Shown: positions 1-64,000 of the stretch, one piece after another
Position numbering within the stretch: position 1 is the stretch's first letter
Layout of the letters: each line of letters begins with the position of its first letter
Origin: Pontivivens ytuae
GTDB taxonomy: Bacteria > Pseudomonadota > Alphaproteobacteria > Rhodobacterales > Rhodobacteraceae
Direction: 5' to 3'
Length of the DNA: 64,000 nucleotides
Assembly: GCF_015679265.1 (NCBI RefSeq)
Contig: NZ_CP064942.1
Coordinates: forward strand, 3,142,001 to 3,206,000
Program-made: the position numbers and the translations under genes
The notes under the pieces: model-generated
What the model was told of the DNA's origin: nothing
Seen by the model: only the letters and a program-made list of their open reading frames with translations
The model's database searches: none

Positions 1-268
1 CCACCGCCCCCAGCGCATCGGCAAACGCGACCCCGGCGACCAGCACGGCGCCTGCCGCCTCGATCAGCGGCGTCTCCGGCGCAAGCACCAGTGCTGCCTC
101 CAGATCGGGTCCGGGCGCGTGCAGGATGAGCCCGGCCTCTACGCCCTCACCCGCCGCCCGGCACGCCTCCGCAAAGGGATCGGCGGCCAGCCGCGCGCGC
201 ATCAGTGGCGGCAGCGACAGGTCTGGGGCAGGGGCGGCGTGCAGCACCGGCTCAGCCCGCCCCGCCAT
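1..268 (-). CDS. Biotin/lipoate--protein ligase-like protein, N-terminal part
   Basis: The reading frame opens at ATG 268 and runs off the left edge of the window; 89 codons are visible. The N-terminus contains an LSLPPLMRARLAADPFAEAC stretch followed by an alternating hydrophobic region typical of the start of DUF4444-type biotin/lipoate ligase-like proteins, which often sit beside a DUF6494 gene in Rhodobacterales. It overlaps the end of the DUF6494 gene by 17 bases, so the two are probably translationally coupled and part of the operon led by the ferredoxin-like gene. The catalytic domain lies outside the window, so the family call rests on the N-terminus and context. A role in cofactor attachment for the formate dehydrogenase locus is inference. 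Confidence 0.6.
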   Translation of the reverse strand, partial: MAGRAEPVLHAAPAPDLSLPPLMRARLAADPFAEACRAAGEGVEAGLILHAPGPDLEAALVLAPETPLIEAAGAVLVAGVAFADALGAV

Positions 269-467
269 CCGTGGCGATCTCGCCGGTCACCTCGTGGTTC
301 AAATCCACGCCCTCGGCTGTCAGCACCATGCGCAGCTTGAGCGGCCCTGCGGGCAGGGAGCCCGCCTCCCGCGCGTCGCGCACCGCCTCCTCGATCGCCT
401 GCTGGGAGGTCACGCCCACCTGCTTGAGGAACTTGCGCATGGACATGTTGAAGCTGTCGTCGGTCAT
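252..467 (-). CDS. DUF6494 family small protein
   Basis: A 71-residue protein starting MTDDSFNMSMRKFLKQVGVT. It has the short helical N-terminus and the later LRMVLTAEGVDLNHEVTGEI segment that I associate with DUF6494, a small uncharacterised alphaproteobacterial family found near formate dehydrogenase accessory genes. It has no membrane segment and no cysteines. It lies 9 bases downstream of the iron-sulfur protein and overlaps the next gene, which fits a three-gene minus-strand operon. Function is unknown; a chaperone or assembly role for the neighbouring dehydrogenase is only a guess. Confidence 0.75.
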   Translation of the reverse strand: MTDDSFNMSMRKFLKQVGVTSQQAIEEAVRDAREAGSLPAGPLKLRMVLTAEGVDLNHEVTGEIATDGGAG

Positions 468-476
468 GGGACCCTC

Positions 477-2372
477 TCAGTGCAGTTTGGGGGGCGGGGC
501 GTAGTCGTCGGCGGTGCGGGGGCGCGGACGCTCCCCTGCGGCGAAGGGGCTGCCCTCGGCGTGGTACTGCGCCTTCACCCGGCAGGTGTCGCACATGCGG
601 ATCAGGCGCACGCGGTCGGAATTCGCGAACATCGAGTGGCCTTCGAGCTGCTCCGCGATCCGGTCGATGGTGGACTTCACGCCGAAGAGCTTGCCGCACT
701 CGGTACACTCCGCCGGCTCCTCTGCATTCAGGATCCGCCAGTCGAGGGCGGCGGGCGTCGTGTCCATCCGCGGGGTCAGCGCGATGGCGTTCTCCGGGCA
801 GGTGGAGGTGCAGATGCCGCATTGCAGGCAGGCATCCTCCTGGAACCGCAGCTCGGGCCGGTCCGGATTGTCGCCGAGTGCCCCGGACGGGCAGAGCGAG
901 ACGCAGGCAAGGCAGAGCGTGCAGGCATCGGTGTTGACCTCGACCGTGCCGTAGGGCGCACCGGCGGGCAGGGGCTGTACCACCTCGCCGATCAGCGCTC
1001 GGGCCGCGAGGCGCGTCGCGTCCCGCCGGGCGCCGAGGGCGAGCACCGGCGCGGGCGGCGTGGGGGCCGGGCCGTCGCGGAGCGCGGCCTCGAACGCATC
1101 GGGGTCGGCGACGTCGAGCAGGCGAACCTCGGCGCCGAGCGCGCGGGCGAGCTCCGCCTGATCCTCCAGCGCCGCGCGGTCCGTGTGCGGCGTCATCAGG
1201 ATGTCCACAGCAGCAAAGCCCGCGGAGCAGGCCACCGCCATCTCCGCATGGCCGAAACTGCCGAGCGCGCCGACCTCGAGCGGTACCGAATCGGCGGACA
1301 GTCCACGACCGTAGCGGGCCGAGAGCGCAATCATCTCCAGGCCGTGCTCCCGATCGTGGATTAGCAGGCGCGGTGCGTCCGTGGACGCTTTTCGCCAACC
1401 CTCGGCCAGCGCCGTGATCTGGGCAAAGACGCCCTGCGGCGCCGGATCGTCATAGGAGATCGCGCCGGACGGGCACGCCGCCGAGCACGCCCCGCAGCCC
1501 GCGCAGATCAGCGGATCGATCGTGACATGCTCGCCATCCGGCGTCAGCGCCCCGGTTGGGCACAGGTCCAGGCAGCGCGTGCATCCGCTCTGCGACGCCC
1601 GCGAATGGGCGCAGAGCGCGGTGTCGAGCCGCACATGCAGCGGCTTCTCGAAGGTGCCGACCAGTTGCAGCGCCTCGGCCACCAGCCGCGCCACCGCGAT
1701 TGGGTCGCGCGGATCGGCCCGCAGATAGCCGTCGCGCTTGTGATCGGCGGGAAAGAGCGGGCCGTCGCCGCGCAGATCCACGATCACGTCGCAGGAGCTG
1801 CGCGCGCCGTCCCGCGCCTGCGAGAACGCGAGCGTGCCGCGCGCTGCGGCATCCACCGCGCGAAACCCGTCGATGGTCACGTCGAACCGGCCGAGGCCGC
1901 CGCTCGCCTGCCGCAACCGTCCCTGGATCAGGTCGTACTCCGCAGGCGGAAGCGCCGGGGCCACGCCCTCCGGCACCAGGCACGTTACCGGCAGATGCGC
2001 GCCGAGCTGTGCCGCGGCCTCCAGCGCGGTCTCGTCCCGGCCCAGCACCATGCAGACCCCCTCGGAGGTCACATCGATCACGCCGGGCCCGGCCATCGGC
2101 CGTTCCGCCGCCGCGATCAGGGCGGCGATCTTCGGCAAGGCGTGCTCGGCCTCGTCCGACCACAGCGCGAGGGTGCGGATCTCGAGCGCCGTGCGCCCGG
2201 CCTCGGCAAAGGCTTCGACGCCATCGGCGCAGAGCACCAGCCCCTCCGGCGCGGTTCCGTCACACACCCGCTGGGGCATCACGACGACCTCGCGCTCCAG
2301 CGTTTTCCGCAAGGCATCTGCCAGCGCGGCGGACATGCCGACACAGGGACACAGGATGATCGGCTGGCTCAT
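477..2372 (-). CDS. 4Fe-4S ferredoxin-type protein of the formate dehydrogenase locus
   Basis: A 631-residue soluble protein. The first ~260 residues lack cysteine clusters apart from an early CPCVG. Two pairs of CxxCxxxCP-type motifs follow: one near residues 265-310 (CTRCLDLCP and CAGCGACSAACP) and one near 490-540 (CTLCLACVSLCP and CLQCGICTSTCP). A C-terminal CxxC pair follows (CTECG and CDTCR). This predicts up to four 4Fe-4S clusters plus a metal site. Such proteins accompany DUF3305/DUF3306 and TorD-like genes next to membrane-bound formate dehydrogenases, where they probably help electron transfer or cofactor insertion. It is divergent from DUF3305 with an 87-base gap and leads the minus-strand operon. 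Family assignment is secure; the exact role is inferred from context. Confidence 0.85.
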   Translation of the reverse strand: MSQPIILCPCVGMSAALADALRKTLEREVVVMPQRVCDGTAPEGLVLCADGVEAFAEAGRTALEIRTLALWSDEAEHALPKIAALIAAAERPMAGPGVIDVTSEGVCMVLGRDETALEAAAQLGAHLPVTCLVPEGVAPALPPAEYDLIQGRLRQASGGLGRFDVTIDGFRAVDAAARGTLAFSQARDGARSSCDVIVDLRGDGPLFPADHKRDGYLRADPRDPIAVARLVAEALQLVGTFEKPLHVRLDTALCAHSRASQSGCTRCLDLCPTGALTPDGEHVTIDPLICAGCGACSAACPSGAISYDDPAPQGVFAQITALAEGWRKASTDAPRLLIHDREHGLEMIALSARYGRGLSADSVPLEVGALGSFGHAEMAVACSAGFAAVDILMTPHTDRAALEDQAELARALGAEVRLLDVADPDAFEAALRDGPAPTPPAPVLALGARRDATRLAARALIGEVVQPLPAGAPYGTVEVNTDACTLCLACVSLCPSGALGDNPDRPELRFQEDACLQCGICTSTCPENAIALTPRMDTTPAALDWRILNAEEPAECTECGKLFGVKSTIDRIAEQLEGHSMFANSDRVRLIRMCDTCRVKAQYHAEGSPFAAGERPRPRTADDYAPPPKLH

Positions 2373-2459
2373 GAGCTCCCTTTCGCGCCCGCATCTTGCG
2401 GCGGACGTCGCGACATACTCTTATACGGGTCAGCAGTACTGTAAAGGAACGGAAAGCGC
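2373..2459. promoter_or_regulatory. Divergent promoter region of the formate dehydrogenase locus
   Basis: This 87-base gap separates the minus-strand iron-sulfur operon from the plus-strand DUF3305 operon and is AT-richer than its surroundings. On the minus strand a TTTACA box is followed by TATAAG and AGAGTAT, which could form a -35/-10 pair with imperfect spacing. It must hold both start sites, but I see no recognisable operator. Confidence 0.35.
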
Positions 2460-3005
2460 GTGTCCGACCATCCTGCGGAAGAAAGCCTGCCCGTCGGCGT
2501 CGTCGTCCGCCGTCGCCCCGGTGCGACGCGCTGGGCGAAGTGGTCGTGGCGGCCCGTCGCCCTTCTCCCCGGCGCCGGACCGGCGGAGTGGAAGGAGCTG
2601 CGGCGCGAGGGCGAGGTGGTGGACTTCCACGCCGGCACGTTGCCCCTCACCGTCCATCGCAAGGAGACGGGCGCCTATCTCGAAGCGCTCAGCGCCCGGC
2701 CACCGTCCGCGTTCGTCGTGCTGCGGCCGGGGGCGGAGCGGCCGGTCCTGCACCTCGTGACCGCCTCGCCGTTCCTCGCACAGGACCACCTCGACGCCGG
2801 TGACGAGATCGTGGAGCGGCTGGAGATGCCGCCCGCGCTGACCGCCTGGCTCGCCGATTTCGTCGACCGCCACCATGTCGAGGAGCGATTCCGCAAGCGG
2901 CGCCGGGACGAAGTGGATACCGAGCTCGTCGAGGATGGCCGCGGCGACCCGCGCATCCGGCAGGCCGCCGATGTCTACCGCAGCCCGGCGGGGCGGAAGC
3001 GATGA
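2460..3005 (+). CDS. DUF3305 domain-containing protein
   Basis: A 181-residue protein with a GTG start preceded by AAGGAACGG. The N-terminal PVGVVVRRRPGATRWAKWSW segment and the later LSARPPSAFVVLRPG region match DUF3305. DUF3305 is a soluble family almost always encoded directly before a DUF3306 gene beside formate dehydrogenase genes. The last 60 residues are rich in Arg, Glu and Asp. The stop overlaps the start of the DUF3306 gene by 4 bases, so the two are coupled. No catalytic residues can be named. A role in dehydrogenase maturation is inferred from the conserved neighbourhood. Confidence 0.8.
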   Translation: MSDHPAEESLPVGVVVRRRPGATRWAKWSWRPVALLPGAGPAEWKELRREGEVVDFHAGTLPLTVHRKETGAYLEALSARPPSAFVVLRPGAERPVLHLVTASPFLAQDHLDAGDEIVERLEMPPALTAWLADFVDRHHVEERFRKRRRDEVDTELVEDGRGDPRIRQAADVYRSPAGRKR

Positions 3006-3565
3006 GCGACGATTTCGCCAGCCGCTGGTCCCGCCGCAAGGCCGCCGTCGCCGCGCAGGAGGCGGCCGAAAGCGCCGCCGAGGCGGAGCAGACCCGTGAG
3101 GCCGAGGCCGCGGAGAAGACCGATGAGGAGCTGCTGGAGGAGCTGGGCCTGCCCGACCCCGACACGCTCGCGCCCGGCGACGACGTGACCGCCTTCCTCA
3201 AGGAGGCCGTGCCCGAGCGCCTGCGCCGCCGCGCCCTGCGCCGCCTGTGGCGCCTCAACCCGACACTCGCCAACGTGGACGGGCTGGTGGACTATGGCGG
3301 CGACTTCACCGATGCCGCGACCGTGCCTGACACGATCGCCACCGCCTACCAGATCGGCAGGGGCATCTTCGCCAAGCTGGCGGAGGAGGAGCCGAAGCCT
3401 GCCGAGACGGCCGAGCCTGCATCCCAGACCGAAGCCGATCCCGGAGAGGATCCGCCCACGATCGAACAGGCGGCACCCGCCGCACCGGAGCCGGTTGAGG
3501 ACGCCACCGCCGAAGCGGAGCCGGCACCACCGCCTTCCCGCATGACCTTCCGCTTCGAGAACTGA
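3002..3565 (+). CDS. DUF3306 domain-containing protein
   Basis: A 187-residue protein beginning MSDDFASRWSRRKAAV, the usual FLxRWSRRK opening of DUF3306. A charged coiled-coil-like stretch spans about residues 10-45. The conserved core FLKEAVPERLRRRALRRLWR leads into NPTLANVDGLVDYGGDFTD at about 65-105. The last 70 residues are a low-complexity Glu/Pro/Ala tail. It overlaps DUF3305 by 4 bases. The family always travels with formate dehydrogenase accessory genes; its biochemical role is not known. Confidence 0.82.
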   Translation: MSDDFASRWSRRKAAVAAQEAAESAAEAEQTREAEAAEKTDEELLEELGLPDPDTLAPGDDVTAFLKEAVPERLRRRALRRLWRLNPTLANVDGLVDYGGDFTDAATVPDTIATAYQIGRGIFAKLAEEEPKPAETAEPASQTEADPGEDPPTIEQAAPAAPEPVEDATAEAEPAPPPSRMTFRFEN

Positions 3566-3597
3566 CGTTCGCCTCACTGACGGCCGCCCGCCGCGCG

Positions 3598-4449
3598 ATG
3601 AAGGCCGCAGGCCTTCCGCAGGACATGATCGTCGAGCGCCTGTCCGCGTTCAGAACCGGCACGGCGTTCACGCTGAAGCGCGGCGCGCCTGACGCCATGG
3701 CGCTTGGCGCCACCCGTGTTGGCGGCGCGCCGGATCTGCCGGCGGACGTGAGCTGGCCCGTGCGGCCCGGCTACGACATGGAGAGGGTCGGTATCGGTGG
3801 CGCCGCGTCGGACGAGGTCTGCCAGTCCCCAGCCCGCTGTGCTTCATCGCGCAGATCGACCTTGCCACGCTTCCCGCTCGACCACCGGAACTGCCCACTG
3901 AGGGGATGCTCAGCTACTTCTACGACGCGGTGGCGCAGCCCTGGGGTGCTGTGCCGCGGACACGGTCGGAAGTGTCCTTATCTGGACGCCGCCCGGAGCG
4001 GAGCTCACCCGCTGTGACGCGCCGGTCATCCCCGGTCCCTTCGATGAGCCGGAGCCACCGTTCACGCCGTGTGCCGCCTCGGGCGTGCCGGCCGTCTTCC
4101 CGCCGCCGCCCGACGAGGTCGATGGATGGCCCCGCCCGCCAGATCCCTATGCGGACTGGCACACGGCCGAGCTCGTGCGCATCGACCCGCGCGGGTTCGC
4201 GCCCCTCCACCGTGTGGGCGGCCATCCCGTGCTGATCGAGGGCGAGATGGGCAGTGATCTCGCTAAGCAGCGCGAGGCGCTGACCGACGAGGCCGCACGC
4301 GGCGACTGGATCCTGTTGCTCCAGGTCGGTTCCGATGACGAACCCGGTTTCAGTGGGGGGATTGGGGCCATCTGAGCGTCTGGATCGACGGCGGCGACCT
4401 CGCTGCCCGGCGGTTCGACCGGGCGCTTACCATGCTGCAGTGCAGCTAG
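3598..4449 (+). pseudogene. DUF1963 (YwqG-like) gene disrupted by at least three frameshifts
   Basis: Pieces of one DUF1963 protein are spread over all three plus frames. The N-terminal part (3598 to about 3800) has RVGGAPDLPADVSWP. A second frame from 3837 reads LCFIAQIDLATLPARPPELP and then LSYFYDAVAQPWG. A third frame from about 3950 reads the middle section through WILLLQVGSDDEPGF (to about 4350). The last frame gives GDWGHLSVWIDGGDLAARRF and the C-terminus to the stop at 4447-4449. The last shift fits loss of one base near 4352. It lies between the DUF3306 and chaperone genes. The changes could be real decay or sequencing error in a GC-rich tract; three separate shifts favour decay. Confidence 0.8.
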
Positions 4450-4616
4450 GCCGACGCCACTCCCAGACCCTCCGACTTAAGTCGTAAGTGCCCGGTTTTC
4501 CTTGAGTGGGCGCCCATCGGTATGTCAGGCTCCGATTGCGGCATCGTGGCATCTTGAAACCAACGCTGTCGTGACAGACCGCCGCGAAAGCCGGCGGACG
4601 ACCAAGGGAGGGGCAT

Positions 4617-5219
4617 TTGTCCCACGTTGCCGACGAGGATCTGCTGCGCGCGGATCTCTACGATTTCCTGGGTGCATTGCTGTCCCATGCGCCGGACCGC
4701 GCCTTGCTGGAGCGCGCGGCCGCACTTGGGGGTGGAGCAGGGGCGCTGGGCGACGCGGTCGCCGCTCTGGCCCGAGTCGCGCAGTGCATGACCCCGGCCG
4801 AGGCGGAGCGCGAATACACCGCCCTCTTCATCGGCCTCGGCCGTGGCGAGCTGTTGCCCTATGCGAGTTTCTACCTCACCGGCTTTCTCAACGAGAAGCC
4901 ATTGGCCGAGCTGCGCGGCGACATGGCCCGGCTCGCCGTCGCGCGGACGCCGAACGTCTTCGAGCCCGAGGACAACATCGCGAGCTTGATGGAGATCATG
5001 GCGGGCCTGATCCGCGGCCGCTTTGCTGCCGAAGGGCAGGCGCTGGAGGTGCAGCGGCACTTCTTCGACACGCATATCGCGCGCTGGGCCCCGCATTTCT
5101 TCGCCGATCTGGAAGGGGCGCAGAGCTCCGTCCTCTACGCCCTTGTGGGCACGATCGGCCGCGTATTCATGGAGATCGAGGCCGAGGGCTTCCGCCTGAT
5201 GGGCGCGCCCGCAGCCTGA
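4617..5219 (+). CDS. TorD/DmsD-family molecular chaperone for formate dehydrogenase
   Basis: A 200-residue, all-helical protein with a TTG start eight bases after a strong AAGGGAGGGG ribosome-binding site. It shows the TorD family layout: an N-terminal RADLYDFLGALLSHAP helix, the EREYTALFIGLGRGELLPYA motif near residues 62-82 (equivalent to the family's E-Y-T-x-L-F-x-G block), EPEDNIASLMEIMAGLI near 120, and a C-terminal FFADLEGAQSSVLYALVGTI helix. TorD-type chaperones bind the Tat signal of molybdoenzyme catalytic subunits and hold them for cofactor insertion. The gene is just upstream of two Tat-signal genes, including the alpha subunit, so this client is the likely one. Confidence 0.87.
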   Translation: MSHVADEDLLRADLYDFLGALLSHAPDRALLERAAALGGGAGALGDAVAALARVAQCMTPAEAEREYTALFIGLGRGELLPYASFYLTGFLNEKPLAELRGDMARLAVARTPNVFEPEDNIASLMEIMAGLIRGRFAAEGQALEVQRHFFDTHIARWAPHFFADLEGAQSSVLYALVGTIGRVFMEIEAEGFRLMGAPAA

Positions 5220-5236
5220 TGCGAAGGAGAGAGACG

Positions 5237-5425
5237 ATGAGCGACACGCCAGAGACCGGACGCCGCAGCTTCCTGAAGCTCGCCGCCACCGCCCCCGTCG
5301 CCGCCGCGGCGACCGCCACCGGCACCGCCGCCGTGGCCGAGGAGACCACGACGCCGGACGACACGTCCGTGCGCATGGTCAAGACCGCGCATGTCGAGGC
5401 CTACCTCGCCTCCGCGCGCTTCTGA
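5237..5425 (+). CDS. Small Tat-signal protein of the formate dehydrogenase region (TIGR02811-like)
   Basis: A 62-residue protein that starts 17 bases after the chaperone gene with a GAAGGAGAGAG ribosome-binding site. Residues 8-16 are a twin-arginine motif (GRRSFLKLA) followed by an Ala/Thr-rich hydrophobic stretch to about residue 35 and a short mature part ending RMVKTAHVEAYLASARF. This matches the formate-dehydrogenase-region TAT target family, whose members are tiny and of unknown function. It may be a structural partner exported with the alpha subunit. Confidence 0.85.
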   Translation: MSDTPETGRRSFLKLAATAPVAAAATATGTAAVAEETTTPDDTSVRMVKTAHVEAYLASARF

Positions 5426-5506
5426 CGACATTTCGCGGGGCCGCCAAGGGTCCCGTGACCGAGCAAGACCGGGTCCTGCCATGACCCGACGCCAGGGAGA
5501 CCAACG

Positions 5507-8383
5507 ATGCTGAGGAAGAAGACAGGACGCACCACGCGCGCCACCGTGACCGCAGAGGCCCCGCGCAAGGGCGTCGACCGGCGAAGCTTCCTGAGGGGAT
5601 CGGGTCTCGCGATCGGCGGACTGGCCGCCATCGGCGCCGTCGGCGGCCGGGTCCAGAAGGCCGAGGCGGCCGGTGAGACCTTCCAGATCGGTGACATCAC
5701 GCAGGTGCGCACCGTCTGCACCCACTGCTCCGTCGGCTGCACGGTCGAGGCGGAGGTGCAGAACGGCGTCTGGACCGGGCAGGAACCCGGCTGGGACAGC
5801 CCCTTCAACATGGGCGCCCATTGCGCGAAGGGCGCCTCGGTTCGCGAGCACGCCCATGGCGAGCGTCGCCTGAAGTATCCGATGGAGCTCGTGAACGGCG
5901 AATGGCAGCGCCGCTCCTGGGACGAGGCGATCGAGGCGGTCGGCAACAAGATGCTGGAGATCCGCGAGGAGAGCGGCCCCGACAGCGTCTACTGGCTGGG
6001 CTCCGCCAAGCACAACAACGAGCAAGCCTACCTCTTCCGCAAGTTCGCGGCCTACTGGGGCACGAACAACGTGGATCACCAGGCCCGCATCTGCCACTCC
6101 ACCACCGTGGCGGGGGTTGCGAACACATGGGGCTACGGCGCCATGACCAACTCCTACAACGACATCCACAACTCCCAGCTCATCTTCATCATCGGCGGCA
6201 ACCCGACCGAGGCGCACCCGGTCTCGATGCTGCACGTGCTGAAGGCGAAGGAGGAGAACAACGCGCCGCTCATCGTCTGCGACCCGCGCTTCACGCGCAC
6301 CGCGGCCCATGCCGACGAGTATGTCCGCCTGCGCCCCGGCACCGACGTGGCGCTGATCTGGGGCATCCTGTGGCACATCTTCGAGAACGGGTGGGAGGAC
6401 GAGGAGTTCATCCGCACCCGCGTCTGGGGCATGGACCAGATCCGCGAGGAGGTCGCCAACTGGACGCCCGAGGAGACGGAGCGTGTCACCGGCGTGCCCG
6501 GCCCGCAGCTCGAGCGCGTCGCCCGCCTGATGAGCGAGCATAAGCCCGGGACCGTGATCTGGTGCATGGGCGGCACGCAGCACACCAACGGCAACAACAA
6601 TACCCGCGCCTACTGCGTGCTGCAGCTCGCGCTCGGCAACATGGGCGCCGCGGGTGGCGGCACCAACATCTTCCGCGGCCACGACAACGTGCAGGGCGCG
6701 ACGGACCTCGGCGTCCTCTCCCACACGCTGCCGGGCTACTACGGCCTCTCGACCGGCGCGTGGAGCCACTGGTCCCGCGTCTGGGAGGAGGATCAGGCCT
6801 GGCTCACCAGCCAGTTCGGCTCCCAGGAGCTGATGGAGAGCACGGGCATCCCCGTCTCCCGCTGGATCGACGGCGTGCTGGAGGATCCGGAGAACATGGA
6901 TCAGCCGGCGAACGTGCGGGCCATGGTCTTCTGGGGCCACGCCCCCAACTCGCAGACCCGTCTGCCGGACATGCGCCGCGCGATGGACGAGCTCGACCTG
7001 CTCGTTGTCATCGACCCGTTCCCGACCGTGACCGCAGTCCTGCAGGAGCGGGAGGAGGGCGTCTGGCTGCTGCCCGCTTCCACCCAGTTCGAGACGCGGG
7101 GCTCGGCCACCGCCTCCAACCGCTCGATCCAGTGGCGTGACCGGGTCGTCGAGCCGCTCTTCGAGAGCCTGCCCGACCACATCATCATGGCGAAGTTCGC
7201 GACCAAGTTCGGCTTCGCCGATCGCATCTTCCGCAACATCTCGATGGAAGGCCCCGACGAGCCGAATATCGAGGACATCACCCGCGAGTTCAATCGCGGC
7301 ATGTGGACGGTCGGCTATACGGGGCAGAGCCCGGAGCGGATCAAGGCCCACATGGCCAATCAGGCGAGCTTCGACCGCACGACGCTGCGCGCGGTCGGCG
7401 GCGAGGTGGACGGCGACTACTATGGGATGCCCTGGCCCTGCTGGGGCACGGCCGAGATGCGCCACCCCGGCACGCCCAACCTCTACGACATGTCGCATCC
7501 CGTCTCCGAAGGCGGCCTCACCTTCCGCGCCCGCTTCGGCGTTGAGCGGGATGGGGAGAACCTGCTGGCCGAGGGGGTCTACTCCAAGAACTCCGACATC
7601 CGCGACGGCTACCCCGAGTTCACCATGCAGATGCTCATGGATCTCGGCTGGGACGGTGAGCTGACAGCCGAGGAGCGCGCGACGATCGAGCGTGTCGCCG
7701 GCAGCGGCGATATCGGCGGCGTCAACTGGAAGACCGACCTTTCGGGCGGCATCCAGCGGGTGGCGATCGCCCATGAATGCGCACCCTTCGGCAACGCGAA
7801 GGCCCGCACCGTGGTCTGGACCTTCCCCGATCCGGTGCCGCTGCACCGCGAGCCGCTCTACACTCCACGGCGCGACCTGGTGGCAGACTACCCGACATAC
7901 GAGGACCGGCAGTTCTACCGCCTGCCGACGCTCTATGCCTCGATCCAGCGGACCGACTTCAGCACGGATTACCCGATCACGCTGACCTCCGGCCGTCTGG
8001 TGGAGTACGAGGGCGGCGGGGACGAGACCCGCTCCAACCCCTGGCTCGCCGAGCTCCAGCAGGACATGTTCGTCGAGATGAACCCGCGCGACGCCAACGA
8101 CACCGGCGTGGGCGAGGGCGACTGGGTCTGGGTCGAGGGACCGGAGGGCGGCCGCGTCCGCGTCAAGGCGCTCATCACCGAGCGTGTGGCGCCCGGCGTC
8201 GCCTTCATGCCGTTCCACTTCGGCGGCTGGTTCCAGGGCGAGGACCTCAGGTCGAAATACCCGACAGGCGCCGATCCATACGTGCTCGGCGAGAGCTGCA
8301 ACACCGCGCAGACCTATGGCTACGACAGCGTCACCCAGATGCAGGAGACGAAAGCCACCCTCTGCAAGATCACCGCAGCGTAA
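5507..8383 (+). CDS. fdhA: Formate dehydrogenase alpha (catalytic) subunit, Cys type
   Basis: A 958-residue molybdopterin oxidoreductase with a Tat signal (DRRSFLRGSG, residues 24-33), so the enzyme acts on the periplasmic side. The 4Fe-4S motif is C71xxC74xxxC78 with C106. The active site reads ARICHSTTVAG with C196 and H197, so the metal ligand is cysteine and not selenocysteine. The central region binds the bis-MGD cofactor (IIGGNPTEAHP). The C-terminal dinucleotide-binding domain has LTSGRLVEYEGGGDETRSNP and ends ATLCKITAA. Length is typical of Fdh3-type enzymes. It oxidises formate to CO2 and passes electrons to the beta subunit. It is followed after 12 bases by the beta subunit gene. 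Confidence 0.95.
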   Translation: MLRKKTGRTTRATVTAEAPRKGVDRRSFLRGSGLAIGGLAAIGAVGGRVQKAEAAGETFQIGDITQVRTVCTHCSVGCTVEAEVQNGVWTGQEPGWDSPFNMGAHCAKGASVREHAHGERRLKYPMELVNGEWQRRSWDEAIEAVGNKMLEIREESGPDSVYWLGSAKHNNEQAYLFRKFAAYWGTNNVDHQARICHSTTVAGVANTWGYGAMTNSYNDIHNSQLIFIIGGNPTEAHPVSMLHVLKAKEENNAPLIVCDPRFTRTAAHADEYVRLRPGTDVALIWGILWHIFENGWEDEEFIRTRVWGMDQIREEVANWTPEETERVTGVPGPQLERVARLMSEHKPGTVIWCMGGTQHTNGNNNTRAYCVLQLALGNMGAAGGGTNIFRGHDNVQGATDLGVLSHTLPGYYGLSTGAWSHWSRVWEEDQAWLTSQFGSQELMESTGIPVSRWIDGVLEDPENMDQPANVRAMVFWGHAPNSQTRLPDMRRAMDELDLLVVIDPFPTVTAVLQEREEGVWLLPASTQFETRGSATASNRSIQWRDRVVEPLFESLPDHIIMAKFATKFGFADRIFRNISMEGPDEPNIEDITREFNRGMWTVGYTGQSPERIKAHMANQASFDRTTLRAVGGEVDGDYYGMPWPCWGTAEMRHPGTPNLYDMSHPVSEGGLTFRARFGVERDGENLLAEGVYSKNSDIRDGYPEFTMQMLMDLGWDGELTAEERATIERVAGSGDIGGVNWKTDLSGGIQRVAIAHECAPFGNAKARTVVWTFPDPVPLHREPLYTPRRDLVADYPTYEDRQFYRLPTLYASIQRTDFSTDYPITLTSGRLVEYEGGGDETRSNPWLAELQQDMFVEMNPRDANDTGVGEGDWVWVEGPEGGRVRVKALITERVAPGVAFMPFHFGGWFQGEDLRSKYPTGADPYVLGESCNTAQTYGYDSVTQMQETKATLCKITAA

Positions 8384-8395
8384 GGAGACCGGATC

Positions 8396-8995
8396 ATGGC
8401 ACGCGCTAAATTCCTCTGCGACGCCGAACGCTGCATCGAGTGCAACGCCTGCGTCACCGCCTGCAAGAACGAGCACGAGGTGCCCTGGGGCATCAATCGC
8501 CGCAAGGTGATCACGCTCAACGACGGCAAGCCCGGCGAGCGGTCGATGTCGGTCGCCTGCATGCACTGCGCGGACGCGCCCTGCATGGCGGTCTGCCCGA
8601 CGGACTGCTTCTACCAGACCGAGGACGGGATCGTCCTGCACTCCAAGGATCTGTGCATCGGCTGCGGCTACTGCTTCTACGCATGCCCCTTCGGCGCGCC
8701 GCAGTACCCGCAGGCGGGCAACTTCGGCTCCCGCGGCAAGATGGACAAGTGCACCTATTGCGCCGGCGGGCCGGAGGAGAACGGCTCCGAAGCCGAGTTC
8801 GCCAAGTACGGCCGCAACCGGATCGCGGAGGGCAAGCTGCCGATCTGCGCCGAGATGTGCTCGACCAAGGCACTGCTCGCGGGCGACGGCGACGACATCT
8901 CCGAGATCTACCGCGAGCGGGTCGTGGCCCGTGGCTTCGGCTCCGGCGCCTGGGGCTGGGGCACGGCCTACGAGAAGCCGGGCGCGAGCCAGTAA
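8396..8995 (+). CDS. fdhB: Formate dehydrogenase beta (iron-sulfur) subunit
   Basis: A 199-residue four-cluster ferredoxin-type subunit. The cysteine blocks are CIECNACVTAC (residues 13-23), CMHCADAPCMAVCP (55-68), CIGCGYCFYACP (about 87-98) and a final set made by CTYC and CAEMC. This is the usual arrangement of DmsB/FdhB-like subunits that wire the catalytic subunit to the membrane cytochrome. It has no signal peptide, so it is probably exported with the alpha subunit by its Tat signal. The ribosome-binding site is AAGGAGA, and it is tightly spaced with both neighbours. Confidence 0.94.
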   Translation: MARAKFLCDAERCIECNACVTACKNEHEVPWGINRRKVITLNDGKPGERSMSVACMHCADAPCMAVCPTDCFYQTEDGIVLHSKDLCIGCGYCFYACPFGAPQYPQAGNFGSRGKMDKCTYCAGGPEENGSEAEFAKYGRNRIAEGKLPICAEMCSTKALLAGDGDDISEIYRERVVARGFGSGAWGWGTAYEKPGASQ

Positions 8996-9006
8996 GGGAG
9001 GGTGCC

Positions 9007-10173
9007 ATGTTTAGGACCCTGATCGCGACACTGCTGGCGCTGACGCTGGCGGTGCCTGTTGCCGCGCAGAACAGCGAGAGCGGCGAGACCTCGACGGGGC
9101 TCTCCGGCCAGTCCGGGCAGCTCGAAAGCATCCTGGAGCGTCAGCGCGCTCTGGCCGAGGGCGGGGAGCAGTTCAACGCAGGCCCCGGCCGCGAGGATTT
9201 CGATCTGAACGCGGTGGAGACCGGCAACATCTCCGACGTCTACCGCGAGGTGCGCGGCGGCACCGAAGGGGCGGTGCGCTCCTCCTCCCGCGGGCCGGCG
9301 GCGGAGACCATGATCCAGACCGGCGGCATGTCCTGGCTGCAATGGCGCGAGGGGCCGGTCAGCACCTATGGCGGCATCCTGCTCTTGGGCACGCTGGCGC
9401 TGCTGGCGGTGTTCTACCTCATCAAGGGCCGCATCCGGATCTCCGCCGGGCGCTCGGGCGTCACCATCCTGCGCTTCACCTCGATCGAGCGCTTCACCCA
9501 CTGGCTGCTAGCGGGCTCCTTCATCCTGCTGGGGATCACCGGTCTGGTGCAGCTCTTCGGCCGGACCCTCGTCATTCCGCTCATCGGTCATGAGGCCTTC
9601 GCGCCCATCGCCATCGCGGGCAAGTTCATCCACAACAACGTGAGCTGGGCCTTCATGCTGGCGCTGATCCTGACCTTCGTGATCTGGATCGTGCACAACA
9701 TCCCCTCCCGCGTGGACTGGCAGTGGATCAAGGCGGGCGGCGGCTTCATCGGTGGGCACCATCCGCCGGCGAAGAAGTTCAACGCGGGTCAGAAGCTGAT
9801 CTTCTGGTCGGTGATCCTGCTCGGCGGCTCGATCAGCCTGTCCGGCCTGTCGCTCCTCTTCCCCTTCGAGTTCGCGATGTTCGAGAAGACCTTCGGCTGG
9901 CTCGCCGCCGTCGGCATTCCCGTACCCACCGAACTCGCCCCGCAGGAGGAGATGCAATACGCCCAGATCTGGCACGTCATCGTCAGCTTCGTGCTGATGG
10001 CGATCATCGTGGCCCATATCTACATCGGCTCGGTCGGGATGGAGGGCGCCTACGAGGCCATGGGCGACGGCGAGGTCGACCTGAACTGGGCGCGCGAGCA
10101 CCACAGCCTCTGGGTCGAGGAGGTGGAGGCCGAGGGCCGCGCCGCGCCGCCCCAGGCCACCCCGGCGGAATAG
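9007..10173 (+). CDS. fdhC: Formate dehydrogenase gamma subunit, cytochrome b556
   Basis: A 388-residue membrane subunit starting at ATG 9007 with a cleavable signal (FRTLIATLLALTLAVPVAAQ). A periplasmic domain of about 100 residues follows, rich in Gly, Glu and Ser. At least four transmembrane helices then follow: YGGILLLGTLALLAVFYLI; the FTHWLLAGSFILLGITGLVQ segment; FMLALILTFVIWIVHNI; and a C-terminal IWHVIVSFVLMAIIVAHIYI. Histidines within these helices (ERFTHW, KFIHNN, IWHV, AHIY) are candidate haem b ligands. It passes electrons from the beta subunit to quinone. The long periplasmic N-terminal extension is typical of this alphaproteobacterial form and absent from short FdnI proteins. 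Confidence 0.92.
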   Translation: MFRTLIATLLALTLAVPVAAQNSESGETSTGLSGQSGQLESILERQRALAEGGEQFNAGPGREDFDLNAVETGNISDVYREVRGGTEGAVRSSSRGPAAETMIQTGGMSWLQWREGPVSTYGGILLLGTLALLAVFYLIKGRIRISAGRSGVTILRFTSIERFTHWLLAGSFILLGITGLVQLFGRTLVIPLIGHEAFAPIAIAGKFIHNNVSWAFMLALILTFVIWIVHNIPSRVDWQWIKAGGGFIGGHHPPAKKFNAGQKLIFWSVILLGGSISLSGLSLLFPFEFAMFEKTFGWLAAVGIPVPTELAPQEEMQYAQIWHVIVSFVLMAIIVAHIYIGSVGMEGAYEAMGDGEVDLNWAREHHSLWVEEVEAEGRAAPPQATPAE

Positions 10174-10182
10174 GAGGATCCG

Positions 10183-10311
10183 ATGTCCACCATGCTCACA
10201 GCCTTCGCTGCGATGGCCGTCATCACGGTCGGCGCCTGGTACGTCCTGAATGACGTCGTCGCCTATGACGGCACGGGCGCCTACTCCAACTACTCGGTCC
10301 GGCTGGACTGA
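10183..10311 (+). CDS. 42-residue single-span membrane peptide closing the fdh operon
   Basis: An open frame of 42 codons starts 9 bases after the gamma subunit stop, behind a strong AGGAGG ribosome-binding site at about 10174-10179. Residues 5-24 (LTAFAAMAVITVGAWYVLND) form one hydrophobic segment. The tail YDGTGAYSNYSVRLD is polar. A rho-independent terminator follows 20 bases later. The ribosome-binding site, spacing and terminator make it a credible gene, perhaps a small accessory subunit of the cytochrome. I do not recognise a named family. Confidence 0.65.
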   Translation: MSTMLTAFAAMAVITVGAWYVLNDVVAYDGTGAYSNYSVRLD

Positions 10312-10330
10312 GACGTCTGACTATTGCGGG

Positions 10331-10368
10331 AAGGAGCCACGAGCACCCCTCGTGGCTCCTTTTCTTTT
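10331..10368 (+). terminator. Rho-independent terminator of the fdh operon
   Basis: A perfect 13-bp stem, AAGGAGCCACGAG (10331-10343) with CTCGTGGCTCCTT (10349-10361), has a 5-nt loop and is followed by TTTCTTTT. It closes the formate dehydrogenase operon. Confidence 0.9.
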
Positions 10369-10389
10369 GGATGCGTCAGTTGGGGCGCC

Positions 10390-11028
10390 TCAATCCGCCG
10401 CCGCGAAGTGGGCCATCTGATCGGCATGGGCTTTCCGGAAGGCAGGACGCCCCGTTGCCCTCTCCACGTAGTCGCGGCAGGCCGAATGCTCCGCCAGCCC
10501 GTCGAAGCGATGCACCAGCCGCAGCACGTCCGCCATCGCGATGTCGGCCACCGAGAAGTCCCCGGCGAGCCATTCACGCCCGGACAGCATCTCCTCCACA
10601 TGCCCCAGCCGTGCCGTAAGGAACCGGTCAAGATGCGCCCGCCCCGGCGTCTGCTCCTGATCGTCCGCGAAGAGGAAGATCGTCCACGGCAGGCTCGCCA
10701 TCTCCACCGAGTTCAGCGCGGCGAACACCCATTGCGTGACTGCGGCCCGCCCGGCGGGATCGCTCGGCATCAGCGCTCCACGCTGCTCCGCCAGATGCAG
10801 CAGGATCGCCCCGCTCTCGAAGATCGAGACCTCGCCGTCGGTCAGCCACGGCACCTGCCCGAAGGGCTGATGCGCGAAGTGCGCTGCACTGCGCTCCTGA
10901 AACGGCACGCTCTCCACGCGGTAAGGCAGCCCCGCCTCCTCCAGCGCCCACCTGACGCGGAGGTCCCGCACATATCCACGCGGGCTCTCGGGCACCCAGT
11001 CGAAGGTCGTCAGGATCAGATCGGCCAT
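10390..11028 (-). CDS. Glutathione S-transferase family protein
   Basis: A 212-residue cytosolic GST-like protein. The N-terminal thioredoxin-like domain (about 1-80) has VRDLRVRWALEEAGLPYRV. It also has FGQVPWLTDGEVSIFESGAI, which contains the cis-Pro and the ES pair that binds the gamma-glutamyl group. The all-helical C-terminal domain carries LAGDFSVADIAMADVLR, the usual N-capping/hydrophobic-staple region. Substrate is unknown. It converges on the fdh operon, and the plus-strand terminator lies between them. Confidence 0.88.
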   Translation of the reverse strand: MADLILTTFDWVPESPRGYVRDLRVRWALEEAGLPYRVESVPFQERSAAHFAHQPFGQVPWLTDGEVSIFESGAILLHLAEQRGALMPSDPAGRAAVTQWVFAALNSVEMASLPWTIFLFADDQEQTPGRAHLDRFLTARLGHVEEMLSGREWLAGDFSVADIAMADVLRLVHRFDGLAEHSACRDYVERATGRPAFRKAHADQMAHFAAAD

Positions 11029-11314
11029 GCTGTCTCTCCCGCTGTCCGTCCCCCCTTAGAACTGTGCCATTACGTTGGCCGGGAGGGTGGGAGTTTGGAT
11101 GGCTAGGAAACGACATTCAGACGAAGACGTACTGAAGCTGCTGCGAGAGATCGAGCTGAAGCTGACAGCAGGCGATGACGTAGCCTCGGCGTGCCGCAGC
11201 GTTGGGATCAGTGATGCGACATACTACAACTGGCGGAAGCGGTTTGGCGGGATGGGACGTTCGCAGTTGTCAGAACTGAAGAGCTTGGAGAAAGAGAACG
11301 CCCGGCTGAAGAAG

Positions 11315-11361
11315 AATGAGCCCTTTGTCCGCCATTGGTCCGAGGACAATGGGCGAATGCG
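11315..11361 (+). repeat. Hairpin insertion element, class A copy 1
   Basis: 47 bases replace 9 bases of the intact IS. The arm GAGCCCTTTGTCC (11318-11330) and the arm GGACAATGGGCGA (11344-11356) pair with few mismatches around the 13-nt loop GCCATTGGTCCGA. The insertion breaks the OrfA reading frame. Confidence 0.8.
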
Positions 11362-11615
11362 GAGCTCGCACTGGACAAGCTCATCCTGAAGGAAAGCCTG
11401 AACCACCTAAAGCCCAGGGCCTGACCACCGAGGAGCTCCGTCAGGCCGTCATTCACACGCGGCAGAAGCTCGCAACGTCCGAGCGGTGGACGTGCCGGGT
11501 GATTGGTCTGGCGCGGAGCTCCCTGCAATACCGACCGACACAAAGAGAGGACGATGCGTTGCGGTTGGCAATCATCCGGCTTGCAAAGCAGTACGGCCGA
11601 CATGGCTATCGCAAG

Positions 11616-11659
11616 GGTCGTCCTGGTTGCGCCATTGGTTCGAGCAACCCATGGACGAC
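11616..11659 (+). repeat. Hairpin insertion element, class A copy 2
   Basis: 44 bases replace 6 bases of the intact IS. The arm GTCGTCCTGGTTGC pairs with GCAACCCATGGACGAC (11644-11659) around the loop GCCATTGGTTCGA (11631-11643). The arms differ from copy 1, yet they remain complementary to each other. Confidence 0.8.
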
Positions 11660-11684
11660 GAGCTGCTTCATGTCGGGGGCTGGC

Positions 11685-11732
11685 CCCTCTCGGCAGATTT
11701 GGCCTTGCCAAATCGCCTGCCGGGCAATGGGA
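11685..11732 (+). repeat. Hairpin insertion element, class B copy 1
   Basis: 48 bases replace 3 bases of the intact IS. The 8-bp stem GATTTGGC (11696-11703) and GCCAAATC (11707-11714) has loop CTT and is nested inside CGGCA (11691-11695) and TGCCG (11718-11722). The outer flanks are CCCCTCTCGGCAG and GCCTGCCGGGCAATGG. Confidence 0.78.
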
Positions 11733-11755
11733 TCAATCACAAGAAGGTAGAGCGA

Positions 11756-11795
11756 CGAGACCTTGTCCGCCATTGGTCCGAGGACAATGGTCGAG
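11756..11795 (+). repeat. Hairpin insertion element, class A copy 3
   Basis: 40 bases replace 3 bases of the intact IS, right after the codons for Val-Glu-Arg. The arm GACCTTGTCC (11759-11768) pairs with GGACAATGGTC (11782-11792), with one bulge, around the loop GCCATTGGTCCGA. The insert begins and ends with CGAG. Confidence 0.8.
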
Positions 11796-11907
11796 TGGCG
11801 TGAGGAAGGATTGCAGCTTCCGCAGCGCCACAAGAAGCGCAAGCGGCTCTATCGCAAGGACAGCTCGATCATCCGGTTGAGGCCGATGCATCCGAACCAT
11901 GTCTGGG

Positions 11908-11948
11908 GCGAGCCATGGTGCGCCATTGGTTCAAGCACAATGGCGAGC
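11908..11948 (+). repeat. Hairpin insertion element, class A copy 4
   Basis: 41 bases replace 5 bases of the intact IS, after the codons for Pro-Asn-His-Val-Trp. The arm GAGCCATGGTGC (11910-11921) pairs with GCACAATGGCGAGC (11935-11948) around the loop GCCATTGGTTCAA. The net gain of 36 bases keeps the frame. Confidence 0.8.
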
Positions 11949-12480
11949 GACTTCGTACACAACAAACTCAGCAACGGTTGCAGCTACAAGATGCTGACGG
12001 TTCTGGATGAGTTCACGCGACAGGCATTGGCGGTGAGCGTCCGGAGAAAGATGGGAGCCGACGATATCTTGGAAGCGCTCTATCCGCTGCTCCTGAAGCA
12101 TGGTTCGCCAGAGTACATCCGATCGGACAATGGACCCGAGTTCGCTGCCGAAGCACTGCAGCAATGGCTCCGACGCGTTGGCATCAAGCCCATCCGCATC
12201 TATCCGGGATCGCCTCGGGCAAACGGGTACAACGAGCGGTTCAATGGGACATGACGCCGAGAGGTTCTCAATGCGGAGTGGTTCACGACAACGAAGCAGG
12301 CCCAGATCGTCATCAACCACTGGCTCAGACAGTACAACCACACCTGCCCGCATCAGGCGCTCAACATGCGCCCACCAGTCCCAGAAACCTTATTGGAGAA
12401 AGCCCCGATCAGTGACCCAGACACAGGGGGCTAGACAGGATAACTGCAGGGCAAACCCGTGCTGCGCGCCAAGAGCTCGG

Positions 12481-12531
12481 CCCTTTCTCTACAAATTTGG
12501 TTTTGCCCAATCGCCTGCTGGGCAACAGGTC
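12481..12531 (+). repeat. Hairpin element, class B copy 2
   Basis: It has the same flanks as class B copy 1 (CCCTTTCTCTACA at the left; TCGCCTGCTGGGCAACAGG at the right). The middle stem is different: ATTTGG and CCCAAT around a T-rich loop, with one mismatch. It lies outside any recognisable gene, 43 bases beyond the decayed IS3. Confidence 0.6.
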
Positions 12532-12585
12532 CGATAGTAGGAACCCGAAGAGTTCGGGCCGGTCTTGTCACTCTGCGAGAAACAG

Positions 12586-12628
12586 GCGTCACCCATTGGG
12601 CTCAGACCAATTGCGCCTTTAATGAACG
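12586..12628 (-). repeat. Hairpin element, class A-like, reverse orientation, degenerate
   Basis: On the minus strand the loop-like sequence reads GCAATTGGTCTGA (12602-12614) followed by GCCCAATGGGTGACGC. The core resembles class A, but the arms no longer pair well. It could be an old copy in the opposite direction. Confidence 0.4.
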
Positions 12629-12652
12629 ACCCTGTGAGAGGATGTTGTTCTC

Positions 12653-12853
12653 CTATCGCACCTGCTTGTGCTCATGACGAAGGCACCGAAGCCCGCCTCG
12701 CTCTTCGCTGCTCAGGATACCGGCTCCTTGATCGCCGTTGTGATCGCCCTCCCAGATCCAACCATGGATCGTCGCCACGCAGGGTTCGAGCTGACGTGCC
12801 AGATCCTCGGCACTTTTAACGGCTCGGTGCAGCTCGATGATATGCTTCCGCAA
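12653..12853 (-). pseudogene. IS3-family OrfA remnant (different subgroup)
   Basis: The minus strand encodes about 66 residues containing SAEDLARQLEPCVATIHGWI and SSEERGGLRCLRHEHKQ. These correspond to the common IS3 OrfA pattern (S-x-E-D-L-A-R-x-F-E-P-x-x-x-T-I-x-x-W and E-E-R-x-E-L-x-R-L-R-x-E-N-K-Q). OrfB is missing and the ends are not recognisable. It is a third IS lineage in this debris zone. Confidence 0.65.
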
Positions 12854-13058
12854 AGCAGTCGGCTAAACAACTTGGATCAGCGTTGAAGCGCTGATAACTG
12901 TTTCCGGCGCCAGTTACCGAACTTCGTAGGATATATATGGACGGACTGCGCTACGCCGGCCACGCCAGCGCGTGATTAGCATCTTGGTTTTCCGGAGGTC
13001 ATCGAGAAGCTCAACTTCGAGCGCGTCATAGCCGAAGTGGCTTCAACGATGCGCGTCG

Positions 13059-13808
13059 TCAGGGCTCGGCCAGGAACTCCACGGCGCCGAGTGGCCATAC
13101 GCCGGCGCTGTATTCGATCGGGTCGATCTCGCCGGCCGCGTTCACCGCCGTCATGCGCATTACCGGCGCGTGGGCGGCGAGGTCCAGCGTCGCGGCCTCC
13201 TCCTCCGTCGCGAAGCTGCCGGTAATCCTGGTGCTCACGTTGTGGAAGGCAGGGATGTCGTGGGCATGGAACACGTCGGTGACCGACTGATGCGCCGCAT
13301 AAGCCGCCTCGAAATTCGGGAAGCGCTCTGCGTGGAACCGCTTGTCCGTCATGTAGGTGGCTCGACCATCGAGCAGCCTGAGGCGGCAGAGGCGGATTGC
13401 CGGCACGCCTGCAGGAAGACCCAAAGCCTCGGCCGCCTCGGGCTCCAGCGGCAGCCGCTCCAGGCGCAGAGTGCGCGTCGTGATGCGCCCGGCGAAGGGA
13501 CCCAGCGCCTCGCTGAAGCGGCGCCCGGCGGCGATGGTGTAGGTCGCGGGGCGGTCGCGGACATAGACGCCCGCCCCTTTGCGCGCGACGAGCATCCCCT
13601 CGCTCTGCAACCGCGCGAGCGCCTGCCGTAAGGTGGAGCGCGTGGTGCCGAAGGCGCCGGCGAGGTTGTGCTCCCCCGGCAGACGCGTGCCGGGCGGCAG
13701 CACACCCGCCTCGATCCGCTGGCGCAGCCGGTCGTAGATCTGCAGCCAGACGAAGCGGTCCTCCCCGGCCGGAAGCGGTTCGTCGGCGATGACGGTCAGG
13801 CTGTCCAT
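13059..13808 (-). CDS. phnF: Phosphonate metabolism transcriptional regulator PhnF (GntR/HutC family)
   Basis: A 249-residue regulator. Residues 23-90 form the GntR winged helix (IYDRLRQRIEAGVLPPGTRLPGEHNLAGAFGTTRSTLRQAL, read as two segments). A UTRA effector-binding domain follows (about 105-245) with VPAIRLCRLRLLDGRATYMT and PIEYSAGVWPLGAVEF. This is the HutC-type architecture of PhnF. It is 3 bases downstream of phnM on the same strand and close to phnDCE. A HutC-type operator lies in the phnM-phnD gap and is its likely target, which predicts control of the whole locus and of itself. Confidence 0.9.
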   Translation of the reverse strand: MDSLTVIADEPLPAGEDRFVWLQIYDRLRQRIEAGVLPPGTRLPGEHNLAGAFGTTRSTLRQALARLQSEGMLVARKGAGVYVRDRPATYTIAAGRRFSEALGPFAGRITTRTLRLERLPLEPEAAEALGLPAGVPAIRLCRLRLLDGRATYMTDKRFHAERFPNFEAAYAAHQSVTDVFHAHDIPAFHNVSTRITGSFATEEEAATLDLAAHAPVMRMTAVNAAGEIDPIEYSAGVWPLGAVEFLAEP

Positions 13809-13811
13809 CCG

Positions 13812-14951
13812 CTACCCCAGAAGGACCGGACGGCCGGCGGCGAAGGTCGCCCTGACCTTCGGCTCGGCCGGTCCCTCTGGATCGATCACCACCACATCCG
13901 CGCGCTTGCCCGGCGCGAGGCTCCCCCGATCATCGAGGCGCGCAAGCTCCGCCGGATGGCGTGACACCAGATCCCATGCCCGCGCGAAGGGCAGCACGCC
14001 GCGCTCCGCCAGCACGAAGGGCGCGTTCAGCAGTGCCGGGTAGTAGTAGTCCGAGGCGAGCACCGTGCAGAGCCCGTCGGCCACCGCCGCCGTCGCGTCG
14101 AGGGAGCCGTTGTGACTGCCGCCGCGCACCACGTTCGGCGCGCCGAGCACCGTGTGCTCGCCGGCCTCCCGCGCCGCGCGGGCGGTTTCGGTCGTCAGCG
14201 GAAACTCGGAAGCGGCCGCCCCCAGCGTGCGGTAACGCTGCCGCGTCGCGGGCGTGTCCTCGTCATGGGCGAGCAGGATGGCGCCGGTCTCGCGGGCGGA
14301 ACAGGCCATCCGTTCGACCGCCCCGGCGATCTCGGCCCGGCGATCCCAGACGCGCTTGGCAAGCGCACGGTACGCCTCGGGCGTCACACCGGCGCGACCC
14401 GCCCATTGCTCCAGCTTGCGGTCCAGCCGCCCGCCTTCCATCGCATCCGCGGTGTGGTCGTTGAAGGCGAGGATCGGTCCCTCCGCCTCCCGCAACCACC
14501 CGAGCACCGTCTCCATCTCGTCATGGGCGAAGACCTCCCACCGCAGGTGGAGGCGGGTGTCGCAGGCGAGATGCGGGCGCAGACGCGACAGCGCCGCGAC
14601 CACCTCCGCCGCCGTCTCGACGCCGCGCAGGCCCGGCTCCCACGAGACGCTGACGCCGTGAAACGCCGTTGTGATCCCGTTCGCCACCAACTGCCGGTCG
14701 GTGTCGGCGAAGGCCATGTCCAGCGGGAAGCGCACGCCGGGCCGTGGCATGATCTGCCGCTCGAACCCGTCGCCGTGGATGTCCACGATCCCGGGCAGCA
14801 CCCAGCATCCGGTGGCATCGAACACCTGCGCGGAGGCCGAGCCGCTCTCCACGATGACACCGTCTGCCAGCGCCACGTCGCGCGGCACCATCGCGTCACC
14901 GTCGGGCACGCATCCACCCGCGATGCGCCAGCTCATTTCGGGGGCTGTCAT
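13812..14951 (-). CDS. phnM: Alpha-D-ribose 1-methylphosphonate 5-triphosphate diphosphatase
   Basis: A 379-residue amidohydrolase-superfamily enzyme. The metal-binding start is PGIVDIHGDGFERQIMPRPG, with the DxHGD motif. It also has the HLRWEV segment, FNDHTADAMEG and LLAHDEDTP, and the C-terminal barrel-closing SRHPAELARLDDRGSLAPGK. PhnM removes pyrophosphate from ribosyl-methylphosphonate triphosphate in the C-P lyase pathway. The other C-P lyase genes (phnGHIJKL) are not in the window. I used ATG 14951; ATG 14936 is equally possible, as neither has a good ribosome-binding site. The open frame extends upstream without family similarity. Confidence 0.9.
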   Translation of the reverse strand: MTAPEMSWRIAGGCVPDGDAMVPRDVALADGVIVESGSASAQVFDATGCWVLPGIVDIHGDGFERQIMPRPGVRFPLDMAFADTDRQLVANGITTAFHGVSVSWEPGLRGVETAAEVVAALSRLRPHLACDTRLHLRWEVFAHDEMETVLGWLREAEGPILAFNDHTADAMEGGRLDRKLEQWAGRAGVTPEAYRALAKRVWDRRAEIAGAVERMACSARETGAILLAHDEDTPATRQRYRTLGAAASEFPLTTETARAAREAGEHTVLGAPNVVRGGSHNGSLDATAAVADGLCTVLASDYYYPALLNAPFVLAERGVLPFARAWDLVSRHPAELARLDDRGSLAPGKRADVVVIDPEGPAEPKVRATFAAGRPVLLG

Positions 14952-14997
14952 CTGACTGTCTGATCCAATCGCTAGAAGCTGAGTCGGCTGCTGCAAC

Positions 14998-15009
14998 CTG
15001 TATAGACAG
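14998..15009. promoter_or_regulatory. Candidate PhnF operator in the phnM-phnD divergent region
   Basis: CTGTATAGACAG lies between the divergent phnM and phnD starts. Its reverse complement, CTGTCTATACAG, is near-palindromic and carries the GTCTATAC core typical of HutC-type GntR sites. It ends 15 bases before the phnD ATG, so bound PhnF would cover the phnD leader. Confidence 0.6.
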
Positions 15010-15024
15010 ATTTGGAGAAACGGA

Positions 15025-15879
15025 ATGCTTCGCACGCTCTCTCTCATCGCCGCCCTGGGCCTCGCCGCGCCCGTGGCCGCCCAGGACCTCCGCTTCGCCG
15101 TCACCGATGTCGAAGGGGCCGAGGCGCTCCAGCAGGAGTTCGGCGCGTTCGAGACCGCGCTGGAGGAGGTGACGGGCCTCGACATCGAGCTCTTCCCCAT
15201 CAGCAACCGCACCGCCGCAGTCGAGGCGATGCGCGCGGGTCAGGTCGACCTGGTGTTGACCGGCCCCGCGGAATACGTGGTGATGAACGAGCTGGCGGAG
15301 ATCGAGATCGTCACGGCCTGGCAGCGTCCCGACTACTTCAGCGTGATCGCGGTGCTCGCCGACGGGCCGATCCGCTCCACCGACGACCTGCGCGGCGAGA
15401 TCATCACCTTCGGCGCGGTGGGCTCGACCTCCCAGCATCTCGGCCCGGCGCAGGCGCTCGCGGATCTGGGGCTCAACTACGCCGCCGACTACCAGCCGCA
15501 GATCATCAACCGCAACGTCGCGACCGAGGCTCTGATCCGCGGTGACGTCGCAGCCGTGGGCATGAACCACGGGCATCTGGGCCGCATCCGCGATGCCTTC
15601 CCCGAGACGGCGTTCACCGTCGTCGCCCGTGGCCGCGACCTGCCCAACGATATCCTCGTGGCGCGCGCGGACCTCGACGACGCGCTGTTCGAGACGGTGC
15701 GCGACGCGTTCCTAGAGTATGGCCCGGCGCTGATGGCGGGCGTGCTCGAAGGCGAGGATAACCAGAAGTACGCGGGCGGCTTCTTCCTCAACGAGGTGCG
15801 CGACGCCGATTACGAATACGTCCGCGACATGTACCGCACCATCGGCGTCGAGAGCTTCGACGCCTTCGTGGGCGACTGA
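15025..15879 (+). CDS. phnD: Phosphonate ABC transporter substrate-binding protein
   Basis: A 284-residue periplasmic protein. Signal peptide: LRTLSLIAALGLAAPVAAQ, residues 2-20. It has the PhnD-type PBP2 fold with LRFAVTDVEGAEALQQEFGAF at the start of the mature chain and AGQVDLVLTGPAEYVVMNEL. It also has GEIITFGAVGSTSQHLGPAQ, the Gly/Ser-rich loop that contacts the phosphonate group. It delivers phosphonates to the PhnCE importer. The ribosome-binding site is GGAGAAACGG. The stop overlaps the phnC start (TGATGA). Confidence 0.92.
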   Translation: MLRTLSLIAALGLAAPVAAQDLRFAVTDVEGAEALQQEFGAFETALEEVTGLDIELFPISNRTAAVEAMRAGQVDLVLTGPAEYVVMNELAEIEIVTAWQRPDYFSVIAVLADGPIRSTDDLRGEIITFGAVGSTSQHLGPAQALADLGLNYAADYQPQIINRNVATEALIRGDVAAVGMNHGHLGRIRDAFPETAFTVVARGRDLPNDILVARADLDDALFETVRDAFLEYGPALMAGVLEGEDNQKYAGGFFLNEVRDADYEYVRDMYRTIGVESFDAFVGD

Positions 15880-16679
15880 TGAACAAGGTCGGCACCGGGA
15901 CGGAGGCGGTATCGGCAGTTGCCGTGGCGCCGGTGCCGGCCATCCGTGCGGACGCTCTGAGCAAGAGCTACGACCCCGCGCGCCCCGTTCTGCGGGACAT
16001 CTCCCTCGCGATCCGTCCCGGCGAGCGCGTTGCCCTGATCGGGCCGAACGGGTCAGGCAAATCGACACTGCTGCGCTGCCTCATCGGCCTGCACGCGCCG
16101 AGCGGCGGCACGCTGGAGGTGCTCGGCCAACCGCTCCACGGCCACGCCACGCGCCGGGCGCGGGCGCATGTGCGCGGGCGGACCGGAATGGTCTTCCAGC
16201 ATCACGCGCTGGTCCGGCGGCGGGTGGCACTCTCCAACGTGCTGCACGGTCTGCTCCACCGGCCCGGCGGCTGGCGGGCGCTGTCGCATCAGACGGCCCC
16301 GTCCGATTGGCGGGCGCGGGGGATGGCTGCGCTGGAGGCCGTGGGCCTCGCCGACCGCGCCCTCGACCGGGTCGACGCGCTGTCGGGCGGCCAGCAGCAG
16401 CGCGTCGCCATCGCCCGCGCGTTGGTGCGCGATCCGGAGTTCCTGATCGCCGATGAGCCTGCCGCGAGTCTCGATCCTGCCGCCGGACGGGACGTCATGG
16501 CGCTCTTCGCCCGGCTCTGTGCCGAGCGCGGCATCACGCTGCTCTACACCTCCCACGACATGGCCCATGCCCGCGACTACTCCGACCGGATCGTCGCCTT
16601 ACGCGACGGGCAGGTGCAGTTCGACACGCCGAGCCACGATCTGTCGGCGGAGCACCTGCAGGAGAGTTTCGATGGCTGA
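15879..16679 (+). CDS. phnC: Phosphonate ABC transporter ATP-binding protein
   Basis: A 266-residue ABC ATPase. Walker A is GPNGSGKST (residues 55-63), the signature is LSGGQQQRVAIARAL, Walker B is EFLIADEPAASLDP, and the H-loop is LLYTSHD. The first ~22 residues are a poorly conserved extension; an in-frame later start is not obvious. It energises phosphonate uptake with PhnD and PhnE. It overlaps phnD by one base and phnE by eight bases, so the three are one operon. Confidence 0.92.
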   Translation: MNKVGTGTEAVSAVAVAPVPAIRADALSKSYDPARPVLRDISLAIRPGERVALIGPNGSGKSTLLRCLIGLHAPSGGTLEVLGQPLHGHATRRARAHVRGRTGMVFQHHALVRRRVALSNVLHGLLHRPGGWRALSHQTAPSDWRARGMAALEAVGLADRALDRVDALSGGQQQRVAIARALVRDPEFLIADEPAASLDPAAGRDVMALFARLCAERGITLLYTSHDMAHARDYSDRIVALRDGQVQFDTPSHDLSAEHLQESFDG

Positions 16680-17466
16680 GCGCAGCCTGCCGCCCCGCGC
16701 CACGCGGCCCTCGACCCTGACCTTCGTCGTGGTGGTGACGCTGGGCGCGGTGCTCATCGCCTCGATGACGCAGGTCGCCCCCTCCCCCACGCAGCTCATC
16801 GAGGGCGGGCCCCGCATTGCATCGCTCGTGGAGCGGATGATGCCGCCCAATCTCGACCCGGGCTTCCTGACTCGCGCGGGCTGGCGCGTGCTGGAGACGT
16901 TGCAGATCGCCCTCGTCGGCGCCGCGATCGGCATCGCGCTCAGCCTGCCGATCGCCTGGCTCGCGGCACGGGGTGCCTCGCCGCTGGGGCCAGGGCTCTG
17001 GATCGTCCGCGCGCTGATCTCGCTGATGCGCACGATCCCGGACCTCGTCTGGGCACTGATCTTCGTCTCCGCCGTCGGCCTTGGTGCGGTGGCAGGCACG
17101 CTCACGATCATCGTCGACACGATCGGCTTTTGCGGCCGCTTCTTCGCCGAGGCCATCGAGGATTCGGAGGACGCCCCGCGCGAGGCCCTGACCGCGGGCG
17201 GCGCCAGCCGTCTGCAGGTGCTCGTCGGCGCGATCCTGCCCGACGCAGCACCTTCCATGGTCAACGCGGCGCTCTTCTCGCTGGAGATGGCGGTCCGCTC
17301 CTCCGTCGTGCTCGGCCTCGTCGGCGCGGGCGGGATCGGGCAGGAGCTGAAGGTCGCCTTCGACCTCTTCCAGTACCAGAGCGCCGCGACGATCATCATC
17401 GCGATCTTCTGTATCGTTCTGGCCATGGAGGTCATCACCGACCGCCTCCGCCGCCGCCTTCGATAG
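16672..17466 (+). CDS. phnE: Phosphonate ABC transporter permease
   Basis: A 264-residue inner-membrane permease. A first TM segment is TFVVVVTLGAVLIASM. The binding-protein-dependent transport domain (about residues 75-255) includes AALGIALSLP-like helices and the EAA loop EDAPREALTAGGASRLQVLVG, where the ATPase docks. The C-terminus has FCIVLAMEVITDRLRRRLR, usual for PhnE. Start ATG 16672 lies inside the end of phnC. Only one permease gene is present, so the channel is presumably a homodimer. Confidence 0.92.
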   Translation: MAERSLPPRATRPSTLTFVVVVTLGAVLIASMTQVAPSPTQLIEGGPRIASLVERMMPPNLDPGFLTRAGWRVLETLQIALVGAAIGIALSLPIAWLAARGASPLGPGLWIVRALISLMRTIPDLVWALIFVSAVGLGAVAGTLTIIVDTIGFCGRFFAEAIEDSEDAPREALTAGGASRLQVLVGAILPDAAPSMVNAALFSLEMAVRSSVVLGLVGAGGIGQELKVAFDLFQYQSAATIIIAIFCIVLAMEVITDRLRRRLR

Positions 17467-17704
17467 CGCATTGTTCAAGGTGGTTCGGACGGAAGGCCAG
17501 CCGCAACTGCGCGCTACTCGGTCCCAATTGCCCCAAATGTCTCAAGTATAGGCAGTCATCGCATCCACCCGCAGCTATTGCTCAGTGGTTACTGCATCGC
17601 AGCGTGACCTGTATTAAGGCAGTGGCAGTCAAGGGCCGATGCCTGTCGACACCACCGCTGGTGGACGTGTCGGCCGCGCTGTTGGCTTTCCAGCGGTTTT
17701 AGCG

Positions 17705-19075
17705 TCATCGGTGCCCCACCCAGCTGCGATCATCCGTGAAGGGGCGAGCATCGGAGATCTGTGTGGGTTCGTAGCCGGCTGGCAGCGTGTCGAGGGGTAA
17801 GAGCGGATCTCGCGACGCCGCAAAGAGGATGTTGCGCCGGTTGCGTGCGCTGTTGGCGGGATGGACGATGCGCACATGCGGATAGAGCTCGCGCAAGATC
17901 GCGTTGACGCCGCGGGCGAGCGGGCCATCGGATGTGTCAATCAGGTTCACATATACCGGTCCATCTACGATCTCTCGCAACCGCGCAAAGGTCTCACGCG
18001 TGACCAGATGGGCCGGCACCGAGCCGGAGGAAAACGCTTCCATCACAGCGGCATCGTAGCGATGATCCGTTTCGTTGAGATAGATGCGCCCGTCGGCATG
18101 CACGAGACCGAGGCGGCGGTTCGCACTGCGCGGATGCTTCGTCGCATCGTATCCGGTCTGCGCAATCATCTCTGCCGCGTGGGGCATGTGGGCGCGCACC
18201 ACCTCCGTCACGAGCGGATCGATCTCAACCGCCACGGCGTGCGCCTGCGGCCGTGATGCCAGCAGCCGAGTTGGGAGCGTGTAGCCGCCACCTCCGATGA
18301 AGAGCACGGAAGGATCCGGGCCCAGGTCGTTATCCATTCGCGCCCAAAGCCAACGGGTATAGGGCAACACAAGCCCGACGGCGCCGCTCTCGGCGTCCCA
18401 GCGATCGACTTGCTCGGCCGCCTGCGGGGTCCCATCCGAGATCAGGTGCACTTCCGGCCCCCGTTGGACGATATGCAGACAGGACAGACCCGACTCGTAC
18501 TGGCACACCGGTGGGCCGGCAAAGCCTGCGAACGCGACGAACGCCACCGCCGGCACGGTTGCTCGATGTTTGACCGGCGTCCCGTCCCTCAAGAACAGCA
18601 GGCAGAGCAATGCCACCGCGCCGCAGGCAGCGAAGGTCGCCGTTGACCCGATCAGGGGCAGTGTGACGAACCCTGCGAGGATGGCGCCGACGATGGCTCC
18701 GATGGAGCCGGCAGCGAGAACGATGCCGAGCGACGATCCCTCCCGGCCCGGGCGTGCCTCGATGGCGAGCTTGGCGAGCAGTGGCGATGGCAAGGTCACG
18801 CAGACCGACGCCGGGAAGAACACCAGAAACACGCTGAGCATCATCCCGCCGGTGCCGCGCGCCCCGATGGAATAAATCAGTGCGAGTAGGGTCGGCGACG
18901 CGGCCATCAATACGGCAGTCGCGATCAGAGCGCTGCGTACGTTGCCCAACGCTTGCGTGCGTGGACGCTCTGCCACGAGCCCGCCAAGAGCACTTCCGAG
19001 CGAAAAGCCCGCCAGCACGGTCGCGATAACGGTGGTCCACGTCAGAAGCGACGTGCCGAAGAAGGGTGCGAGCAC
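17705..19075 (-). CDS. Fused MFS / spermidine synthase-like membrane protein
   Basis: About 456 residues are visible. Several transmembrane helices (about 1-175, including ALIATAVLMAASPTLLALIY and LGIVLAAGSIGAIVGAILAG) are followed by a spermidine-synthase-like Rossmann domain with VLFIGGGGYTLPTRLL and HAVAVEIDPLVTEVVRAHMP. Such fusions are common; most are of unknown substrate and need not make polyamines. The frame stays open upstream to about 19177 and encodes LILILSAVGLTYEIAAGRVL, which is the normal family N-terminus. There is no ATG, GTG or TTG in that extension, so the first standard codon is GTG at 19075, inside what should be the first helix. Either a rare start is used or the gene is damaged at its 5-prime end. 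Confidence 0.75.
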   Translation of the reverse strand: MLAPFFGTSLLTWTTVIATVLAGFSLGSALGGLVAERPRTQALGNVRSALIATAVLMAASPTLLALIYSIGARGTGGMMLSVFLVFFPASVCVTLPSPLLAKLAIEARPGREGSSLGIVLAAGSIGAIVGAILAGFVTLPLIGSTATFAACGAVALLCLLFLRDGTPVKHRATVPAVAFVAFAGFAGPPVCQYESGLSCLHIVQRGPEVHLISDGTPQAAEQVDRWDAESGAVGLVLPYTRWLWARMDNDLGPDPSVLFIGGGGYTLPTRLLASRPQAHAVAVEIDPLVTEVVRAHMPHAAEMIAQTGYDATKHPRSANRRLGLVHADGRIYLNETDHRYDAAVMEAFSSGSVPAHLVTRETFARLREIVDGPVYVNLIDTSDGPLARGVNAILRELYPHVRIVHPANSARNRRNILFAASRDPLLPLDTLPAGYEPTQISDARPFTDDRSWVGHR

Positions 19076-19301
19076 CCGTCCCGCCGCGATTTCGTAGGTC
19101 AGGCCGACGGCAGACAGTATGAGGATCAGGGCAACGCTGACTGGGAAGGAGATGGCGCGCTCCTCTTCATTGGCCGGGGCTTAGCTCGATTGCAGGTCTC
19201 CCGGCCGATGAGATAGCGGGACCTGCCCAGCATTCACGTCTTCTCGGCACCGAGCCACTTGCTAGCCTGCCATCCGGAGCGAACGGTGCTGTGCCGTGTC
19301 G

Positions 19302-19510
19302 TTATCCGGCGTCATCAGTTTTCGTGCGTATGTTGACGTCCGGCTCTGGAAAAAGCCGCAGCGCATCGATGTTCTGGTAAGGGGCGAAACCGAAGCGAAG
19401 CTCGTAGCGTGCCCCTTTTCCCAACATAACACTATCGGTCGATAGCAGAAGTCGCCGGCTTTGCACGGCCAAAGTATTGGTGCGTCGGCGGCATGCATTC
19501 GCGTCAAGGC
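19302..19510 (-). pseudogene. Possible C-terminal remnant of a gene cut by the IS3 copy
   Basis: A minus-strand frame enters from the IS3 left end and runs 69 codons to a TAA at 19302, ending FPEPDVNIRTKTDDAG. It has no start of its own in host DNA. I do not recognise the family. The rest of 19076-19510 shows no gene that I can support. Confidence 0.35.
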
Positions 19511-20710
19511 TGTCCTTCCCCCCTAGAACTGGGCCATTACATTGGCCGCGAGAGGGGGATTGGGCATGGCGAGGAAGCGACATTCAGACGAAGACATCTT
19601 GAAGCTGCTGCGTGAGATCGAGCTGAAGCTGACGGCGGGCGATGACGTGGCCACTGCATGCCGCGGCGTCGGGATCAGCGACGCGACATACTACAACTGG
19701 CGGAAACGGTTTGGCGGGATGGGCCGGTCGCAGCTGTCGGAGATGAAGAGTTTGGAGAAAGAGAACGCCCGACTGAAGAAGATCGTCGCCGAGCTCGAAC
19801 TGGACAAGCTCATACTCAAGGAAAGCCTGAACCACCTAAAGCCCAGGGCCTGACCACAGAGGAGCTTCGTCAGGCCGTCCTTCACACACGCCAGAAGCTT
19901 GCCACGTCTGAGCGGCGGACCTGCCGGGTGATTGGCCTGGCGCGGAGCTCCCTGCAATATCAGCCAACACAGAGAGACGATGATGCGCTACGGTTGGCTC
20001 TGATCCGGTTGGCGAAGCAGTACGGGCGATATGGCTACCGCAAGATCACGGAGCTGCTTCACATGGAAGGCTGGCGGGTCAATCACAAGAAGGTCGAGCG
20101 GCTCTGGCGTGAGGAAGGATTGCAGCTTCCGCAGCGGCACAAAAAGCGCAAGCGGCTCTACCACAAGGGCAGCTCGATCATCCGGCTTCGGCCCACGCAC
20201 CCGAACCATGTTTGGGCAATAGACTTCGTGCATGACAAGCTCAGCAATGGGCGCAGTTACAAGATGCTGACGGTTCTCGACGAGTTCACGCGGCAGGCCT
20301 TGGCTGTTGTGGTCCGCACCAAGATGGGTGCCGACGAAGTTCTCGAAGCACTCTATCCGCTCCTGCTGCGCCACGGTTCCCCGGAGTATATCCGGTCCGA
20401 TAACGGACCCGAGTTCGCAGCAGAGGCGATGCAGGGCTGGCTTCGGCGTGTTGGGATCAAGCCCATCCGCATCTACCCAGGATCACCCTGGGAGAACGGA
20501 TACAACGAGCGCTTCAATGGGACATTACGGCGAGAGGTTCTCAATGCGGAGTGGTTCACGACGACCAAGCAAGCTCAGATCGTCATCAATCACTGGCTCA
20601 GGCAGTACAATCACACCCGACCGCATCAGGCACTCAACATGCGCCCACCCGTTCCTGAAACAATATTAGAGAAACCCCTGATCAGTGGCCCAGACACAGG
20701 GGGCTAGACA
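19511..20710 (+). mobile_element. IS3-family insertion sequence, intact copy 1 (1200 bp)
   Basis: The left inverted repeat starts TGTCCTTCCCCCCTAGAACT and the right end, read inward, starts TGTCTAGCCCCCTGTGTCTG. Both ends lead into GGGCC. The element encodes one OrfAB transposase. Its sequence appears identical to the copy at 36405-37604 in the same orientation. No matching 3-4-bp target duplication flanks it, which would fit recombination between copies or an adjacent deletion. On the right it truncates an IS5-type gene. Confidence 0.93.
19566..20707 (+). CDS. IS3-family transposase OrfAB (programmed -1 frameshift)
   Basis: OrfA (19566-19853, 95 residues) starts MARKRHSDEDILKLLREIEL with an HTH (GVGISDATYYNWRKRFGG) and a leucine-zipper-like end. 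OrfB continues in the -1 frame to 20707, with LTTEELRQAVLHTRQKLATS, an HTH_21 region (YGRYGYRKITELLHMEGW) and the rve/DDE core. The DDE residues are visible in VWAIDFV, YIRSDNGPEF and the Glu of FNGTLRREVL. The CCTAAAG context just before the OrfA stop is a plausible slip site. A likely ATG at 19566 follows AGAGGGGGATTGGGC. It appears intact and potentially active. Confidence 0.92.
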
Positions 20711-20926
20711 GCCATTCTTCGCCCACCTGTTGTAGCGATTGTAGACCGTCGTTCGCGGGCCATAGCGCTCCGGGAGGTCGCGCCAGGGGGCTCCGGTCCT
20801 CAGAATATAGAAGATGCCACTGATGACGCGTCGGTCATCGACCCGTGCGACACCTCTCGGCTTGTTCGGCAGAAGGGGCGCGATCACCGCCCATTCCGCA
20901 TCCGTCAGATCGTGCCTGCCTGTCAT
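20711..20926 (-). pseudogene. IS5-family transposase N-terminal fragment
   Basis: The minus strand reads MTGRHDLTDAEWAVIAPLLP, then RVISGIFYILRTGAPWRDLP and RYGPRTTVYNRYNRWAK. This is the conserved N-terminus of IS5/IS1182-type OrfA proteins. It stops at the right end of the intact IS3 copy, so the remainder has been lost. Confidence 0.8.
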
Positions 20927-21064
20927 GACCGCTCCGTTTCCGGAAATGAAACACGAGCCCAAGGCAGGGGAATCCTCTTTATCAGTTGACGACCTAGCCA
21001 GAACGGCCGGACCGCGCCCGCCCTCTGGCCGCAACCGCTCGGCCAGTTACGGCCAGAGGTTGCG

Positions 21065-21310
21065 CTAGCGGAAAAGGTGGCCATTGGTCACGTTGAACGC
21101 CTCGCCCGCCGCCTCGGGCGCCGCCCATTCGAGGGCGGCGCCGAGAACGCCCGCATCCGTTACCTGATAGAGCGCGTCGTAGGTGCTCTGCAGGCCGGGG
21201 AAGTCGAAGGCCACATTGAGCTCGCGGCAGGTGGCGGCATAGACGCCGATCACCGTTTCGGGTCTGAGGGCGGAAAAGCTCCAAGACGCGCCGGCCGCTG
21301 GCCTGCCCCC
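21065..21310 (-). pseudogene. NAD-dependent epimerase/SDR gene fragment
   Basis: About 80 residues on the minus strand, with SFSALRPETVIGVYAATCRE, LQSTYDALYQVTDAGVLGAA and GEAFNVTNGHLFR. This is the substrate-binding part of an extended short-chain dehydrogenase (NAD-dependent epimerase) family. The Rossmann half is replaced by the second, decayed IS3 element, and the C-terminus ends early. It is a remnant of a host gene destroyed by insertions. Confidence 0.65.
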
Positions 21311-21616
21311 TGAGAAAAGGTCGTCCTGAAGCAGGCTTTCGAGCTGGATGGAGGATGCAGGAATGTCCCAGAAGAAGCACGAGCCTGAGGAGATCGTCGC
21401 GAGGCTGCGGCAGGTTGACGTGTTGGTATCGCAGGGTCGGTCAGTGGCCGAAGCGGTGCGCTCGATCAGCCTGACGCAGTTCACGTACTACCGGTGGCGC
21501 AAGGAGTTTGGCGGCTTGAAGACGAACCAGGTGAAGCGGCTGAACGAACTGGAGAAGGGGAGCGAACGGCTTCGAAAGGCCGTCTCCGACCTCACGCTCG
21601 AGAAGCTCATCCTGCG

Positions 21617-21659
21617 GGGTGAGCACAGGTGCGCCATCGGTCACGGCGCCTGTTCGAAC
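21617..21659 (+). repeat. Hairpin insertion element, class A copy 5
   Basis: It sits in the last codons of OrfA, between the codons for KLIL and for ASGNV. The arm GAGCACAGGTGC (21621-21632) pairs with GCGCCTGTTC (from 21646), with wobble pairs, around a 13-nt loop GCCATCGGTCACG. Confidence 0.65.
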
Positions 21660-21927
21660 GCTTCGGGAAATGTCTGAGCCCCGCAAGTCGCTGACTTTGC
21701 GTCGAGCAGGTGAGGCAGAAGTTCCAAGTCTCGGGGCTGTTTGCCTGCCGCGTGCTCGGCCAACACCGATCGACCCAGCGCAAGATCCCGCGCGGGCGGC
21801 CCGACGAGGAGCCGCTCACCGCGGCCATCATCGCGCTTGCCTCGCAGTAAGGCCGCTATGGCGACCGGCGGATCACGGCTCTGCCGCGTAATGCTGGCTG
21901 GGTCGTGAACGTGAAGCGCGTCGAACG

Positions 21928-21966
21928 GCGAGCCTTTGTCCGCCATTGGCCCGATGAAAATGGCTA
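21928..21966 (+). repeat. Hairpin insertion element, class A copy 6
   Basis: It lies right after the codons for Val-Glu-Arg, the same point as copy 3 in the other IS3 type. The left arm GAGCCTTTGTCC is close to copy 1, the loop is GCCATTGGCCCGA (21941-21953), and the right arm TGAAAATGGCTAG is partly decayed. Confidence 0.75.
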
Positions 21967-22074
21967 GCGGCGGCGGGAAGGGCCGAAGGCTCCACGGAAG
22001 CAGCCGAAGAAGTCGAGGCTCTGGTTCAACGACGGGTCCTGCATCCGTCTGAGGCCGGAGCGCCCCAACCATGT

Positions 22075-22121
22075 CCCCTCTCGGGACGTCGCTGCGCGAT
22101 GCCCTGCCGGGCGGCGGGATC
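22075..22121 (+). repeat. Hairpin insertion element, class B copy 3
   Basis: It lies right after the codons for Pro-Asn-His-Val, the same point as class A copy 4 in the other IS3 type. The flanks CCCCTCTCGGGA and GCCCTGCCGGGCGGCGGG match class B. The inner stem is different (CGTCGC with GCGATG, loop TGC). Confidence 0.72.
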
Positions 22122-22665
22122 CTACGACTTCGTCGAGAGCCGCACCCATAATGGAAAGAGGTTCCGGATGCTCAACCTCATCGACGAGTTCACTCTGGGA
22201 ATGCCTGGTGATCCGGATCGACCGGCGGCTGAGATCGACCGATGTCATCGACATGCTGTCCGACCAGTTCGTTCTCCGCGGCGTCCCAGATCACTTCAGG
22301 TCGGGCAACGTCCCGGAGTTCGCAGCCACGGCAGTCCGGGAATGGATTGCGGCCATCGGTGCCAAGATCGCCTACATCGAGCCGAGTAGTCCATGGGAGA
22401 ACTGCTCCTGCGAGAGCTTCAACGCCAAGCTCAGAGACGAACTGCTCGACGGTGAGATCCTCTAAAGCCTGGCCGAGGCAAAGATCGTCATCGAGGGGTG
22501 GCGCCAGCACCGCGACACAAAGCGCCCGCACTCATCCCTCGGCTACCGACAATCAGGTCCCGAGGTCGTCTCGTGCCCATCTCCGTCATCCGGAGCCGCT
22601 GCGCCGGCTACCCCGGCCGCAGCTCCAAGACCCATGATGCACCAAGACTGAAACCGGACCACTCC

Positions 22666-23090
22666 CTTGGCGTAGGTTAAACCGCTGATAGGGTTGAGCG
22701 GGGCTAAATTCATTCGATACTGACGCAAACTCATTCCAAAAAGTTGTTAAATGCAATCAAATTCAATGGGATGCAGAGGATTGAGTATTCAGAAGTTCTT
22801 TGTTCGAGGTAACTGTTCTAGTGATTTTCAAATCAGAAGCTGGGCCCTCTAGGCAGGCTGTGTACAGAGCAAACATCTCCAATCACAATTTAGAAGGCGA
22901 ACTCGACCATGCTGCAACCAAGGCTACCAACAGCCCCGGCGATATCATTCGAGTTATAATAGTTAAAGTCTTACCCTATTAGGCGATCAAAGCGTGGCAC
23001 AGTCTCTGCTTTGTGAAAACCTCAGCTTCTGCGGAGAGCGACGCCTTCTTCGGCTGATATTTCACCAGGGCGCTGCGGCCCTATTCACAC
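22666..23090. other. AT-rich stretch between the decayed IS3 and the TRAP genes
   Basis: This segment is clearly AT-richer than the rest of the window and carries only one small open frame (22800-22982). It includes a fragment resembling a class B hairpin element (about 22839-22870). No promoter or terminator can be called with confidence. Confidence 0.5.
22800..22982 (+). CDS. Hypothetical 60-residue protein in AT-rich DNA
   Basis: An open frame starting MFEVTVLVIFKSEAGPSRQ and ending GDIIRVIIVKVLPY. Codon use is unlike the surrounding genes. The stretch coding AGPSRQ is also the way a class B element would read in this frame (class B copy 1 reads GAGPSRQ in one frame), so the frame may contain part of an element. 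I do not recognise a family. It may be a remnant rather than a working gene. Confidence 0.3.
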   Translation: MFEVTVLVIFKSEAGPSRQAVYRANISNHNLEGELDHAATKATNSPGDIIRVIIVKVLPY

Positions 23091-24404
23091 CTACCCCAGG
23101 CCCGGCAGCCACGTCGCCAGGACGGGGAACATGATCAGCAGCGCGACGAGAAGCAGGGAGCACAGGATGAACGGGATCGCCGCGCGATAGATCTCCCGCA
23201 TCGTGGTGTCCGACGGCGCCACGCCCTTCATCACGAACAAGAGCAACCCGAAGGGCGGCGTGGTGAAGCTGATCTCGAGCGCCAGCAACATGATCAGCCC
23301 GAACCAGATCGGGTCGAAGCCCAGTTGCGTGGCCAGCGGAAAGAAGATCGGCACCGTCAGCAGCATGATGGAGATTTGCTCCATGAACATGCCGAGGATC
23401 AGCAGGACGCCGAACATCACCAAGAGCATGGCGACGGGGTCGAGCTCGAACCCCGTGGCCCAGGTGATCAGCCCGCGCGACGCCCCGGAGAAGGCAAGAA
23501 GCTGGCTGAACGTCGCCGACCCGAACACGATGAGATAGGCCATCAGCGTGACCCGCAGCGCCCCGCGCACGGAGTTCCGGATCGCCCGCCACGACAGGCA
23601 GCGGTAGAGCGCCGCGAGGATCAGAACGCCGAGCGCACCGAACGCCGCCGCCTCCGACGGGGTGACGATGCCGTTGATCATCATGATCACGATCACCACC
23701 ATCAGGCCGATCATCGGGACCACGTCGCGGAACAGAAGCTGGATCTTCTCACCCACCGAGATCGGTGGCACGTCGTAGGGCGGCGCGGCCTCCGGATCGA
23801 GACGGGTCTGCAGGTAGATCGTGCCGACATAGAGTGCGGCGAGGATCAGCCCCGGGATCACCCCCGCGATCAGGAGCGCGCCGACATCGATCTGCGCCAG
23901 CGTCGCGAGCAGCACGGCGAGCGCGGAGGGCGGGATGATGATCGCAAGCCCCCCGGTGCCGAGGATCGGGCCGATCGACATGTGCTTCTTGTAACCGCGC
24001 CGCCCCATCTCCGGCACCATCAGCGAGCCCATCAGCGCCGTGGATCCCATGGAGGAGCCCGACAGCGTCGAGAATCCGGTGCCCCCAAGGACGGTCACAT
24101 AGCTCAGCCGCCCCGGCAGCCGGCCCAGAAGCCGGTCGATCGCGGAGAACATGCGCCCGCCCAGCCCCGTCTGGAAGAAAACCTCGCCCATCAGGAGGAA
24201 TAGCGGGATCGGCACCAGTGCGAAGGTCGTCAGCGCGCCCCAGCCGTTGTTGAGCAGCTGCACGACACCGCGCTCGCCACCCATGAAGACCCAGGCGCCG
24301 AGGATATTGGCCGCGAGAAAAGCCAGCGCCACCGGCATGCCGAGCGCCATCAGCAGCATGATGCTGCCCACGAGCAGCCCGAGCGCTTCGTACCATTCCA
24401 TCAT
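23091..24404 (-). CDS. TRAP transporter large permease (DctM-like)
   Basis: A 437-residue, very hydrophobic protein with about 12-13 predicted helices. DctM family landmarks are present: LLMALGMPVALAFLAANILG, ALVPIPLFLLMGEVFFQTG, GTGFSTLSGSSMGSTALMG, GTGGLAIIIPPSALAVLLA and GIVTPSEAAAFGALGVLILA, then ISFTTPPFGLLLFVMKG. It forms the ion-driven translocation channel with DctQ. It overlaps the small-permease gene by 4 bases and is last in the dctP-dctQ-dctM order. The substrate is not readable from sequence; context suggests the compound degraded by the adjacent cluster. Confidence 0.92.
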   Translation of the reverse strand: MMEWYEALGLLVGSIMLLMALGMPVALAFLAANILGAWVFMGGERGVVQLLNNGWGALTTFALVPIPLFLLMGEVFFQTGLGGRMFSAIDRLLGRLPGRLSYVTVLGGTGFSTLSGSSMGSTALMGSLMVPEMGRRGYKKHMSIGPILGTGGLAIIIPPSALAVLLATLAQIDVGALLIAGVIPGLILAALYVGTIYLQTRLDPEAAPPYDVPPISVGEKIQLLFRDVVPMIGLMVVIVIMMINGIVTPSEAAAFGALGVLILAALYRCLSWRAIRNSVRGALRVTLMAYLIVFGSATFSQLLAFSGASRGLITWATGFELDPVAMLLVMFGVLLILGMFMEQISIMLLTVPIFFPLATQLGFDPIWFGLIMLLALEISFTTPPFGLLLFVMKGVAPSDTTMREIYRAAIPFILCSLLLVALLIMFPVLATWLPGLG

Positions 24405-24907
24405 TCGTGGATGCCCGCCTCGCCGGAGTGCAGAAGCTCACGTCCGAAGACGAAGCGGGCGAACTCGATCGCCATGAAGCTGAAGGCGATCGGGAAGGTG
24501 ATCGTCAGCAGCCAACGCGGGTAGAAATAGGCCCGCACGTCGAAATCGTTGCGCTCGATATTGGTGAGGAACAGCTGCAGCCCGTACCACGCGAGCGTCA
24601 GCGAGACCGCCACGCAGGCCAGCGCCACGGCCCTGCTGACGAAACGGCGCACGGCGGCCGGAAGCGCCGCCGTCACAAGCTCGATATGCACGTGCCCCCG
24701 TTCGCGAACCAGCCACGGTGCGCCGAGCATCGTCATGTAGAGAAGCCCGTATTCGGCCGAGGTGAAGAGCCAGGCGAACGGCTGCATCCCGAGATTGCGC
24801 ATCGCGACGGAGATCACGACGGAGACCATCAGCCACACCAGCGCGAGCGCCGCGGCGACGGCCATCGTGTAGAGCAGCGCGTCATAGGCGCGGATCACGG
24901 GGCGCAT
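24401..24907 (-). CDS. TRAP transporter small permease (DctQ-like)
   Basis: A 168-residue protein with four predicted helices: AVAAALALVWLMVSVVISVA, LLYMTMLGAPWL, AVALACVAVSLTLAWYG and WLLTITFPIAFSFMAIEF. The RERGHVHIELV motif after helix 2 is characteristic of DctQ. It pairs with the large permease. It is separated from dctP by 66 bases that contain a strong stem-loop. Confidence 0.9.
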   Translation of the reverse strand: MRPVIRAYDALLYTMAVAAALALVWLMVSVVISVAMRNLGMQPFAWLFTSAEYGLLYMTMLGAPWLVRERGHVHIELVTAALPAAVRRFVSRAVALACVAVSLTLAWYGLQLFLTNIERNDFDVRAYFYPRWLLTITFPIAFSFMAIEFARFVFGRELLHSGEAGIHE

Positions 24908-24928
24908 GCGACCTCCTGGTCAAAGGAC

Positions 24929-24959
24929 GGCCGGGGCGCATCGGTCGCGCGCCCCGGCC
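24929..24959 (-). terminator. Intercistronic stem-loop between dctP and dctQ
   Basis: A perfect 11-bp stem, GGCCGGGGCGC (24929-24939) with GCGCCCCGGCC (24949-24959), has a 9-nt loop and no T-run. It probably stabilises the dctP message or partly attenuates read-through, giving more binding protein than permease. Confidence 0.6.
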
Positions 24960-24973
24960 CGGATCTGCTTGGA

Positions 24974-25984
24974 TCAGTCCGCGGACGGATCGTAGAACAG
25001 CTCGATCAGCCGGTCATAGTCGGAGGAGGGGGCGGGGTTCTCCTCCATCAGCTCGCGCATCCGGTCCCACGTCGTCGTGCGGGCGGCGGCGAGGTAGTTG
25101 GTGCGCGCCTCGCCCTCCAGCTCGACAACCTGCATCCCGGCTTCGTCGAGGGCGGCGAAGTCCTCGTCCCGCTTGGTCCGCAGCGCGTTCACGCTGTCGA
25201 TCTCATGCTGGATCGCGGTGTCCTGCAGGATCTGCTGCGCCTCGGGCGTCAGGCCGTCCCACGTCTCCAGGTTGATGATCACGCCCAGATCCGTGGAGAA
25301 GAAGCAGGGCTCGATCCGGTAGTTCAGGAACTCGTTCCAGCGCAGGTCGATCAGGCCGATCTGGGTCCAGCCGGTCGCATCGACCACGCCGTTCTGCAGG
25401 GCTGAATAGACATCGCCGGTCGGCAGGTCGATCACCTGCGCTTCGAGGTAGTTGGTGAAGAACGCGTTGTAGACGGCGTTGCCGCGCAGGCGCAGGCCGT
25501 CGACCTCCAGATTGCCCTCGGCGTCGAAGGTGGGCTCGTCGCGGGTCCACAGGTTGTAGCAGACCCCGCTGTCGAACCAGCCGAGATACATCACGCCCAT
25601 CCGTTCACGGTGGAGCTGGTCGATCAGCGCGATGCCGCCGTTCTCACGCGTCTCGATCGCGGTGAGGTTGGAGGCAACGAGCGCGTCCTTCTCCGGCACC
25701 GTGCCGCCGTAGAACGAGCCCGGGGTGTAGACCATGTCCACGATCCCGTCGCGCACCGCGTCGGGCTGCTGGAACATGCCGATGGCCTCGGGCCCGCCGC
25801 GTACGTCGATCTGGATCACGCCTTCGCCCGCCGCGTTCACGGCGTCCACGAAGGACAGGAAGCTCTGGGTGTAGATCAGTGTTTCGGGGAACGCATGCAC
25901 CGCGGTGATGGTCTGCTGCGCCTGTGCCGTGGCCCCGGCGAGCGTCGCGACGGCACAGACACCGCCCAACAATTGCATTCTCAT
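24974..25984 (-). CDS. TRAP transporter substrate-binding protein (DctP-like)
   Basis: A 336-residue periplasmic protein. Start ATG 25984 follows GGAGAGGAGATAAACC and opens a signal peptide (LLGGVCAVATLAGATAQAQ). The mature chain starts TITAVHAFPETLIYTQSFLS, and it has the DctP-type IDVRGGPEAIGMFQQPDAV block. The ligand-contact region LRGNAVYNAFFTNYLEAQVI carries the family Arg that usually binds a carboxylate. A carboxylated substrate is therefore likely, but the ligand cannot be named. First gene of the dctPQM set. Confidence 0.9.
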   Translation of the reverse strand: MRMQLLGGVCAVATLAGATAQAQQTITAVHAFPETLIYTQSFLSFVDAVNAAGEGVIQIDVRGGPEAIGMFQQPDAVRDGIVDMVYTPGSFYGGTVPEKDALVASNLTAIETRENGGIALIDQLHRERMGVMYLGWFDSGVCYNLWTRDEPTFDAEGNLEVDGLRLRGNAVYNAFFTNYLEAQVIDLPTGDVYSALQNGVVDATGWTQIGLIDLRWNEFLNYRIEPCFFSTDLGVIINLETWDGLTPEAQQILQDTAIQHEIDSVNALRTKRDEDFAALDEAGMQVVELEGEARTNYLAAARTTTWDRMRELMEENPAPSSDYDRLIELFYDPSAD

Positions 25985-26055
25985 GTGGTTTATCTCCTCT
26001 CCCTGCTTGTCAGTTTTCGGGCTGTCGTGCGTGCGAACCGGGGGGCGTCGCACGG

Positions 26056-26673
26056 TCATCGGGCAGCCTCCGCACGCGGAACGGCCCACGGATGACGCCG
26101 GTTGCGCGTCTCGCGATAGGCCGCGATGACGTCGGCATGGGTCCGGGTCAGGTCGATGTCGTCCCACCCGTTGATCAGCTTCTGCCGCCAGATCTCTTCG
26201 AGGGCGAATGTGGCCTTCGTCGCTCCGACCTCGATGGAGCTGGAGGTGAGATCGATCACTGCCGCGGCGCCATCGCCCGAAAGGCTCGCGATCAGCGCGT
26301 CCGCCTCCTCCTCGGTCACGCGCGCCGGGAGGAGGCCGTTGTTAACCGCGTTGGAGGCGAAGATGTCGCCGAAGCTCGGGGCGATCACCGCGCGGATGCC
26401 GAAATCGACCAGCGCATAGACCGCCGCCTCGCGCGACGAGCCGCTGCCGAAATTGCGCCGGGTGACCAGCACGCTGGCGTTCGGCTCCCGGTTCAGGGGG
26501 AAGTCGGTCACCGGCGCGCCCTCGGCGTCGAACCGCAGGTCATGCAACAGGAACCGGCCATAGCCCTCGGAGCGCGGCGTCGACATGAACCGCGCCGGGA
26601 TGAGCTGATCGGTGTCGATGCTCTCCCGGTCGAGCGCGACCGCGACACCCCGGTGGGTGGACCAGCCGCTCAT
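26056..26673 (-). CDS. leuD: Isopropylmalate dehydratase-type small subunit (LeuD-like)
   Basis: A 205-residue swivelling domain of the aconitase superfamily. It has SIDTDQLIPARFM, the NFGSGSSREAAVYALVDFGI active-site block and VIAPSFGDIFASNAVNNGLL. It overlaps the large-subunit gene by 4 bases. The position between a TRAP transporter and a GntR regulator, and opposite to a hydantoinase/lyase operon, argues for a catabolic hydratase (for example on an alkyl-maleate) rather than leucine synthesis. Sequence alone does not settle the substrate. Confidence 0.82.
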   Translation of the reverse strand: MSGWSTHRGVAVALDRESIDTDQLIPARFMSTPRSEGYGRFLLHDLRFDAEGAPVTDFPLNREPNASVLVTRRNFGSGSSREAAVYALVDFGIRAVIAPSFGDIFASNAVNNGLLPARVTEEEADALIASLSGDGAAAVIDLTSSSIEVGATKATFALEEIWRQKLINGWDDIDLTRTHADVIAAYRETRNRRHPWAVPRAEAAR

Positions 26674-28070
26674 GCCACTTTCCGCCCGTTGAGGAGCGGC
26701 CGCACATCCGTGAGATGGCCCGTGACCGCCGCCGCCGCGACCATCGCCGGAGACATCAGATGGGTGCGCGCCCCGCGCCCCTGCCGGCCGCGGAAGTTTC
26801 GATTGGTGGTCGAGGCGCAGCGGTTGCCGGGCGGCACGATGTCTCCGTTCATCGCCACGCACATGGAGCAGCCCGAGCCGACCCAGTCGAGACCGGCCTC
26901 GATGAAGATCGCGTCGAGCCCCTCGGCCTCCGCCTGCGCCTTGACCTGCCGCGAGCCCGGGGAAACCATCCCCGGCACCTTGGCTCGCCGTCCGGAAAGG
27001 ACCGCGGCGGCAGCGCGCAGATCCTCGATCCGGGCGTTCGTGCAGGACCCGATGAAAACTTGATCCACGGCCACCTCGGTCAGCGGCCGCCCGGGGACGA
27101 GGCCCATGTAGTCCAAAGCGTTGGAGACCCGCGTCGCCTCCTTCGGCGGGAGCTTTGCAGGGTCCGGCACCGCCCCCGTCACCGGCAGGGCATCCTCGGG
27201 CGACGTGCCCCATGTCACGACCGGCGCGATCTCGGCCGCGTCCATGCTGATCTCGCGGTCGAACACCGCATCGTCGTCGCTGCCGAGGCTCATCCAGTAC
27301 TCGGCAGCCCGGCTCCACTCGTCTCCTTTCGGCGCGTGGGGCCGGCCCTCGATATAGTCCAGCGTCACCTCGTCCGGCGCGATCAGGCCGAACCGGGCGC
27401 CGCCCTCGATCGATAGGTTGCAGAGCGTCATCCGCCCCTCCATCGACAGCCCGCGGACGGCCGTCCCCGCATATTCGAGGGCATGGCCCCGCGCCCCGTC
27501 CGATCCCAGCTTCGCGATCCAGGACAGGGCCAGATCTTTCGCGCCCACCCCGGGCCCGAGCTGGCCGTTCACCGTGATCCGCATGGCGGTGGGCCGTTTC
27601 TGCCAGATCGTCTGGGTCGCCAGAACATGTGCCACCTCGGTCGCGCCGATGCCGAAGGCGAGCGCGCCGAAGGCCCCGTGGGTCGACGTGTGGCTGTCCC
27701 CGCAATTGATCAGCAGGCCCGGTAGGGTCAGCCCCTGCTCCGGCCCGATAACGTGCACGATCCCCTGCCGTGGATCGCCCATCCCGAAGCAGGTGATGCC
27801 ATGCGCCTCGGCGTTCCTCTCGAGCGTGGAGATCATCCGGGCGACCGCCTCGCTCGCGGGCTCGCCGCGGGTCGGCGCGTAGTGATCCACCACCGCGAAG
27901 GTCAGGTCCGGCGCCGCGACTGCAAGCCCCCGTTCGCCGATCTTCGCGAAGGCGTGGTGCGAGCCTTCGTGCACCAGATGCCGGTCCACCCAGAGAAGCG
28001 ACGCCCCATCCTCACGCTGCAGGATCTCGTGATCTGCCCAGAGCTTGTCGAGGAGGGTGCGCGCCGTCAT
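26670..28070 (-). CDS. leuC: Isopropylmalate dehydratase-type large subunit (LeuC-like)
   Basis: A 466-residue 4Fe-4S hydro-lyase, full length for bacterial LeuC. It has LLWVDRHLVHEGSHHAFAKI, INCGDSHTSTHGAFGALAFG and FIGSCTNARIEDLRAAAAVL with one cluster Cys. GSGCSMCVAMNGD holds the other two. RNFRGRQGRGARTHL is the usual C-terminal Arg-rich substrate loop. With the small subunit it would hydrate or dehydrate a malate-type dicarboxylate. It may work on a dimethylmaleate- or citraconate-like acid made by the divergent operon; this is inference. Confidence 0.82.
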   Translation of the reverse strand: MTARTLLDKLWADHEILQREDGASLLWVDRHLVHEGSHHAFAKIGERGLAVAAPDLTFAVVDHYAPTRGEPASEAVARMISTLERNAEAHGITCFGMGDPRQGIVHVIGPEQGLTLPGLLINCGDSHTSTHGAFGALAFGIGATEVAHVLATQTIWQKRPTAMRITVNGQLGPGVGAKDLALSWIAKLGSDGARGHALEYAGTAVRGLSMEGRMTLCNLSIEGGARFGLIAPDEVTLDYIEGRPHAPKGDEWSRAAEYWMSLGSDDDAVFDREISMDAAEIAPVVTWGTSPEDALPVTGAVPDPAKLPPKEATRVSNALDYMGLVPGRPLTEVAVDQVFIGSCTNARIEDLRAAAAVLSGRRAKVPGMVSPGSRQVKAQAEAEGLDAIFIEAGLDWVGSGCSMCVAMNGDIVPPGNRCASTTNRNFRGRQGRGARTHLMSPAMVAAAAVTGHLTDVRPLLNGRKVA

Positions 28071-28861
28071 GTCTCGCGCTTCCCGACCACCGGTTCCCAG
28101 TGCCGCGCGTCCCCTGCACCCACACGGGTCAGCGTCATCTCCAGCCGAAAGAGCTCGGGCCGGTAGAGCGCCGAGAGATATTCCACTCCGCGCCCGTCCG
28201 CGTCGCGCACCACCCGCTGGACGAAGAGAAGCGGTGAGCCGACCGAGATGCCGAGCGCCTCGGCCACGTCCGGCACCGCGAGCGCCGCGGTCACCGTCTG
28301 GTGCGCGGCGGCGACCTGCACGCCGCTCCGCTCCAGCAACCGGAAGAGCGGCTGGGTGGCGAGGTCGGCCTCGCCGTAGCTCTGGGCGATGTCCTCCGGC
28401 ACGTGCGTCGTGAGGTGGGAGAACGGCTGATCCTCCGACAAGCGCACGCGAACCGCCGTCTGGACCCTGTCGCCCTCACTCAGGCCAAGTGCCGTCGCCA
28501 CGGCCAGCGTGGCGGGTGCGTAGGAAAAGGAGAGGAGCCGCGCGGTCGTCGTCCGGTCCATCTCGACCAGATGCGGGATCAGCGTCGTGAAATCCGCGGC
28601 GATCTGCGGCCCGCCGACATCGCGGCGCAGCACGACGGAGCCCGAACCGGCCCGCTTCTCGATCCAGCCATCGGCAGCGAGTGCATCCAGCGCCCGGCGG
28701 ATCGTGATGCGGCTGACATCGAAGGATGCGGCCAGCTTGTTCTCACCCGACAGCCGGGTGCCGGGGGCGAGCGTGCCGTTCGAGATCTCGTCGCGCAGGG
28801 ACAGGTAGACGCGGCGTGCCTTGCCGCCTTCGGGCAGTGTCGGTTGCGCGTGGATCGTCAC
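28067..28861 (-). CDS. GntR-family (HutC-type) transcriptional regulator
   Basis: A 264-residue protein from GTG 28861, which has an AGGAGA site 9 bases upstream; a TTG at 28915 would add 18 residues with no such site. The winged helix (about 15-80) has LRDEISNGTLAPGTRLSGEN and DVSRITIRRALDALAADGWI. The UTRA domain follows with PFSHLTTHVPEDIAQ and GRGVEYLSALYRPELFRLEM. It overlaps leuC by 4 bases and is divergent from the tautomerase operon, so it is the likely ligand-responsive switch for both halves of the catabolic cluster. Confidence 0.87.
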   Translation of the reverse strand: MTIHAQPTLPEGGKARRVYLSLRDEISNGTLAPGTRLSGENKLAASFDVSRITIRRALDALAADGWIEKRAGSGSVVLRRDVGGPQIAADFTTLIPHLVEMDRTTTARLLSFSYAPATLAVATALGLSEGDRVQTAVRVRLSEDQPFSHLTTHVPEDIAQSYGEADLATQPLFRLLERSGVQVAAAHQTVTAALAVPDVAEALGISVGSPLLFVQRVVRDADGRGVEYLSALYRPELFRLEMTLTRVGAGDARHWEPVVGKRET

Positions 28862-28936
28862 GGCAGCGCGTCTCCTGTCAGGCGGTGGGATCGTGGGTCG
28901 TGTCGCTCCGATCAACCAGCCAGATGGTTTTTCATC

Positions 28937-28975
28937 ACCCTATTTGGACTTTAATTACCCTAAAACCTGTTATAT
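28937..28975 (+). promoter_or_regulatory. Candidate promoter and regulator half-sites of the tautomerase-hyuBA operon
   Basis: Two ACCCTA hexamers (28937-28942 and 28957-28962) are spaced exactly 20 bases, about two helical turns, in an AT-rich gap. A TTATAT box at 28970-28975 could be a -10 element. Binding by the adjacent GntR protein is a guess. Confidence 0.35.
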
Positions 28976-29003
28976 GAAAAGTGCAGATTTCTGGAGGCGC
29001 GGT

Positions 29004-29564
29004 ATGCCGATTGTGGAGGCCCATATCCTCGAAGGATATGGGCCGGACGACAAGAAACGCCTGACATCCGCGCTGACGGATGCGATCCGGTTCGTCGTGC
29101 CGGCGCCGGATGAGGCGATCACCGTCATGCTGCACGAGTATCCTCCTGAGAACTACGCGCGGGGCGGCGAGCAGCGCACGCCCGCACCGGCGCTGCCGGA
29201 TCCCGCGAAGCTGGTCCGGGCCTATCTCGACGCCATGGAGGCGCGCGATCTGGAAACCGCGCGATCCATGCTCGCCCCCGAGTTCTCGATGACGTTTCCC
29301 GGAACCGGGCCGATGACCACGCTTGCGGAGCTTCTGGACTGGGCGAAGGATCGCTACCGTTCCGTGGCCAAGACCTACGAGGCGGTCGAGGCGTTCCACT
29401 CGGAGGGAGCTGCGGTCGTCTACACCCGCGGGACCTTGTCCGGCGAGTGGCCGGACGGCACGCCCTTCTCCGGCATCCGCTTCATCGACCGGTTCGCCAT
29501 CAGGGATGGCAGGATCACGCAGCAGGACGTCTGGAACGACATCGCCGAGGTGCGCGCGCAATGA
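29004..29564 (+). CDS. Tautomerase (4-OT fold) fused to a SnoaL/NTF2-like domain
   Basis: A 186-residue two-domain protein. ATG 29004 follows CTGGAGG and places Pro directly after Met (MPIVEAHILEGYGPDDKKRL), the catalytic Pro-1 of 4-oxalocrotonate tautomerases. This half spans about residues 1-60 (VMLHEYPPENYARGG). Residues 68-186 form a SnoaL/NTF2-like domain with VRAYLDAMEARDLETARSML, APEFSMTFPG and IRFIDRFAIRDGRITQQDVW. These folds normally occur as separate proteins. It leads the plus-strand catabolic operon and is coupled to hyuB by ATGA. A role in isomerising an enol/keto or unsaturated acid intermediate fits; the substrate is unknown. Confidence 0.8.
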   Translation: MPIVEAHILEGYGPDDKKRLTSALTDAIRFVVPAPDEAITVMLHEYPPENYARGGEQRTPAPALPDPAKLVRAYLDAMEARDLETARSMLAPEFSMTFPGTGPMTTLAELLDWAKDRYRSVAKTYEAVEAFHSEGAAVVYTRGTLSGEWPDGTPFSGIRFIDRFAIRDGRITQQDVWNDIAEVRAQ

Positions 29565-31255
29565 CCGGCGACATCGATCCGATCACCCTCGCTGTCCTGG
29601 CCGGGCGCATGGAGCAGATCGCGGACGAGATGGACGCCACGCTGTTCCGGGCCGCCTTCAACCCGATCATCGCCGAGGCGCATGACGCGAGCCACGGGCT
29701 CTATCACGCGACCAGCGGCGATACGCTGGTGCAGGGCAGGTCGGGCCTGCCGATTTTCGTCGGCGTGATGTCCTTCGCCGTGAAGGCCGTGATCGAGAAG
29801 GCGGCTGAAGCCGGCGATCTGGCGGATGGCGACATCTACATCTTCAACGACGCGCATATGGGCGGCACGCACCTGTCCGACATGCGGCTCGTGCGGCCCT
29901 ATTTCCATGACGGCGAGCTCTTCTGCTATCTCGCTTCGGTTGGGCACTGGCACGATGTGGGCGGGGCCGTTCCGGGCAACTACAACCCGTCCGCGACCGA
30001 GGCGTTTCAGGAGGCGTTCGTCCTGCCGCCCGTCAAGCTCGCGCGGGCCGGCGCGCTCCAGCAGGACATCATAGACATCCTCCTGCGCAACACGCGCCTG
30101 CCGCAATCGGCGATGGGCGATCTGAACGGGCAGCTGGGCGCGCTCGACCTCGGGGTGAAGCGGCTCGACGCGCTGCTGGCCGAGTACGGCGCGAAGACCG
30201 TGAAGGCGGCGCTCGACGCCCTGCAGGACCGGGCGGAGGCGCTGATGCGGGCCGAACTGGCAGAGCTTCCCGACGGCCGGTGGGAGGCCGACGATTTCCT
30301 CGACAATGACGGGATCACCGACACGGCGCTGCCGATCCGCGTCGCGTTGGAGATCTCGGGCGACCGCATGGTGCTGGACTTCGCAGGCTCCGCCACCGTG
30401 ACCGCCGGGCCGGTCAACATCGCCCTGCCGACGGCGGTGGCCACGGCTTACGTGGCGATCAAGCACATCTTCCCCGACCTGCCCGCGAATGCCGGGGTGA
30501 TGCGCCCGATCGACGTGCGCGTGCCCGACGGATCGCTCCTCTCCGCCGAATTTCCCGCCCCCGTCGGCGGGTATACCGAGACGATCCTGCGGATGATCGA
30601 CGTGATCTTCTCGGCCGCAGCCCAGGCGGCGCCGGAGCGTGTGGTCGCCAACGCCTACGGCACGATCAACGCGCTCTCCATCGCCGGCAAGCGCGCCAAC
30701 GGGCAGCGCTGGGTGATGTTCAGCTTCTACGGCGGCGGGCATGGCGGCTCGGACGACTGCGATGGACTCAACCACGGCAACGCGCCGATCTCCACCGCGA
30801 CGATCCCGCCGATGGAGATCCTGGAGGCCGCCTATCCCGTCATGTTCCGCCAGTGGGCGCTGCGCCCGGATAGTGCAGGGGCGGGCCAGCATCGCGGCGG
30901 GCTAGGCGCGGTCTACGAGATCGAATTGCTGGAGGAAAAGGCCGAGGCCTTCCTGTTCGGCGAGCGGGGCCGGTTCGCCCCGCGCGGCGTCGCGGGCGGG
31001 GGCGAGGGCGCTATGAACGTCTTCCACTACCAGCAGGACGACGGCTGGCACGAACCACCGCTCGCCTCCAAGATGCTCGGCATCAAGCTGACCCGGGGCC
31101 AGGCCGTGCGCCTCGAAACGCCCGGCGGCGGGGGCTACGGCACGCCTGGTGCGCGCTCACCCGAGGCCGTCGCCCGCGACGTCGCCCTCGGCTACCTCAC
31201 TGCGGAGACCGCGACCGAAACCTACGGCCCGGGCTGGCAGGAGGTCGACCCATGA
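29561..31255 (+). CDS. hyuB: Hydantoinase B/oxoprolinase family subunit
   Basis: A 564-residue HyuB-type protein: DIDPITLAVLAGRMEQIADE at the start, NDAHMGGTHLSDMRLVRPYF (the conserved metal-binding N-D-x-x-x-x-G-T-H-x-x-D motif), VGHWHDVGGAVPGNYNPSAT, and the C-terminal LETPGGGGYGTPGARSPEAV. With HyuA it forms an ATP-dependent complex that opens cyclic amides (N-methylhydantoin, 5-oxoproline) or carboxylates ketones. Coupled to its neighbours by 4-base overlaps on both sides. The exact ring substrate cannot be read from sequence. Confidence 0.88.
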   Translation: MTGDIDPITLAVLAGRMEQIADEMDATLFRAAFNPIIAEAHDASHGLYHATSGDTLVQGRSGLPIFVGVMSFAVKAVIEKAAEAGDLADGDIYIFNDAHMGGTHLSDMRLVRPYFHDGELFCYLASVGHWHDVGGAVPGNYNPSATEAFQEAFVLPPVKLARAGALQQDIIDILLRNTRLPQSAMGDLNGQLGALDLGVKRLDALLAEYGAKTVKAALDALQDRAEALMRAELAELPDGRWEADDFLDNDGITDTALPIRVALEISGDRMVLDFAGSATVTAGPVNIALPTAVATAYVAIKHIFPDLPANAGVMRPIDVRVPDGSLLSAEFPAPVGGYTETILRMIDVIFSAAAQAAPERVVANAYGTINALSIAGKRANGQRWVMFSFYGGGHGGSDDCDGLNHGNAPISTATIPPMEILEAAYPVMFRQWALRPDSAGAGQHRGGLGAVYEIELLEEKAEAFLFGERGRFAPRGVAGGGEGAMNVFHYQQDDGWHEPPLASKMLGIKLTRGQAVRLETPGGGGYGTPGARSPEAVARDVALGYLTAETATETYGPGWQEVDP

Positions 31256-33330
31256 GCCGCATGATCGGCGTCGACGTGGGCGGCACCTTCACCGACGTCT
31301 TCGTGCTGGATGAGGCGACGGGCAAGGCCGCGGTAGCCAAGGTGCCGACGACGCGGCCCGACCAGTCGGGCGGGTTCCTCGACGGGATCTCCCGCCAGGT
31401 CGACGACCTCTCCACCGTCGATGTCGTGGTGCACGGCACGACCGCCGGGACCAACGCGCTGCTGGAGCGCAAGGGCGCCCGGATCGGGGTGATCACGACC
31501 GAGGGCCTGCGCGACGTCCTCGAAATGCGCCGCCGCGACCGGCCGCGGACCTGGGGCCTCCGCGGCGATTTCGAGCCCGTCGTCCCGCGCGACCTGCGCC
31601 TCGAAGTGCCCGAGCGCACGCTGGCCGACGGCACGATCCGGACGCACGTCGATCTCGACCGCGTACGTGAGGCGGCCGCCGCGCTGCTGAATAAGGGGTG
31701 CACCGCCGTCGCGATCCTCTTCGCCAACGCCTATGCGAACCGGGAGAACGAGGCTCGCGCCGTCGAGGCCGTGCGCGCCATCTGGCCGAACCCGCATGTG
31801 AGCTGCTCCTCCGAGATCCTGCCCGAGATCCGCGAGTTCGAGCGCTTTTCCACCACCGCGCTCAACGCCTACCTGCAGCCCGAGGTGTCGGGCTACATCC
31901 ACCGGCTCGACGGCGCGCTGAAGAGCGGCGGGAGCCGTGGCGAATTCCTGATTGTCCAATCGAACGGCGGTGTCATGGGGACGGACACTGCCTGCCGGCT
32001 GCCAGTGCGCACGGCCCTCTCGGGCCCGGCAGCCGGCGTCATTGCAGCGGGTCACATCGCGCGAACGGCGGGGTTCCACAACGTGATCACCGGCGACATG
32101 GGCGGCACCAGTTTCGATGTCGCCCTGATCGCGGAGGGCCAGTCGCAACTCGCCCCGCAGACCTCGATCGACTTCGGCATGGTCGTGCGCACGCCGATGA
32201 TCGAGATCACGACGATCGGGGCAGGCGGCGGCTCCATTGCCTGGGTCGATAAGGGCGGACTACTGAACATCGGCCCCGAAAGCGCGGGCTCCACCCCCGG
32301 CCCCGTCGCCTACGGGCAGGGCAACACCCGGCCGACAGTGACCGATGCCAACGTGGTGCTGGGCCGGATCGACCCCGAGAACCCGATCGGCGGCAAGCTC
32401 GATCGCCTCGACGTAGCAGGTGCTGCCGCGGCCATCGACGCGCATGTCGGCGAGGTCCTCGGCCTGTCGACGACCAAAGCGGCCGAGGCAATTCTGACGG
32501 TCGCGAATTCCCGCATGGCCGGCGCCATCCGGCTGGTCTCCATCGAGCGCGGCTTCGATCCCAAGCGCTTCGCCTTCATGCCCTTCGGCGGCGGCGGTGC
32601 GCTGCACACCGGCGCGATGCTGAAGGAGGTCGGGATCGGCCGCGCGATCGTGCCGCGCTATCCCGGCGTGACCTCGGCCATGGGGTGCGTCATCGCCGAT
32701 ATGCGCCAGGACTTCGTGCAGACCGTCAACAGCCTGACCGCCGGGCTCGACACATGCACGCTGGGGCAGGTCATGCAGCGCCATGTCGACGAGGGCCTCG
32801 CGCTGCTCGACGCCGCGAAATCCAGCTTCGAGGCGCGCGACACGGTCTTCGAACTCGACATGGCCTATGTCGGGCAGACCCACACCGTCTCCGTCCCGAT
32901 CCCGGTTTCGGTGGTCGAGGGCACGGTCTCGGCCCCCAGCGTGGCGGAGATCGAGGACGCCTTCGACACCGCCTACACCGCAACCTATGGCCGCCTGCTG
33001 AAGGACGGCACCCGGCGGGTGATGAACCTGCGCAGCGCCGTGATCGGGCGGCGGCCGAAGTTCGACCTGACGACGCTCGCACCGCAGGGCGGGCGGGTCG
33101 AGGACGCGCTCACCGGCACGCGCCGCGTGCATTTCGGCGACGCCTGGCACGAGACGTCGATCTACGACCGCCTGGCCTTGCCAGTCGGGGCCGAGATCAA
33201 GGGGCCGGCCATCCTCGTCCAGCCGGACACGACCGTCCTGATCGACCCCGGCCTGACCGGCTCGGTCGACGCCTGCGGCAACACGATCATCACGCCGGAT
33301 CCGGCGCATGACAGCGGGGGACTGACATGA
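31252..33330 (+). CDS. hyuA: Hydantoinase A/oxoprolinase family subunit (ATP-binding)
   Basis: A 692-residue HyuA-type protein of the actin-like ATPase fold. It has GVDVGGTFTDVFVLDE at the N-terminus (phosphate loop 1), VVHGTTAGTNALLERKGARI and GDMGGTSFDVALI (phosphate loop 2). TALSGPAAGVIAAGHIA, the FAFMPFGGGGALHTGAMLKE segment and the C-terminal barrel region with LPVGAEIKGPAILVQPDTTV follow. It activates the substrate by phosphorylation, and HyuB completes hydrolysis. It sits between hyuB and the isochorismatase-fold gene with 4-base overlaps, so the three products probably act on one compound. Confidence 0.88.
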   Translation: MSRMIGVDVGGTFTDVFVLDEATGKAAVAKVPTTRPDQSGGFLDGISRQVDDLSTVDVVVHGTTAGTNALLERKGARIGVITTEGLRDVLEMRRRDRPRTWGLRGDFEPVVPRDLRLEVPERTLADGTIRTHVDLDRVREAAAALLNKGCTAVAILFANAYANRENEARAVEAVRAIWPNPHVSCSSEILPEIREFERFSTTALNAYLQPEVSGYIHRLDGALKSGGSRGEFLIVQSNGGVMGTDTACRLPVRTALSGPAAGVIAAGHIARTAGFHNVITGDMGGTSFDVALIAEGQSQLAPQTSIDFGMVVRTPMIEITTIGAGGGSIAWVDKGGLLNIGPESAGSTPGPVAYGQGNTRPTVTDANVVLGRIDPENPIGGKLDRLDVAGAAAAIDAHVGEVLGLSTTKAAEAILTVANSRMAGAIRLVSIERGFDPKRFAFMPFGGGGALHTGAMLKEVGIGRAIVPRYPGVTSAMGCVIADMRQDFVQTVNSLTAGLDTCTLGQVMQRHVDEGLALLDAAKSSFEARDTVFELDMAYVGQTHTVSVPIPVSVVEGTVSAPSVAEIEDAFDTAYTATYGRLLKDGTRRVMNLRSAVIGRRPKFDLTTLAPQGGRVEDALTGTRRVHFGDAWHETSIYDRLALPVGAEIKGPAILVQPDTTVLIDPGLTGSVDACGNTIITPDPAHDSGGLT

Positions 33331-33932
33331 GCGACACGATCGACCCGAAACGCACCGCGCTGCTCACTATCGATCTGCAGAACGACTTCCTGCACCCCGA
33401 GGGCGCCTACGGCCGGGCCGGGCAGACCTCCGAGGCGATCTCCGCGCTTCCGGCCCGGATCAAACCCGTCGCGGAGGCCCTTCGCGCGAAGGGCGGGACC
33501 TATGTGAGCGCGCAGTTCACGCTCGTCCCGGGGCCGGGCGGCGAGCCGCTGATCGCGCCGCACCTCAAGAAGCTGAGGCCATTTCTCGGCAAGGGCGACT
33601 TCGCTCCCGGCGCCTTCGGCCATGCCCTCGTCGATGAGCTCGCCCCGGCGGACTACACGATCGAGAAGGTCGCCTATTCCGCGCTCTACCAGACGCGGCT
33701 GGAATACATCTTGCGCGCCCTCGACATCGATACCCTGATCATCGGTGGCATCGTCACGAATGGCGGTGTGGCGAGCACCGTGCGGGACGCGCATCTGCGC
33801 AACATCCACACGGTGCTCCTGTCCGACGGCTGCGCGGCCTTCCGGCAGGAGGTGCATGACGCGACGCTGGTCTCGCTCGCCTCGGTCACGCAAGTCACGA
33901 CCTGTGCGGAGATGGTGGAGGCGCTGTCATGA
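33327..33932 (+). CDS. Isochorismatase-fold hydrolase homologue lacking the canonical Cys
   Basis: A 201-residue protein of the cysteine-hydrolase (isochorismatase) fold, a family that includes N-carbamoylsarcosine amidase and maleamate amidohydrolase. The catalytic Asp (D16 in LLTIDLQNDF) and Lys (K114 in TIEKVAYSALYQT) are present. The nucleophile motif, normally G-x-x-T-N-x-C-V-x-S-T-x-R-D-A, reads GIVTNGGVASTVRDA, so position 147 is Gly instead of Cys. Remaining cysteines (C169, C193) are outside the motif. It may be a non-hydrolytic lyase/isomerase-like variant, a binding protein or a subfamily with a displaced nucleophile. It overlaps hyuA and the lyase gene by 4 bases each, so it is a firm operon member. 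Confidence 0.8.
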   Translation: MSDTIDPKRTALLTIDLQNDFLHPEGAYGRAGQTSEAISALPARIKPVAEALRAKGGTYVSAQFTLVPGPGGEPLIAPHLKKLRPFLGKGDFAPGAFGHALVDELAPADYTIEKVAYSALYQTRLEYILRALDIDTLIIGGIVTNGGVASTVRDAHLRNIHTVLLSDGCAAFRQEVHDATLVSLASVTQVTTCAEMVEALS

Positions 33933-34798
33933 CCCTTCGACGCCGCCTCGGCCAAGACGACATCCTGATCGCACCGGGCGTGTTCGACGGCCTGACCGCC
34001 GCATTGGCCGAACAGGCGGGGTTCGAGGCGCTCTACCTTTCCGGCGCGGCCGTCGCCTACACCCGGCTTGGCCGCCCCGATATCGGCCTGACATCGGTGT
34101 CGGAGATGACGGACACGCTGGCCCTCATCCGCGACCGCGTCGACCTGCCGATCATCATCGACGCCGACACCGGTTTCGGGAACGCGCTGAACGCGCAACG
34201 CACCATGCGCCTCTACGAGCGGGCAGGGGCCAATGCGCTGCAGGTCGAGGACCAGACCTATCCGAAGCGCTGCGGCCACCTGTCCGACAAATCCCTGATC
34301 CCCGCGGGCGAGATGGTCGGCAAGATCGCGGCCATGGCCGATGCGCGCGCCACCGACGACACGCTCATCATCGCGCGCACCGACGCCGTCGCGGTCGAGG
34401 GCTTCGAGCAGGCTCTCGGGCGCGCCGAAGCCTATGTCGCCGCCGGCGCCGACGTCCTTTTCATCGAGGCGCTGCGGTCGGAGGAGGAGCTCCGCGTCGC
34501 CGCCGCGCAGTTCCGCGGCCGCATCCCGCTTCTGGCCAACATGGTCGAGGGCGGGGCCACGCCGATCCAGAGCGCACCGGATCTGGAGGCGCTGGGCTTC
34601 TCCATCGTGATCTTCCCCGGCGGCATCGTGCGCGCCATGGCCCGCACGGCGGAGGCCTATTATGGCAGCCTGCGCGCGAATGGCAGCAACCGTCCGTTCG
34701 CCGACCGGATGTTCGATTTCGACGGCCTGAACGCGCGCATCGGTACGGCGGAGATGCTCGCGCTCGGCGAATGCTACGAAGACGACAGCAGGGGTTGA
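33929..34798 (+). CDS. Isocitrate lyase/PEP mutase superfamily C-C lyase
   Basis: A 289-residue TIM-barrel enzyme similar to methylisocitrate lyase PrpB and 2,3-dimethylmalate lyase. It has the Mg-binding IIIDADTGFGNALNAQRTM, the lyase signature PKRCGHLSDKSLIP (K-R-C-G-H, with catalytic Cys), and IARTDAVAVEGFEQAL. The C-terminus has LANMVEGGATPIQSAPDLEA and VIFPGGIVRAMARTAEAYYG. The KRCGH loop points to C-C bond cleavage and not phosphonate chemistry. It would split a 2-hydroxy dicarboxylate into pyruvate or glyoxylate plus an acid. Together with the LeuCD-like hydratase this parallels the dimethylmaleate hydratase/dimethylmalate lyase pair known from nicotinate fermentation. Confidence 0.85.
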   Translation: MTLRRRLGQDDILIAPGVFDGLTAALAEQAGFEALYLSGAAVAYTRLGRPDIGLTSVSEMTDTLALIRDRVDLPIIIDADTGFGNALNAQRTMRLYERAGANALQVEDQTYPKRCGHLSDKSLIPAGEMVGKIAAMADARATDDTLIIARTDAVAVEGFEQALGRAEAYVAAGADVLFIEALRSEEELRVAAAQFRGRIPLLANMVEGGATPIQSAPDLEALGFSIVIFPGGIVRAMARTAEAYYGSLRANGSNRPFADRMFDFDGLNARIGTAEMLALGECYEDDSRG

Positions 34799-34801
34799 CC
34801 G

Positions 34802-36172
34802 GTGGCCGTCCTGCCCACGCCGCCCGAGGGCTTCGAGATCCATGTCCCGGTGCTGGTCATCGGGGCCGGCGCCTGCGGCCTGACGGCGGCCCTCTCGATC
34901 GTCGATGCGGGCGGCGAGGTGCTCGTGATCGAGGCTGACGCCGTTCCGGCCGGATCAACGGCCCTCTCGGCCGGTCTGATCCCGGCCGCCGGCACCCGCT
35001 TTCAGCGCGCGGCGGGGATCGAGGACAGCCCAGACCTCTTCGCCGCCGACATCCAGGCCAAGGCGAAGGGAGAGAACCCTCAGCCGCTGGTCGATCTCCT
35101 CGCACGCGAAGCCGGCGCGACCGTCGAGTGGCTGGCCGACCGCTTCGCGCTGCCCTTCTCGGTCGTCGACGATTTCGACTATCCGGGCCACGCGCGGAGG
35201 CGGATGCACGGCCTTCCGACCCGCTCGGGCCGGGAGCTCGTCGACCGTCTCCGACATGCCTGCGAGGCCGCGTCGGTCGACATCATCTGCAACCGCCGCG
35301 CGACGACGCTGTTCGTGGACGGCGACCGAACCACGGGGGTGGAGATGGACGGCCCGGAGGGGCCGGAGCGTGTGGGCTGCGCGGCGCTGATCCTCGCCTG
35401 CAACGGCTACGGCGGGAACCGCGCGATGGTCGCACGCCACATGCCGGAGATCGAGAACGCCCTCTGGTTCGGTCACGACGGCAACCGCGGTGACGCCGTG
35501 TGCTGGGGCGATGCGCTGGGCGCCGAGAGCCTGCATCTGGGCGCCTATCAGGGCCACGGCAACGTCGCGCACCCGCAGGGCATCCTGATCACCTGGGCCG
35601 TCATCACCGGCGGCGGCATCCAAGTGAACCTGCGCAGCGAGCGGTTCTGGGACGAAAGCCAGGGCTATTCCGAAGCGGCCCGCGCGGTTCTCGCCCAGCC
35701 CGAGGGCGTCGCCTGGACGATCTTCGACACCCGCATCGCGTCCGTCGCGCGGCAGTTCCAGGATTTCAAGGATGCCGAGGCCATGGGCGCGATCCGCGAG
35801 GCCGCCACGGTGCCGGAACTTGCCGAGGTCACGGGTCTACCCGAGGACGCGTTGGCTAGCAGTCTCGCATCCGTCGCCGTCGGCCAGACCGACGTCTTCG
35901 GGCGCCACTACGACGGCCCGCCGCTTGCGCCTCCATACTGCGCGGTGAAGGTCACCGGGGCGCTCTTCCACACGCAGGGCGGGCTCAACATCACTACGGA
36001 CGCGCGGGTTCGGCGCCGCGACGGCACTCCCTTTCCCAACCTCTTCGCCGCAGGCGGTGCTGCGGTTGGCGTCTCGGGCACGGGCGACAGCGGATACCTG
36101 TCGGGAAACGGCCTGCTCTCCGCGATCGTGCTTGGCCACGTCGCCGGGCGAGTTGCAACTGCTAACACATGA
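34802..36172 (+). CDS. FAD-dependent oxidoreductase, fumarate reductase/ketosteroid dehydrogenase-like
   Basis: A 456-residue flavoprotein with a GTG start 3 bases after the lyase gene. The Rossmann motif is VLVIGAGACGLTAALSIVDA (residues 17-36). A second FAD segment is ALSAGLIPAAGTRFQRAAGI, and the C-terminal FAD-closing region is FPNLFAAGGAAVGVSGTGDS with YLSGNGLLSAIVLGHVAGRV. The middle carries a capping domain (AYQGHGNVAHPQGILITWAV). This subfamily of FAD_binding_2 enzymes forms or reduces C=C bonds next to a carbonyl. In context it could introduce the double bond that the LeuCD-like enzyme hydrates. Last gene of the operon. Confidence 0.83.
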   Translation: MAVLPTPPEGFEIHVPVLVIGAGACGLTAALSIVDAGGEVLVIEADAVPAGSTALSAGLIPAAGTRFQRAAGIEDSPDLFAADIQAKAKGENPQPLVDLLAREAGATVEWLADRFALPFSVVDDFDYPGHARRRMHGLPTRSGRELVDRLRHACEAASVDIICNRRATTLFVDGDRTTGVEMDGPEGPERVGCAALILACNGYGGNRAMVARHMPEIENALWFGHDGNRGDAVCWGDALGAESLHLGAYQGHGNVAHPQGILITWAVITGGGIQVNLRSERFWDESQGYSEAARAVLAQPEGVAWTIFDTRIASVARQFQDFKDAEAMGAIREAATVPELAEVTGLPEDALASSLASVAVGQTDVFGRHYDGPPLAPPYCAVKVTGALFHTQGGLNITTDARVRRRDGTPFPNLFAAGGAAVGVSGTGDSGYLSGNGLLSAIVLGHVAGRVATANT

Positions 36173-36404
36173 AAGATGATACCTGATGGATGTTACACAA
36201 GCCATGGCGCCTTGATTGGGTGGAGCCGTTCCACATGAGGGATCAACTGACAGAGGCCGAGCATTCGATGGCCGAAAGCGCGCGCGCCTAAGCGCAAGAC
36301 GAGCTGCCACGGTGGATGATCCGGGCGTATTTCGCGGCATGTGCACCGTCTCGCTTACCTTTCGCTCCCAGAACGAGACGATCGACTTGCCCTGCCGGTA
36401 TCCG

Positions 36405-37604
36405 TGTCCTTCCCCCCTAGAACTGGGCCATTACATTGGCCGCGAGAGGGGGATTGGGCATGGCGAGGAAGCGACATTCAGACGAAGACATCTTGAAGCT
36501 GCTGCGTGAGATCGAGCTGAAGCTGACGGCGGGCGATGACGTGGCCACTGCATGCCGCGGCGTCGGGATCAGCGACGCGACATACTACAACTGGCGGAAA
36601 CGGTTTGGCGGGATGGGCCGGTCGCAGCTGTCGGAGATGAAGAGTTTGGAGAAAGAGAACGCCCGACTGAAGAAGATCGTCGCCGAGCTCGAACTGGACA
36701 AGCTCATACTCAAGGAAAGCCTGAACCACCTAAAGCCCAGGGCCTGACCACAGAGGAGCTTCGTCAGGCCGTCCTTCACACACGCCAGAAGCTTGCCACG
36801 TCTGAGCGGCGGACCTGCCGGGTGATTGGCCTGGCGCGGAGCTCCCTGCAATATCAGCCAACACAGAGAGACGATGATGCGCTACGGTTGGCTCTGATCC
36901 GGTTGGCGAAGCAGTACGGGCGATATGGCTACCGCAAGATCACGGAGCTGCTTCACATGGAAGGCTGGCGGGTCAATCACAAGAAGGTCGAGCGGCTCTG
37001 GCGTGAGGAAGGATTGCAGCTTCCGCAGCGGCACAAAAAGCGCAAGCGGCTCTACCACAAGGGCAGCTCGATCATCCGGCTTCGGCCCACGCACCCGAAC
37101 CATGTTTGGGCAATAGACTTCGTGCATGACAAGCTCAGCAATGGGCGCAGTTACAAGATGCTGACGGTTCTCGACGAGTTCACGCGGCAGGCCTTGGCTG
37201 TTGTGGTCCGCACCAAGATGGGTGCCGACGAAGTTCTCGAAGCACTCTATCCGCTCCTGCTGCGCCACGGTTCCCCGGAGTATATCCGGTCCGATAACGG
37301 ACCCGAGTTCGCAGCAGAGGCGATGCAGGGCTGGCTTCGGCGTGTTGGGATCAAGCCCATCCGCATCTACCCAGGATCACCCTGGGAGAACGGATACAAC
37401 GAGCGCTTCAATGGGACATTACGGCGAGAGGTTCTCAATGCGGAGTGGTTCACGACGACCAAGCAAGCTCAGATCGTCATCAATCACTGGCTCAGGCAGT
37501 ACAATCACACCCGACCGCATCAGGCACTCAACATGCGCCCACCCGTTCCTGAAACAATATTAGAGAAACCCCTGATCAGTGGCCCAGACACAGGGGGCTA
37601 GACA
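36405..37604 (+). mobile_element. IS3-family insertion sequence, intact copy 2 (1200 bp)
   Basis: Sequence and orientation appear identical to the copy at 19511-20710, including both inverted repeats, which implies very recent transposition or gene conversion. The two copies enclose 15,694 bases. No clear target duplication flanks this copy. The 230 bases before it hold no gene that I can support. Confidence 0.93.
36460..37601 (+). CDS. IS3-family transposase OrfAB (programmed -1 frameshift)
   Basis: Identical in translation to the transposase of copy 1: OrfA 36460-36747 with the YYNWRKRFGG HTH, and OrfB to 37601 with intact DDE residues (VWAIDFV, YIRSDNGPEF, FNGTLRREVL). Both copies look able to act, and either could move the other or the whole segment. 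Confidence 0.92.
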
Positions 37605-37881
37605 GCCACGAGCGGCGCCATCCCGTCGGTCTCGAAAGCCGATTACGTCGACGCCTACGCTGCGCAATGGGGCGCGCGACCCAGCACAGCCGCTGTGCCC
37701 GATACGGCACGCCGGCAACGTCCGACCGCTCACAAAGCTCCGATCCCACGAGCGCCCGCGGCCCGACGCGTCGCTGCAGGGTCAAGCCAAGAGGGCTGAG
37801 CAGGTCCGATGGCCTGTCCGGGATCGTCGGTCCCCCTCGAGCCGAGAGGACCGACGATCCCGACACGCCACGGAAGAGAAC

Positions 37882-39834
37882 ATGAAGTATCACACGCCCC
37901 GCCCGACACTGGCCGATGTCCTGCACTGGGCGGAGACAACCGGCAAACCCCAGGATCCGATCCGCGAGCTGCGCCGCATCCCCGCGCGGCTCGGGCTGCT
38001 CGACGCCGATCTCGCGGCCCTCCCCGCCGATCCCGTCGCATTCAACCGCAACATCGCAGGACGTCCGGGCGCGGCCTTTCCGCGCGCGCGCAATGTCGGT
38101 GCAGCCTGTGCCCGCGCGGACAGTCGCGTGCGCGGTCTGCTCCGGCAGTATCTCGACGTCTGGGGACTGACCGCTGCTGCCGATCCTCGCGACCGCGCAG
38201 CATGGACTGCGCTCGCGGATATCATCGCGGCCAATGAGGGTCCGCCCCGGACCGGCCGCCGCTGGAATACCGGACGGCACCGGACCCTGTCGGTCCTGCG
38301 CGCGCGGTGCCGTTGCGCGCCCGCGGACGTGACGCAGGAGGAGATCAATCGTATCAGCGGTGAAGCGACGGCAGAGGACCGTAGATCGCTCCGAAAGGCG
38401 GTGCAGTTCCTGAACGGCCTGCGCGATGACCTCCTCGAGATTCCGGAGCTCGCGGCTCACCTTCCGGCGGAGAGGCTTCATGTGCCGGCCGGCTCGTCGC
38501 GCGCCCGTCGTATCGACTGGTCCACGCTGCCCGCATCCTTCCGCGCCGCCTTCGACGCCGCCGCCTCTGCGGCCGTTGCCGGCGAGGATGACCATGGCGA
38601 GGCGCTCCTGGCGCGTCTCGAAGCCGGAGAGGACCCGGAATACGTCATGGCCGAGGCCGATCGTTCTGCCGCGAAGATGCGAAGCCTGCGCAAGCCGGAC
38701 GCCGCCCGCACGCGCTATCGCGAGACGGTCTCCTGGTTGCTGCGCGCCTGGGAGGATGAGGGCGGGGATCCGGCCGAGTTGCGCGATCTCGGCGAGCTGA
38801 CGACCCGGACGGTCATCGAGGCGGCGATCCGATCGCAGATTGCCCGCTCGGATGCGGCGCCCGATCTCAAGAACGCTCTCGACAGCGACACGCTGAAACT
38901 GCGGCTTGCGAACCTGTCGGCCTTTGCCCGTCATGGGCTGAACGACAGGAGTGTTCCGGCGATCGTGGAGCTGCTCAAGTCTAAGCATCTGGACAAGCCG
39001 CGGGCGAGGCGCAGGGTCGCGCGGGAGACCGGTGTCGTGGCCGAGGTCGATGCGATCGCGGCGCTGTTGCACGGCAGTCCCGCGGTCGCCGCACGATGGG
39101 TGCGCGCGCCCGAACTGATCGCCCGCTCCGCCGAGGATGCGATCCGGATGGCCCGTGCGGCCGGGTCCCCGTCGCGCGAGGTAACGGCCTTGCGCCAGTA
39201 TGGCGCGGCCGTTGCTGCGGCCATGCAGCTGTCGCGGCCGCTGCGGCCCTCGTGCCTGCGGTTGACCCGGATCGCGTCGAGGGAGGAGGTTCCTGCGAAC
39301 CTCATCCGGACCCCTGCGCCCCGCAAGGCGCCCCGCTTCGAATTCCGATATGAGAGCTGGGAGACGAAAACCGAACGGGCCGTCACGCTCGACGTTGCGA
39401 GCCGTGACGCGCAGATCCTCAAGACCTGGCTCGAGCTCCATCGACCGCGCTTCATCGAGCTGACCGGCCGGGGTCATGACAACGTCTATCTCTTCCCGGG
39501 GGAGGGGTGTCCCAGGCGCGATTCCGGCGATCCGGTGCGCCTGCCGAGCGGGGTCTATGCGCCGTCGTCTTTCCTCGCGCTCTGGCGCGCGGGGGCGTCT
39601 GTGGTCGGCCTCGATGTCACGCCGCATCGCATGCGCCATGTGGTGGCCATTCTTGTTTTGGCGCTTCGCCCGGGCGCCTATGGACTGGTCTCGACCATCC
39701 TGTGCAATACCGAGGAGGTGGCGCGCCGGCATTACGGTCGCGACGACGGCAAGGCGGTCTCGCAGGCGCTGCGGGACGCGCTGCTGGCGCACCATCCTGA
39801 TCTCCTGCGCCGCCATCGGTGGACGGCCTCATGA
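37882..39834 (+). CDS. Large tyrosine recombinase/integrase (recombinase 1 of a two-recombinase module)
   Basis: A 650-residue protein; ATG 37882 follows GGAAGAGAAC (the frame is open further upstream into the IS end without similarity). The C-terminal 200 residues carry a tyrosine recombinase core: RPLRPSCLRLTRI with the first Arg, KTERAVTLDVAS, VYLFPGEG, TPHRMRHVVAILVLALRPG (H582, R585) and EEVARRHYGRDD, with Y618 as nucleophile. The ~430 residues before it are helical, Ala/Arg-rich and larger than the DNA-binding region of XerC-like integrases. The stop overlaps the next recombinase (ATGA). Together with the following genes it looks like the mobility module of an integrative element. Confidence 0.8.
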   Translation: MKYHTPRPTLADVLHWAETTGKPQDPIRELRRIPARLGLLDADLAALPADPVAFNRNIAGRPGAAFPRARNVGAACARADSRVRGLLRQYLDVWGLTAAADPRDRAAWTALADIIAANEGPPRTGRRWNTGRHRTLSVLRARCRCAPADVTQEEINRISGEATAEDRRSLRKAVQFLNGLRDDLLEIPELAAHLPAERLHVPAGSSRARRIDWSTLPASFRAAFDAAASAAVAGEDDHGEALLARLEAGEDPEYVMAEADRSAAKMRSLRKPDAARTRYRETVSWLLRAWEDEGGDPAELRDLGELTTRTVIEAAIRSQIARSDAAPDLKNALDSDTLKLRLANLSAFARHGLNDRSVPAIVELLKSKHLDKPRARRRVARETGVVAEVDAIAALLHGSPAVAARWVRAPELIARSAEDAIRMARAAGSPSREVTALRQYGAAVAAAMQLSRPLRPSCLRLTRIASREEVPANLIRTPAPRKAPRFEFRYESWETKTERAVTLDVASRDAQILKTWLELHRPRFIELTGRGHDNVYLFPGEGCPRRDSGDPVRLPSGVYAPSSFLALWRAGASVVGLDVTPHRMRHVVAILVLALRPGAYGLVSTILCNTEEVARRHYGRDDGKAVSQALRDALLAHHPDLLRRHRWTAS

Positions 39835-41204
39835 AATCCGAGATCGCTGAAAGCAGGCTGAGTTCGCTCCCCCGGGAGCTGAAGGATAGGCTTGTGTCGG
39901 TTCGCGCTGACCTGCCGCCGGGTGCCATCTCGGTCGTGGGCAGACTGTTCGACAGTCTAGCCGATCGAGAGGAGCACCACGGCGCGCCATCCCGGGCGGC
40001 CTTCGAGGCGGCTTACGGATCGGAATCGACCCTCGCGCTCCTCCTGCGCGTCTGCGCGACGCACGTGCCGGAGGTCGGGCTCGCCGAGGCGCGCCTGCTC
40101 CGCTGCGAATACTACACCGCGCGGCCTCGGGCGGCGGGCCATGGTCGAACCGCGCAACCGGCGACTGCACCCGAGGCGCTCGCCCCCTGGGCCACCAAGA
40201 AGTCACAGGCATGGCCGCGGTCCTGGCAAGAGCTCCTCCCCGGACTGCTCGACGCGCCCGTGCGCGAGGGCACGATCCGTCGACATGTCGCCTCGGTCGA
40301 TCGGTGTGCCGCGCTCGTGCCGGCCCTGCGCTGCCCGCCTCGTCTGGGCTGGCTCTTCGGTTGGGAACTGGGGCGGCTGCTGCAGGATGGAAGTGCCGGG
40401 CAGGGGATCACTCCCGTCGCGCCACGGACGATCTCGAACTATCTCGGCGGGTTGGTTGCCCTTGGCCTTCATGGGGGATTGGATGCGGACGAGCTCGACG
40501 GTCTGCGTGCGGTGCGTCAGTCCTGGCTCCGCAAGGGGCGCGCATCGCGCAAGGGCAAGCAGGATCGTCTCGATGTGCTCTATGCCTCGGGCGGCTACGA
40601 GATGATCGTGCAGCGGCTCGCAGCGGAGATGGAGCGCGCGCGGCGCTTGCCGGCCTGGACCGCGGAGCATGAGCGGGCCCGCTCCACGAGCGCCATTCTG
40701 GCTGTCATGATCAACTGGCCTGCGCGCACGGGGGATATCGCCGGATGGCGTCTGGGGGACGAGCTCGTGCGCACGCCCTGGGGCGAGTGGACCCTGCGCT
40801 ACCGGCAGGAGAAGACCGGCCGGATGGCGAATGCGGGACCGCTCTGGCCTGAAACCGGCGAGATCCTCGATCTGCATCTGCTCGCCGGTCGCCCCGCGCG
40901 GCTTGCACAGACCCGCTTCGCGCAATTGCGGGGCGCGAACTGGCTCACGCAGGGTCCGGCGGCACGTCCGAGCAGATGGCCGTCCGAGCAGGTCAAGCGT
41001 GTCACCGGCCTTCCTGCCCACGACCTGCGCACCGTGGCTGCGGACTACCTGCGGTGCTACGAAGCAGAGACCGCCGCCGACCGCGTCGCTGCTCTGCTCG
41101 GCCATGCCTCGCGGCAGGCAGGCGCCGAATACCGCTCGGACTGCGCCGTCACCGCGGGACAATCGGAATGGCAGGCGATCCGCGCCCGGATCGCGGAGAG
41201 CTGA
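39831..41204 (+). CDS. Second tyrosine recombinase-like protein
   Basis: A 457-residue protein coupled to recombinase 1 by a 4-base overlap. The C-terminal domain has MINWPARTGDIAGWRLGDEL (Arg in PARTGDI), WTLRYRQEKTGRM with a candidate Lys, LPAHDLRTVAADYLRCYEAE (H397 and R400) and LLGHASRQAGAEYRSDC (G-H plus Y434). The full set R-K-H-R-H-Y is therefore present, though far from recombinase 1 in sequence. The N-terminal half includes an arm/core-binding-like helical region (TISNYLGGLVALGLHGG). The pair may work as a heteromeric integrase. Confidence 0.75.
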   Translation: MKSEIAESRLSSLPRELKDRLVSVRADLPPGAISVVGRLFDSLADREEHHGAPSRAAFEAAYGSESTLALLLRVCATHVPEVGLAEARLLRCEYYTARPRAAGHGRTAQPATAPEALAPWATKKSQAWPRSWQELLPGLLDAPVREGTIRRHVASVDRCAALVPALRCPPRLGWLFGWELGRLLQDGSAGQGITPVAPRTISNYLGGLVALGLHGGLDADELDGLRAVRQSWLRKGRASRKGKQDRLDVLYASGGYEMIVQRLAAEMERARRLPAWTAEHERARSTSAILAVMINWPARTGDIAGWRLGDELVRTPWGEWTLRYRQEKTGRMANAGPLWPETGEILDLHLLAGRPARLAQTRFAQLRGANWLTQGPAARPSRWPSEQVKRVTGLPAHDLRTVAADYLRCYEAETAADRVAALLGHASRQAGAEYRSDCAVTAGQSEWQAIRARIAES

Positions 41205-41258
41205 TCGAACAGGCGGAGCGTGTTTTGGACGCCCTCTGCCGGGGACCATGTCCCTGCC

Positions 41259-41633
41259 ATGAGATCGGCTGAGACCTACGACTACACGCTCTCCCTCGAT
41301 AAGGTCGCATGGCACTGGCGGCTTGGCCGGCGGACCGTGCGCGAGATGATCCGCGACGGCCGCCTGCCGGCCGTCCGGGTGGGCGGGCAGCTGCGGCTTT
41401 GCTGGCGCGACGTCTGGCGCTGCGAGGCGGGCGCAATGCCCGCGCGTCGGGCCGAGGACGACTACCGGCGCCCCTTGCTGACGAAGAAGGATGTCGCGGC
41501 AAGCCTTGCTGTCTCGACCCGCTCCGTCGAGCGTCTGATTGCGCAGGGTCTGCCAACCCGAAAGGTCGGACAGAACACCCGCATCGCGCCGCGTGACCTC
41601 GAAGACTGGCTCGACCGGCAGCGTGAGACCTGA
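41259..41633 (+). CDS. Tandem helix-turn-helix (excisionase-like) protein
   Basis: A 124-residue protein from ATG 41259 (a GTG at 41220 is an alternative). It contains two copies of an MerR/Xis-type HTH unit: LSLDKVAWHWRLGRRTVREM followed by DGRLPAVRVGGQLRLCWRDV, and LLTKKDVAASLAVSTRSVER followed by GLPTRKVGQNTRIAPRDLED. Single such units are typical of excisionases. Two in one chain, just downstream of two recombinases, suggests a directionality or assembly factor that bridges two DNA sites. Its length is close to that of TnpC in the Tn554-type three-gene modules, but I see no clear sequence relation. Confidence 0.72.
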   Translation: MRSAETYDYTLSLDKVAWHWRLGRRTVREMIRDGRLPAVRVGGQLRLCWRDVWRCEAGAMPARRAEDDYRRPLLTKKDVAASLAVSTRSVERLIAQGLPTRKVGQNTRIAPRDLEDWLDRQRET

Positions 41634-41841
41634 CCGCTGGTAACCGGCGCGCGACGTCCCGTGGCCGAGGAGCAGACCCGCGCCGGGGCGCTCGAAGCAT
41701 CGCACCTCCGCGAGACACGACAATGAACGTGGGCCCGCTCCGGTGCCGCGCGCAGTTCGATGACGCGCACGGCACCGGAGCCGAACCCACAAAGAGAAGG
41801 GAGAGCGTCGAAGCGTGAAACCATCGGAAAGAGGATTGATT

Positions 41842-42588
41842 ATGCTCGACAGAACTGACCCTGCAGAAACACCGGAATGGCGGCACCATCTCGGCCCCGG
41901 CCATGTCATCGCCTTCGCGTTCCCGCATGCCGACGCAGATGAGGACGAGGACTGCCAGACGCCGAAGATCCGGCCTTGTCTCGTGCTCGATGTAGAGGCC
42001 CGTGACGATGAGCGTCTCGCCCTCATCGCCTACGGCACCTCGGCGCGCACCGCTGCGAACAAGGGTTTGGAGATCCATGTCCGCCGCATCGAAGACCGCC
42101 TCGCCGCAGGGCTAACGAAGCGCACCCGCTTCGTCTGTGCGCGGCGCCAGCTCGTGCCGCTCCGTCACCCCGGCTTCAGCCTGTCCGCCGCCACAGGGTC
42201 GCCGGTGCTCGGACGGCTCGCGGGCAATCCGATGTCGGTCATGAACGCCCTTCGAGCAAGGCTCGGCGCTCGAGGCGAGGTTGCCGCCGCCTTCCGTTCG
42301 AGAGAACCCAAGCATATCACGGCGGCCCGGGACCGCGACCTCATCCTGCAGGAGCGCGACCCGTCAGGTTCGAGGCGATGCATCAACGGCCAGCCGCAGC
42401 AACCGAACCCTCGGTACCTGGAAAACCCACGACAGCTTCGGAAACCGCCCGCCAAACGCACAGGCGTCCCCCGACATTCATCGGCGAAATGTTCGCGGAT
42501 CTTCCTGCGACAAACCGCAAAAGCACGACAAAATGTGCAGTTCGGGACTGCACCAGCGAGGCGATCTGGTTCCAGTCCCGGAGCATGA
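41842..42588 (+). CDS. PemK/MazF-like protein (possible plasmid/island maintenance toxin)
   Basis: A 248-residue frame from ATG 41842 (AGAGGA seven bases upstream). Residues 18-100 resemble a PemK-type fold: GPGHVIAFAFPHADADEDED, then KIRPCLVLDVEARDDERLAL and IAYGTS. The R-P-C-L-V block is the conserved PemK core strand. The last ~90 residues (from about ITAARDRDLILQERD) are Pro/Arg-rich and look like read-through rather than domain, so the true protein may end earlier or carry a frameshift. No antitoxin gene is evident beside it, so a toxin role is uncertain. It belongs to the same accessory segment as the recombinases. Confidence 0.55.
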   Translation: MLDRTDPAETPEWRHHLGPGHVIAFAFPHADADEDEDCQTPKIRPCLVLDVEARDDERLALIAYGTSARTAANKGLEIHVRRIEDRLAAGLTKRTRFVCARRQLVPLRHPGFSLSAATGSPVLGRLAGNPMSVMNALRARLGARGEVAAAFRSREPKHITAARDRDLILQERDPSGSRRCINGQPQQPNPRYLENPRQLRKPPAKRTGVPRHSSAKCSRIFLRQTAKARQNVQFGTAPARRSGSSPGA

Positions 42589-42787
42589 CAAGGCTGAGCG
42601 CCAATCTGGCTTGAAAAGCCCACTTCAGGCACACCCACTGCTCAGCACGCTGGCAACGGCCGCCACAACACGCGCGAGCGCACAAAGATGTGGAGCAAAA
42701 AGTGGAGCAAATCGATGACAATTTAGACTTCGCCACCCTCAAGCGCCTTATTTATATGGCGCATTGTGCTCAGATGAGGCGGAAAAA

Positions 42788-42877
42788 TGGCGGAGAGACA
42801 GGGATTCGAACCCTGGGTGGAGTCACCCCCACAACGGTTTTCGAGACCGCCCCGTTCGACCACTCCGGCACCTCTCC
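42788..42877 (-). tRNA. tRNA-Ser(CGA)
   Basis: The reverse complement folds as a class II tRNA. The acceptor GGAGAGG pairs near the 3-prime end, followed by G and an encoded CCA (42788-42790). The anticodon loop CTCGAAA gives anticodon CGA. A long variable arm (TGTGGGGGTGACTCCACCC) and a T-loop GTTCGAATC are present. It lies at the end of the recombinase segment and is a likely integration site for it. Confidence 0.95.
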
Positions 42878-42931
42878 GCGGTCGTGGGCGTAGATAGGCG
42901 AAGCGGGCAGGGGCGCGCAAGGGCGAAATGG

Positions 42932-43558
42932 TCAGGTGCCGTAGGCCGCTATGAAGATGCGGACGCATTCGCGGGCGTGGGGGGCGAAGCTACTCTCGGG
43001 CGGGATGGCCGCATCGCCGAGGAACATGGCATCGTTGGTCGGCCCGCCCATGACCAGCCAGTTGAAATAGGCGCCCGCGGCCTCCGGGTCCGGCACGGCG
43101 ATCACCCCCTGCGCTGCGTAGGCCCGGAATGCTGATGCGAGCCGCGTGATGGAGCGGGCGGGGCCCCGGCGGTGCAGCGTCGCGCCGAGCTCCGGAAACC
43201 GCTCCACCTCTCCGATCACGAGGCGGCGCAGTTGCAGGAGGCGCGGGGTCATCACGATCCGCAACTGCTCGACGGCGAAGTCGTGGAGGAACTCCTCGAT
43301 CGGCCGGTCCGGAGACGGGTCCTCGACCCGGGCGAGCAGCGCGTCGCCCGCGCCGCCGGTCATGCCCTCCACCATCTCGACGAAGAGCGTCTCCTTGCTG
43401 CCGAAATGGGCGTAGACCGTCTGTTTGGAGACGTCGGCCTCCGCCGCGACCTCGTCCATGCTGGTGCCGCTATAGCCCGTGCGCAGGAACAGCCGCTCCG
43501 CCGCCTCCAGGATGGCCGCGCGGGTGCGCGCGCGTCGGGTCTCCGCTCCGTTCGTCAT
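42932..43558 (-). CDS. TetR/AcrR-family transcriptional regulator
   Basis: A 208-residue regulator. The N-terminal HTH (about 9-60) has AILEAAERLFLRTGYSGTSM and EVAAEADVSKQTVYAHFGSK, the hallmark TetR recognition region. The C-terminal helical domain has LHDFAVEQLRIVMTPRLLQL and AAQGVIAVPDPEAAGAYFNW, typical of TetR_C/AefR-like ligand domains. It is divergent from the GFA-like gene, with a palindrome between them that is its probable operator. Confidence 0.88.
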   Translation of the reverse strand: MTNGAETRRARTRAAILEAAERLFLRTGYSGTSMDEVAAEADVSKQTVYAHFGSKETLFVEMVEGMTGGAGDALLARVEDPSPDRPIEEFLHDFAVEQLRIVMTPRLLQLRRLVIGEVERFPELGATLHRRGPARSITRLASAFRAYAAQGVIAVPDPEAAGAYFNWLVMGGPTNDAMFLGDAAIPPESSFAPHARECVRIFIAAYGT

Positions 43559-43611
43559 GCGCTTCCCCTAGCCGGACTGCGAGCGTAGCGGAAGGCCATT
43601 GACAGATCAAA

Positions 43612-43624
43612 CTGGACGGTCTAG
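43612..43624. promoter_or_regulatory. Candidate TetR operator
   Basis: CTGGACGGTCTAG is a near-perfect 13-bp palindrome centred on G43618 in the gap between the divergent TetR gene and the GFA-like gene. Its position fits autoregulation plus control of the neighbour. Confidence 0.55.
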
Positions 43625-43654
43625 TCTAATCAGTGTCCAGCGATGGAGGGAGCG

Positions 43655-44200
43655 ATGCGTCAAACGACCGTGTTCACATGCGCCTGCGGACAGTCGGCGT
43701 TCGAGCTCAGCGGCTCTCCCATGCTTGCGGCCGAGTGCTGGTGCGAGAGCTGTCGCGCCGCCGCCAGAACGCTGGAGGCGCTGCCGGATGCGCCGCCGAT
43801 GGCAGAGCAGGGCGGCGGCACCCGGTTCGTTCTCTACCGCAAGGATCGGGTCACGCCGCTGCGGGGCACCGACCAGCTGCGCGAATACCGCTTGGGTACG
43901 GAGGCAAAGACCCGCCGCGTCGTCGCCACCTGCTGCAACTCGGCGATGTTTCTGGAGTTCCAGGGCGGCCACTGGCTCAGCCTATACAGCCAGCGCCTGC
44001 CTATGTGGCAGCGCCCTGTCCCCAACCTGCGGACCATGATGAGCGATGCGCCCACGGGGACGCCGCCCGACGACGCCATTCCGTCCTACGACCGCCAATC
44101 CGCCGGCTTCATGTTCAGGCTGCTTGGCGCGTGGATCGCCATGGGCTTCCGCGCGCCGAAGCTCGACTATGTGAAAGGAGCGCTCGATGCCCGCGCCTGA
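43655..44200 (+). CDS. GFA/DUF6151-like zinc-binding protein
   Basis: A 181-residue protein from ATG 43655 (ribosome-binding site GGAGGGA; ATG 43643 would add four residues). The cysteine pattern FTCACGQS, ECWCESCRAA and VVATCCNSAMFLEF matches the zinc site of the glutathione-dependent formaldehyde-activating enzyme (GFA) superfamily. Most members have no proven activity. It is the probable target of the divergent TetR regulator, and it overlaps the next gene by 14 bases. Confidence 0.7.
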   Translation: MRQTTVFTCACGQSAFELSGSPMLAAECWCESCRAAARTLEALPDAPPMAEQGGGTRFVLYRKDRVTPLRGTDQLREYRLGTEAKTRRVVATCCNSAMFLEFQGGHWLSLYSQRLPMWQRPVPNLRTMMSDAPTGTPPDDAIPSYDRQSAGFMFRLLGAWIAMGFRAPKLDYVKGALDARA

Positions 44201-44486
44201 CGACAAGATCGAGGTGGAGAACGTGAACATCCCCGGCCGGACGGAGCGGGTCGGCCGGGTGAAGTACGAGGCGATGCGCGCGGCGCTCCTCGCCGTGCTG
44301 CCGGAAGGAGCACCCGGCCTCACCGCGAAGGAGGCGAAGGAGCGGCTGATCCCGCACCTGCCTGATGACCTCTTCCCCGGCGGTGCCAAGGCGGGCTGGT
44401 GGATGAAGACCGTGCAACTCGACCTGGAGGCGAAGTGCCTCGTCGCACGGGAGAACACCAAGCCGCTCCGCTTCCACCGGACCTGA
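44187..44486 (+). CDS. DUF6958-like small protein
   Basis: A 99-residue protein: IEVENVNIPGRTERVGRVKY at the start, YEAMRAALLAVLPEGAPGLT and GGAKAGWWMKTVQLDLEAKC later. The pattern matches a small conserved family (DUF6958) with a winged-helix-like C-terminal half. It overlaps the GFA-like gene by 14 bases and is probably co-transcribed with it. Function unknown. Confidence 0.65.
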   Translation: MPAPDDKIEVENVNIPGRTERVGRVKYEAMRAALLAVLPEGAPGLTAKEAKERLIPHLPDDLFPGGAKAGWWMKTVQLDLEAKCLVARENTKPLRFHRT

Positions 44487-44675
44487 GCGGCACCGTCCCT
44501 TTGCGCTTGACTTGGGGGCAGCGATCCACGATATCGGCGGCTCACCCGCTCCGGCCCGTCCGGGGCGCGGTGGCGTATTTGCGAAACGCCCCGGCGACGG
44601 GGCCGCTGTCTGAGGCAGATGAAACGCCGGAAGACCCGGGGCCACAGGACGCGACAGACACGAAGGACCACGCGC

Positions 44676-45308
44676 ATGTTCGCGGTGATCAAGACTGGCG
44701 GCAAGCAGTATAAAGTTGCCAAGGATGATGTCTTCACGGTCGAGAAGCTGGCCGGCGAAGCAGGGGACGAGATCCGGTTCGAGCACGTTCTGATGCTCGG
44801 CGGGGACACCACGACCGTCGGCGCGCCGACGATCGACGGTGCGGCCGTCGTGGCCGAAGTGGTCGAGCAGACCCGCGGCGAGAAGGTGATCTCCTTCAAG
44901 AAGCGCCGGCGGAAGCACTCCTCCCAGCGTCGCCGCGGCCACCGTCAGCACCTGACGAAGGTGCGGATCACGGACATCCTCGCCGATGGCTCCAAGGCCC
45001 CGGCGAAGAAGAAGGCGGCTCCGAAGGCCGACGCGGCACCCGAGGCCGCTCCGGCGACCGCCGCGGCGGCTCCGGCCAACCTGATGAGCGAGGCCCCGGC
45101 CGAGAAGGACGACCTCAAGAAGCTCTCGGGCGTCGGTCCGAAGCTGGAGACCACGCTGAACGAGGCGGGCGTCTACACCTTCGCCCAGATCGCCGCGTGG
45201 GGTCCGGAGGACATCGCCTACATGGACGAGAAGCTGTCCTTCAAGGGCCGCATCGAGCGTGAGAACTGGATCGAGCAGGCGAAGGAATTCGCCGGCGCAG
45301 CCGAGTAA
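44676..45308 (+). CDS. rplU: 50S ribosomal protein L21 with C-terminal helix-hairpin-helix extension
   Basis: A 210-residue protein. Residues 1-103 are L21 (MFAVIKTGGKQYKVAKDDVF, KKRRRKHSSQRRRGHRQ). An Ala/Pro/Lys linker (about 108-140) is followed by a helix-hairpin-helix domain at 145-205 (DDLKKLSGVGPKLETTLNEA and AQIAAWGPEDIAYMDEKL). Plain bacterial L21 is about 103 residues; this extended form is common in Rhodobacterales and its role is unknown. It is 12 bases upstream of rpmA, the usual L21-L27 operon. Confidence 0.95.
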   Translation: MFAVIKTGGKQYKVAKDDVFTVEKLAGEAGDEIRFEHVLMLGGDTTTVGAPTIDGAAVVAEVVEQTRGEKVISFKKRRRKHSSQRRRGHRQHLTKVRITDILADGSKAPAKKKAAPKADAAPEAAPATAAAAPANLMSEAPAEKDDLKKLSGVGPKLETTLNEAGVYTFAQIAAWGPEDIAYMDEKLSFKGRIERENWIEQAKEFAGAAE

Positions 45309-45320
45309 GGAGAGAGACGA

Positions 45321-45590
45321 ATGGCACATAAAAAGGCAGGCGGTTCCTCCCGCAACGGTCGCGACTCCGCAGGGCGTCGCCTCGGCGTGAAGAAGTATGG
45401 CGGCGAAGCTGTCATCCCCGGCAACATCATCGTGCGTCAGCGCGGCACCAAGTGGTGGCCGGGCGAGGGCGTCGGCATGGGCCGCGACCACACCATCTTC
45501 GCGACCGAAGAAGGCAACGTGAAATTCCACAAGGGTCTCAAGGGCCGCACGTTCATCAGCGTGCTCCCGCAACAGGAGGCCGCTGAATAA
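45321..45590 (+). CDS. rpmA: 50S ribosomal protein L27
   Basis: An 89-residue protein with the invariant [21 protein letters not shown]-terminus that reaches the peptidyl-transferase centre, and [19 protein letters not shown]. It is not of the type with a cleavable N-terminal extension. The ribosome-binding site AAGGAGAGAG overlaps the end of the L21 gene region. A GC-rich terminator hairpin follows. Confidence 0.97.
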
Positions 45591-45615
45591 GCCGGACCTA
45601 CTGTTAGAACAGTTT

Positions 45616-45643
45616 CGGGGATCGGCGGAAACGCCGGTCCCCG
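45616..45643 (+). terminator. Stem-loop after rpmA
   Basis: CGGGGATCGGCG (45616-45627) pairs with CGCCGGTCCCCG (45632-45643), with one mismatch, around a GAAA tetraloop. The tail is only weakly T-rich, so termination may be partial. Confidence 0.6.
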
Positions 45644-45712
45644 ATCTCGTTTCCGCCGGTCCCCTCCACCGCCGCCAACTGGATACGCGGCATCGCCAGA
45701 GGGAGAGGGCAC

Positions 45713-47113
45713 ATGACCCTGACCGGAAAAGATCTGATCGCCATGGGCTTCGAGCAGGGGGCCTGGTTCGGCCCCGCACTCGCGGAGGCCAACGCGCAGA
45801 ATCTGCAGGGCGATGACCTCCGCCAGTATCTCGAACGGATCGCACCTCCGCGAAAGCGGCCGCTCCTGAGCGAGCCCGCGCCTTTCGCCATGCATATCGA
45901 GGCGGAGGGTGAGGAGGACGCGGCCAATGTCGCGGCCGTCGAACGGACCATGGCCAAGCTGATGCGCACCCCGACCCTGGTCGGTGGGGCGGTGATGCCC
46001 GATGCCTGTCCGGCGGGACCCGAGGGCACGATCCCGGTCGGCGGCGTCGCCATCGCGCGCAACGCCATCCATCCGGGCATGCACTCGGCCGACATCTGCT
46101 GCTCCGTCATGATGACGGAGTTCCACGATCTGGCGCCCAAGGACGTGCTCGACACCATGCACGCCGTGACCCATTTCGGGCCGGGCGGGCGGCGCAACGG
46201 GGAGCGGTTCACCCTCTCCCCCAAGCTGCTCGACGCCTTCCGCGAGAACCGCTTCCTGCGGGATGCGAAGATCGTGCAGGCTGCGCAGGAGCATCTGGGT
46301 ACCCAGGGCGACGGCAACCACTTCGCCTTCGTCGGCATCTCCTCGGCCACCGGGCGGACCTGCCTGGTGACCCACCACGGCTCCCGCGGGCCGGGGGCGG
46401 GGCTCTACAAGCTCGGGATGAAGGCGGCGGAGAAGCACCGCAAGCGCCTGTCGCCGGAGACGGAGAAGGGCAACGCCTGGATCCCGGCCGATACCGAGCA
46501 GGGCGAGGCCTACTGGGAGGCGCTGCAACTGGTGCGCAAGTGGACCAAGGCGAACCACAACGGTCTGCATCAGGCCGTGGTGGAGCGTTTGCGCGCGCGT
46601 CAGGAGCGGCGGATCTGGAACGAGCACAACTTCGTCTTCCGCAAGGACGACCTCTACTACCACGCCAAGGGGGCGACCCCGGTGGACGAGGCCTTCCTGC
46701 CGGACAGCGGGGGCGTGCAGATCGTGCCGCTCAACATGGCGCAGCCGGTTCTGCTGGTGCGCCGGGCCGAGGGCGCGCCCGAGCATGGCTTCGCGCCGCA
46801 CGGGGCCGGGCGGAACCGCTCGCGCACCGCACACAAGCGCAGCCTGGGCGGCCGCCCGGATGCGGAGGTCTTCGCGGCGGAGACGGAGGGCCTCGACGCC
46901 CGCTTCTTCTGCGGCCGGATCGACGTGTCCGAACTGCCGTCCGCCTACAAGGACGCGGGCGTGGTTCGTCGCCAGATGGCGGAGCATCGCCTGGCCGATG
47001 TCGTCGACGAGATCGTGCCCTACGGCTCGATCATGGCCGGCGACTGGGAGCACGACGCGCCCTGGCGTGTGAAGGCCCGCGCCAAGCGGGCCGCGAAGGA
47101 GGCCGCCGCATGA
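45713..47113 (+). CDS. RtcB-family protein (RNA 3-prime-phosphate ligase-like)
   Basis: A 466-residue RtcB-superfamily protein. It shows PVGGVAIARNAIHPGMHSAD followed by ICC (metal-binding Cys region), HLGTQGDGNHFAFVG, LVTHHGSRGPGAGLYKLG, and PHGAGRNRSRTAHKR, which holds the active-site His of the S/P-H-G-A-G-R motif. RtcB joins 2-prime,3-prime-cyclic-phosphate or 3-prime-phosphate RNA ends to 5-prime-OH ends using GTP and Mn. The D-G-N-H block is a variant of the canonical G-G-G-N-H. It follows rpmA but is probably a separate unit. Confidence 0.82.
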   Translation: MTLTGKDLIAMGFEQGAWFGPALAEANAQNLQGDDLRQYLERIAPPRKRPLLSEPAPFAMHIEAEGEEDAANVAAVERTMAKLMRTPTLVGGAVMPDACPAGPEGTIPVGGVAIARNAIHPGMHSADICCSVMMTEFHDLAPKDVLDTMHAVTHFGPGGRRNGERFTLSPKLLDAFRENRFLRDAKIVQAAQEHLGTQGDGNHFAFVGISSATGRTCLVTHHGSRGPGAGLYKLGMKAAEKHRKRLSPETEKGNAWIPADTEQGEAYWEALQLVRKWTKANHNGLHQAVVERLRARQERRIWNEHNFVFRKDDLYYHAKGATPVDEAFLPDSGGVQIVPLNMAQPVLLVRRAEGAPEHGFAPHGAGRNRSRTAHKRSLGGRPDAEVFAAETEGLDARFFCGRIDVSELPSAYKDAGVVRRQMAEHRLADVVDEIVPYGSIMAGDWEHDAPWRVKARAKRAAKEAAA

Positions 47114-47130
47114 TCGGCAATATCAAAGGA

Positions 47131-47152
47131 GGCGCTGGCGCAAGCCAGCGCC
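47131..47152 (+). terminator. Stem-loop between the RtcB-like and GNAT genes
   Basis: A perfect 9-bp stem GGCGCTGGC/GCCAGCGCC has a GCAA loop. A weak T-rich tail (TTATCTTTT) begins eight bases later. It may be a weak terminator. Confidence 0.5.
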
Positions 47153-47214
47153 ACCACTTATCTTTTCCGGTTCCGGGGGAGATGATTGGAGCAAGAGCCG
47201 TGGAAGGACCTGTG

Positions 47215-47733
47215 ATGGGACCGCACGTGATCGAAACCGAGCGCCTGACGCTCCGCCCCCTGCGCGCCTCCGACGCCGGGCTGATCTCGCTCTATGCGGG
47301 GGACGCGCGCGTGGCGAAGATGACGACCCGCATCCCGCACCCCTATCCGCCTGGTGCGGCGGAAACGCTGATCGGCCGCGCGACGCGCCCCGACAGCGAT
47401 GAGCAGATCTGGGCGATGGACGCGACAAAGATCGAGGGCAGCGAGCTCCTCGGCCTCATCGCCGTGCGCGGTGACGGTGAGGTCGGCTACTGGGTCGGCG
47501 CCCCGTTCTGGAAGACCGGCTACGCCCGTGAGGCGCTGGAGGCGGTGATCGCCGACCAGTTCGCCGCGGGCCGCGAGGTCCTGACCGCCAGCGTCTTCCA
47601 GGACAACGAGCCGTCGGCGAAGCTGCTGACCTCCGTGGGCTTCCGCTACACCGGCGTCGGCGAGACCGTCTCCGTCTCCCGCGGCGGCACCGTGCCCACC
47701 TGGACCTACGAGCTGCGCCCGACGCACGACTGA
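47215..47733 (+). CDS. GNAT-family N-acetyltransferase (RimJ/RimL type)
   Basis: A 172-residue protein from ATG 47215 with GGAAGGACC upstream; earlier in-frame ATGs at 47110 and 47179 lack family similarity. It has IETERLTLRPLRASDAGLIS, the VGYWVGAPFWKTGYAREAL acetyl-CoA region with the usual G-x-G-x-A-like turn, and NEPSAKLLTSVGFRYTG near the end. RimJ/RimL-like GNATs acetylate protein N-termini or small amines; the target is unknown. Confidence 0.85.
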   Translation: MGPHVIETERLTLRPLRASDAGLISLYAGDARVAKMTTRIPHPYPPGAAETLIGRATRPDSDEQIWAMDATKIEGSELLGLIAVRGDGEVGYWVGAPFWKTGYAREALEAVIADQFAAGREVLTASVFQDNEPSAKLLTSVGFRYTGVGETVSVSRGGTVPTWTYELRPTHD

Positions 47734-47822
47734 AGGCGCTTGTGCGAAGTTCTTCGAAGAGCGGCTCCGGCGGGTGACTGCCGGGCCGACGGCATGCAGG
47801 TCAGCGGAGGAACGTCGTCACC

Positions 47823-50505
<2,683 letters not shown>

Positions 50506-50674
50506 GCGAACGCACCCGCGGCGGCTGTGGCACGGCCCGCGCTCTCAATCCCCGGTTTCCGGCAACCATCAACTCCACACAAAATCCAACGTTTTCAATT
50601 AAGTGTGTGCGCCCCGGCACATATCCTGAGCACAGGCGGCCCGAGCCTCTGGCCGCACTGTGTGGGGATGTAAC

Positions 50675-51211
50675 ATGCGTATTCTGAACGGACTTTTGCT
50701 GTCGCTCGGCCTGCTCGCGGGCTGCGACGCCTTTCCACCGCTGGCCCTCGCCCCGCGGGAGGGTGCGGTGAGCCTCGCCGGAACCTCCGTCCTGCTGCCG
50801 CCCGAGAACTCGGCACTCGCTTTCGCCGAGCCGATGCAGCACCTGCTGGAGCGCAACCTCCGCCTCCGCTCCGTCGAGGCCACGGGCAGCGGTGAGCACG
50901 CGGCGATGATAGCCCTCTGCGCCAACCTGCCCGGCGCGCCCGACATCGTCATCCTCACCCGCTCCCCGGCGCTGGAGGAGATCAACCGCTGCGAACGCGC
51001 GGGCCAGGCGATCAGCGCCGATCTCATCGCCTTCTACGCCGGTGGGCTGCGGGGCGCGCCCGCCTTCTCCCAGCTCTGGATCGCTTTCGATCCGCAGGCG
51101 CTGGCCGCCAACCCGGCCGCGGATCGGGCCGTGCAGGCCTTGCGTTACGACTTCGGCACGCTCATAGAAGGGACGGAGTACCAGCCGTATTTCACGGCCC
51201 GCCGGGGTTGA
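50675..51211 (+). CDS. Putative lipoprotein with PstS-like substrate-binding segment
   Basis: A 178-residue protein from ATG 50675. It has an N-terminal lipoprotein signal (RILNGLLLSLGLLAGC; lipobox LAGC, Cys at about 17). The middle has VEATGSGEHAAMIALCANLP and PDIVILTRSPALEEINRCER. These resemble the phosphate-binding T-G-S-G and D-I-x-x-x-S-R elements of PstS-type proteins, and two Cys may form the usual disulfide. It is only about half the length of PstS, so it is a reduced binding-protein-like domain. It sits between proB and proA and ends 3 bases before proA, which is not the standard arrangement. Ligand unknown. Confidence 0.55.
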   Translation: MRILNGLLLSLGLLAGCDAFPPLALAPREGAVSLAGTSVLLPPENSALAFAEPMQHLLERNLRLRSVEATGSGEHAAMIALCANLPGAPDIVILTRSPALEEINRCERAGQAISADLIAFYAGGLRGAPAFSQLWIAFDPQALAANPAADRAVQALRYDFGTLIEGTEYQPYFTARRG

Positions 51212-51214
51212 GAC

Positions 51215-52474
<1,260 letters not shown>

Positions 52475-52581
52475 TCCGCCTTCATCTGTCTGCAAGTATC
52501 CCGGGGTCTGGCGCAGAGCCCCAGGACAGGGGCCTACCATGAACGCATCACGTTTCAGGCCCGACCGGGGCGGAGCCCCAC

Positions 52582-53904
52582 CTAGCCGCCCATCAGCCGC
52601 GTGTCCCAGGGATAGCGCGTCATCACCTCGTGCCCGGTCTCGGTGATCAGCACCTGGTTCTCCAGCTTCACGCCGAAGGACCCGCCGACGCGCCCCGCAT
52701 AGACCTCGGCGCACAGCATCATGCCCGGCGCCGTCTCGTACTCGAACACACCGGGCTCCCAGTCCTCGGGGTAGGGGATCGCCGGCCACTCGTCGCAGAG
52801 ACCGACGCCGTGCATCTTCGAGGCATAGCGCTGCGGCACGAAGGCGTCGGGAAGCGGATGGCCGCCATGGCAGAGGTCGCGGAATGCCACGCCGGGGGCG
52901 AGCATGGCCGTGTTTTCCTCGATATGCCGCACGGACATCCGGTAGGTCTCGACCTGCTCGCGCGTCGGCTCCGCATCGCCCACGATCCAGGTGCGGCTCA
53001 TGTCGGTGCACATGCCGTAGCAGCCCACCAGGTCGGTGTCGAAGGCGAGGATGTCGCCCTCCTTCAGCACGCGCGGTCCGCATTCCTGGAACCAGGGATT
53101 CGTCCGTGGGCCGGAGGCGAGCAGCCGCGTCTCGATCCACTCACCGCCGCGGCGGATGTTCTCGGCATGGAGGACGGCCCAGACGTCGTCCTCGGTCATG
53201 CCGGGGGCGACCGCGTCCTCCATCGCGCGGACCGACGCCTCGCAGGCGTGGACGGCGCAGCGCATGGCCTTGATCTCTTCGGGCGTCTTGATGGAGCGGG
53301 CCTTCTCGGTGACCTCCTCGCCTTCCATGACCTCGATGCCGAGCGCTTCGAAGGCGCGCAGGCCGTGGACCATGATCTTGTCGATGGCCAGCCGACGGTT
53401 GGTGCCGCAATGGCGGCGCAGCTCCGCATCCACCTCGGCGGCGAAGGCGCTCGCGCGGGCCTGTGTCCGGTCTCCATTGCAAAAGTAGAAGAACGACGAG
53501 GAGCCCGGCCGCGTCTCTGCGATCAGCGGGTTGTGGGCGGTCAGCAGGTTGCCGAGCCCCTTGAAGTCCCAGACGATCACATGGCCGCCCGCGGTCACGA
53601 GGCAGGCGCGGAACGGGTTGTGCGCGTTCCAGAGCTGCATGTTCGTGGAATCGGTCGCGTAGCGGATGTTGAGCGGGTCGAAGAGCAGGATCGCGCCGTA
53701 GTCGCGCGCGGCCAGATGCTCCGTCAGCCGTTGCAGCCTTGCGCCGCGCATCACGGGCAGGTTGGGGGCCTCCAGCCCTGCCGCCGCCCACTCGGCGAAG
53801 GCGAGCGGGGTCGGCCCGATCTCGACCCGGTCGTCGTCGTCAGGTGTGCCATCCGGTCGCAGGCCCGGATTGATTTTCCGCCGGTCGGAATAGTGAATTG
53901 TCAT
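52582..53904 (-). CDS. dddP: DMSP lyase DddP (M24 metallopeptidase fold)
   Basis: A 440-residue protein with the DddP-type N-terminus RVEIGPTPLAFAEWAAAGLE and FDPLNIRYATDSTNMQLWNA, and HAENIRRGGEWIETRLLASG. The creatinase-like metal ligands are conserved: Asp, Asp and Asp in FDTDLVGCYGMCTDMSRTW, His in MHGVGLCDEWP, Glu in GMMLCAEVY and Glu in VKLENQVLI. DddP cleaves dimethylsulfoniopropionate to DMS and acrylate and is typical of marine Roseobacters. ATG 53904 follows GGGAGGCCTGTC. Transcribed against proA, apparently alone. Activity would need testing, as M24 relatives are many. Confidence 0.85.
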   Translation of the reverse strand: MTIHYSDRRKINPGLRPDGTPDDDDRVEIGPTPLAFAEWAAAGLEAPNLPVMRGARLQRLTEHLAARDYGAILLFDPLNIRYATDSTNMQLWNAHNPFRACLVTAGGHVIVWDFKGLGNLLTAHNPLIAETRPGSSSFFYFCNGDRTQARASAFAAEVDAELRRHCGTNRRLAIDKIMVHGLRAFEALGIEVMEGEEVTEKARSIKTPEEIKAMRCAVHACEASVRAMEDAVAPGMTEDDVWAVLHAENIRRGGEWIETRLLASGPRTNPWFQECGPRVLKEGDILAFDTDLVGCYGMCTDMSRTWIVGDAEPTREQVETYRMSVRHIEENTAMLAPGVAFRDLCHGGHPLPDAFVPQRYASKMHGVGLCDEWPAIPYPEDWEPGVFEYETAPGMMLCAEVYAGRVGGSFGVKLENQVLITETGHEVMTRYPWDTRLMGG

Positions 53905-54095
53905 GACAGGCCTCCCGGGTTTTCCCGCAGGCTCCCCTGCGGTTACCGGCCGGTCTGTCCCGTTTCCGCCACCGCCGCGTCGGGATCGGGCACGTGGCAC
54001 CCCGTGCGGCGTCAAGCGAAAACAGTTTGTCATATTCGAGCCGCGCGTTACCGTGGCCGAGGGACGACATCCAAAACATCAATTCTGCCGGGGGA

Positions 54096-54329
54096 ATGCC
54101 GATGAAGAGCGACCGTCACTTCGACCGTGCGATTCCCGACGCGCCGCATCCGCGGGCTGGCAAGCTGCTGCACGACATCCGCGTGCTGCGCGCCCGGGCG
54201 AGCCGCTATGGCTACACGGCGACGGCGGAGGCGCTGCACCTGGCGGGCGAGATGATGGAGGTCGAGGAGCCGCCGCTCGACCGCAACGACAAGAGCTTCG
54301 TCCGCTTCGTGGATGGCAAGGGCTCCTGA
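54096..54329 (+). CDS. Hypothetical 77-residue protein
   Basis: A small basic/acidic protein (MPMKSDRHFDRAIPDAPHPR, then YTATAEALHLAGEMMEVEEP) without signal or membrane segment. It has a CCGGGGGA site close upstream of ATG 54096 (ATG 54102 is possible). It overlaps the DUF3445 gene by 17 bases and appears to open that operon. I do not recognise a family. Confidence 0.55.
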   Translation: MPMKSDRHFDRAIPDAPHPRAGKLLHDIRVLRARASRYGYTATAEALHLAGEMMEVEEPPLDRNDKSFVRFVDGKGS

Positions 54330-55200
54330 CACCCTCTCCGATCGGCTGACGCTGCCGCGCGCACCCTTGGTGCCGTGGATGAACCCCCGTCTGCTCCACG
54401 CGCCGGGGGCGCAGCCGCTGGATCCGGCCGACTGGCTGGTGCGCGACGCGGTCTTTGCCGGGCAGATGGCCTATCGCGACCGGCTGATCGCAGAGCGACC
54501 GGGCACGGTGCTGGCGCTCGACCCGGCCGGGCGCGCCGCTGCGCAGGAGCTGCTGGAGGTGGTGCTCGCTGCCCTCGATGCCGGGTATGGGGTGGGCGAC
54601 CTGGTGCTTCGACCGGATGGTGTGGCGTTGCCCGTCGACCGCGCGGATCCCTTCGCGACCATCGGGCGGCTGGTGCAGGAGGATATGCTGATCCTCGACC
54701 GGGACCTAGGCGAGACCGAGCATCGCCTGATGGGCGGCGTGCTCTGCTTTCCCTCCCGCTGGAACCTCGCGCAGAAGATGGGGCGGGGCCTGCTCGGCAT
54801 CCACGCGCCGGTCAGCTTCTACCCCGAAAGCCTCGCCCGCCGGGTCCAGCGCTTCTTCGACGCGATCCGGCCGGGGCGGCCGCTCTGGCGCGCGAACTGG
54901 CTGTTCTACACCGATCCGGAGCTGCATGTGCCGACGCGCGAGCACGAGAAGTTCGACAAGGGCTGGGACGGTCCGCGCCTCTGGCTGCGCTCCGAACGGC
55001 AGACTCTCTCGCGGCTGCCGGAGACGGGGGCGGTCGTCTTCACCATCAAGACCGACATCTCCCCCGCCGACACGCTGAGCCGGGAGGAGGTCGCGGGTGC
55101 GCTCGCCGCCGTCGATGCCCTGCCGCCCGCCGAGTTCGACTACAAGGGCGGGGCGCCGATGCGCGCCCGGCTCGCCGCATTGCTGGAGGAGGCCGCATGA
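54313..55200 (+). CDS. DUF3445, haem-dependent oxidative N-demethylase alpha-like protein
   Basis: A 295-residue protein of DUF3445, whose studied members are the haem-binding catalytic subunit of oxidative N-demethylase acting on dimethylamine. Family blocks visible are PLVPWMNPRLLHAPGAQPLD, QEDMLILDRDLGETEHRLMG, the FPSRWNLAQKMGRGLLGIHA core, ANWLFYTDPELH and LWLRSERQTLSRLPETGAVV. The other N-demethylase subunits are not in the window. It overlaps the crotonase gene by 4 bases. A methylated-amine substrate is possible but unproven. Confidence 0.8.
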   Translation: MARAPDTLSDRLTLPRAPLVPWMNPRLLHAPGAQPLDPADWLVRDAVFAGQMAYRDRLIAERPGTVLALDPAGRAAAQELLEVVLAALDAGYGVGDLVLRPDGVALPVDRADPFATIGRLVQEDMLILDRDLGETEHRLMGGVLCFPSRWNLAQKMGRGLLGIHAPVSFYPESLARRVQRFFDAIRPGRPLWRANWLFYTDPELHVPTREHEKFDKGWDGPRLWLRSERQTLSRLPETGAVVFTIKTDISPADTLSREEVAGALAAVDALPPAEFDYKGGAPMRARLAALLEEAA

Positions 55201-56000
55201 GCGTTCGAGTTGAGGAGGACGGCGACGTCTGGACCGTGATCCTCGACCGGCCCGAGGCGCGCAACGCGGTGGACCCCGAGCATGCGGAGGCGCTCCACGA
55301 CGCTTTCGTCCGGTTCGAGAAGAGCGACGCGAAGGCCGCCGTCTTCTGGGGGGCGGGCGGGGCGTTCTGCGCGGGTTGGGACCTGAAATATGCCGCGACC
55401 CTGTCCGACCCCGAACGCTTTGACCGCGACGTCGCCGCGCCACTCGCCTTCCGCGACGACCCTCTGCAACCCGGTCCGATGGGTCCGTCGCGGCTGGAGC
55501 TGTCGAAGCCTGTTATCGCAGCCGTAGAAGGACCGGCGGTTGCCGGCGGGATGGAGCTCGCGCTCTGGGCCGACGTCCGCATCATGGCCGAGACCGCCTA
55601 TGTGGGCGTCTACTGCCGCCGCTGGGGCGTGAGCCTCGTCGATGGCGGCACGGTGCGTTTGCCGCGGCTGGTGGGGCAGGGCCGCGCGCTGGAGATCGCG
55701 CTGACCGGCCGCAAGGTCGAGGCGGAGGAATGCCTGCGCATCGGCCTCTGCGAACGGGTCGTGCCCGAGGGCGAGGCCCGCGCCGCCGCCGAGGCGATGG
55801 CCCACGAGATCGCCCGTTTCTCGCAAGGCGCGATGCGGGCCGACCGCCGCTCGATCATCGCGGGGCAGGGGTTGAGCGAGCGCGACGCATTGCGTGCCGA
55901 GTGGGAGCGCGGCGCCGCCGCCATCCGCGACGAGGGCGTGGCAGGTGCCGCGCGCTTCGCCGGTGGCAAGGGCCGCGGCGGGGATTTCGGGGAAATCTGA
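55197..56000 (+). CDS. Enoyl-CoA hydratase/isomerase (crotonase) family protein
   Basis: A 267-residue crotonase-fold protein. It has WTVILDRPEARNAVDPEHAE, the first oxyanion-hole block FWGAGGAFCAGWDLKY, and the second, KPVIAAVEGPAVAGGMELAL, followed by ALWADVRIMAETAYVGVYC. At the catalytic Glu position of classical hydratases the sequence reads RRWGVSLVDGGTVRLPRLVG, so one of the two usual acids appears replaced. The exact reaction is therefore open. Coupled to the DUF3445 gene by ATGA. Confidence 0.85.
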   Translation: MSVRVEEDGDVWTVILDRPEARNAVDPEHAEALHDAFVRFEKSDAKAAVFWGAGGAFCAGWDLKYAATLSDPERFDRDVAAPLAFRDDPLQPGPMGPSRLELSKPVIAAVEGPAVAGGMELALWADVRIMAETAYVGVYCRRWGVSLVDGGTVRLPRLVGQGRALEIALTGRKVEAEECLRIGLCERVVPEGEARAAAEAMAHEIARFSQGAMRADRRSIIAGQGLSERDALRAEWERGAAAIRDEGVAGAARFAGGKGRGGDFGEI

Positions 56001-56080
56001 TGGGGACTGTCGATCGGGCCGACCCCCGCGGGTCATCGGGGGGAGCAGGTAGACCGCTCGCCAACCGAAAGGACAGACCC

Positions 56081-56653
56081 ATGACCCGCATCCTTCGCCT
56101 TGCGCTCGCCGCGACGTGCATTGCCCTCCCGAATCTTGCCGACGGGGCCGCGAGCCTCTCCACCCTGCATGGCACGTGGGTCAGCCCCGCGCCCGAGCCG
56201 TGGTACGGCGGCTGGGGCACCCGCGAGTTCGTGTTCTCGGACGGGCACTGGAGCCTCGACTTTGTCCACGCGCTCGACCCGGAGATGACGCAGCGCACCT
56301 TACGCTTCCGCACCGGCGGGGCCTATACGGTGACAGCGCCATCCGAGGCCGTGCCGGGTGCCTACGAGGCGGTGTTCGGCGAGGACTGGAAGCACGTGAC
56401 GGTTCTCACCGACGATCCGGGGATCCTGCAGGCCACCGGCCTCGCCGCCTGCGACCTGCCGTTCAATCTGGAGGCTGACATCTCCGCCGAGGGCTGCGCC
56501 GCGTGGAAGCCCGTTGCCGTTTGCGGCGAGGATCACGACCTGCTTGCGCTCAGCGAGGAGGGTCTGCATTTCGGCGTGCGCCCCGCGGACAACGACATGT
56601 GCACTGCCGACCGGCGGCCCACCGAGCTGCTGCCCGCAGTCGTCCCCTACTGA
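56081..56653 (+). CDS. Secreted protein, APCDD1-like domain
   Basis: A 190-residue protein with a signal peptide (TRILRLALAATCIALPNLAD), ribosome-binding site AAAGGACAG. The mature part, LSTLHGTWVSPAPEPWYGGW, TREFVFSDGHWSLDFVHALD and APSEAVPGAYEAVFGEDWKH, has the W-x-S...R-E-F-x-F...A-V-P-G-A pattern of bacterial APCDD1-like proteins. The four late Cys could form disulfides. Function unknown. It ends before a hairpin shared with glnA. Confidence 0.55.
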   Translation: MTRILRLALAATCIALPNLADGAASLSTLHGTWVSPAPEPWYGGWGTREFVFSDGHWSLDFVHALDPEMTQRTLRFRTGGAYTVTAPSEAVPGAYEAVFGEDWKHVTVLTDDPGILQATGLAACDLPFNLEADISAEGCAAWKPVAVCGEDHDLLALSEEGLHFGVRPADNDMCTADRRPTELLPAVVPY

Positions 56654-56675
56654 GCCAAAACGAAACGGGGCCCCG

Positions 56676-56695
56676 AAGGGCCCCGCCGTAACCAT
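56676..56695. terminator. Bidirectional hairpin between the APCDD1-like gene and glnA
   Basis: CGGGGCCC (56676-56683) and GGGCCCCG (56688-56695) form a perfect 8-bp stem with loop CGAA between two convergent genes. It has few flanking T residues. Confidence 0.6.
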
Positions 56696-56706
56696 CTCTG
56701 CCCGGA

Positions 56707-58116
56707 TCAGACCGAGTAGTAGAGCGCGTATTCCATCGGGTGCGGCGTGTGCTCGTAGGCATACACCTCTTCCCATTTCAGATCGCAGTAGGCGTCGATC
56801 TGGTCCTTGGTGAACACGTCGCCCGCCAGCAGGAACTGGTGGTCGGCCTGCAGCTCCTCCAGCGCCTCGCGCAAGCTCGCGCAGACCGTCGGGATGCCTT
56901 CCAGCTCCTCGGGCGGCAGGTCGTAGAGATCCTTGTCGTTGGCTTCGCCCGGATGGATCTTGTTGGTGATCCCGTCGAGGCCGGCCATCAGCAGCGCCGA
57001 GAACGCGAGATACGGGTTCGCCGACGGATCGGGGAAGCGGGCCTCGACCCGCTTGGCCTTCGGGCTCTCCGTCCACGGGATCCGCACGCAGCCCGAGCGG
57101 TTGCGGGCGGAGTAGGCGCGCAGCACCGGTGCCTCGAAGCCCGGGATCAGGCGCTTGTAGGAGTTGGTGGACGGGTTGGTGAAGGCGTTGAGCGCCTTCG
57201 CGTGCTTGAGCACACCGCCGATGAAGTAGAGCGCCTCGTCGGAGAGGTCCGCATACTTGTCCCCGGCGAAGAGCGGCTTGCCGTCCTTCCAGATCGACAT
57301 GTTGACGTGCATGCCGGTGCCGTTGTCGCCCGCCATCGGCTTCGGCATGAAGGTCGCCGACTTGCCATAGGCGTCCGCCACGTTGTGGATGACGTACTTG
57401 TACTTCTGCAGGTTGTCCGCCTGGTCCACGAGGGTGGAGAAGATCAGGCCCAGCTCGTGCTGGTTCGACGCCACCTCGTGGTGGTGCTTGTCGACCTTCA
57501 TGCCCATCCGCTTCATCGTGGACAGCATCTCGGAGCGCAGGTCCTGCGCCGGATCGACCGGGTTCACCGGGAAGTAGCCGCCCTTGACGCCCGGGCGGTG
57601 GCCCATGTTGCCCATCTCGAACTCGGCATCGGTGTTCCACGCGCCGTCGACCGCGTCGACCTCGTAGGACACCTTGTTCATGGCGACCGAGTAGCGCACG
57701 TCGTCGAAGACGAAGAACTCCGCCTCGGGGCCGACGAAGAAGCTGTCGCCGATGCCGGAGGACTTGAGGTACGCCTCGGCCCGCTCGGCGGTGCCGCGCG
57801 GGTCACGCTCGTAGATCTCGCCGGTGTCCGGCTCGATCACGGTGCAGTGCACGCAGGCGGTCTTCTCGGCGTAGAACGGGTCGATATAGGCCGAGCCGGC
57901 ATCCGGCAGCAGCTTCATGTCGGAGTTGTTGATCGCCTTCCAGCCCGCGATGGAGGAGCCGTCGAACATGAAGCCTTCGTCCATGAAGTCCTCGTCGACC
58001 TGGTCGCTCATGACGGTCACGTGCTGCAGCTTGCCCCGCGGATCGGTGAAGCGGATGTCCACATAGGCGACATCCTCGTCCTTGAGCATCTTCACGAAAT
58101 CGGAGTTTGCACTCAT
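56707..58116 (-). CDS. glnA: Type I glutamine synthetase
   Basis: A 469-residue GSI-beta enzyme with all usual blocks: [20 protein letters not shown] near residues 48-67, [51 protein letters not shown] (ATP and glutamate binding) and [27 protein letters not shown] carries the adenylylation Tyr. It makes glutamine from glutamate and ammonia. It is 46 bases downstream of glnB on the same strand, the standard glnBA operon of alphaproteobacteria. Confidence 0.97.
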
Positions 58117-58162
58117 CGGGTGTGTGTCCTCTCTTCCCTGTTCAGTCGTTTGTTGGGGGGTG

Positions 58163-60227
<2,065 letters not shown>

Positions 60228-60293
60228 CGTCCCCCGCGCCCCTCTGCTAAGCGGAGGCCGGTTTTCCGGGGGACGCCCTCCGAGAGGGCCGAT

Positions 60294-60378
<85 letters not shown>

Positions 60379-60435
60379 ATCGGCCAGGTAAAGACATGAC
60401 GGCGCCCGGCGCGGCGCGCGAGACTGAGGTATGAG

Positions 60436-61767
60436 ATGCAGGTCACCGAGACCCTGAACGAAGGCCTGAAACGGGGCTACGAGATCACGATGACGGCCGC
60501 CGAGCTCGACGCGAAGGTCGACGAGAAGCTCGAGGCCGCCCGTCCCGAAGTGCAGATGAAGGGCTTCCGCAAGGGCAAGGTGCCAAAGGCGCTCCTCAAG
60601 AAGCAGTTCGGCAAGTCCGTGCTGGGCGAGGCGATGCAGGAAGGCATCGACGACGCGCTGAAATCGCATTTCGACGAGACCGGCGACCGCCCCGCGCAGC
60701 AGCCCGACGTCAAGATGACCAATGATGAGTGGAAAGAAGGCGACGATGTCGTCGTCTCCGTCTCCTACGAGACGCTGCCCGAGATCCCGGACGTCGACTT
60801 CGCCGCCCTCACGGTCGAGAAGATGACCGCCGAGGTCGAGGACGAGGCCGTGCAGGAGGCGCTGGAGAACCTGGCGGCCACCGCGCAGAACTTCGAGAAG
60901 CGCCGCAAGGGCTCCAAGGCGAAGGACGGCGACCAGGTCACCATCGATTTCGTCGGCAAGGTCGACGGCGAGGCGTTCGAGGGCGGCTCCGCCGAGGATT
61001 ACCCGCTGGTGCTCGGCTCCGGCTCCTTCATCCCCGGTTTCGAGGAGCAGCTCGTCGGCGTGAAGGAAGGTGAGGAAAAGGCCGTCGAGGTCACGTTCCC
61101 CGAGCAGTACCAGGCCGCGAACCTCGCCGGCAAAGCCGCCGTCTTCGACGTGACCGTGAAGGAAGTGGCCGAGCCGAAGCCCGCCGAGATCAACGATGAG
61201 CTCGCAACGAAGTACGGCGCCGAGGATCTGGAAGCGCTCAAGGGCCAGCTCCGCGAGCGTCTGGCGGCCGAGTACGCCAATGCCGCGCGCACCGTGACCA
61301 AGCGCAACCTCCTCGATGCGCTGGACGAGGCCGTCTCCTTCGACCTGCCGCCGAGCATGGTCGAGGCCGAGGCCAACCAGATCGCCCACCAGCTCTGGCA
61401 CGAGGAAAACCCCGACGTGCAGGGCCACGATCACGAGAAGATCGAGCCCACCGACGAGCACAATAAGCTCGCCGAGCGCCGCGTGCGGCTGGGCCTGCTG
61501 CTTGCCGAGGTCGGCCAGAAGCAGGAGATCACCGTCTCCGACCAGGAAATGCAGCAGGCGGTCTTCCGCCAGGCGCAGCAGTATCCGGGCCAGGAGCGCG
61601 CCTTCTTCGAGTTCGTGCAGAAGAACCAGCAGGCCCTCCAGCAGATCCGCGCGCCCCTCTTCGAGGACAAGGTGGTCGACTACATCCTCGAGCTGGCGAA
61701 GATCGAGGAAAAGCAGGTCTCCAAGGACGACCTGCAAAAGGCCATCGAGGCCATGGACGAAGGCTGA
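60436..61767 (+). CDS. tig: Trigger factor
   Basis: A 443-residue ribosome-associated chaperone. The N-terminal ribosome-binding domain carries [20 protein letters not shown] (signature G-F-R-x-G-K-x-P near residue 44). The FKBP-type PPIase domain (about 155-240) has [20 protein letters not shown] and [20 protein letters not shown]. The helical C-terminal chaperone domain follows, with [20 protein letters not shown]. It folds nascent chains with peptidyl-prolyl isomerase activity. A strong terminator follows. Confidence 0.96.
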
Positions 61768-61792
61768 GCCCCTTTCAAAGTTGCGATGAACG

Positions 61793-61825
61793 AAGGGACG
61801 CCCGTATCGGCGTCCCTTTTTGATT
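61793..61825 (+). terminator. Rho-independent terminator after tig
   Basis: GGGACGCC pairs with GGCGTCCC, with one bulged C near the TAT loop, followed by TTTTTGATTTT. Confidence 0.9.
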
Positions 61826-61838
61826 TTGGAGCACAGCG

Positions 61839-62447
61839 ATGGACGATAACGAGTTGTCGAGTTTGAAAGCGTGGGCCGCAGCTATGGATAGGCGCGGACA
61901 TGCTTCACTTTACGCCCGTCGATCGGATATCCCGCAGGACGTTGCGAAGGCTATTGTCGAGTGCGATGCGGCCGAAGAGTGGGCGCGTTCGATGAGAGTC
62001 ACGTATGGACTGGATGTGACTGACATCCAATCAACCGGTGAAAACCGGCCGGACTGCTGGGGCTATGTGGAGGGGAAGAAAGTCGGCATTGAACTCAAAG
62101 AGTTTGTCAAAGGCGAAGTGCTTGGTTCAATATCGAAAGGCGAGGCGCGCGGTAGTCACTGTGATCCGGCTTTTTCAAATGCTCTTTGGTCTGAGGAAGA
62201 GTTTCGTCAACGCCTTCAAGGTGCGATCAGAAGTGCTTTGAGTAAATACGAAGGTGATAGTGGTCTATTCATCGACTACCTTGTCTTTCATTCTGATGAG
62301 CCCTACCTGCACGCGGAAGACGTCCGCGATTGGCTGAAGAACTGGAAACCCGTGCAACAGTCGGTCATCGGCCGGCTTTACCTCATGCTTCGGGGGCATC
62401 CCGCACTCACTCCCCGCTATCCGGTGTTTGATCTCTCTGGAAGCTAG
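61839..62447 (+). CDS. Hypothetical protein with PD-(D/E)XK-like motif
   Basis: A 202-residue protein, AT-richer than all its neighbours. Residues 65-90 read ENRPDCWGYVEGKKVGIELK followed by EF. That is a P-D, an 11-residue gap and an E-x-K on a hydrophobic strand, as in PD-(D/E)XK nucleases. The start (LSSLKAWAAAMDRRGHASLY) and the C-terminal half (DYLVFHSDEPYLHAEDVRDW) show no family that I recognise. It stands alone between the tig terminator and an intergenic repeat. A stand-alone nuclease from a lost defence or mobile island is possible; function is unproven. Confidence 0.6.
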   Translation: MDDNELSSLKAWAAAMDRRGHASLYARRSDIPQDVAKAIVECDAAEEWARSMRVTYGLDVTDIQSTGENRPDCWGYVEGKKVGIELKEFVKGEVLGSISKGEARGSHCDPAFSNALWSEEEFRQRLQGAIRSALSKYEGDSGLFIDYLVFHSDEPYLHAEDVRDWLKNWKPVQQSVIGRLYLMLRGHPALTPRYPVFDLSGS

Positions 62448-62477
62448 CCAGCCCGCTTCGCCCGGCGGCACCGCCGG

Positions 62478-62605
62478 GCCGCGCCCGACCTCCCCCCGGA
62501 GGGCGCGTTGGCGATGTCGGATGCAGAAAGCGCGACGTCGATGCTTGAAAGGGCGGACCCATCAAAGCCGTCCCGCAAGCGCCCCCCCAGGTCGGGCGCG
62601 GCCCT
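62478..62605. repeat. Long-range inverted repeat in intergenic DNA
   Basis: GGCCGCGCCCGACCT (starting 62478) is inverted as AGGTCGGGCGCGGCC (ending 62604), about 97 bases apart. The inner parts CCCCGGAGGGCGC and GCGCCCCCC extend the similarity. Just before the left arm is a perfect hairpin, CCCGGCGG/CCGCCGGG, at 62461-62478. The element may be a repeated intergenic sequence of this lineage. Confidence 0.55.
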
Positions 62606-62722
62606 CACCGCGTCGTACGGTCGCCATGGTCCGGCTTGACTGGACCATCTCTTGACGCTGGAGATCCTCGGGTCGAGCCCGAGGATGACCACGGTGGTGG
62701 GTGTACCGGTGGAGCGCCGTCC

Positions 62723-64000
62723 CTACTCCCCCAGCCGCACCGGCCCCAGTTCGTCCCACATGTCCCCGGGCCCCGGGTTGACGCGCTCCGTGCGGCCGCC
62801 GAGGTGGCGCATGACGCCCCAGACCGCGTTCAGCGCCGTGGACACCGCGCCCTCGACCCAGCCGGGGGTCCAGCTCACGTCGTCGCCCGCGAGGAACACG
62901 CCGCGTTCGTGCCGGGGCATCTCGCCCTGCATGAAGTGGCGGTACATGCGGTGGTTGTAGCGGTAGTGCCCCGGCAGCGCTCCCTTGAAGGCGCCGAGGA
63001 AGTTGGGGTCCGCCTCCCAACTCACCGTGATCGGATCGCCGATGATGTGGCTGCGGATGTCGACGTCCGGGTAGATCTTCTCCAGCGCCGAAAGAGCCAG
63101 TGCCACCCGCTTTTCCACCGGCAGTGGCAGCATCTTCAAAGCGTCCGTCATCCAGGAATAGGTGAGGCACATCACGCCCGGCCGCCCCTCGCCCTGGTCG
63201 AGCAGGTAGGTCCCCCGCGTCAGCCGGTCGGTGAGGGTCATGCTCATCACCTCCCGCCCTTCGGCATCGCGGTTCCGCCAGAACGCGCGGTCTGTCATCA
63301 CGAAGGTCTTCGACGATTGCATGTAGCGGGTGCGGTCGAGCGCCATCCAGAGCTTCGGCGAGAACAGCGCCTCCTCCGTGTCGATGGCGGTGGTGAGCAG
63401 CCAGCTCTGACAGGTGACGACGGCTGCGTCGTAGAGCTCCGTATGCCCCCAGACATCCGTCACCCCGATCCGCTCCCCCTCGCGGAACAGCCGCGCTGCA
63501 CCGGGACGGGGCGCGCCGGCGTTGAGCGTCTTCAGCGACGTGCCCGGGGACCAGTGCATCGGCCCCGCCGGCGCGTGCGCCCACAGCCCCTTGGGCACCT
63601 GGTCCGCCCCGCCGACGATGAAGCGCTGGTTGTCGTCGAGCTCCGTCAGGTTCACCCGCAGGATCTCCAGCATCGAGTTGGGGAAGTCGCTGTCCCACCC
63701 CCCGGTGCCGAAGCCCACCTGCCCGAACACCTCGCGATGGTGGAAGGAGAGCTTGCGGAACGCCTCCGACGAGACCACGAAGTCGTAGAACGTCCGCTCG
63801 TCCCAAGCGTCGACCAGCGGGTCCCAGATCTCCTTGATCCGGGCCACGTCGCGGGCGGCGATGGCGGCCTTGAGGTCGGAGAAACGCGCGCCTTCCTCGA
63901 GTGCCGCGTCATAGGCCTCGGCCACCTCGCGGTAGAGCGGTGGCAGGTCCTCCAGCCGCTCGGCATAGTGCTTCTGTCCCTCGATCTCGATGACGGTGGA
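62723..64000 (-). CDS. Flavin monoamine oxidase-family protein (5-prime end outside window)
   Basis: 426 codons are visible, ending with a stop at 62723; the FAD Rossmann N-terminus lies beyond 64000. Visible blocks are VGGADQVPKGLWAHAPAGPM, LYDAAVVTCQSWLLTTAIDT (FAD domain return), VMCLTYSWMTDALKMLPLPV and the C-terminal RGVFLAGDDVSWTPGWVEGA, followed by VSTALNAVW. The last is the FAD-closing motif of flavin amine oxidases (MAO/tryptophan 2-monooxygenase-like). It oxidises an amine or amino acid; the substrate is not readable. Confidence 0.85.
   Translation of the reverse strand, partial: STVIEIEGQKHYAERLEDLPPLYREVAEAYDAALEEGARFSDLKAAIAARDVARIKEIWDPLVDAWDERTFYDFVVSSEAFRKLSFHHREVFGQVGFGTGGWDSDFPNSMLEILRVNLTELDDNQRFIVGGADQVPKGLWAHAPAGPMHWSPGTSLKTLNAGAPRPGAARLFREGERIGVTDVWGHTELYDAAVVTCQSWLLTTAIDTEEALFSPKLWMALDRTRYMQSSKTFVMTDRAFWRNRDAEGREVMSMTLTDRLTRGTYLLDQGEGRPGVMCLTYSWMTDALKMLPLPVEKRVALALSALEKIYPDVDIRSHIIGDPITVSWEADPNFLGAFKGALPGHYRYNHRMYRHFMQGEMPRHERGVFLAGDDVSWTPGWVEGAVSTALNAVWGVMRHLGGRTERVNPGPGDMWDELGPVRLGE

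Follow-up and report, generated by a model that had tools for sequence, protein, structure and literature searches.

The window, by which we mean the whole 64-kb stretch of DNA that was analysed, contains two decayed insertion sequences (IS) of the IS3 type that carry small hairpins, as well as two IS3-family relatives of the first of them (Table 1). The decayed IS that begins at 11044 is 79-89% identical, block by block, to the relatives at 19511 and 36405, and these two are identical to each other across the 300-nt block compared. About 18-19 relatives are present in the 4.2-Mb genome (the second half of the IS matches 18 and the first half 19), which suggests that the element represented at 19511 and 36405, the two copies in which openness of the ORF was checked, is now or was recently active. 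Alignment with the 19511 relative, which lacks all four class A hairpins, gives five extra blocks in the decayed IS; four are the class A hairpins that an earlier note on this DNA had recognized, and the fifth (11685-11729) is a hairpin of a different type, here named class B. Every one of these class A hairpins (four of four) and the class B hairpin is an insertion: hairpin 1 takes the place of about 5-6 nt of the IS, and comparison of the class B hairpin with an 86% identical relative (locus L174) gives an insertion that leaves the length of the flank unchanged. The second decayed IS3-type element, at about 21.4-22.6 kb, holds two class A hairpins and one of class B; the class A copy at 21928-21968 is the sixth in the window and an addition to the five of the earlier note.

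Table 1. Insertion sequences and hairpins of the window (positions are those of the window)
Feature	Position	Strand	Remarks
Decayed IS3-type IS	11044..12438	+	Hosts five hairpin insertions; 79-89% identical to the intact window copies
Class A hairpin 1	11316..11358	+	Outer pair AT/AT; loop 11331-11343; ends set by hand
Class A hairpin 2	11617..11659	+	Arms GTCGTCC..GGACGAC, GGTTGC/GCAACC; loop 11631-11643; ends set by hand
Class B hairpin	11685..11729	+	CCCTCTCGG..GGGCAATG; inner stem ATTTGGC/GCCAAAT
Class A hairpin 3	11755..11796	+	Outer pair AC/GT; loop 11769-11781; ends set by hand
Class A hairpin 4	11908..11948	+	Outer pair GC/GC; loop 11922-11934; ends set by hand
Degenerate class B hairpin	12483..12527	+	Directly downstream of the decayed IS
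IS3-family relative	19511..20726	+	Empty-site reference; 349-aa ORF with HTH_21 and rve
Class A hairpin, fifth copy	21619..21659	+	In second decayed IS3-type element; arms ACAGGTGC/GCGCCTGT; loop 21633-21645
Class A hairpin, sixth copy	21928..21968	+	In second IS; partly decayed; position equivalent to hairpin 3
Class B hairpin	22076..22116	+	In second IS; position equivalent to hairpin 4
Second copy of the 19511 IS	36405..37620	+	Same Pfam scores; 349-aa ORF with HTH_21 and rve

The four class A hairpins of the first IS share the loop GCCATTGGTYCRA, which starts at 11331, 11631, 11769 and 11922, and their arms are as the earlier note gave them: in hairpins 1-4 the arm pairs TTGTCC/GGACAA, GGTTGC/GCAACC and GGTGC/GCAC do change together. 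The fifth copy (21619-21659), whose arms are quite unlike those of the others, is real too, and comparison with locus L167 gives an insertion of 36 nt; no relative of it passed the stricter filter, and L167 appeared under a looser search. Its inner stem and loop fold like those of the other class A hairpins, and its outer G-A step is a reading by hand that is absent from the minimum-energy fold. The general class A layout is, on the left, an outer RY dinucleotide, tandem G-A/A-G, (N)CC, often ATTG, and a variable 2-4 nt; to the right of the loop come a stretch complementary to those variable nucleotides, CAATGG(N)C, G-A and RY. With RNA parameters hairpins 1-4 each fold as one hairpin, with a bulge of four bases and the loop further closed as GCC-AUU-GGY. 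DNA parameters give the same stem in three of the five copies folded, with hairpin 4 taking an alternative fold and the sixth copy folding poorly. The RNA folding z-scores against shuffles are -2.9, -3.1, -1.4 and -1.8 for hairpins 1-4, 0.1 for the fifth copy and -0.5 for the sixth; hairpins 1 and 2 have clearly unusual folding energies, and in the other window copies the effect is much smaller.

Tandem G-A pairs, by their base-pairing chemistry, favour one strand as the structured one. The step is present only on the strand that bears the loop GCCATTGGTYCRA, and this strand is therefore probably the one that folds. A second fold had been suggested, in which CCATTG at the start of the loop pairs with CAATGG in the right arm; three of the six window copies could form it completely and the sixth copy with one mismatch, and 11617-11659 and 21619-21659 could not form it, so that it is available to some copies and is not conserved. 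In the 64-kb window Rfam finds only two tRNAs at the gathering score, and nothing relevant at six hairpin loci with E up to 1. The loop has six exact matches in the 4.2-Mb genome and the reversed control pattern none; two of the six fall outside the decayed IS, within ordinary coding sequence, and are read as chance.

Compensatory change was examined across 121 distinct class A copies, collected with a search pattern in which loop, next G and right-arm AATGG are fixed and the left arm is free, by which circularity was avoided; the set includes two apparent chance matches (L140 and L142). Stem positions 2, 3, 4 and 5 pair in 100, 89, 72 and 85 of the 121 copies, compared with maxima of 70, 71, 67 and 69 in 1000 shuffles that ignore the kinship of the copies. 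Position 1 is nearly invariant, and pairing at positions 6-7 is not above the shuffles because of bulges there. The outermost dinucleotides, which lie outside the pairing of the model, are inverse-complementary in 61 of the 74 copies with a GA step readable on both sides (mean 17.4 and maximum 31 in 2000 shuffles, kinship again ignored). Direct repeats such as GAATG and CGAG, next to several copies, look like target-site duplications, but the 27 copies that are informative comprise 19 inverted and eight mismatched cases and no direct repeat; the outer pairs beyond the tandem G·A step covary, and so they belong to the stem and not to a target duplication. The claim that both arms change in a compensatory way around a fixed loop thus holds family-wide and far above shuffles, and the fixed loop together with the family-wide copies rules out gene decay or chance palindromes.

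The class B hairpins have fixed ends (CCCTCTCGG..CCTGCCGGGCARTG) that enclose a covarying inner hairpin. Their alignment comprises 18 of 21 pattern matches chosen by the ends, and omits two decayed window copies and L137. With the structure taken from this same alignment, the share of paired cells is 96.0%, compared with 75.1% for shuffles, and the score for covariation is 0.447, compared with 0.105; neither value is reached by any of 500 shuffles, and slid registers pair at 35-51%. Two of the five covariation measures are not beyond the shuffles: pairs altered on both sides (6 vs 4.3, matched by 32 of 500) and further pair types (9 vs 7.7, matched by 146 of 500). At least two classes, then, occur family-wide, and in both of them compensatory changes preserve the fold on one defined strand; the covariation in both, with the tandem G-A step favouring one strand, speaks for the earlier suggestion that a single-strand structure is under selection.

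Empty sites indicate how the hairpins were inserted. A candidate unfilled relative was found among the fetched loci for 49 of 168 class A copies, a set in which many are no more than 75-90% identical and a few, such as L218 and L230, are self-matches or truncated. In the cleanest class A pair, L166/L135 (about 99% identical), CAGG-CAACC-GGCTCC becomes CAGG-[42-nt hairpin]-GGCTCC, and in the reverse comparison, where L135 is filled and L166 empty, ACAC is lost. The net gain is mostly 36-39 nt and most commonly 37 nt, with about 4-6 target bases lost as counted by hand. The lost stretches often include CAAC, TCAC or ACAC, and TCGTC, TGGTC and GTTTG also occur, so the class A target consensus is weak. 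For class B a candidate empty relative exists for 33 of 39 copies, of which L266, the one for L264, is actually filled; in the pairs of highest identity the flanks join (GGCGAC/GATGG, GATCTTC/AAT, GGT/GTT) with neither duplication nor loss, the net insertion being most often 41 nt. Hairpins are present in one and absent from the other of near-identical flanks at orthologous sites in L166/L135 (99%), L168/L092 (98%) and L256/L239 (94%), and it is from such comparisons of sequence that we infer mobility. As regards target-site duplication the hairpins are unlike miniature elements (MITEs) of a DDE-type IS, in that none of the 27 informative class A copies has a direct repeat and class B joins its flanks cleanly.

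A covariance model built on the four class A copies of the first IS finds five clear class A copies in the genome, all inside the window; it misses the fifth copy (E 5.9 when the window alone is searched), and so decayed copies elsewhere in the genome may be overlooked. The hairpins of this genome were found only in or beside the two decayed IS copies, and were probably imported with them. In the bacterial family as a whole, 132 of 295 genomes match the class A model (E up to 1e-3) and 102 of 295 the class B model (at 1e-4), and 56 carry both, a modest overlap (odds ratio 1.87, p 0.014). When 385 genomes were drawn from the taxonomic class, a sample that includes at least five of the same family, five matched class A at 1e-4, and four of these five were of that family. 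At least 120 class A loci are named, nearly all of them Rhodobacterales; seven of those listed have other names, and two of the seven are the apparent chance matches L140 and L142. Class A also matches 34 plasmid records, every one bearing a Rhodobacterales-type name. Annotated transposases of IS3 or IS21 contain four of the matches and other annotated genes two; two more are in unannotated records, and the others fall under no gene listed in an incomplete gene table. Phage records gave no class A match. The hairpins are probably native to one alphaproteobacterial family whose named members are Rhodobacterales.

At the 124 class A sites of the pattern set, the flanking fragment with the most coding-like pattern (by a codon-position GC score) was scanned against Pfam, and of the 72 families matched the leading ones are rve (12), HTH_21 (10), HTH_Tnp_1 (8), rve_3 (7), HTH_23 (6) and rve_2 (5), followed by Transposase_mut, DDE_Tnp_1_5, Mu-transpos_C_2 and DDE_Tnp_1 with four each. 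Control fragments taken 2.5-3 kb away (115 of them) matched 106 families; the 25 listed, which ABC_tran leads with six, include no transposase. These are overlapping counts per family and not per site, and the claim is accordingly limited to a strong over-representation of transposases near class A. Seven of the eight best class B loci sit in ORFs that we take, from their motifs, to be transposases (four of IS3 and one each of IS21, IS630 and IS5; L257 is ambiguous). The excess in transposase genes holds for both classes and spans several IS families. Several insertions adjoin what are presumably catalytic Asp codons (NHVW/..DF in IS3, SDNG in L139/L246, LLV/DSTG and VMI/DATYLK); other hairpin sites in the same IS are not at catalytic codons. 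Many class A copies are intergenic, and the scan also matched single host genes. The intergenic-looking copies at L108-L112 (genome G148), L123 and L124 (genome G010), L178 and L180 have a stereotyped context, AAATACTCCGGGG or GCGCGAGGGG, and some of them have at least 12 uninterrupted pairs.

Hairpin-bearing IS copies have multiplied. In one genome (G013) three IS copies that are 98-99% identical have a class A hairpin inside, and in another (G035) three copies identical over 0.92 kb have a class B hairpin inside. Two of the three G013 copies have a single open ORF (348 and 333 aa) through the hairpin and one does not. In these two (L119:2406-3449 and L120:2403-3401) the hairpin lies at the apparent orfA/orfB junction with one frame running through both, and to judge from the sequence this frame may be a fused transposase.

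The hairpins are probably short (about 37-45 nt), non-autonomous mobile palindromes that are selected for their structure and parasitise IS. On this reading an enzyme acting in trans would recognise the folded single strand, either DNA or an RNA that is copied to DNA, and we propose that the stem can for this reason drift only in a paired way with the loop or the ends held fixed. Insertion would proceed with no target duplication, cleanly in class B and with loss of about 4-6 nt in class A, from which we propose an enzyme unlike a DDE transposase; our best guess is that it joins the folded single strand without a staggered duplication. Insertion would usually break the transposase frame, and the hairpin would then be carried along whenever its IS is mobilised in trans or passed on by gene transfer; in the present genome the hairpins would have arrived with the two IS copies that are now decayed. 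Enrichment in IS genes may reflect tolerance of insertion there and amplification with the IS, and not targeting. A more specific version can be entertained only tentatively: the hairpins might be family-wide hyperparasites that home into transposase genes by non-RAYT machinery, silencing the IS and yet riding it, with several classes of about 40 nt selected only for a fold and a fixed loop or ends and inserted, without target duplication, at recurring conserved codons, several of them adjoining putative catalytic Asp codons (IS3, IS5 and IS256-type).

It seems unlikely that there is no present mobility at all, and that a few ancient insertions have since spread only with their IS, by transfer and gene conversion. 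Such a history would accommodate the multiplication of hairpin-bearing IS copies, the confinement of the hairpins of this genome to the vicinity of two dead IS copies, and the recurrence of the same sites across genera. The sites themselves fit it less well. In an alignment of six IS sequences (of which L174 and L128 lack part of the 3' end), the hairpin 1 site is filled in the window and in L128, the hairpin 2 site in the window and in L174, and the hairpin 3 site in the window, L128, L174 and L092. A third kind of insert, class C (GGAGCCGATTAAGCAAACGATCCGGGGGATCGTTTGTCAGGCGG), is common to L174 (near 6780-6850) and L128 (near 220-300) at the same site. If each site was gained once and never lost, the pairings given by hairpin 1, hairpin 2 and class C among the window, L128 and L174 conflict. 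Around hairpin 3 the sequence of L092 agrees with that of the empty L168, and not with the window, right up to the insertion point, so that the flanks are specific to the IS lineage as far as the hairpin. Different subfamilies and classes also occur at one site: the hairpin 4 site holds a class A hairpin in the window, a class B-like one in L128 and the class B hairpin at 22076 in the second dead IS. Near-identical flanks that differ by a hairpin (L166/L135) tell against this history as well. Very short gene-conversion tracts may nevertheless be the cause of shared sites.

That the hairpins are kept as RNA, in the role of terminator, attenuator, frameshift stimulator or IS silencer, is quite improbable. 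The tandem G-A and G-U pairs on one strand, the intergenic copies downstream of genes and the several copies at an A6G frameshift window of IS3 elements would suit such a role, but the hairpins lie either way round with respect to the gene that they interrupt, the frame is put out by most of the net lengths, and there is no match to an Rfam family. The frameshift-window copies are class A hairpins of different subfamilies at an AAAAAAG run (L101, L105, L121, L122, L145, L192 and L230), a run that we take to be the A6G window of IS3-type elements in several genomes.

The hairpins could also be REP elements moved by a RAYT (Y1, TnpA_REP) transposase of the same genome, as the earlier note had proposed. 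The short palindrome with its conserved loop and covarying arms, and the intergenic copies near gene ends, resemble REPs, and the absence of target duplication in class B is what single-strand Y1 transposition would give. However, the Y1 domain PF01797 of the RAYT family is absent from this genome. It is present in one of ten genomes with class A and one of eight without (the latter, G015, bears class B), in one of 14 with class B and one of six without, and, pooled, in three of 28 hairpin-bearing genomes (G007, G015 and G064) and one of nine with neither class (G029), yet in five of 14 control genomes. There is moreover no GTAG-type foot, the aligned feet showing a paired RY-GA/GA-RY in the place of an unpaired tetranucleotide, and class A loses target bases. 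This makes the RAYT proposal very improbable, and it is largely refuted; the selected structure is the part of the earlier interpretation that stands, the RAYT transposase is the part that falls, and the second fold suggested there is not conserved. The earlier note had also overlooked that the hairpins are insertions into the IS and that sites are shared by several hairpin classes. IS110 (PF01548) was considered as another possible mover; it is present in 16 of 24 genomes and absent from this genome and from the hairpin-bearing G075, G007 and G010, and thus has no clear association.

The idea that the hairpins are protein-coding or ribosome-bypassed inserts (RPE- or byp-like) tolerated in a working transposase can scarcely be right: a copy in L080 is open in all six frames by hand and open ORFs run through hairpins in L119/L120 (348/333 aa) and L080 (695 aa), but the commonest net lengths, 37 nt in class A and 41 nt in class B, are not multiples of three, the takeoff and landing codons of hairpin 4 mismatch by hand, and antisense insertions exist. 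Translational bypassing was also followed by hand in the window, where hairpin 1 could restore a frame and hairpin 4 could not. The 695-aa frame in which the L080 class A hairpin (L080:1501-1544) lies resembles a phage terminase large subunit.

The mobile palindromes proposed here have partial likenesses among known systems. The ends of IS200/IS605 elements and their MITEs are recognised as single-strand hairpins and insert without target duplication, which would fit class B; unlike them, the hairpins have no fixed tetranucleotide target, class A loses bases, and a Y1 domain is found in only three of 28 hairpin-bearing genomes. Mitochondrial byps and GC clusters, like the present hairpins, are small mobile hairpins that occur again and again at the same sites of coding genes; unlike byps, hairpin 4 is without matching takeoff and landing codons and both orientations occur. 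We know of no mover for the Rickettsia palindromic elements (RPEs), which like these hairpins are alphaproteobacterial palindromes inside genes. The hairpins differ from RPEs in their length of about 40 nt, in that they usually break the frame, and in their excess in transposase genes: the commonest net insertion is 37 nt for class A and 41 nt for class B, and a few copies lie in open frames. RPEs are, in the available text of two sources, about 150 bp long and form in-frame fusions in metabolic genes (PMC10969869, PMC3733652).

The GTAG and CGTC superfamilies of REPs are, as far as the available text of PMC3733652 describes them, short palindromes with complementary stem change that lie both between and within genes, and CGTC REPs are mostly alphaproteobacterial and without a dedicated transposase; in all of this the hairpins are alike. 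The loops are different: 4-5 nt in CGTC and 2-20 nt with an unpaired tag in GTAG elements (PMC3733652, same text), compared with the fixed 13 nt of class A. The tandem G-A step of class A and the fixed ends with a variable inner hairpin of class B also set them apart from both superfamilies as there described. A CGTC REP is defined in that text by an 8-9 bp stem starting with A-T pairs, a loop of 4-5 nt and a CCA-like tail (PMC3733652), and class A, with its 13-nt loop and internal stem mismatches, departs from this stem and loop; an intergenic class A subfamily does have GTCG..CGACG (CGTC on the minus strand), partly within the stem. Association of CGTC elements with transposase genes is there called only fortuitous (PMC3733652). 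The main text of that paper makes no mention of Rhodobacter, Paracoccus or Roseobacter, and in the main text of the RepRanger paper (PMC12306157) Rhodobacter, Paracoccus, Roseobacter, Ruegeria and CCATTGG each occur zero times. Four 10-letter hairpin pieces were also searched against the literature; the matches listed are unrelated by title, and among the literature matches listed there is no published description of class A or B hairpins.

Classes A and B behave like orphan REPs, and the REP and RPE repeats are the nearest known kinds. To our knowledge, orphan palindromes such as the CGTC REPs have no known mover, and it is this gap that the present hairpins address: near-identical empty sites, two insertion rules and a narrow host range make the search for the enzyme concrete. 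If transposase genes are indeed preferred, the hairpins would be natural brakes on IS that travel with them. The genome that contains the window also has, downstream of uvrC, a sequence (L002:2046-2083, CGTCATCCTCGGGCTTGACCCGAGGATCTC) that by eye resembles an ordinary CGTC-type REP and is unrelated to class A.
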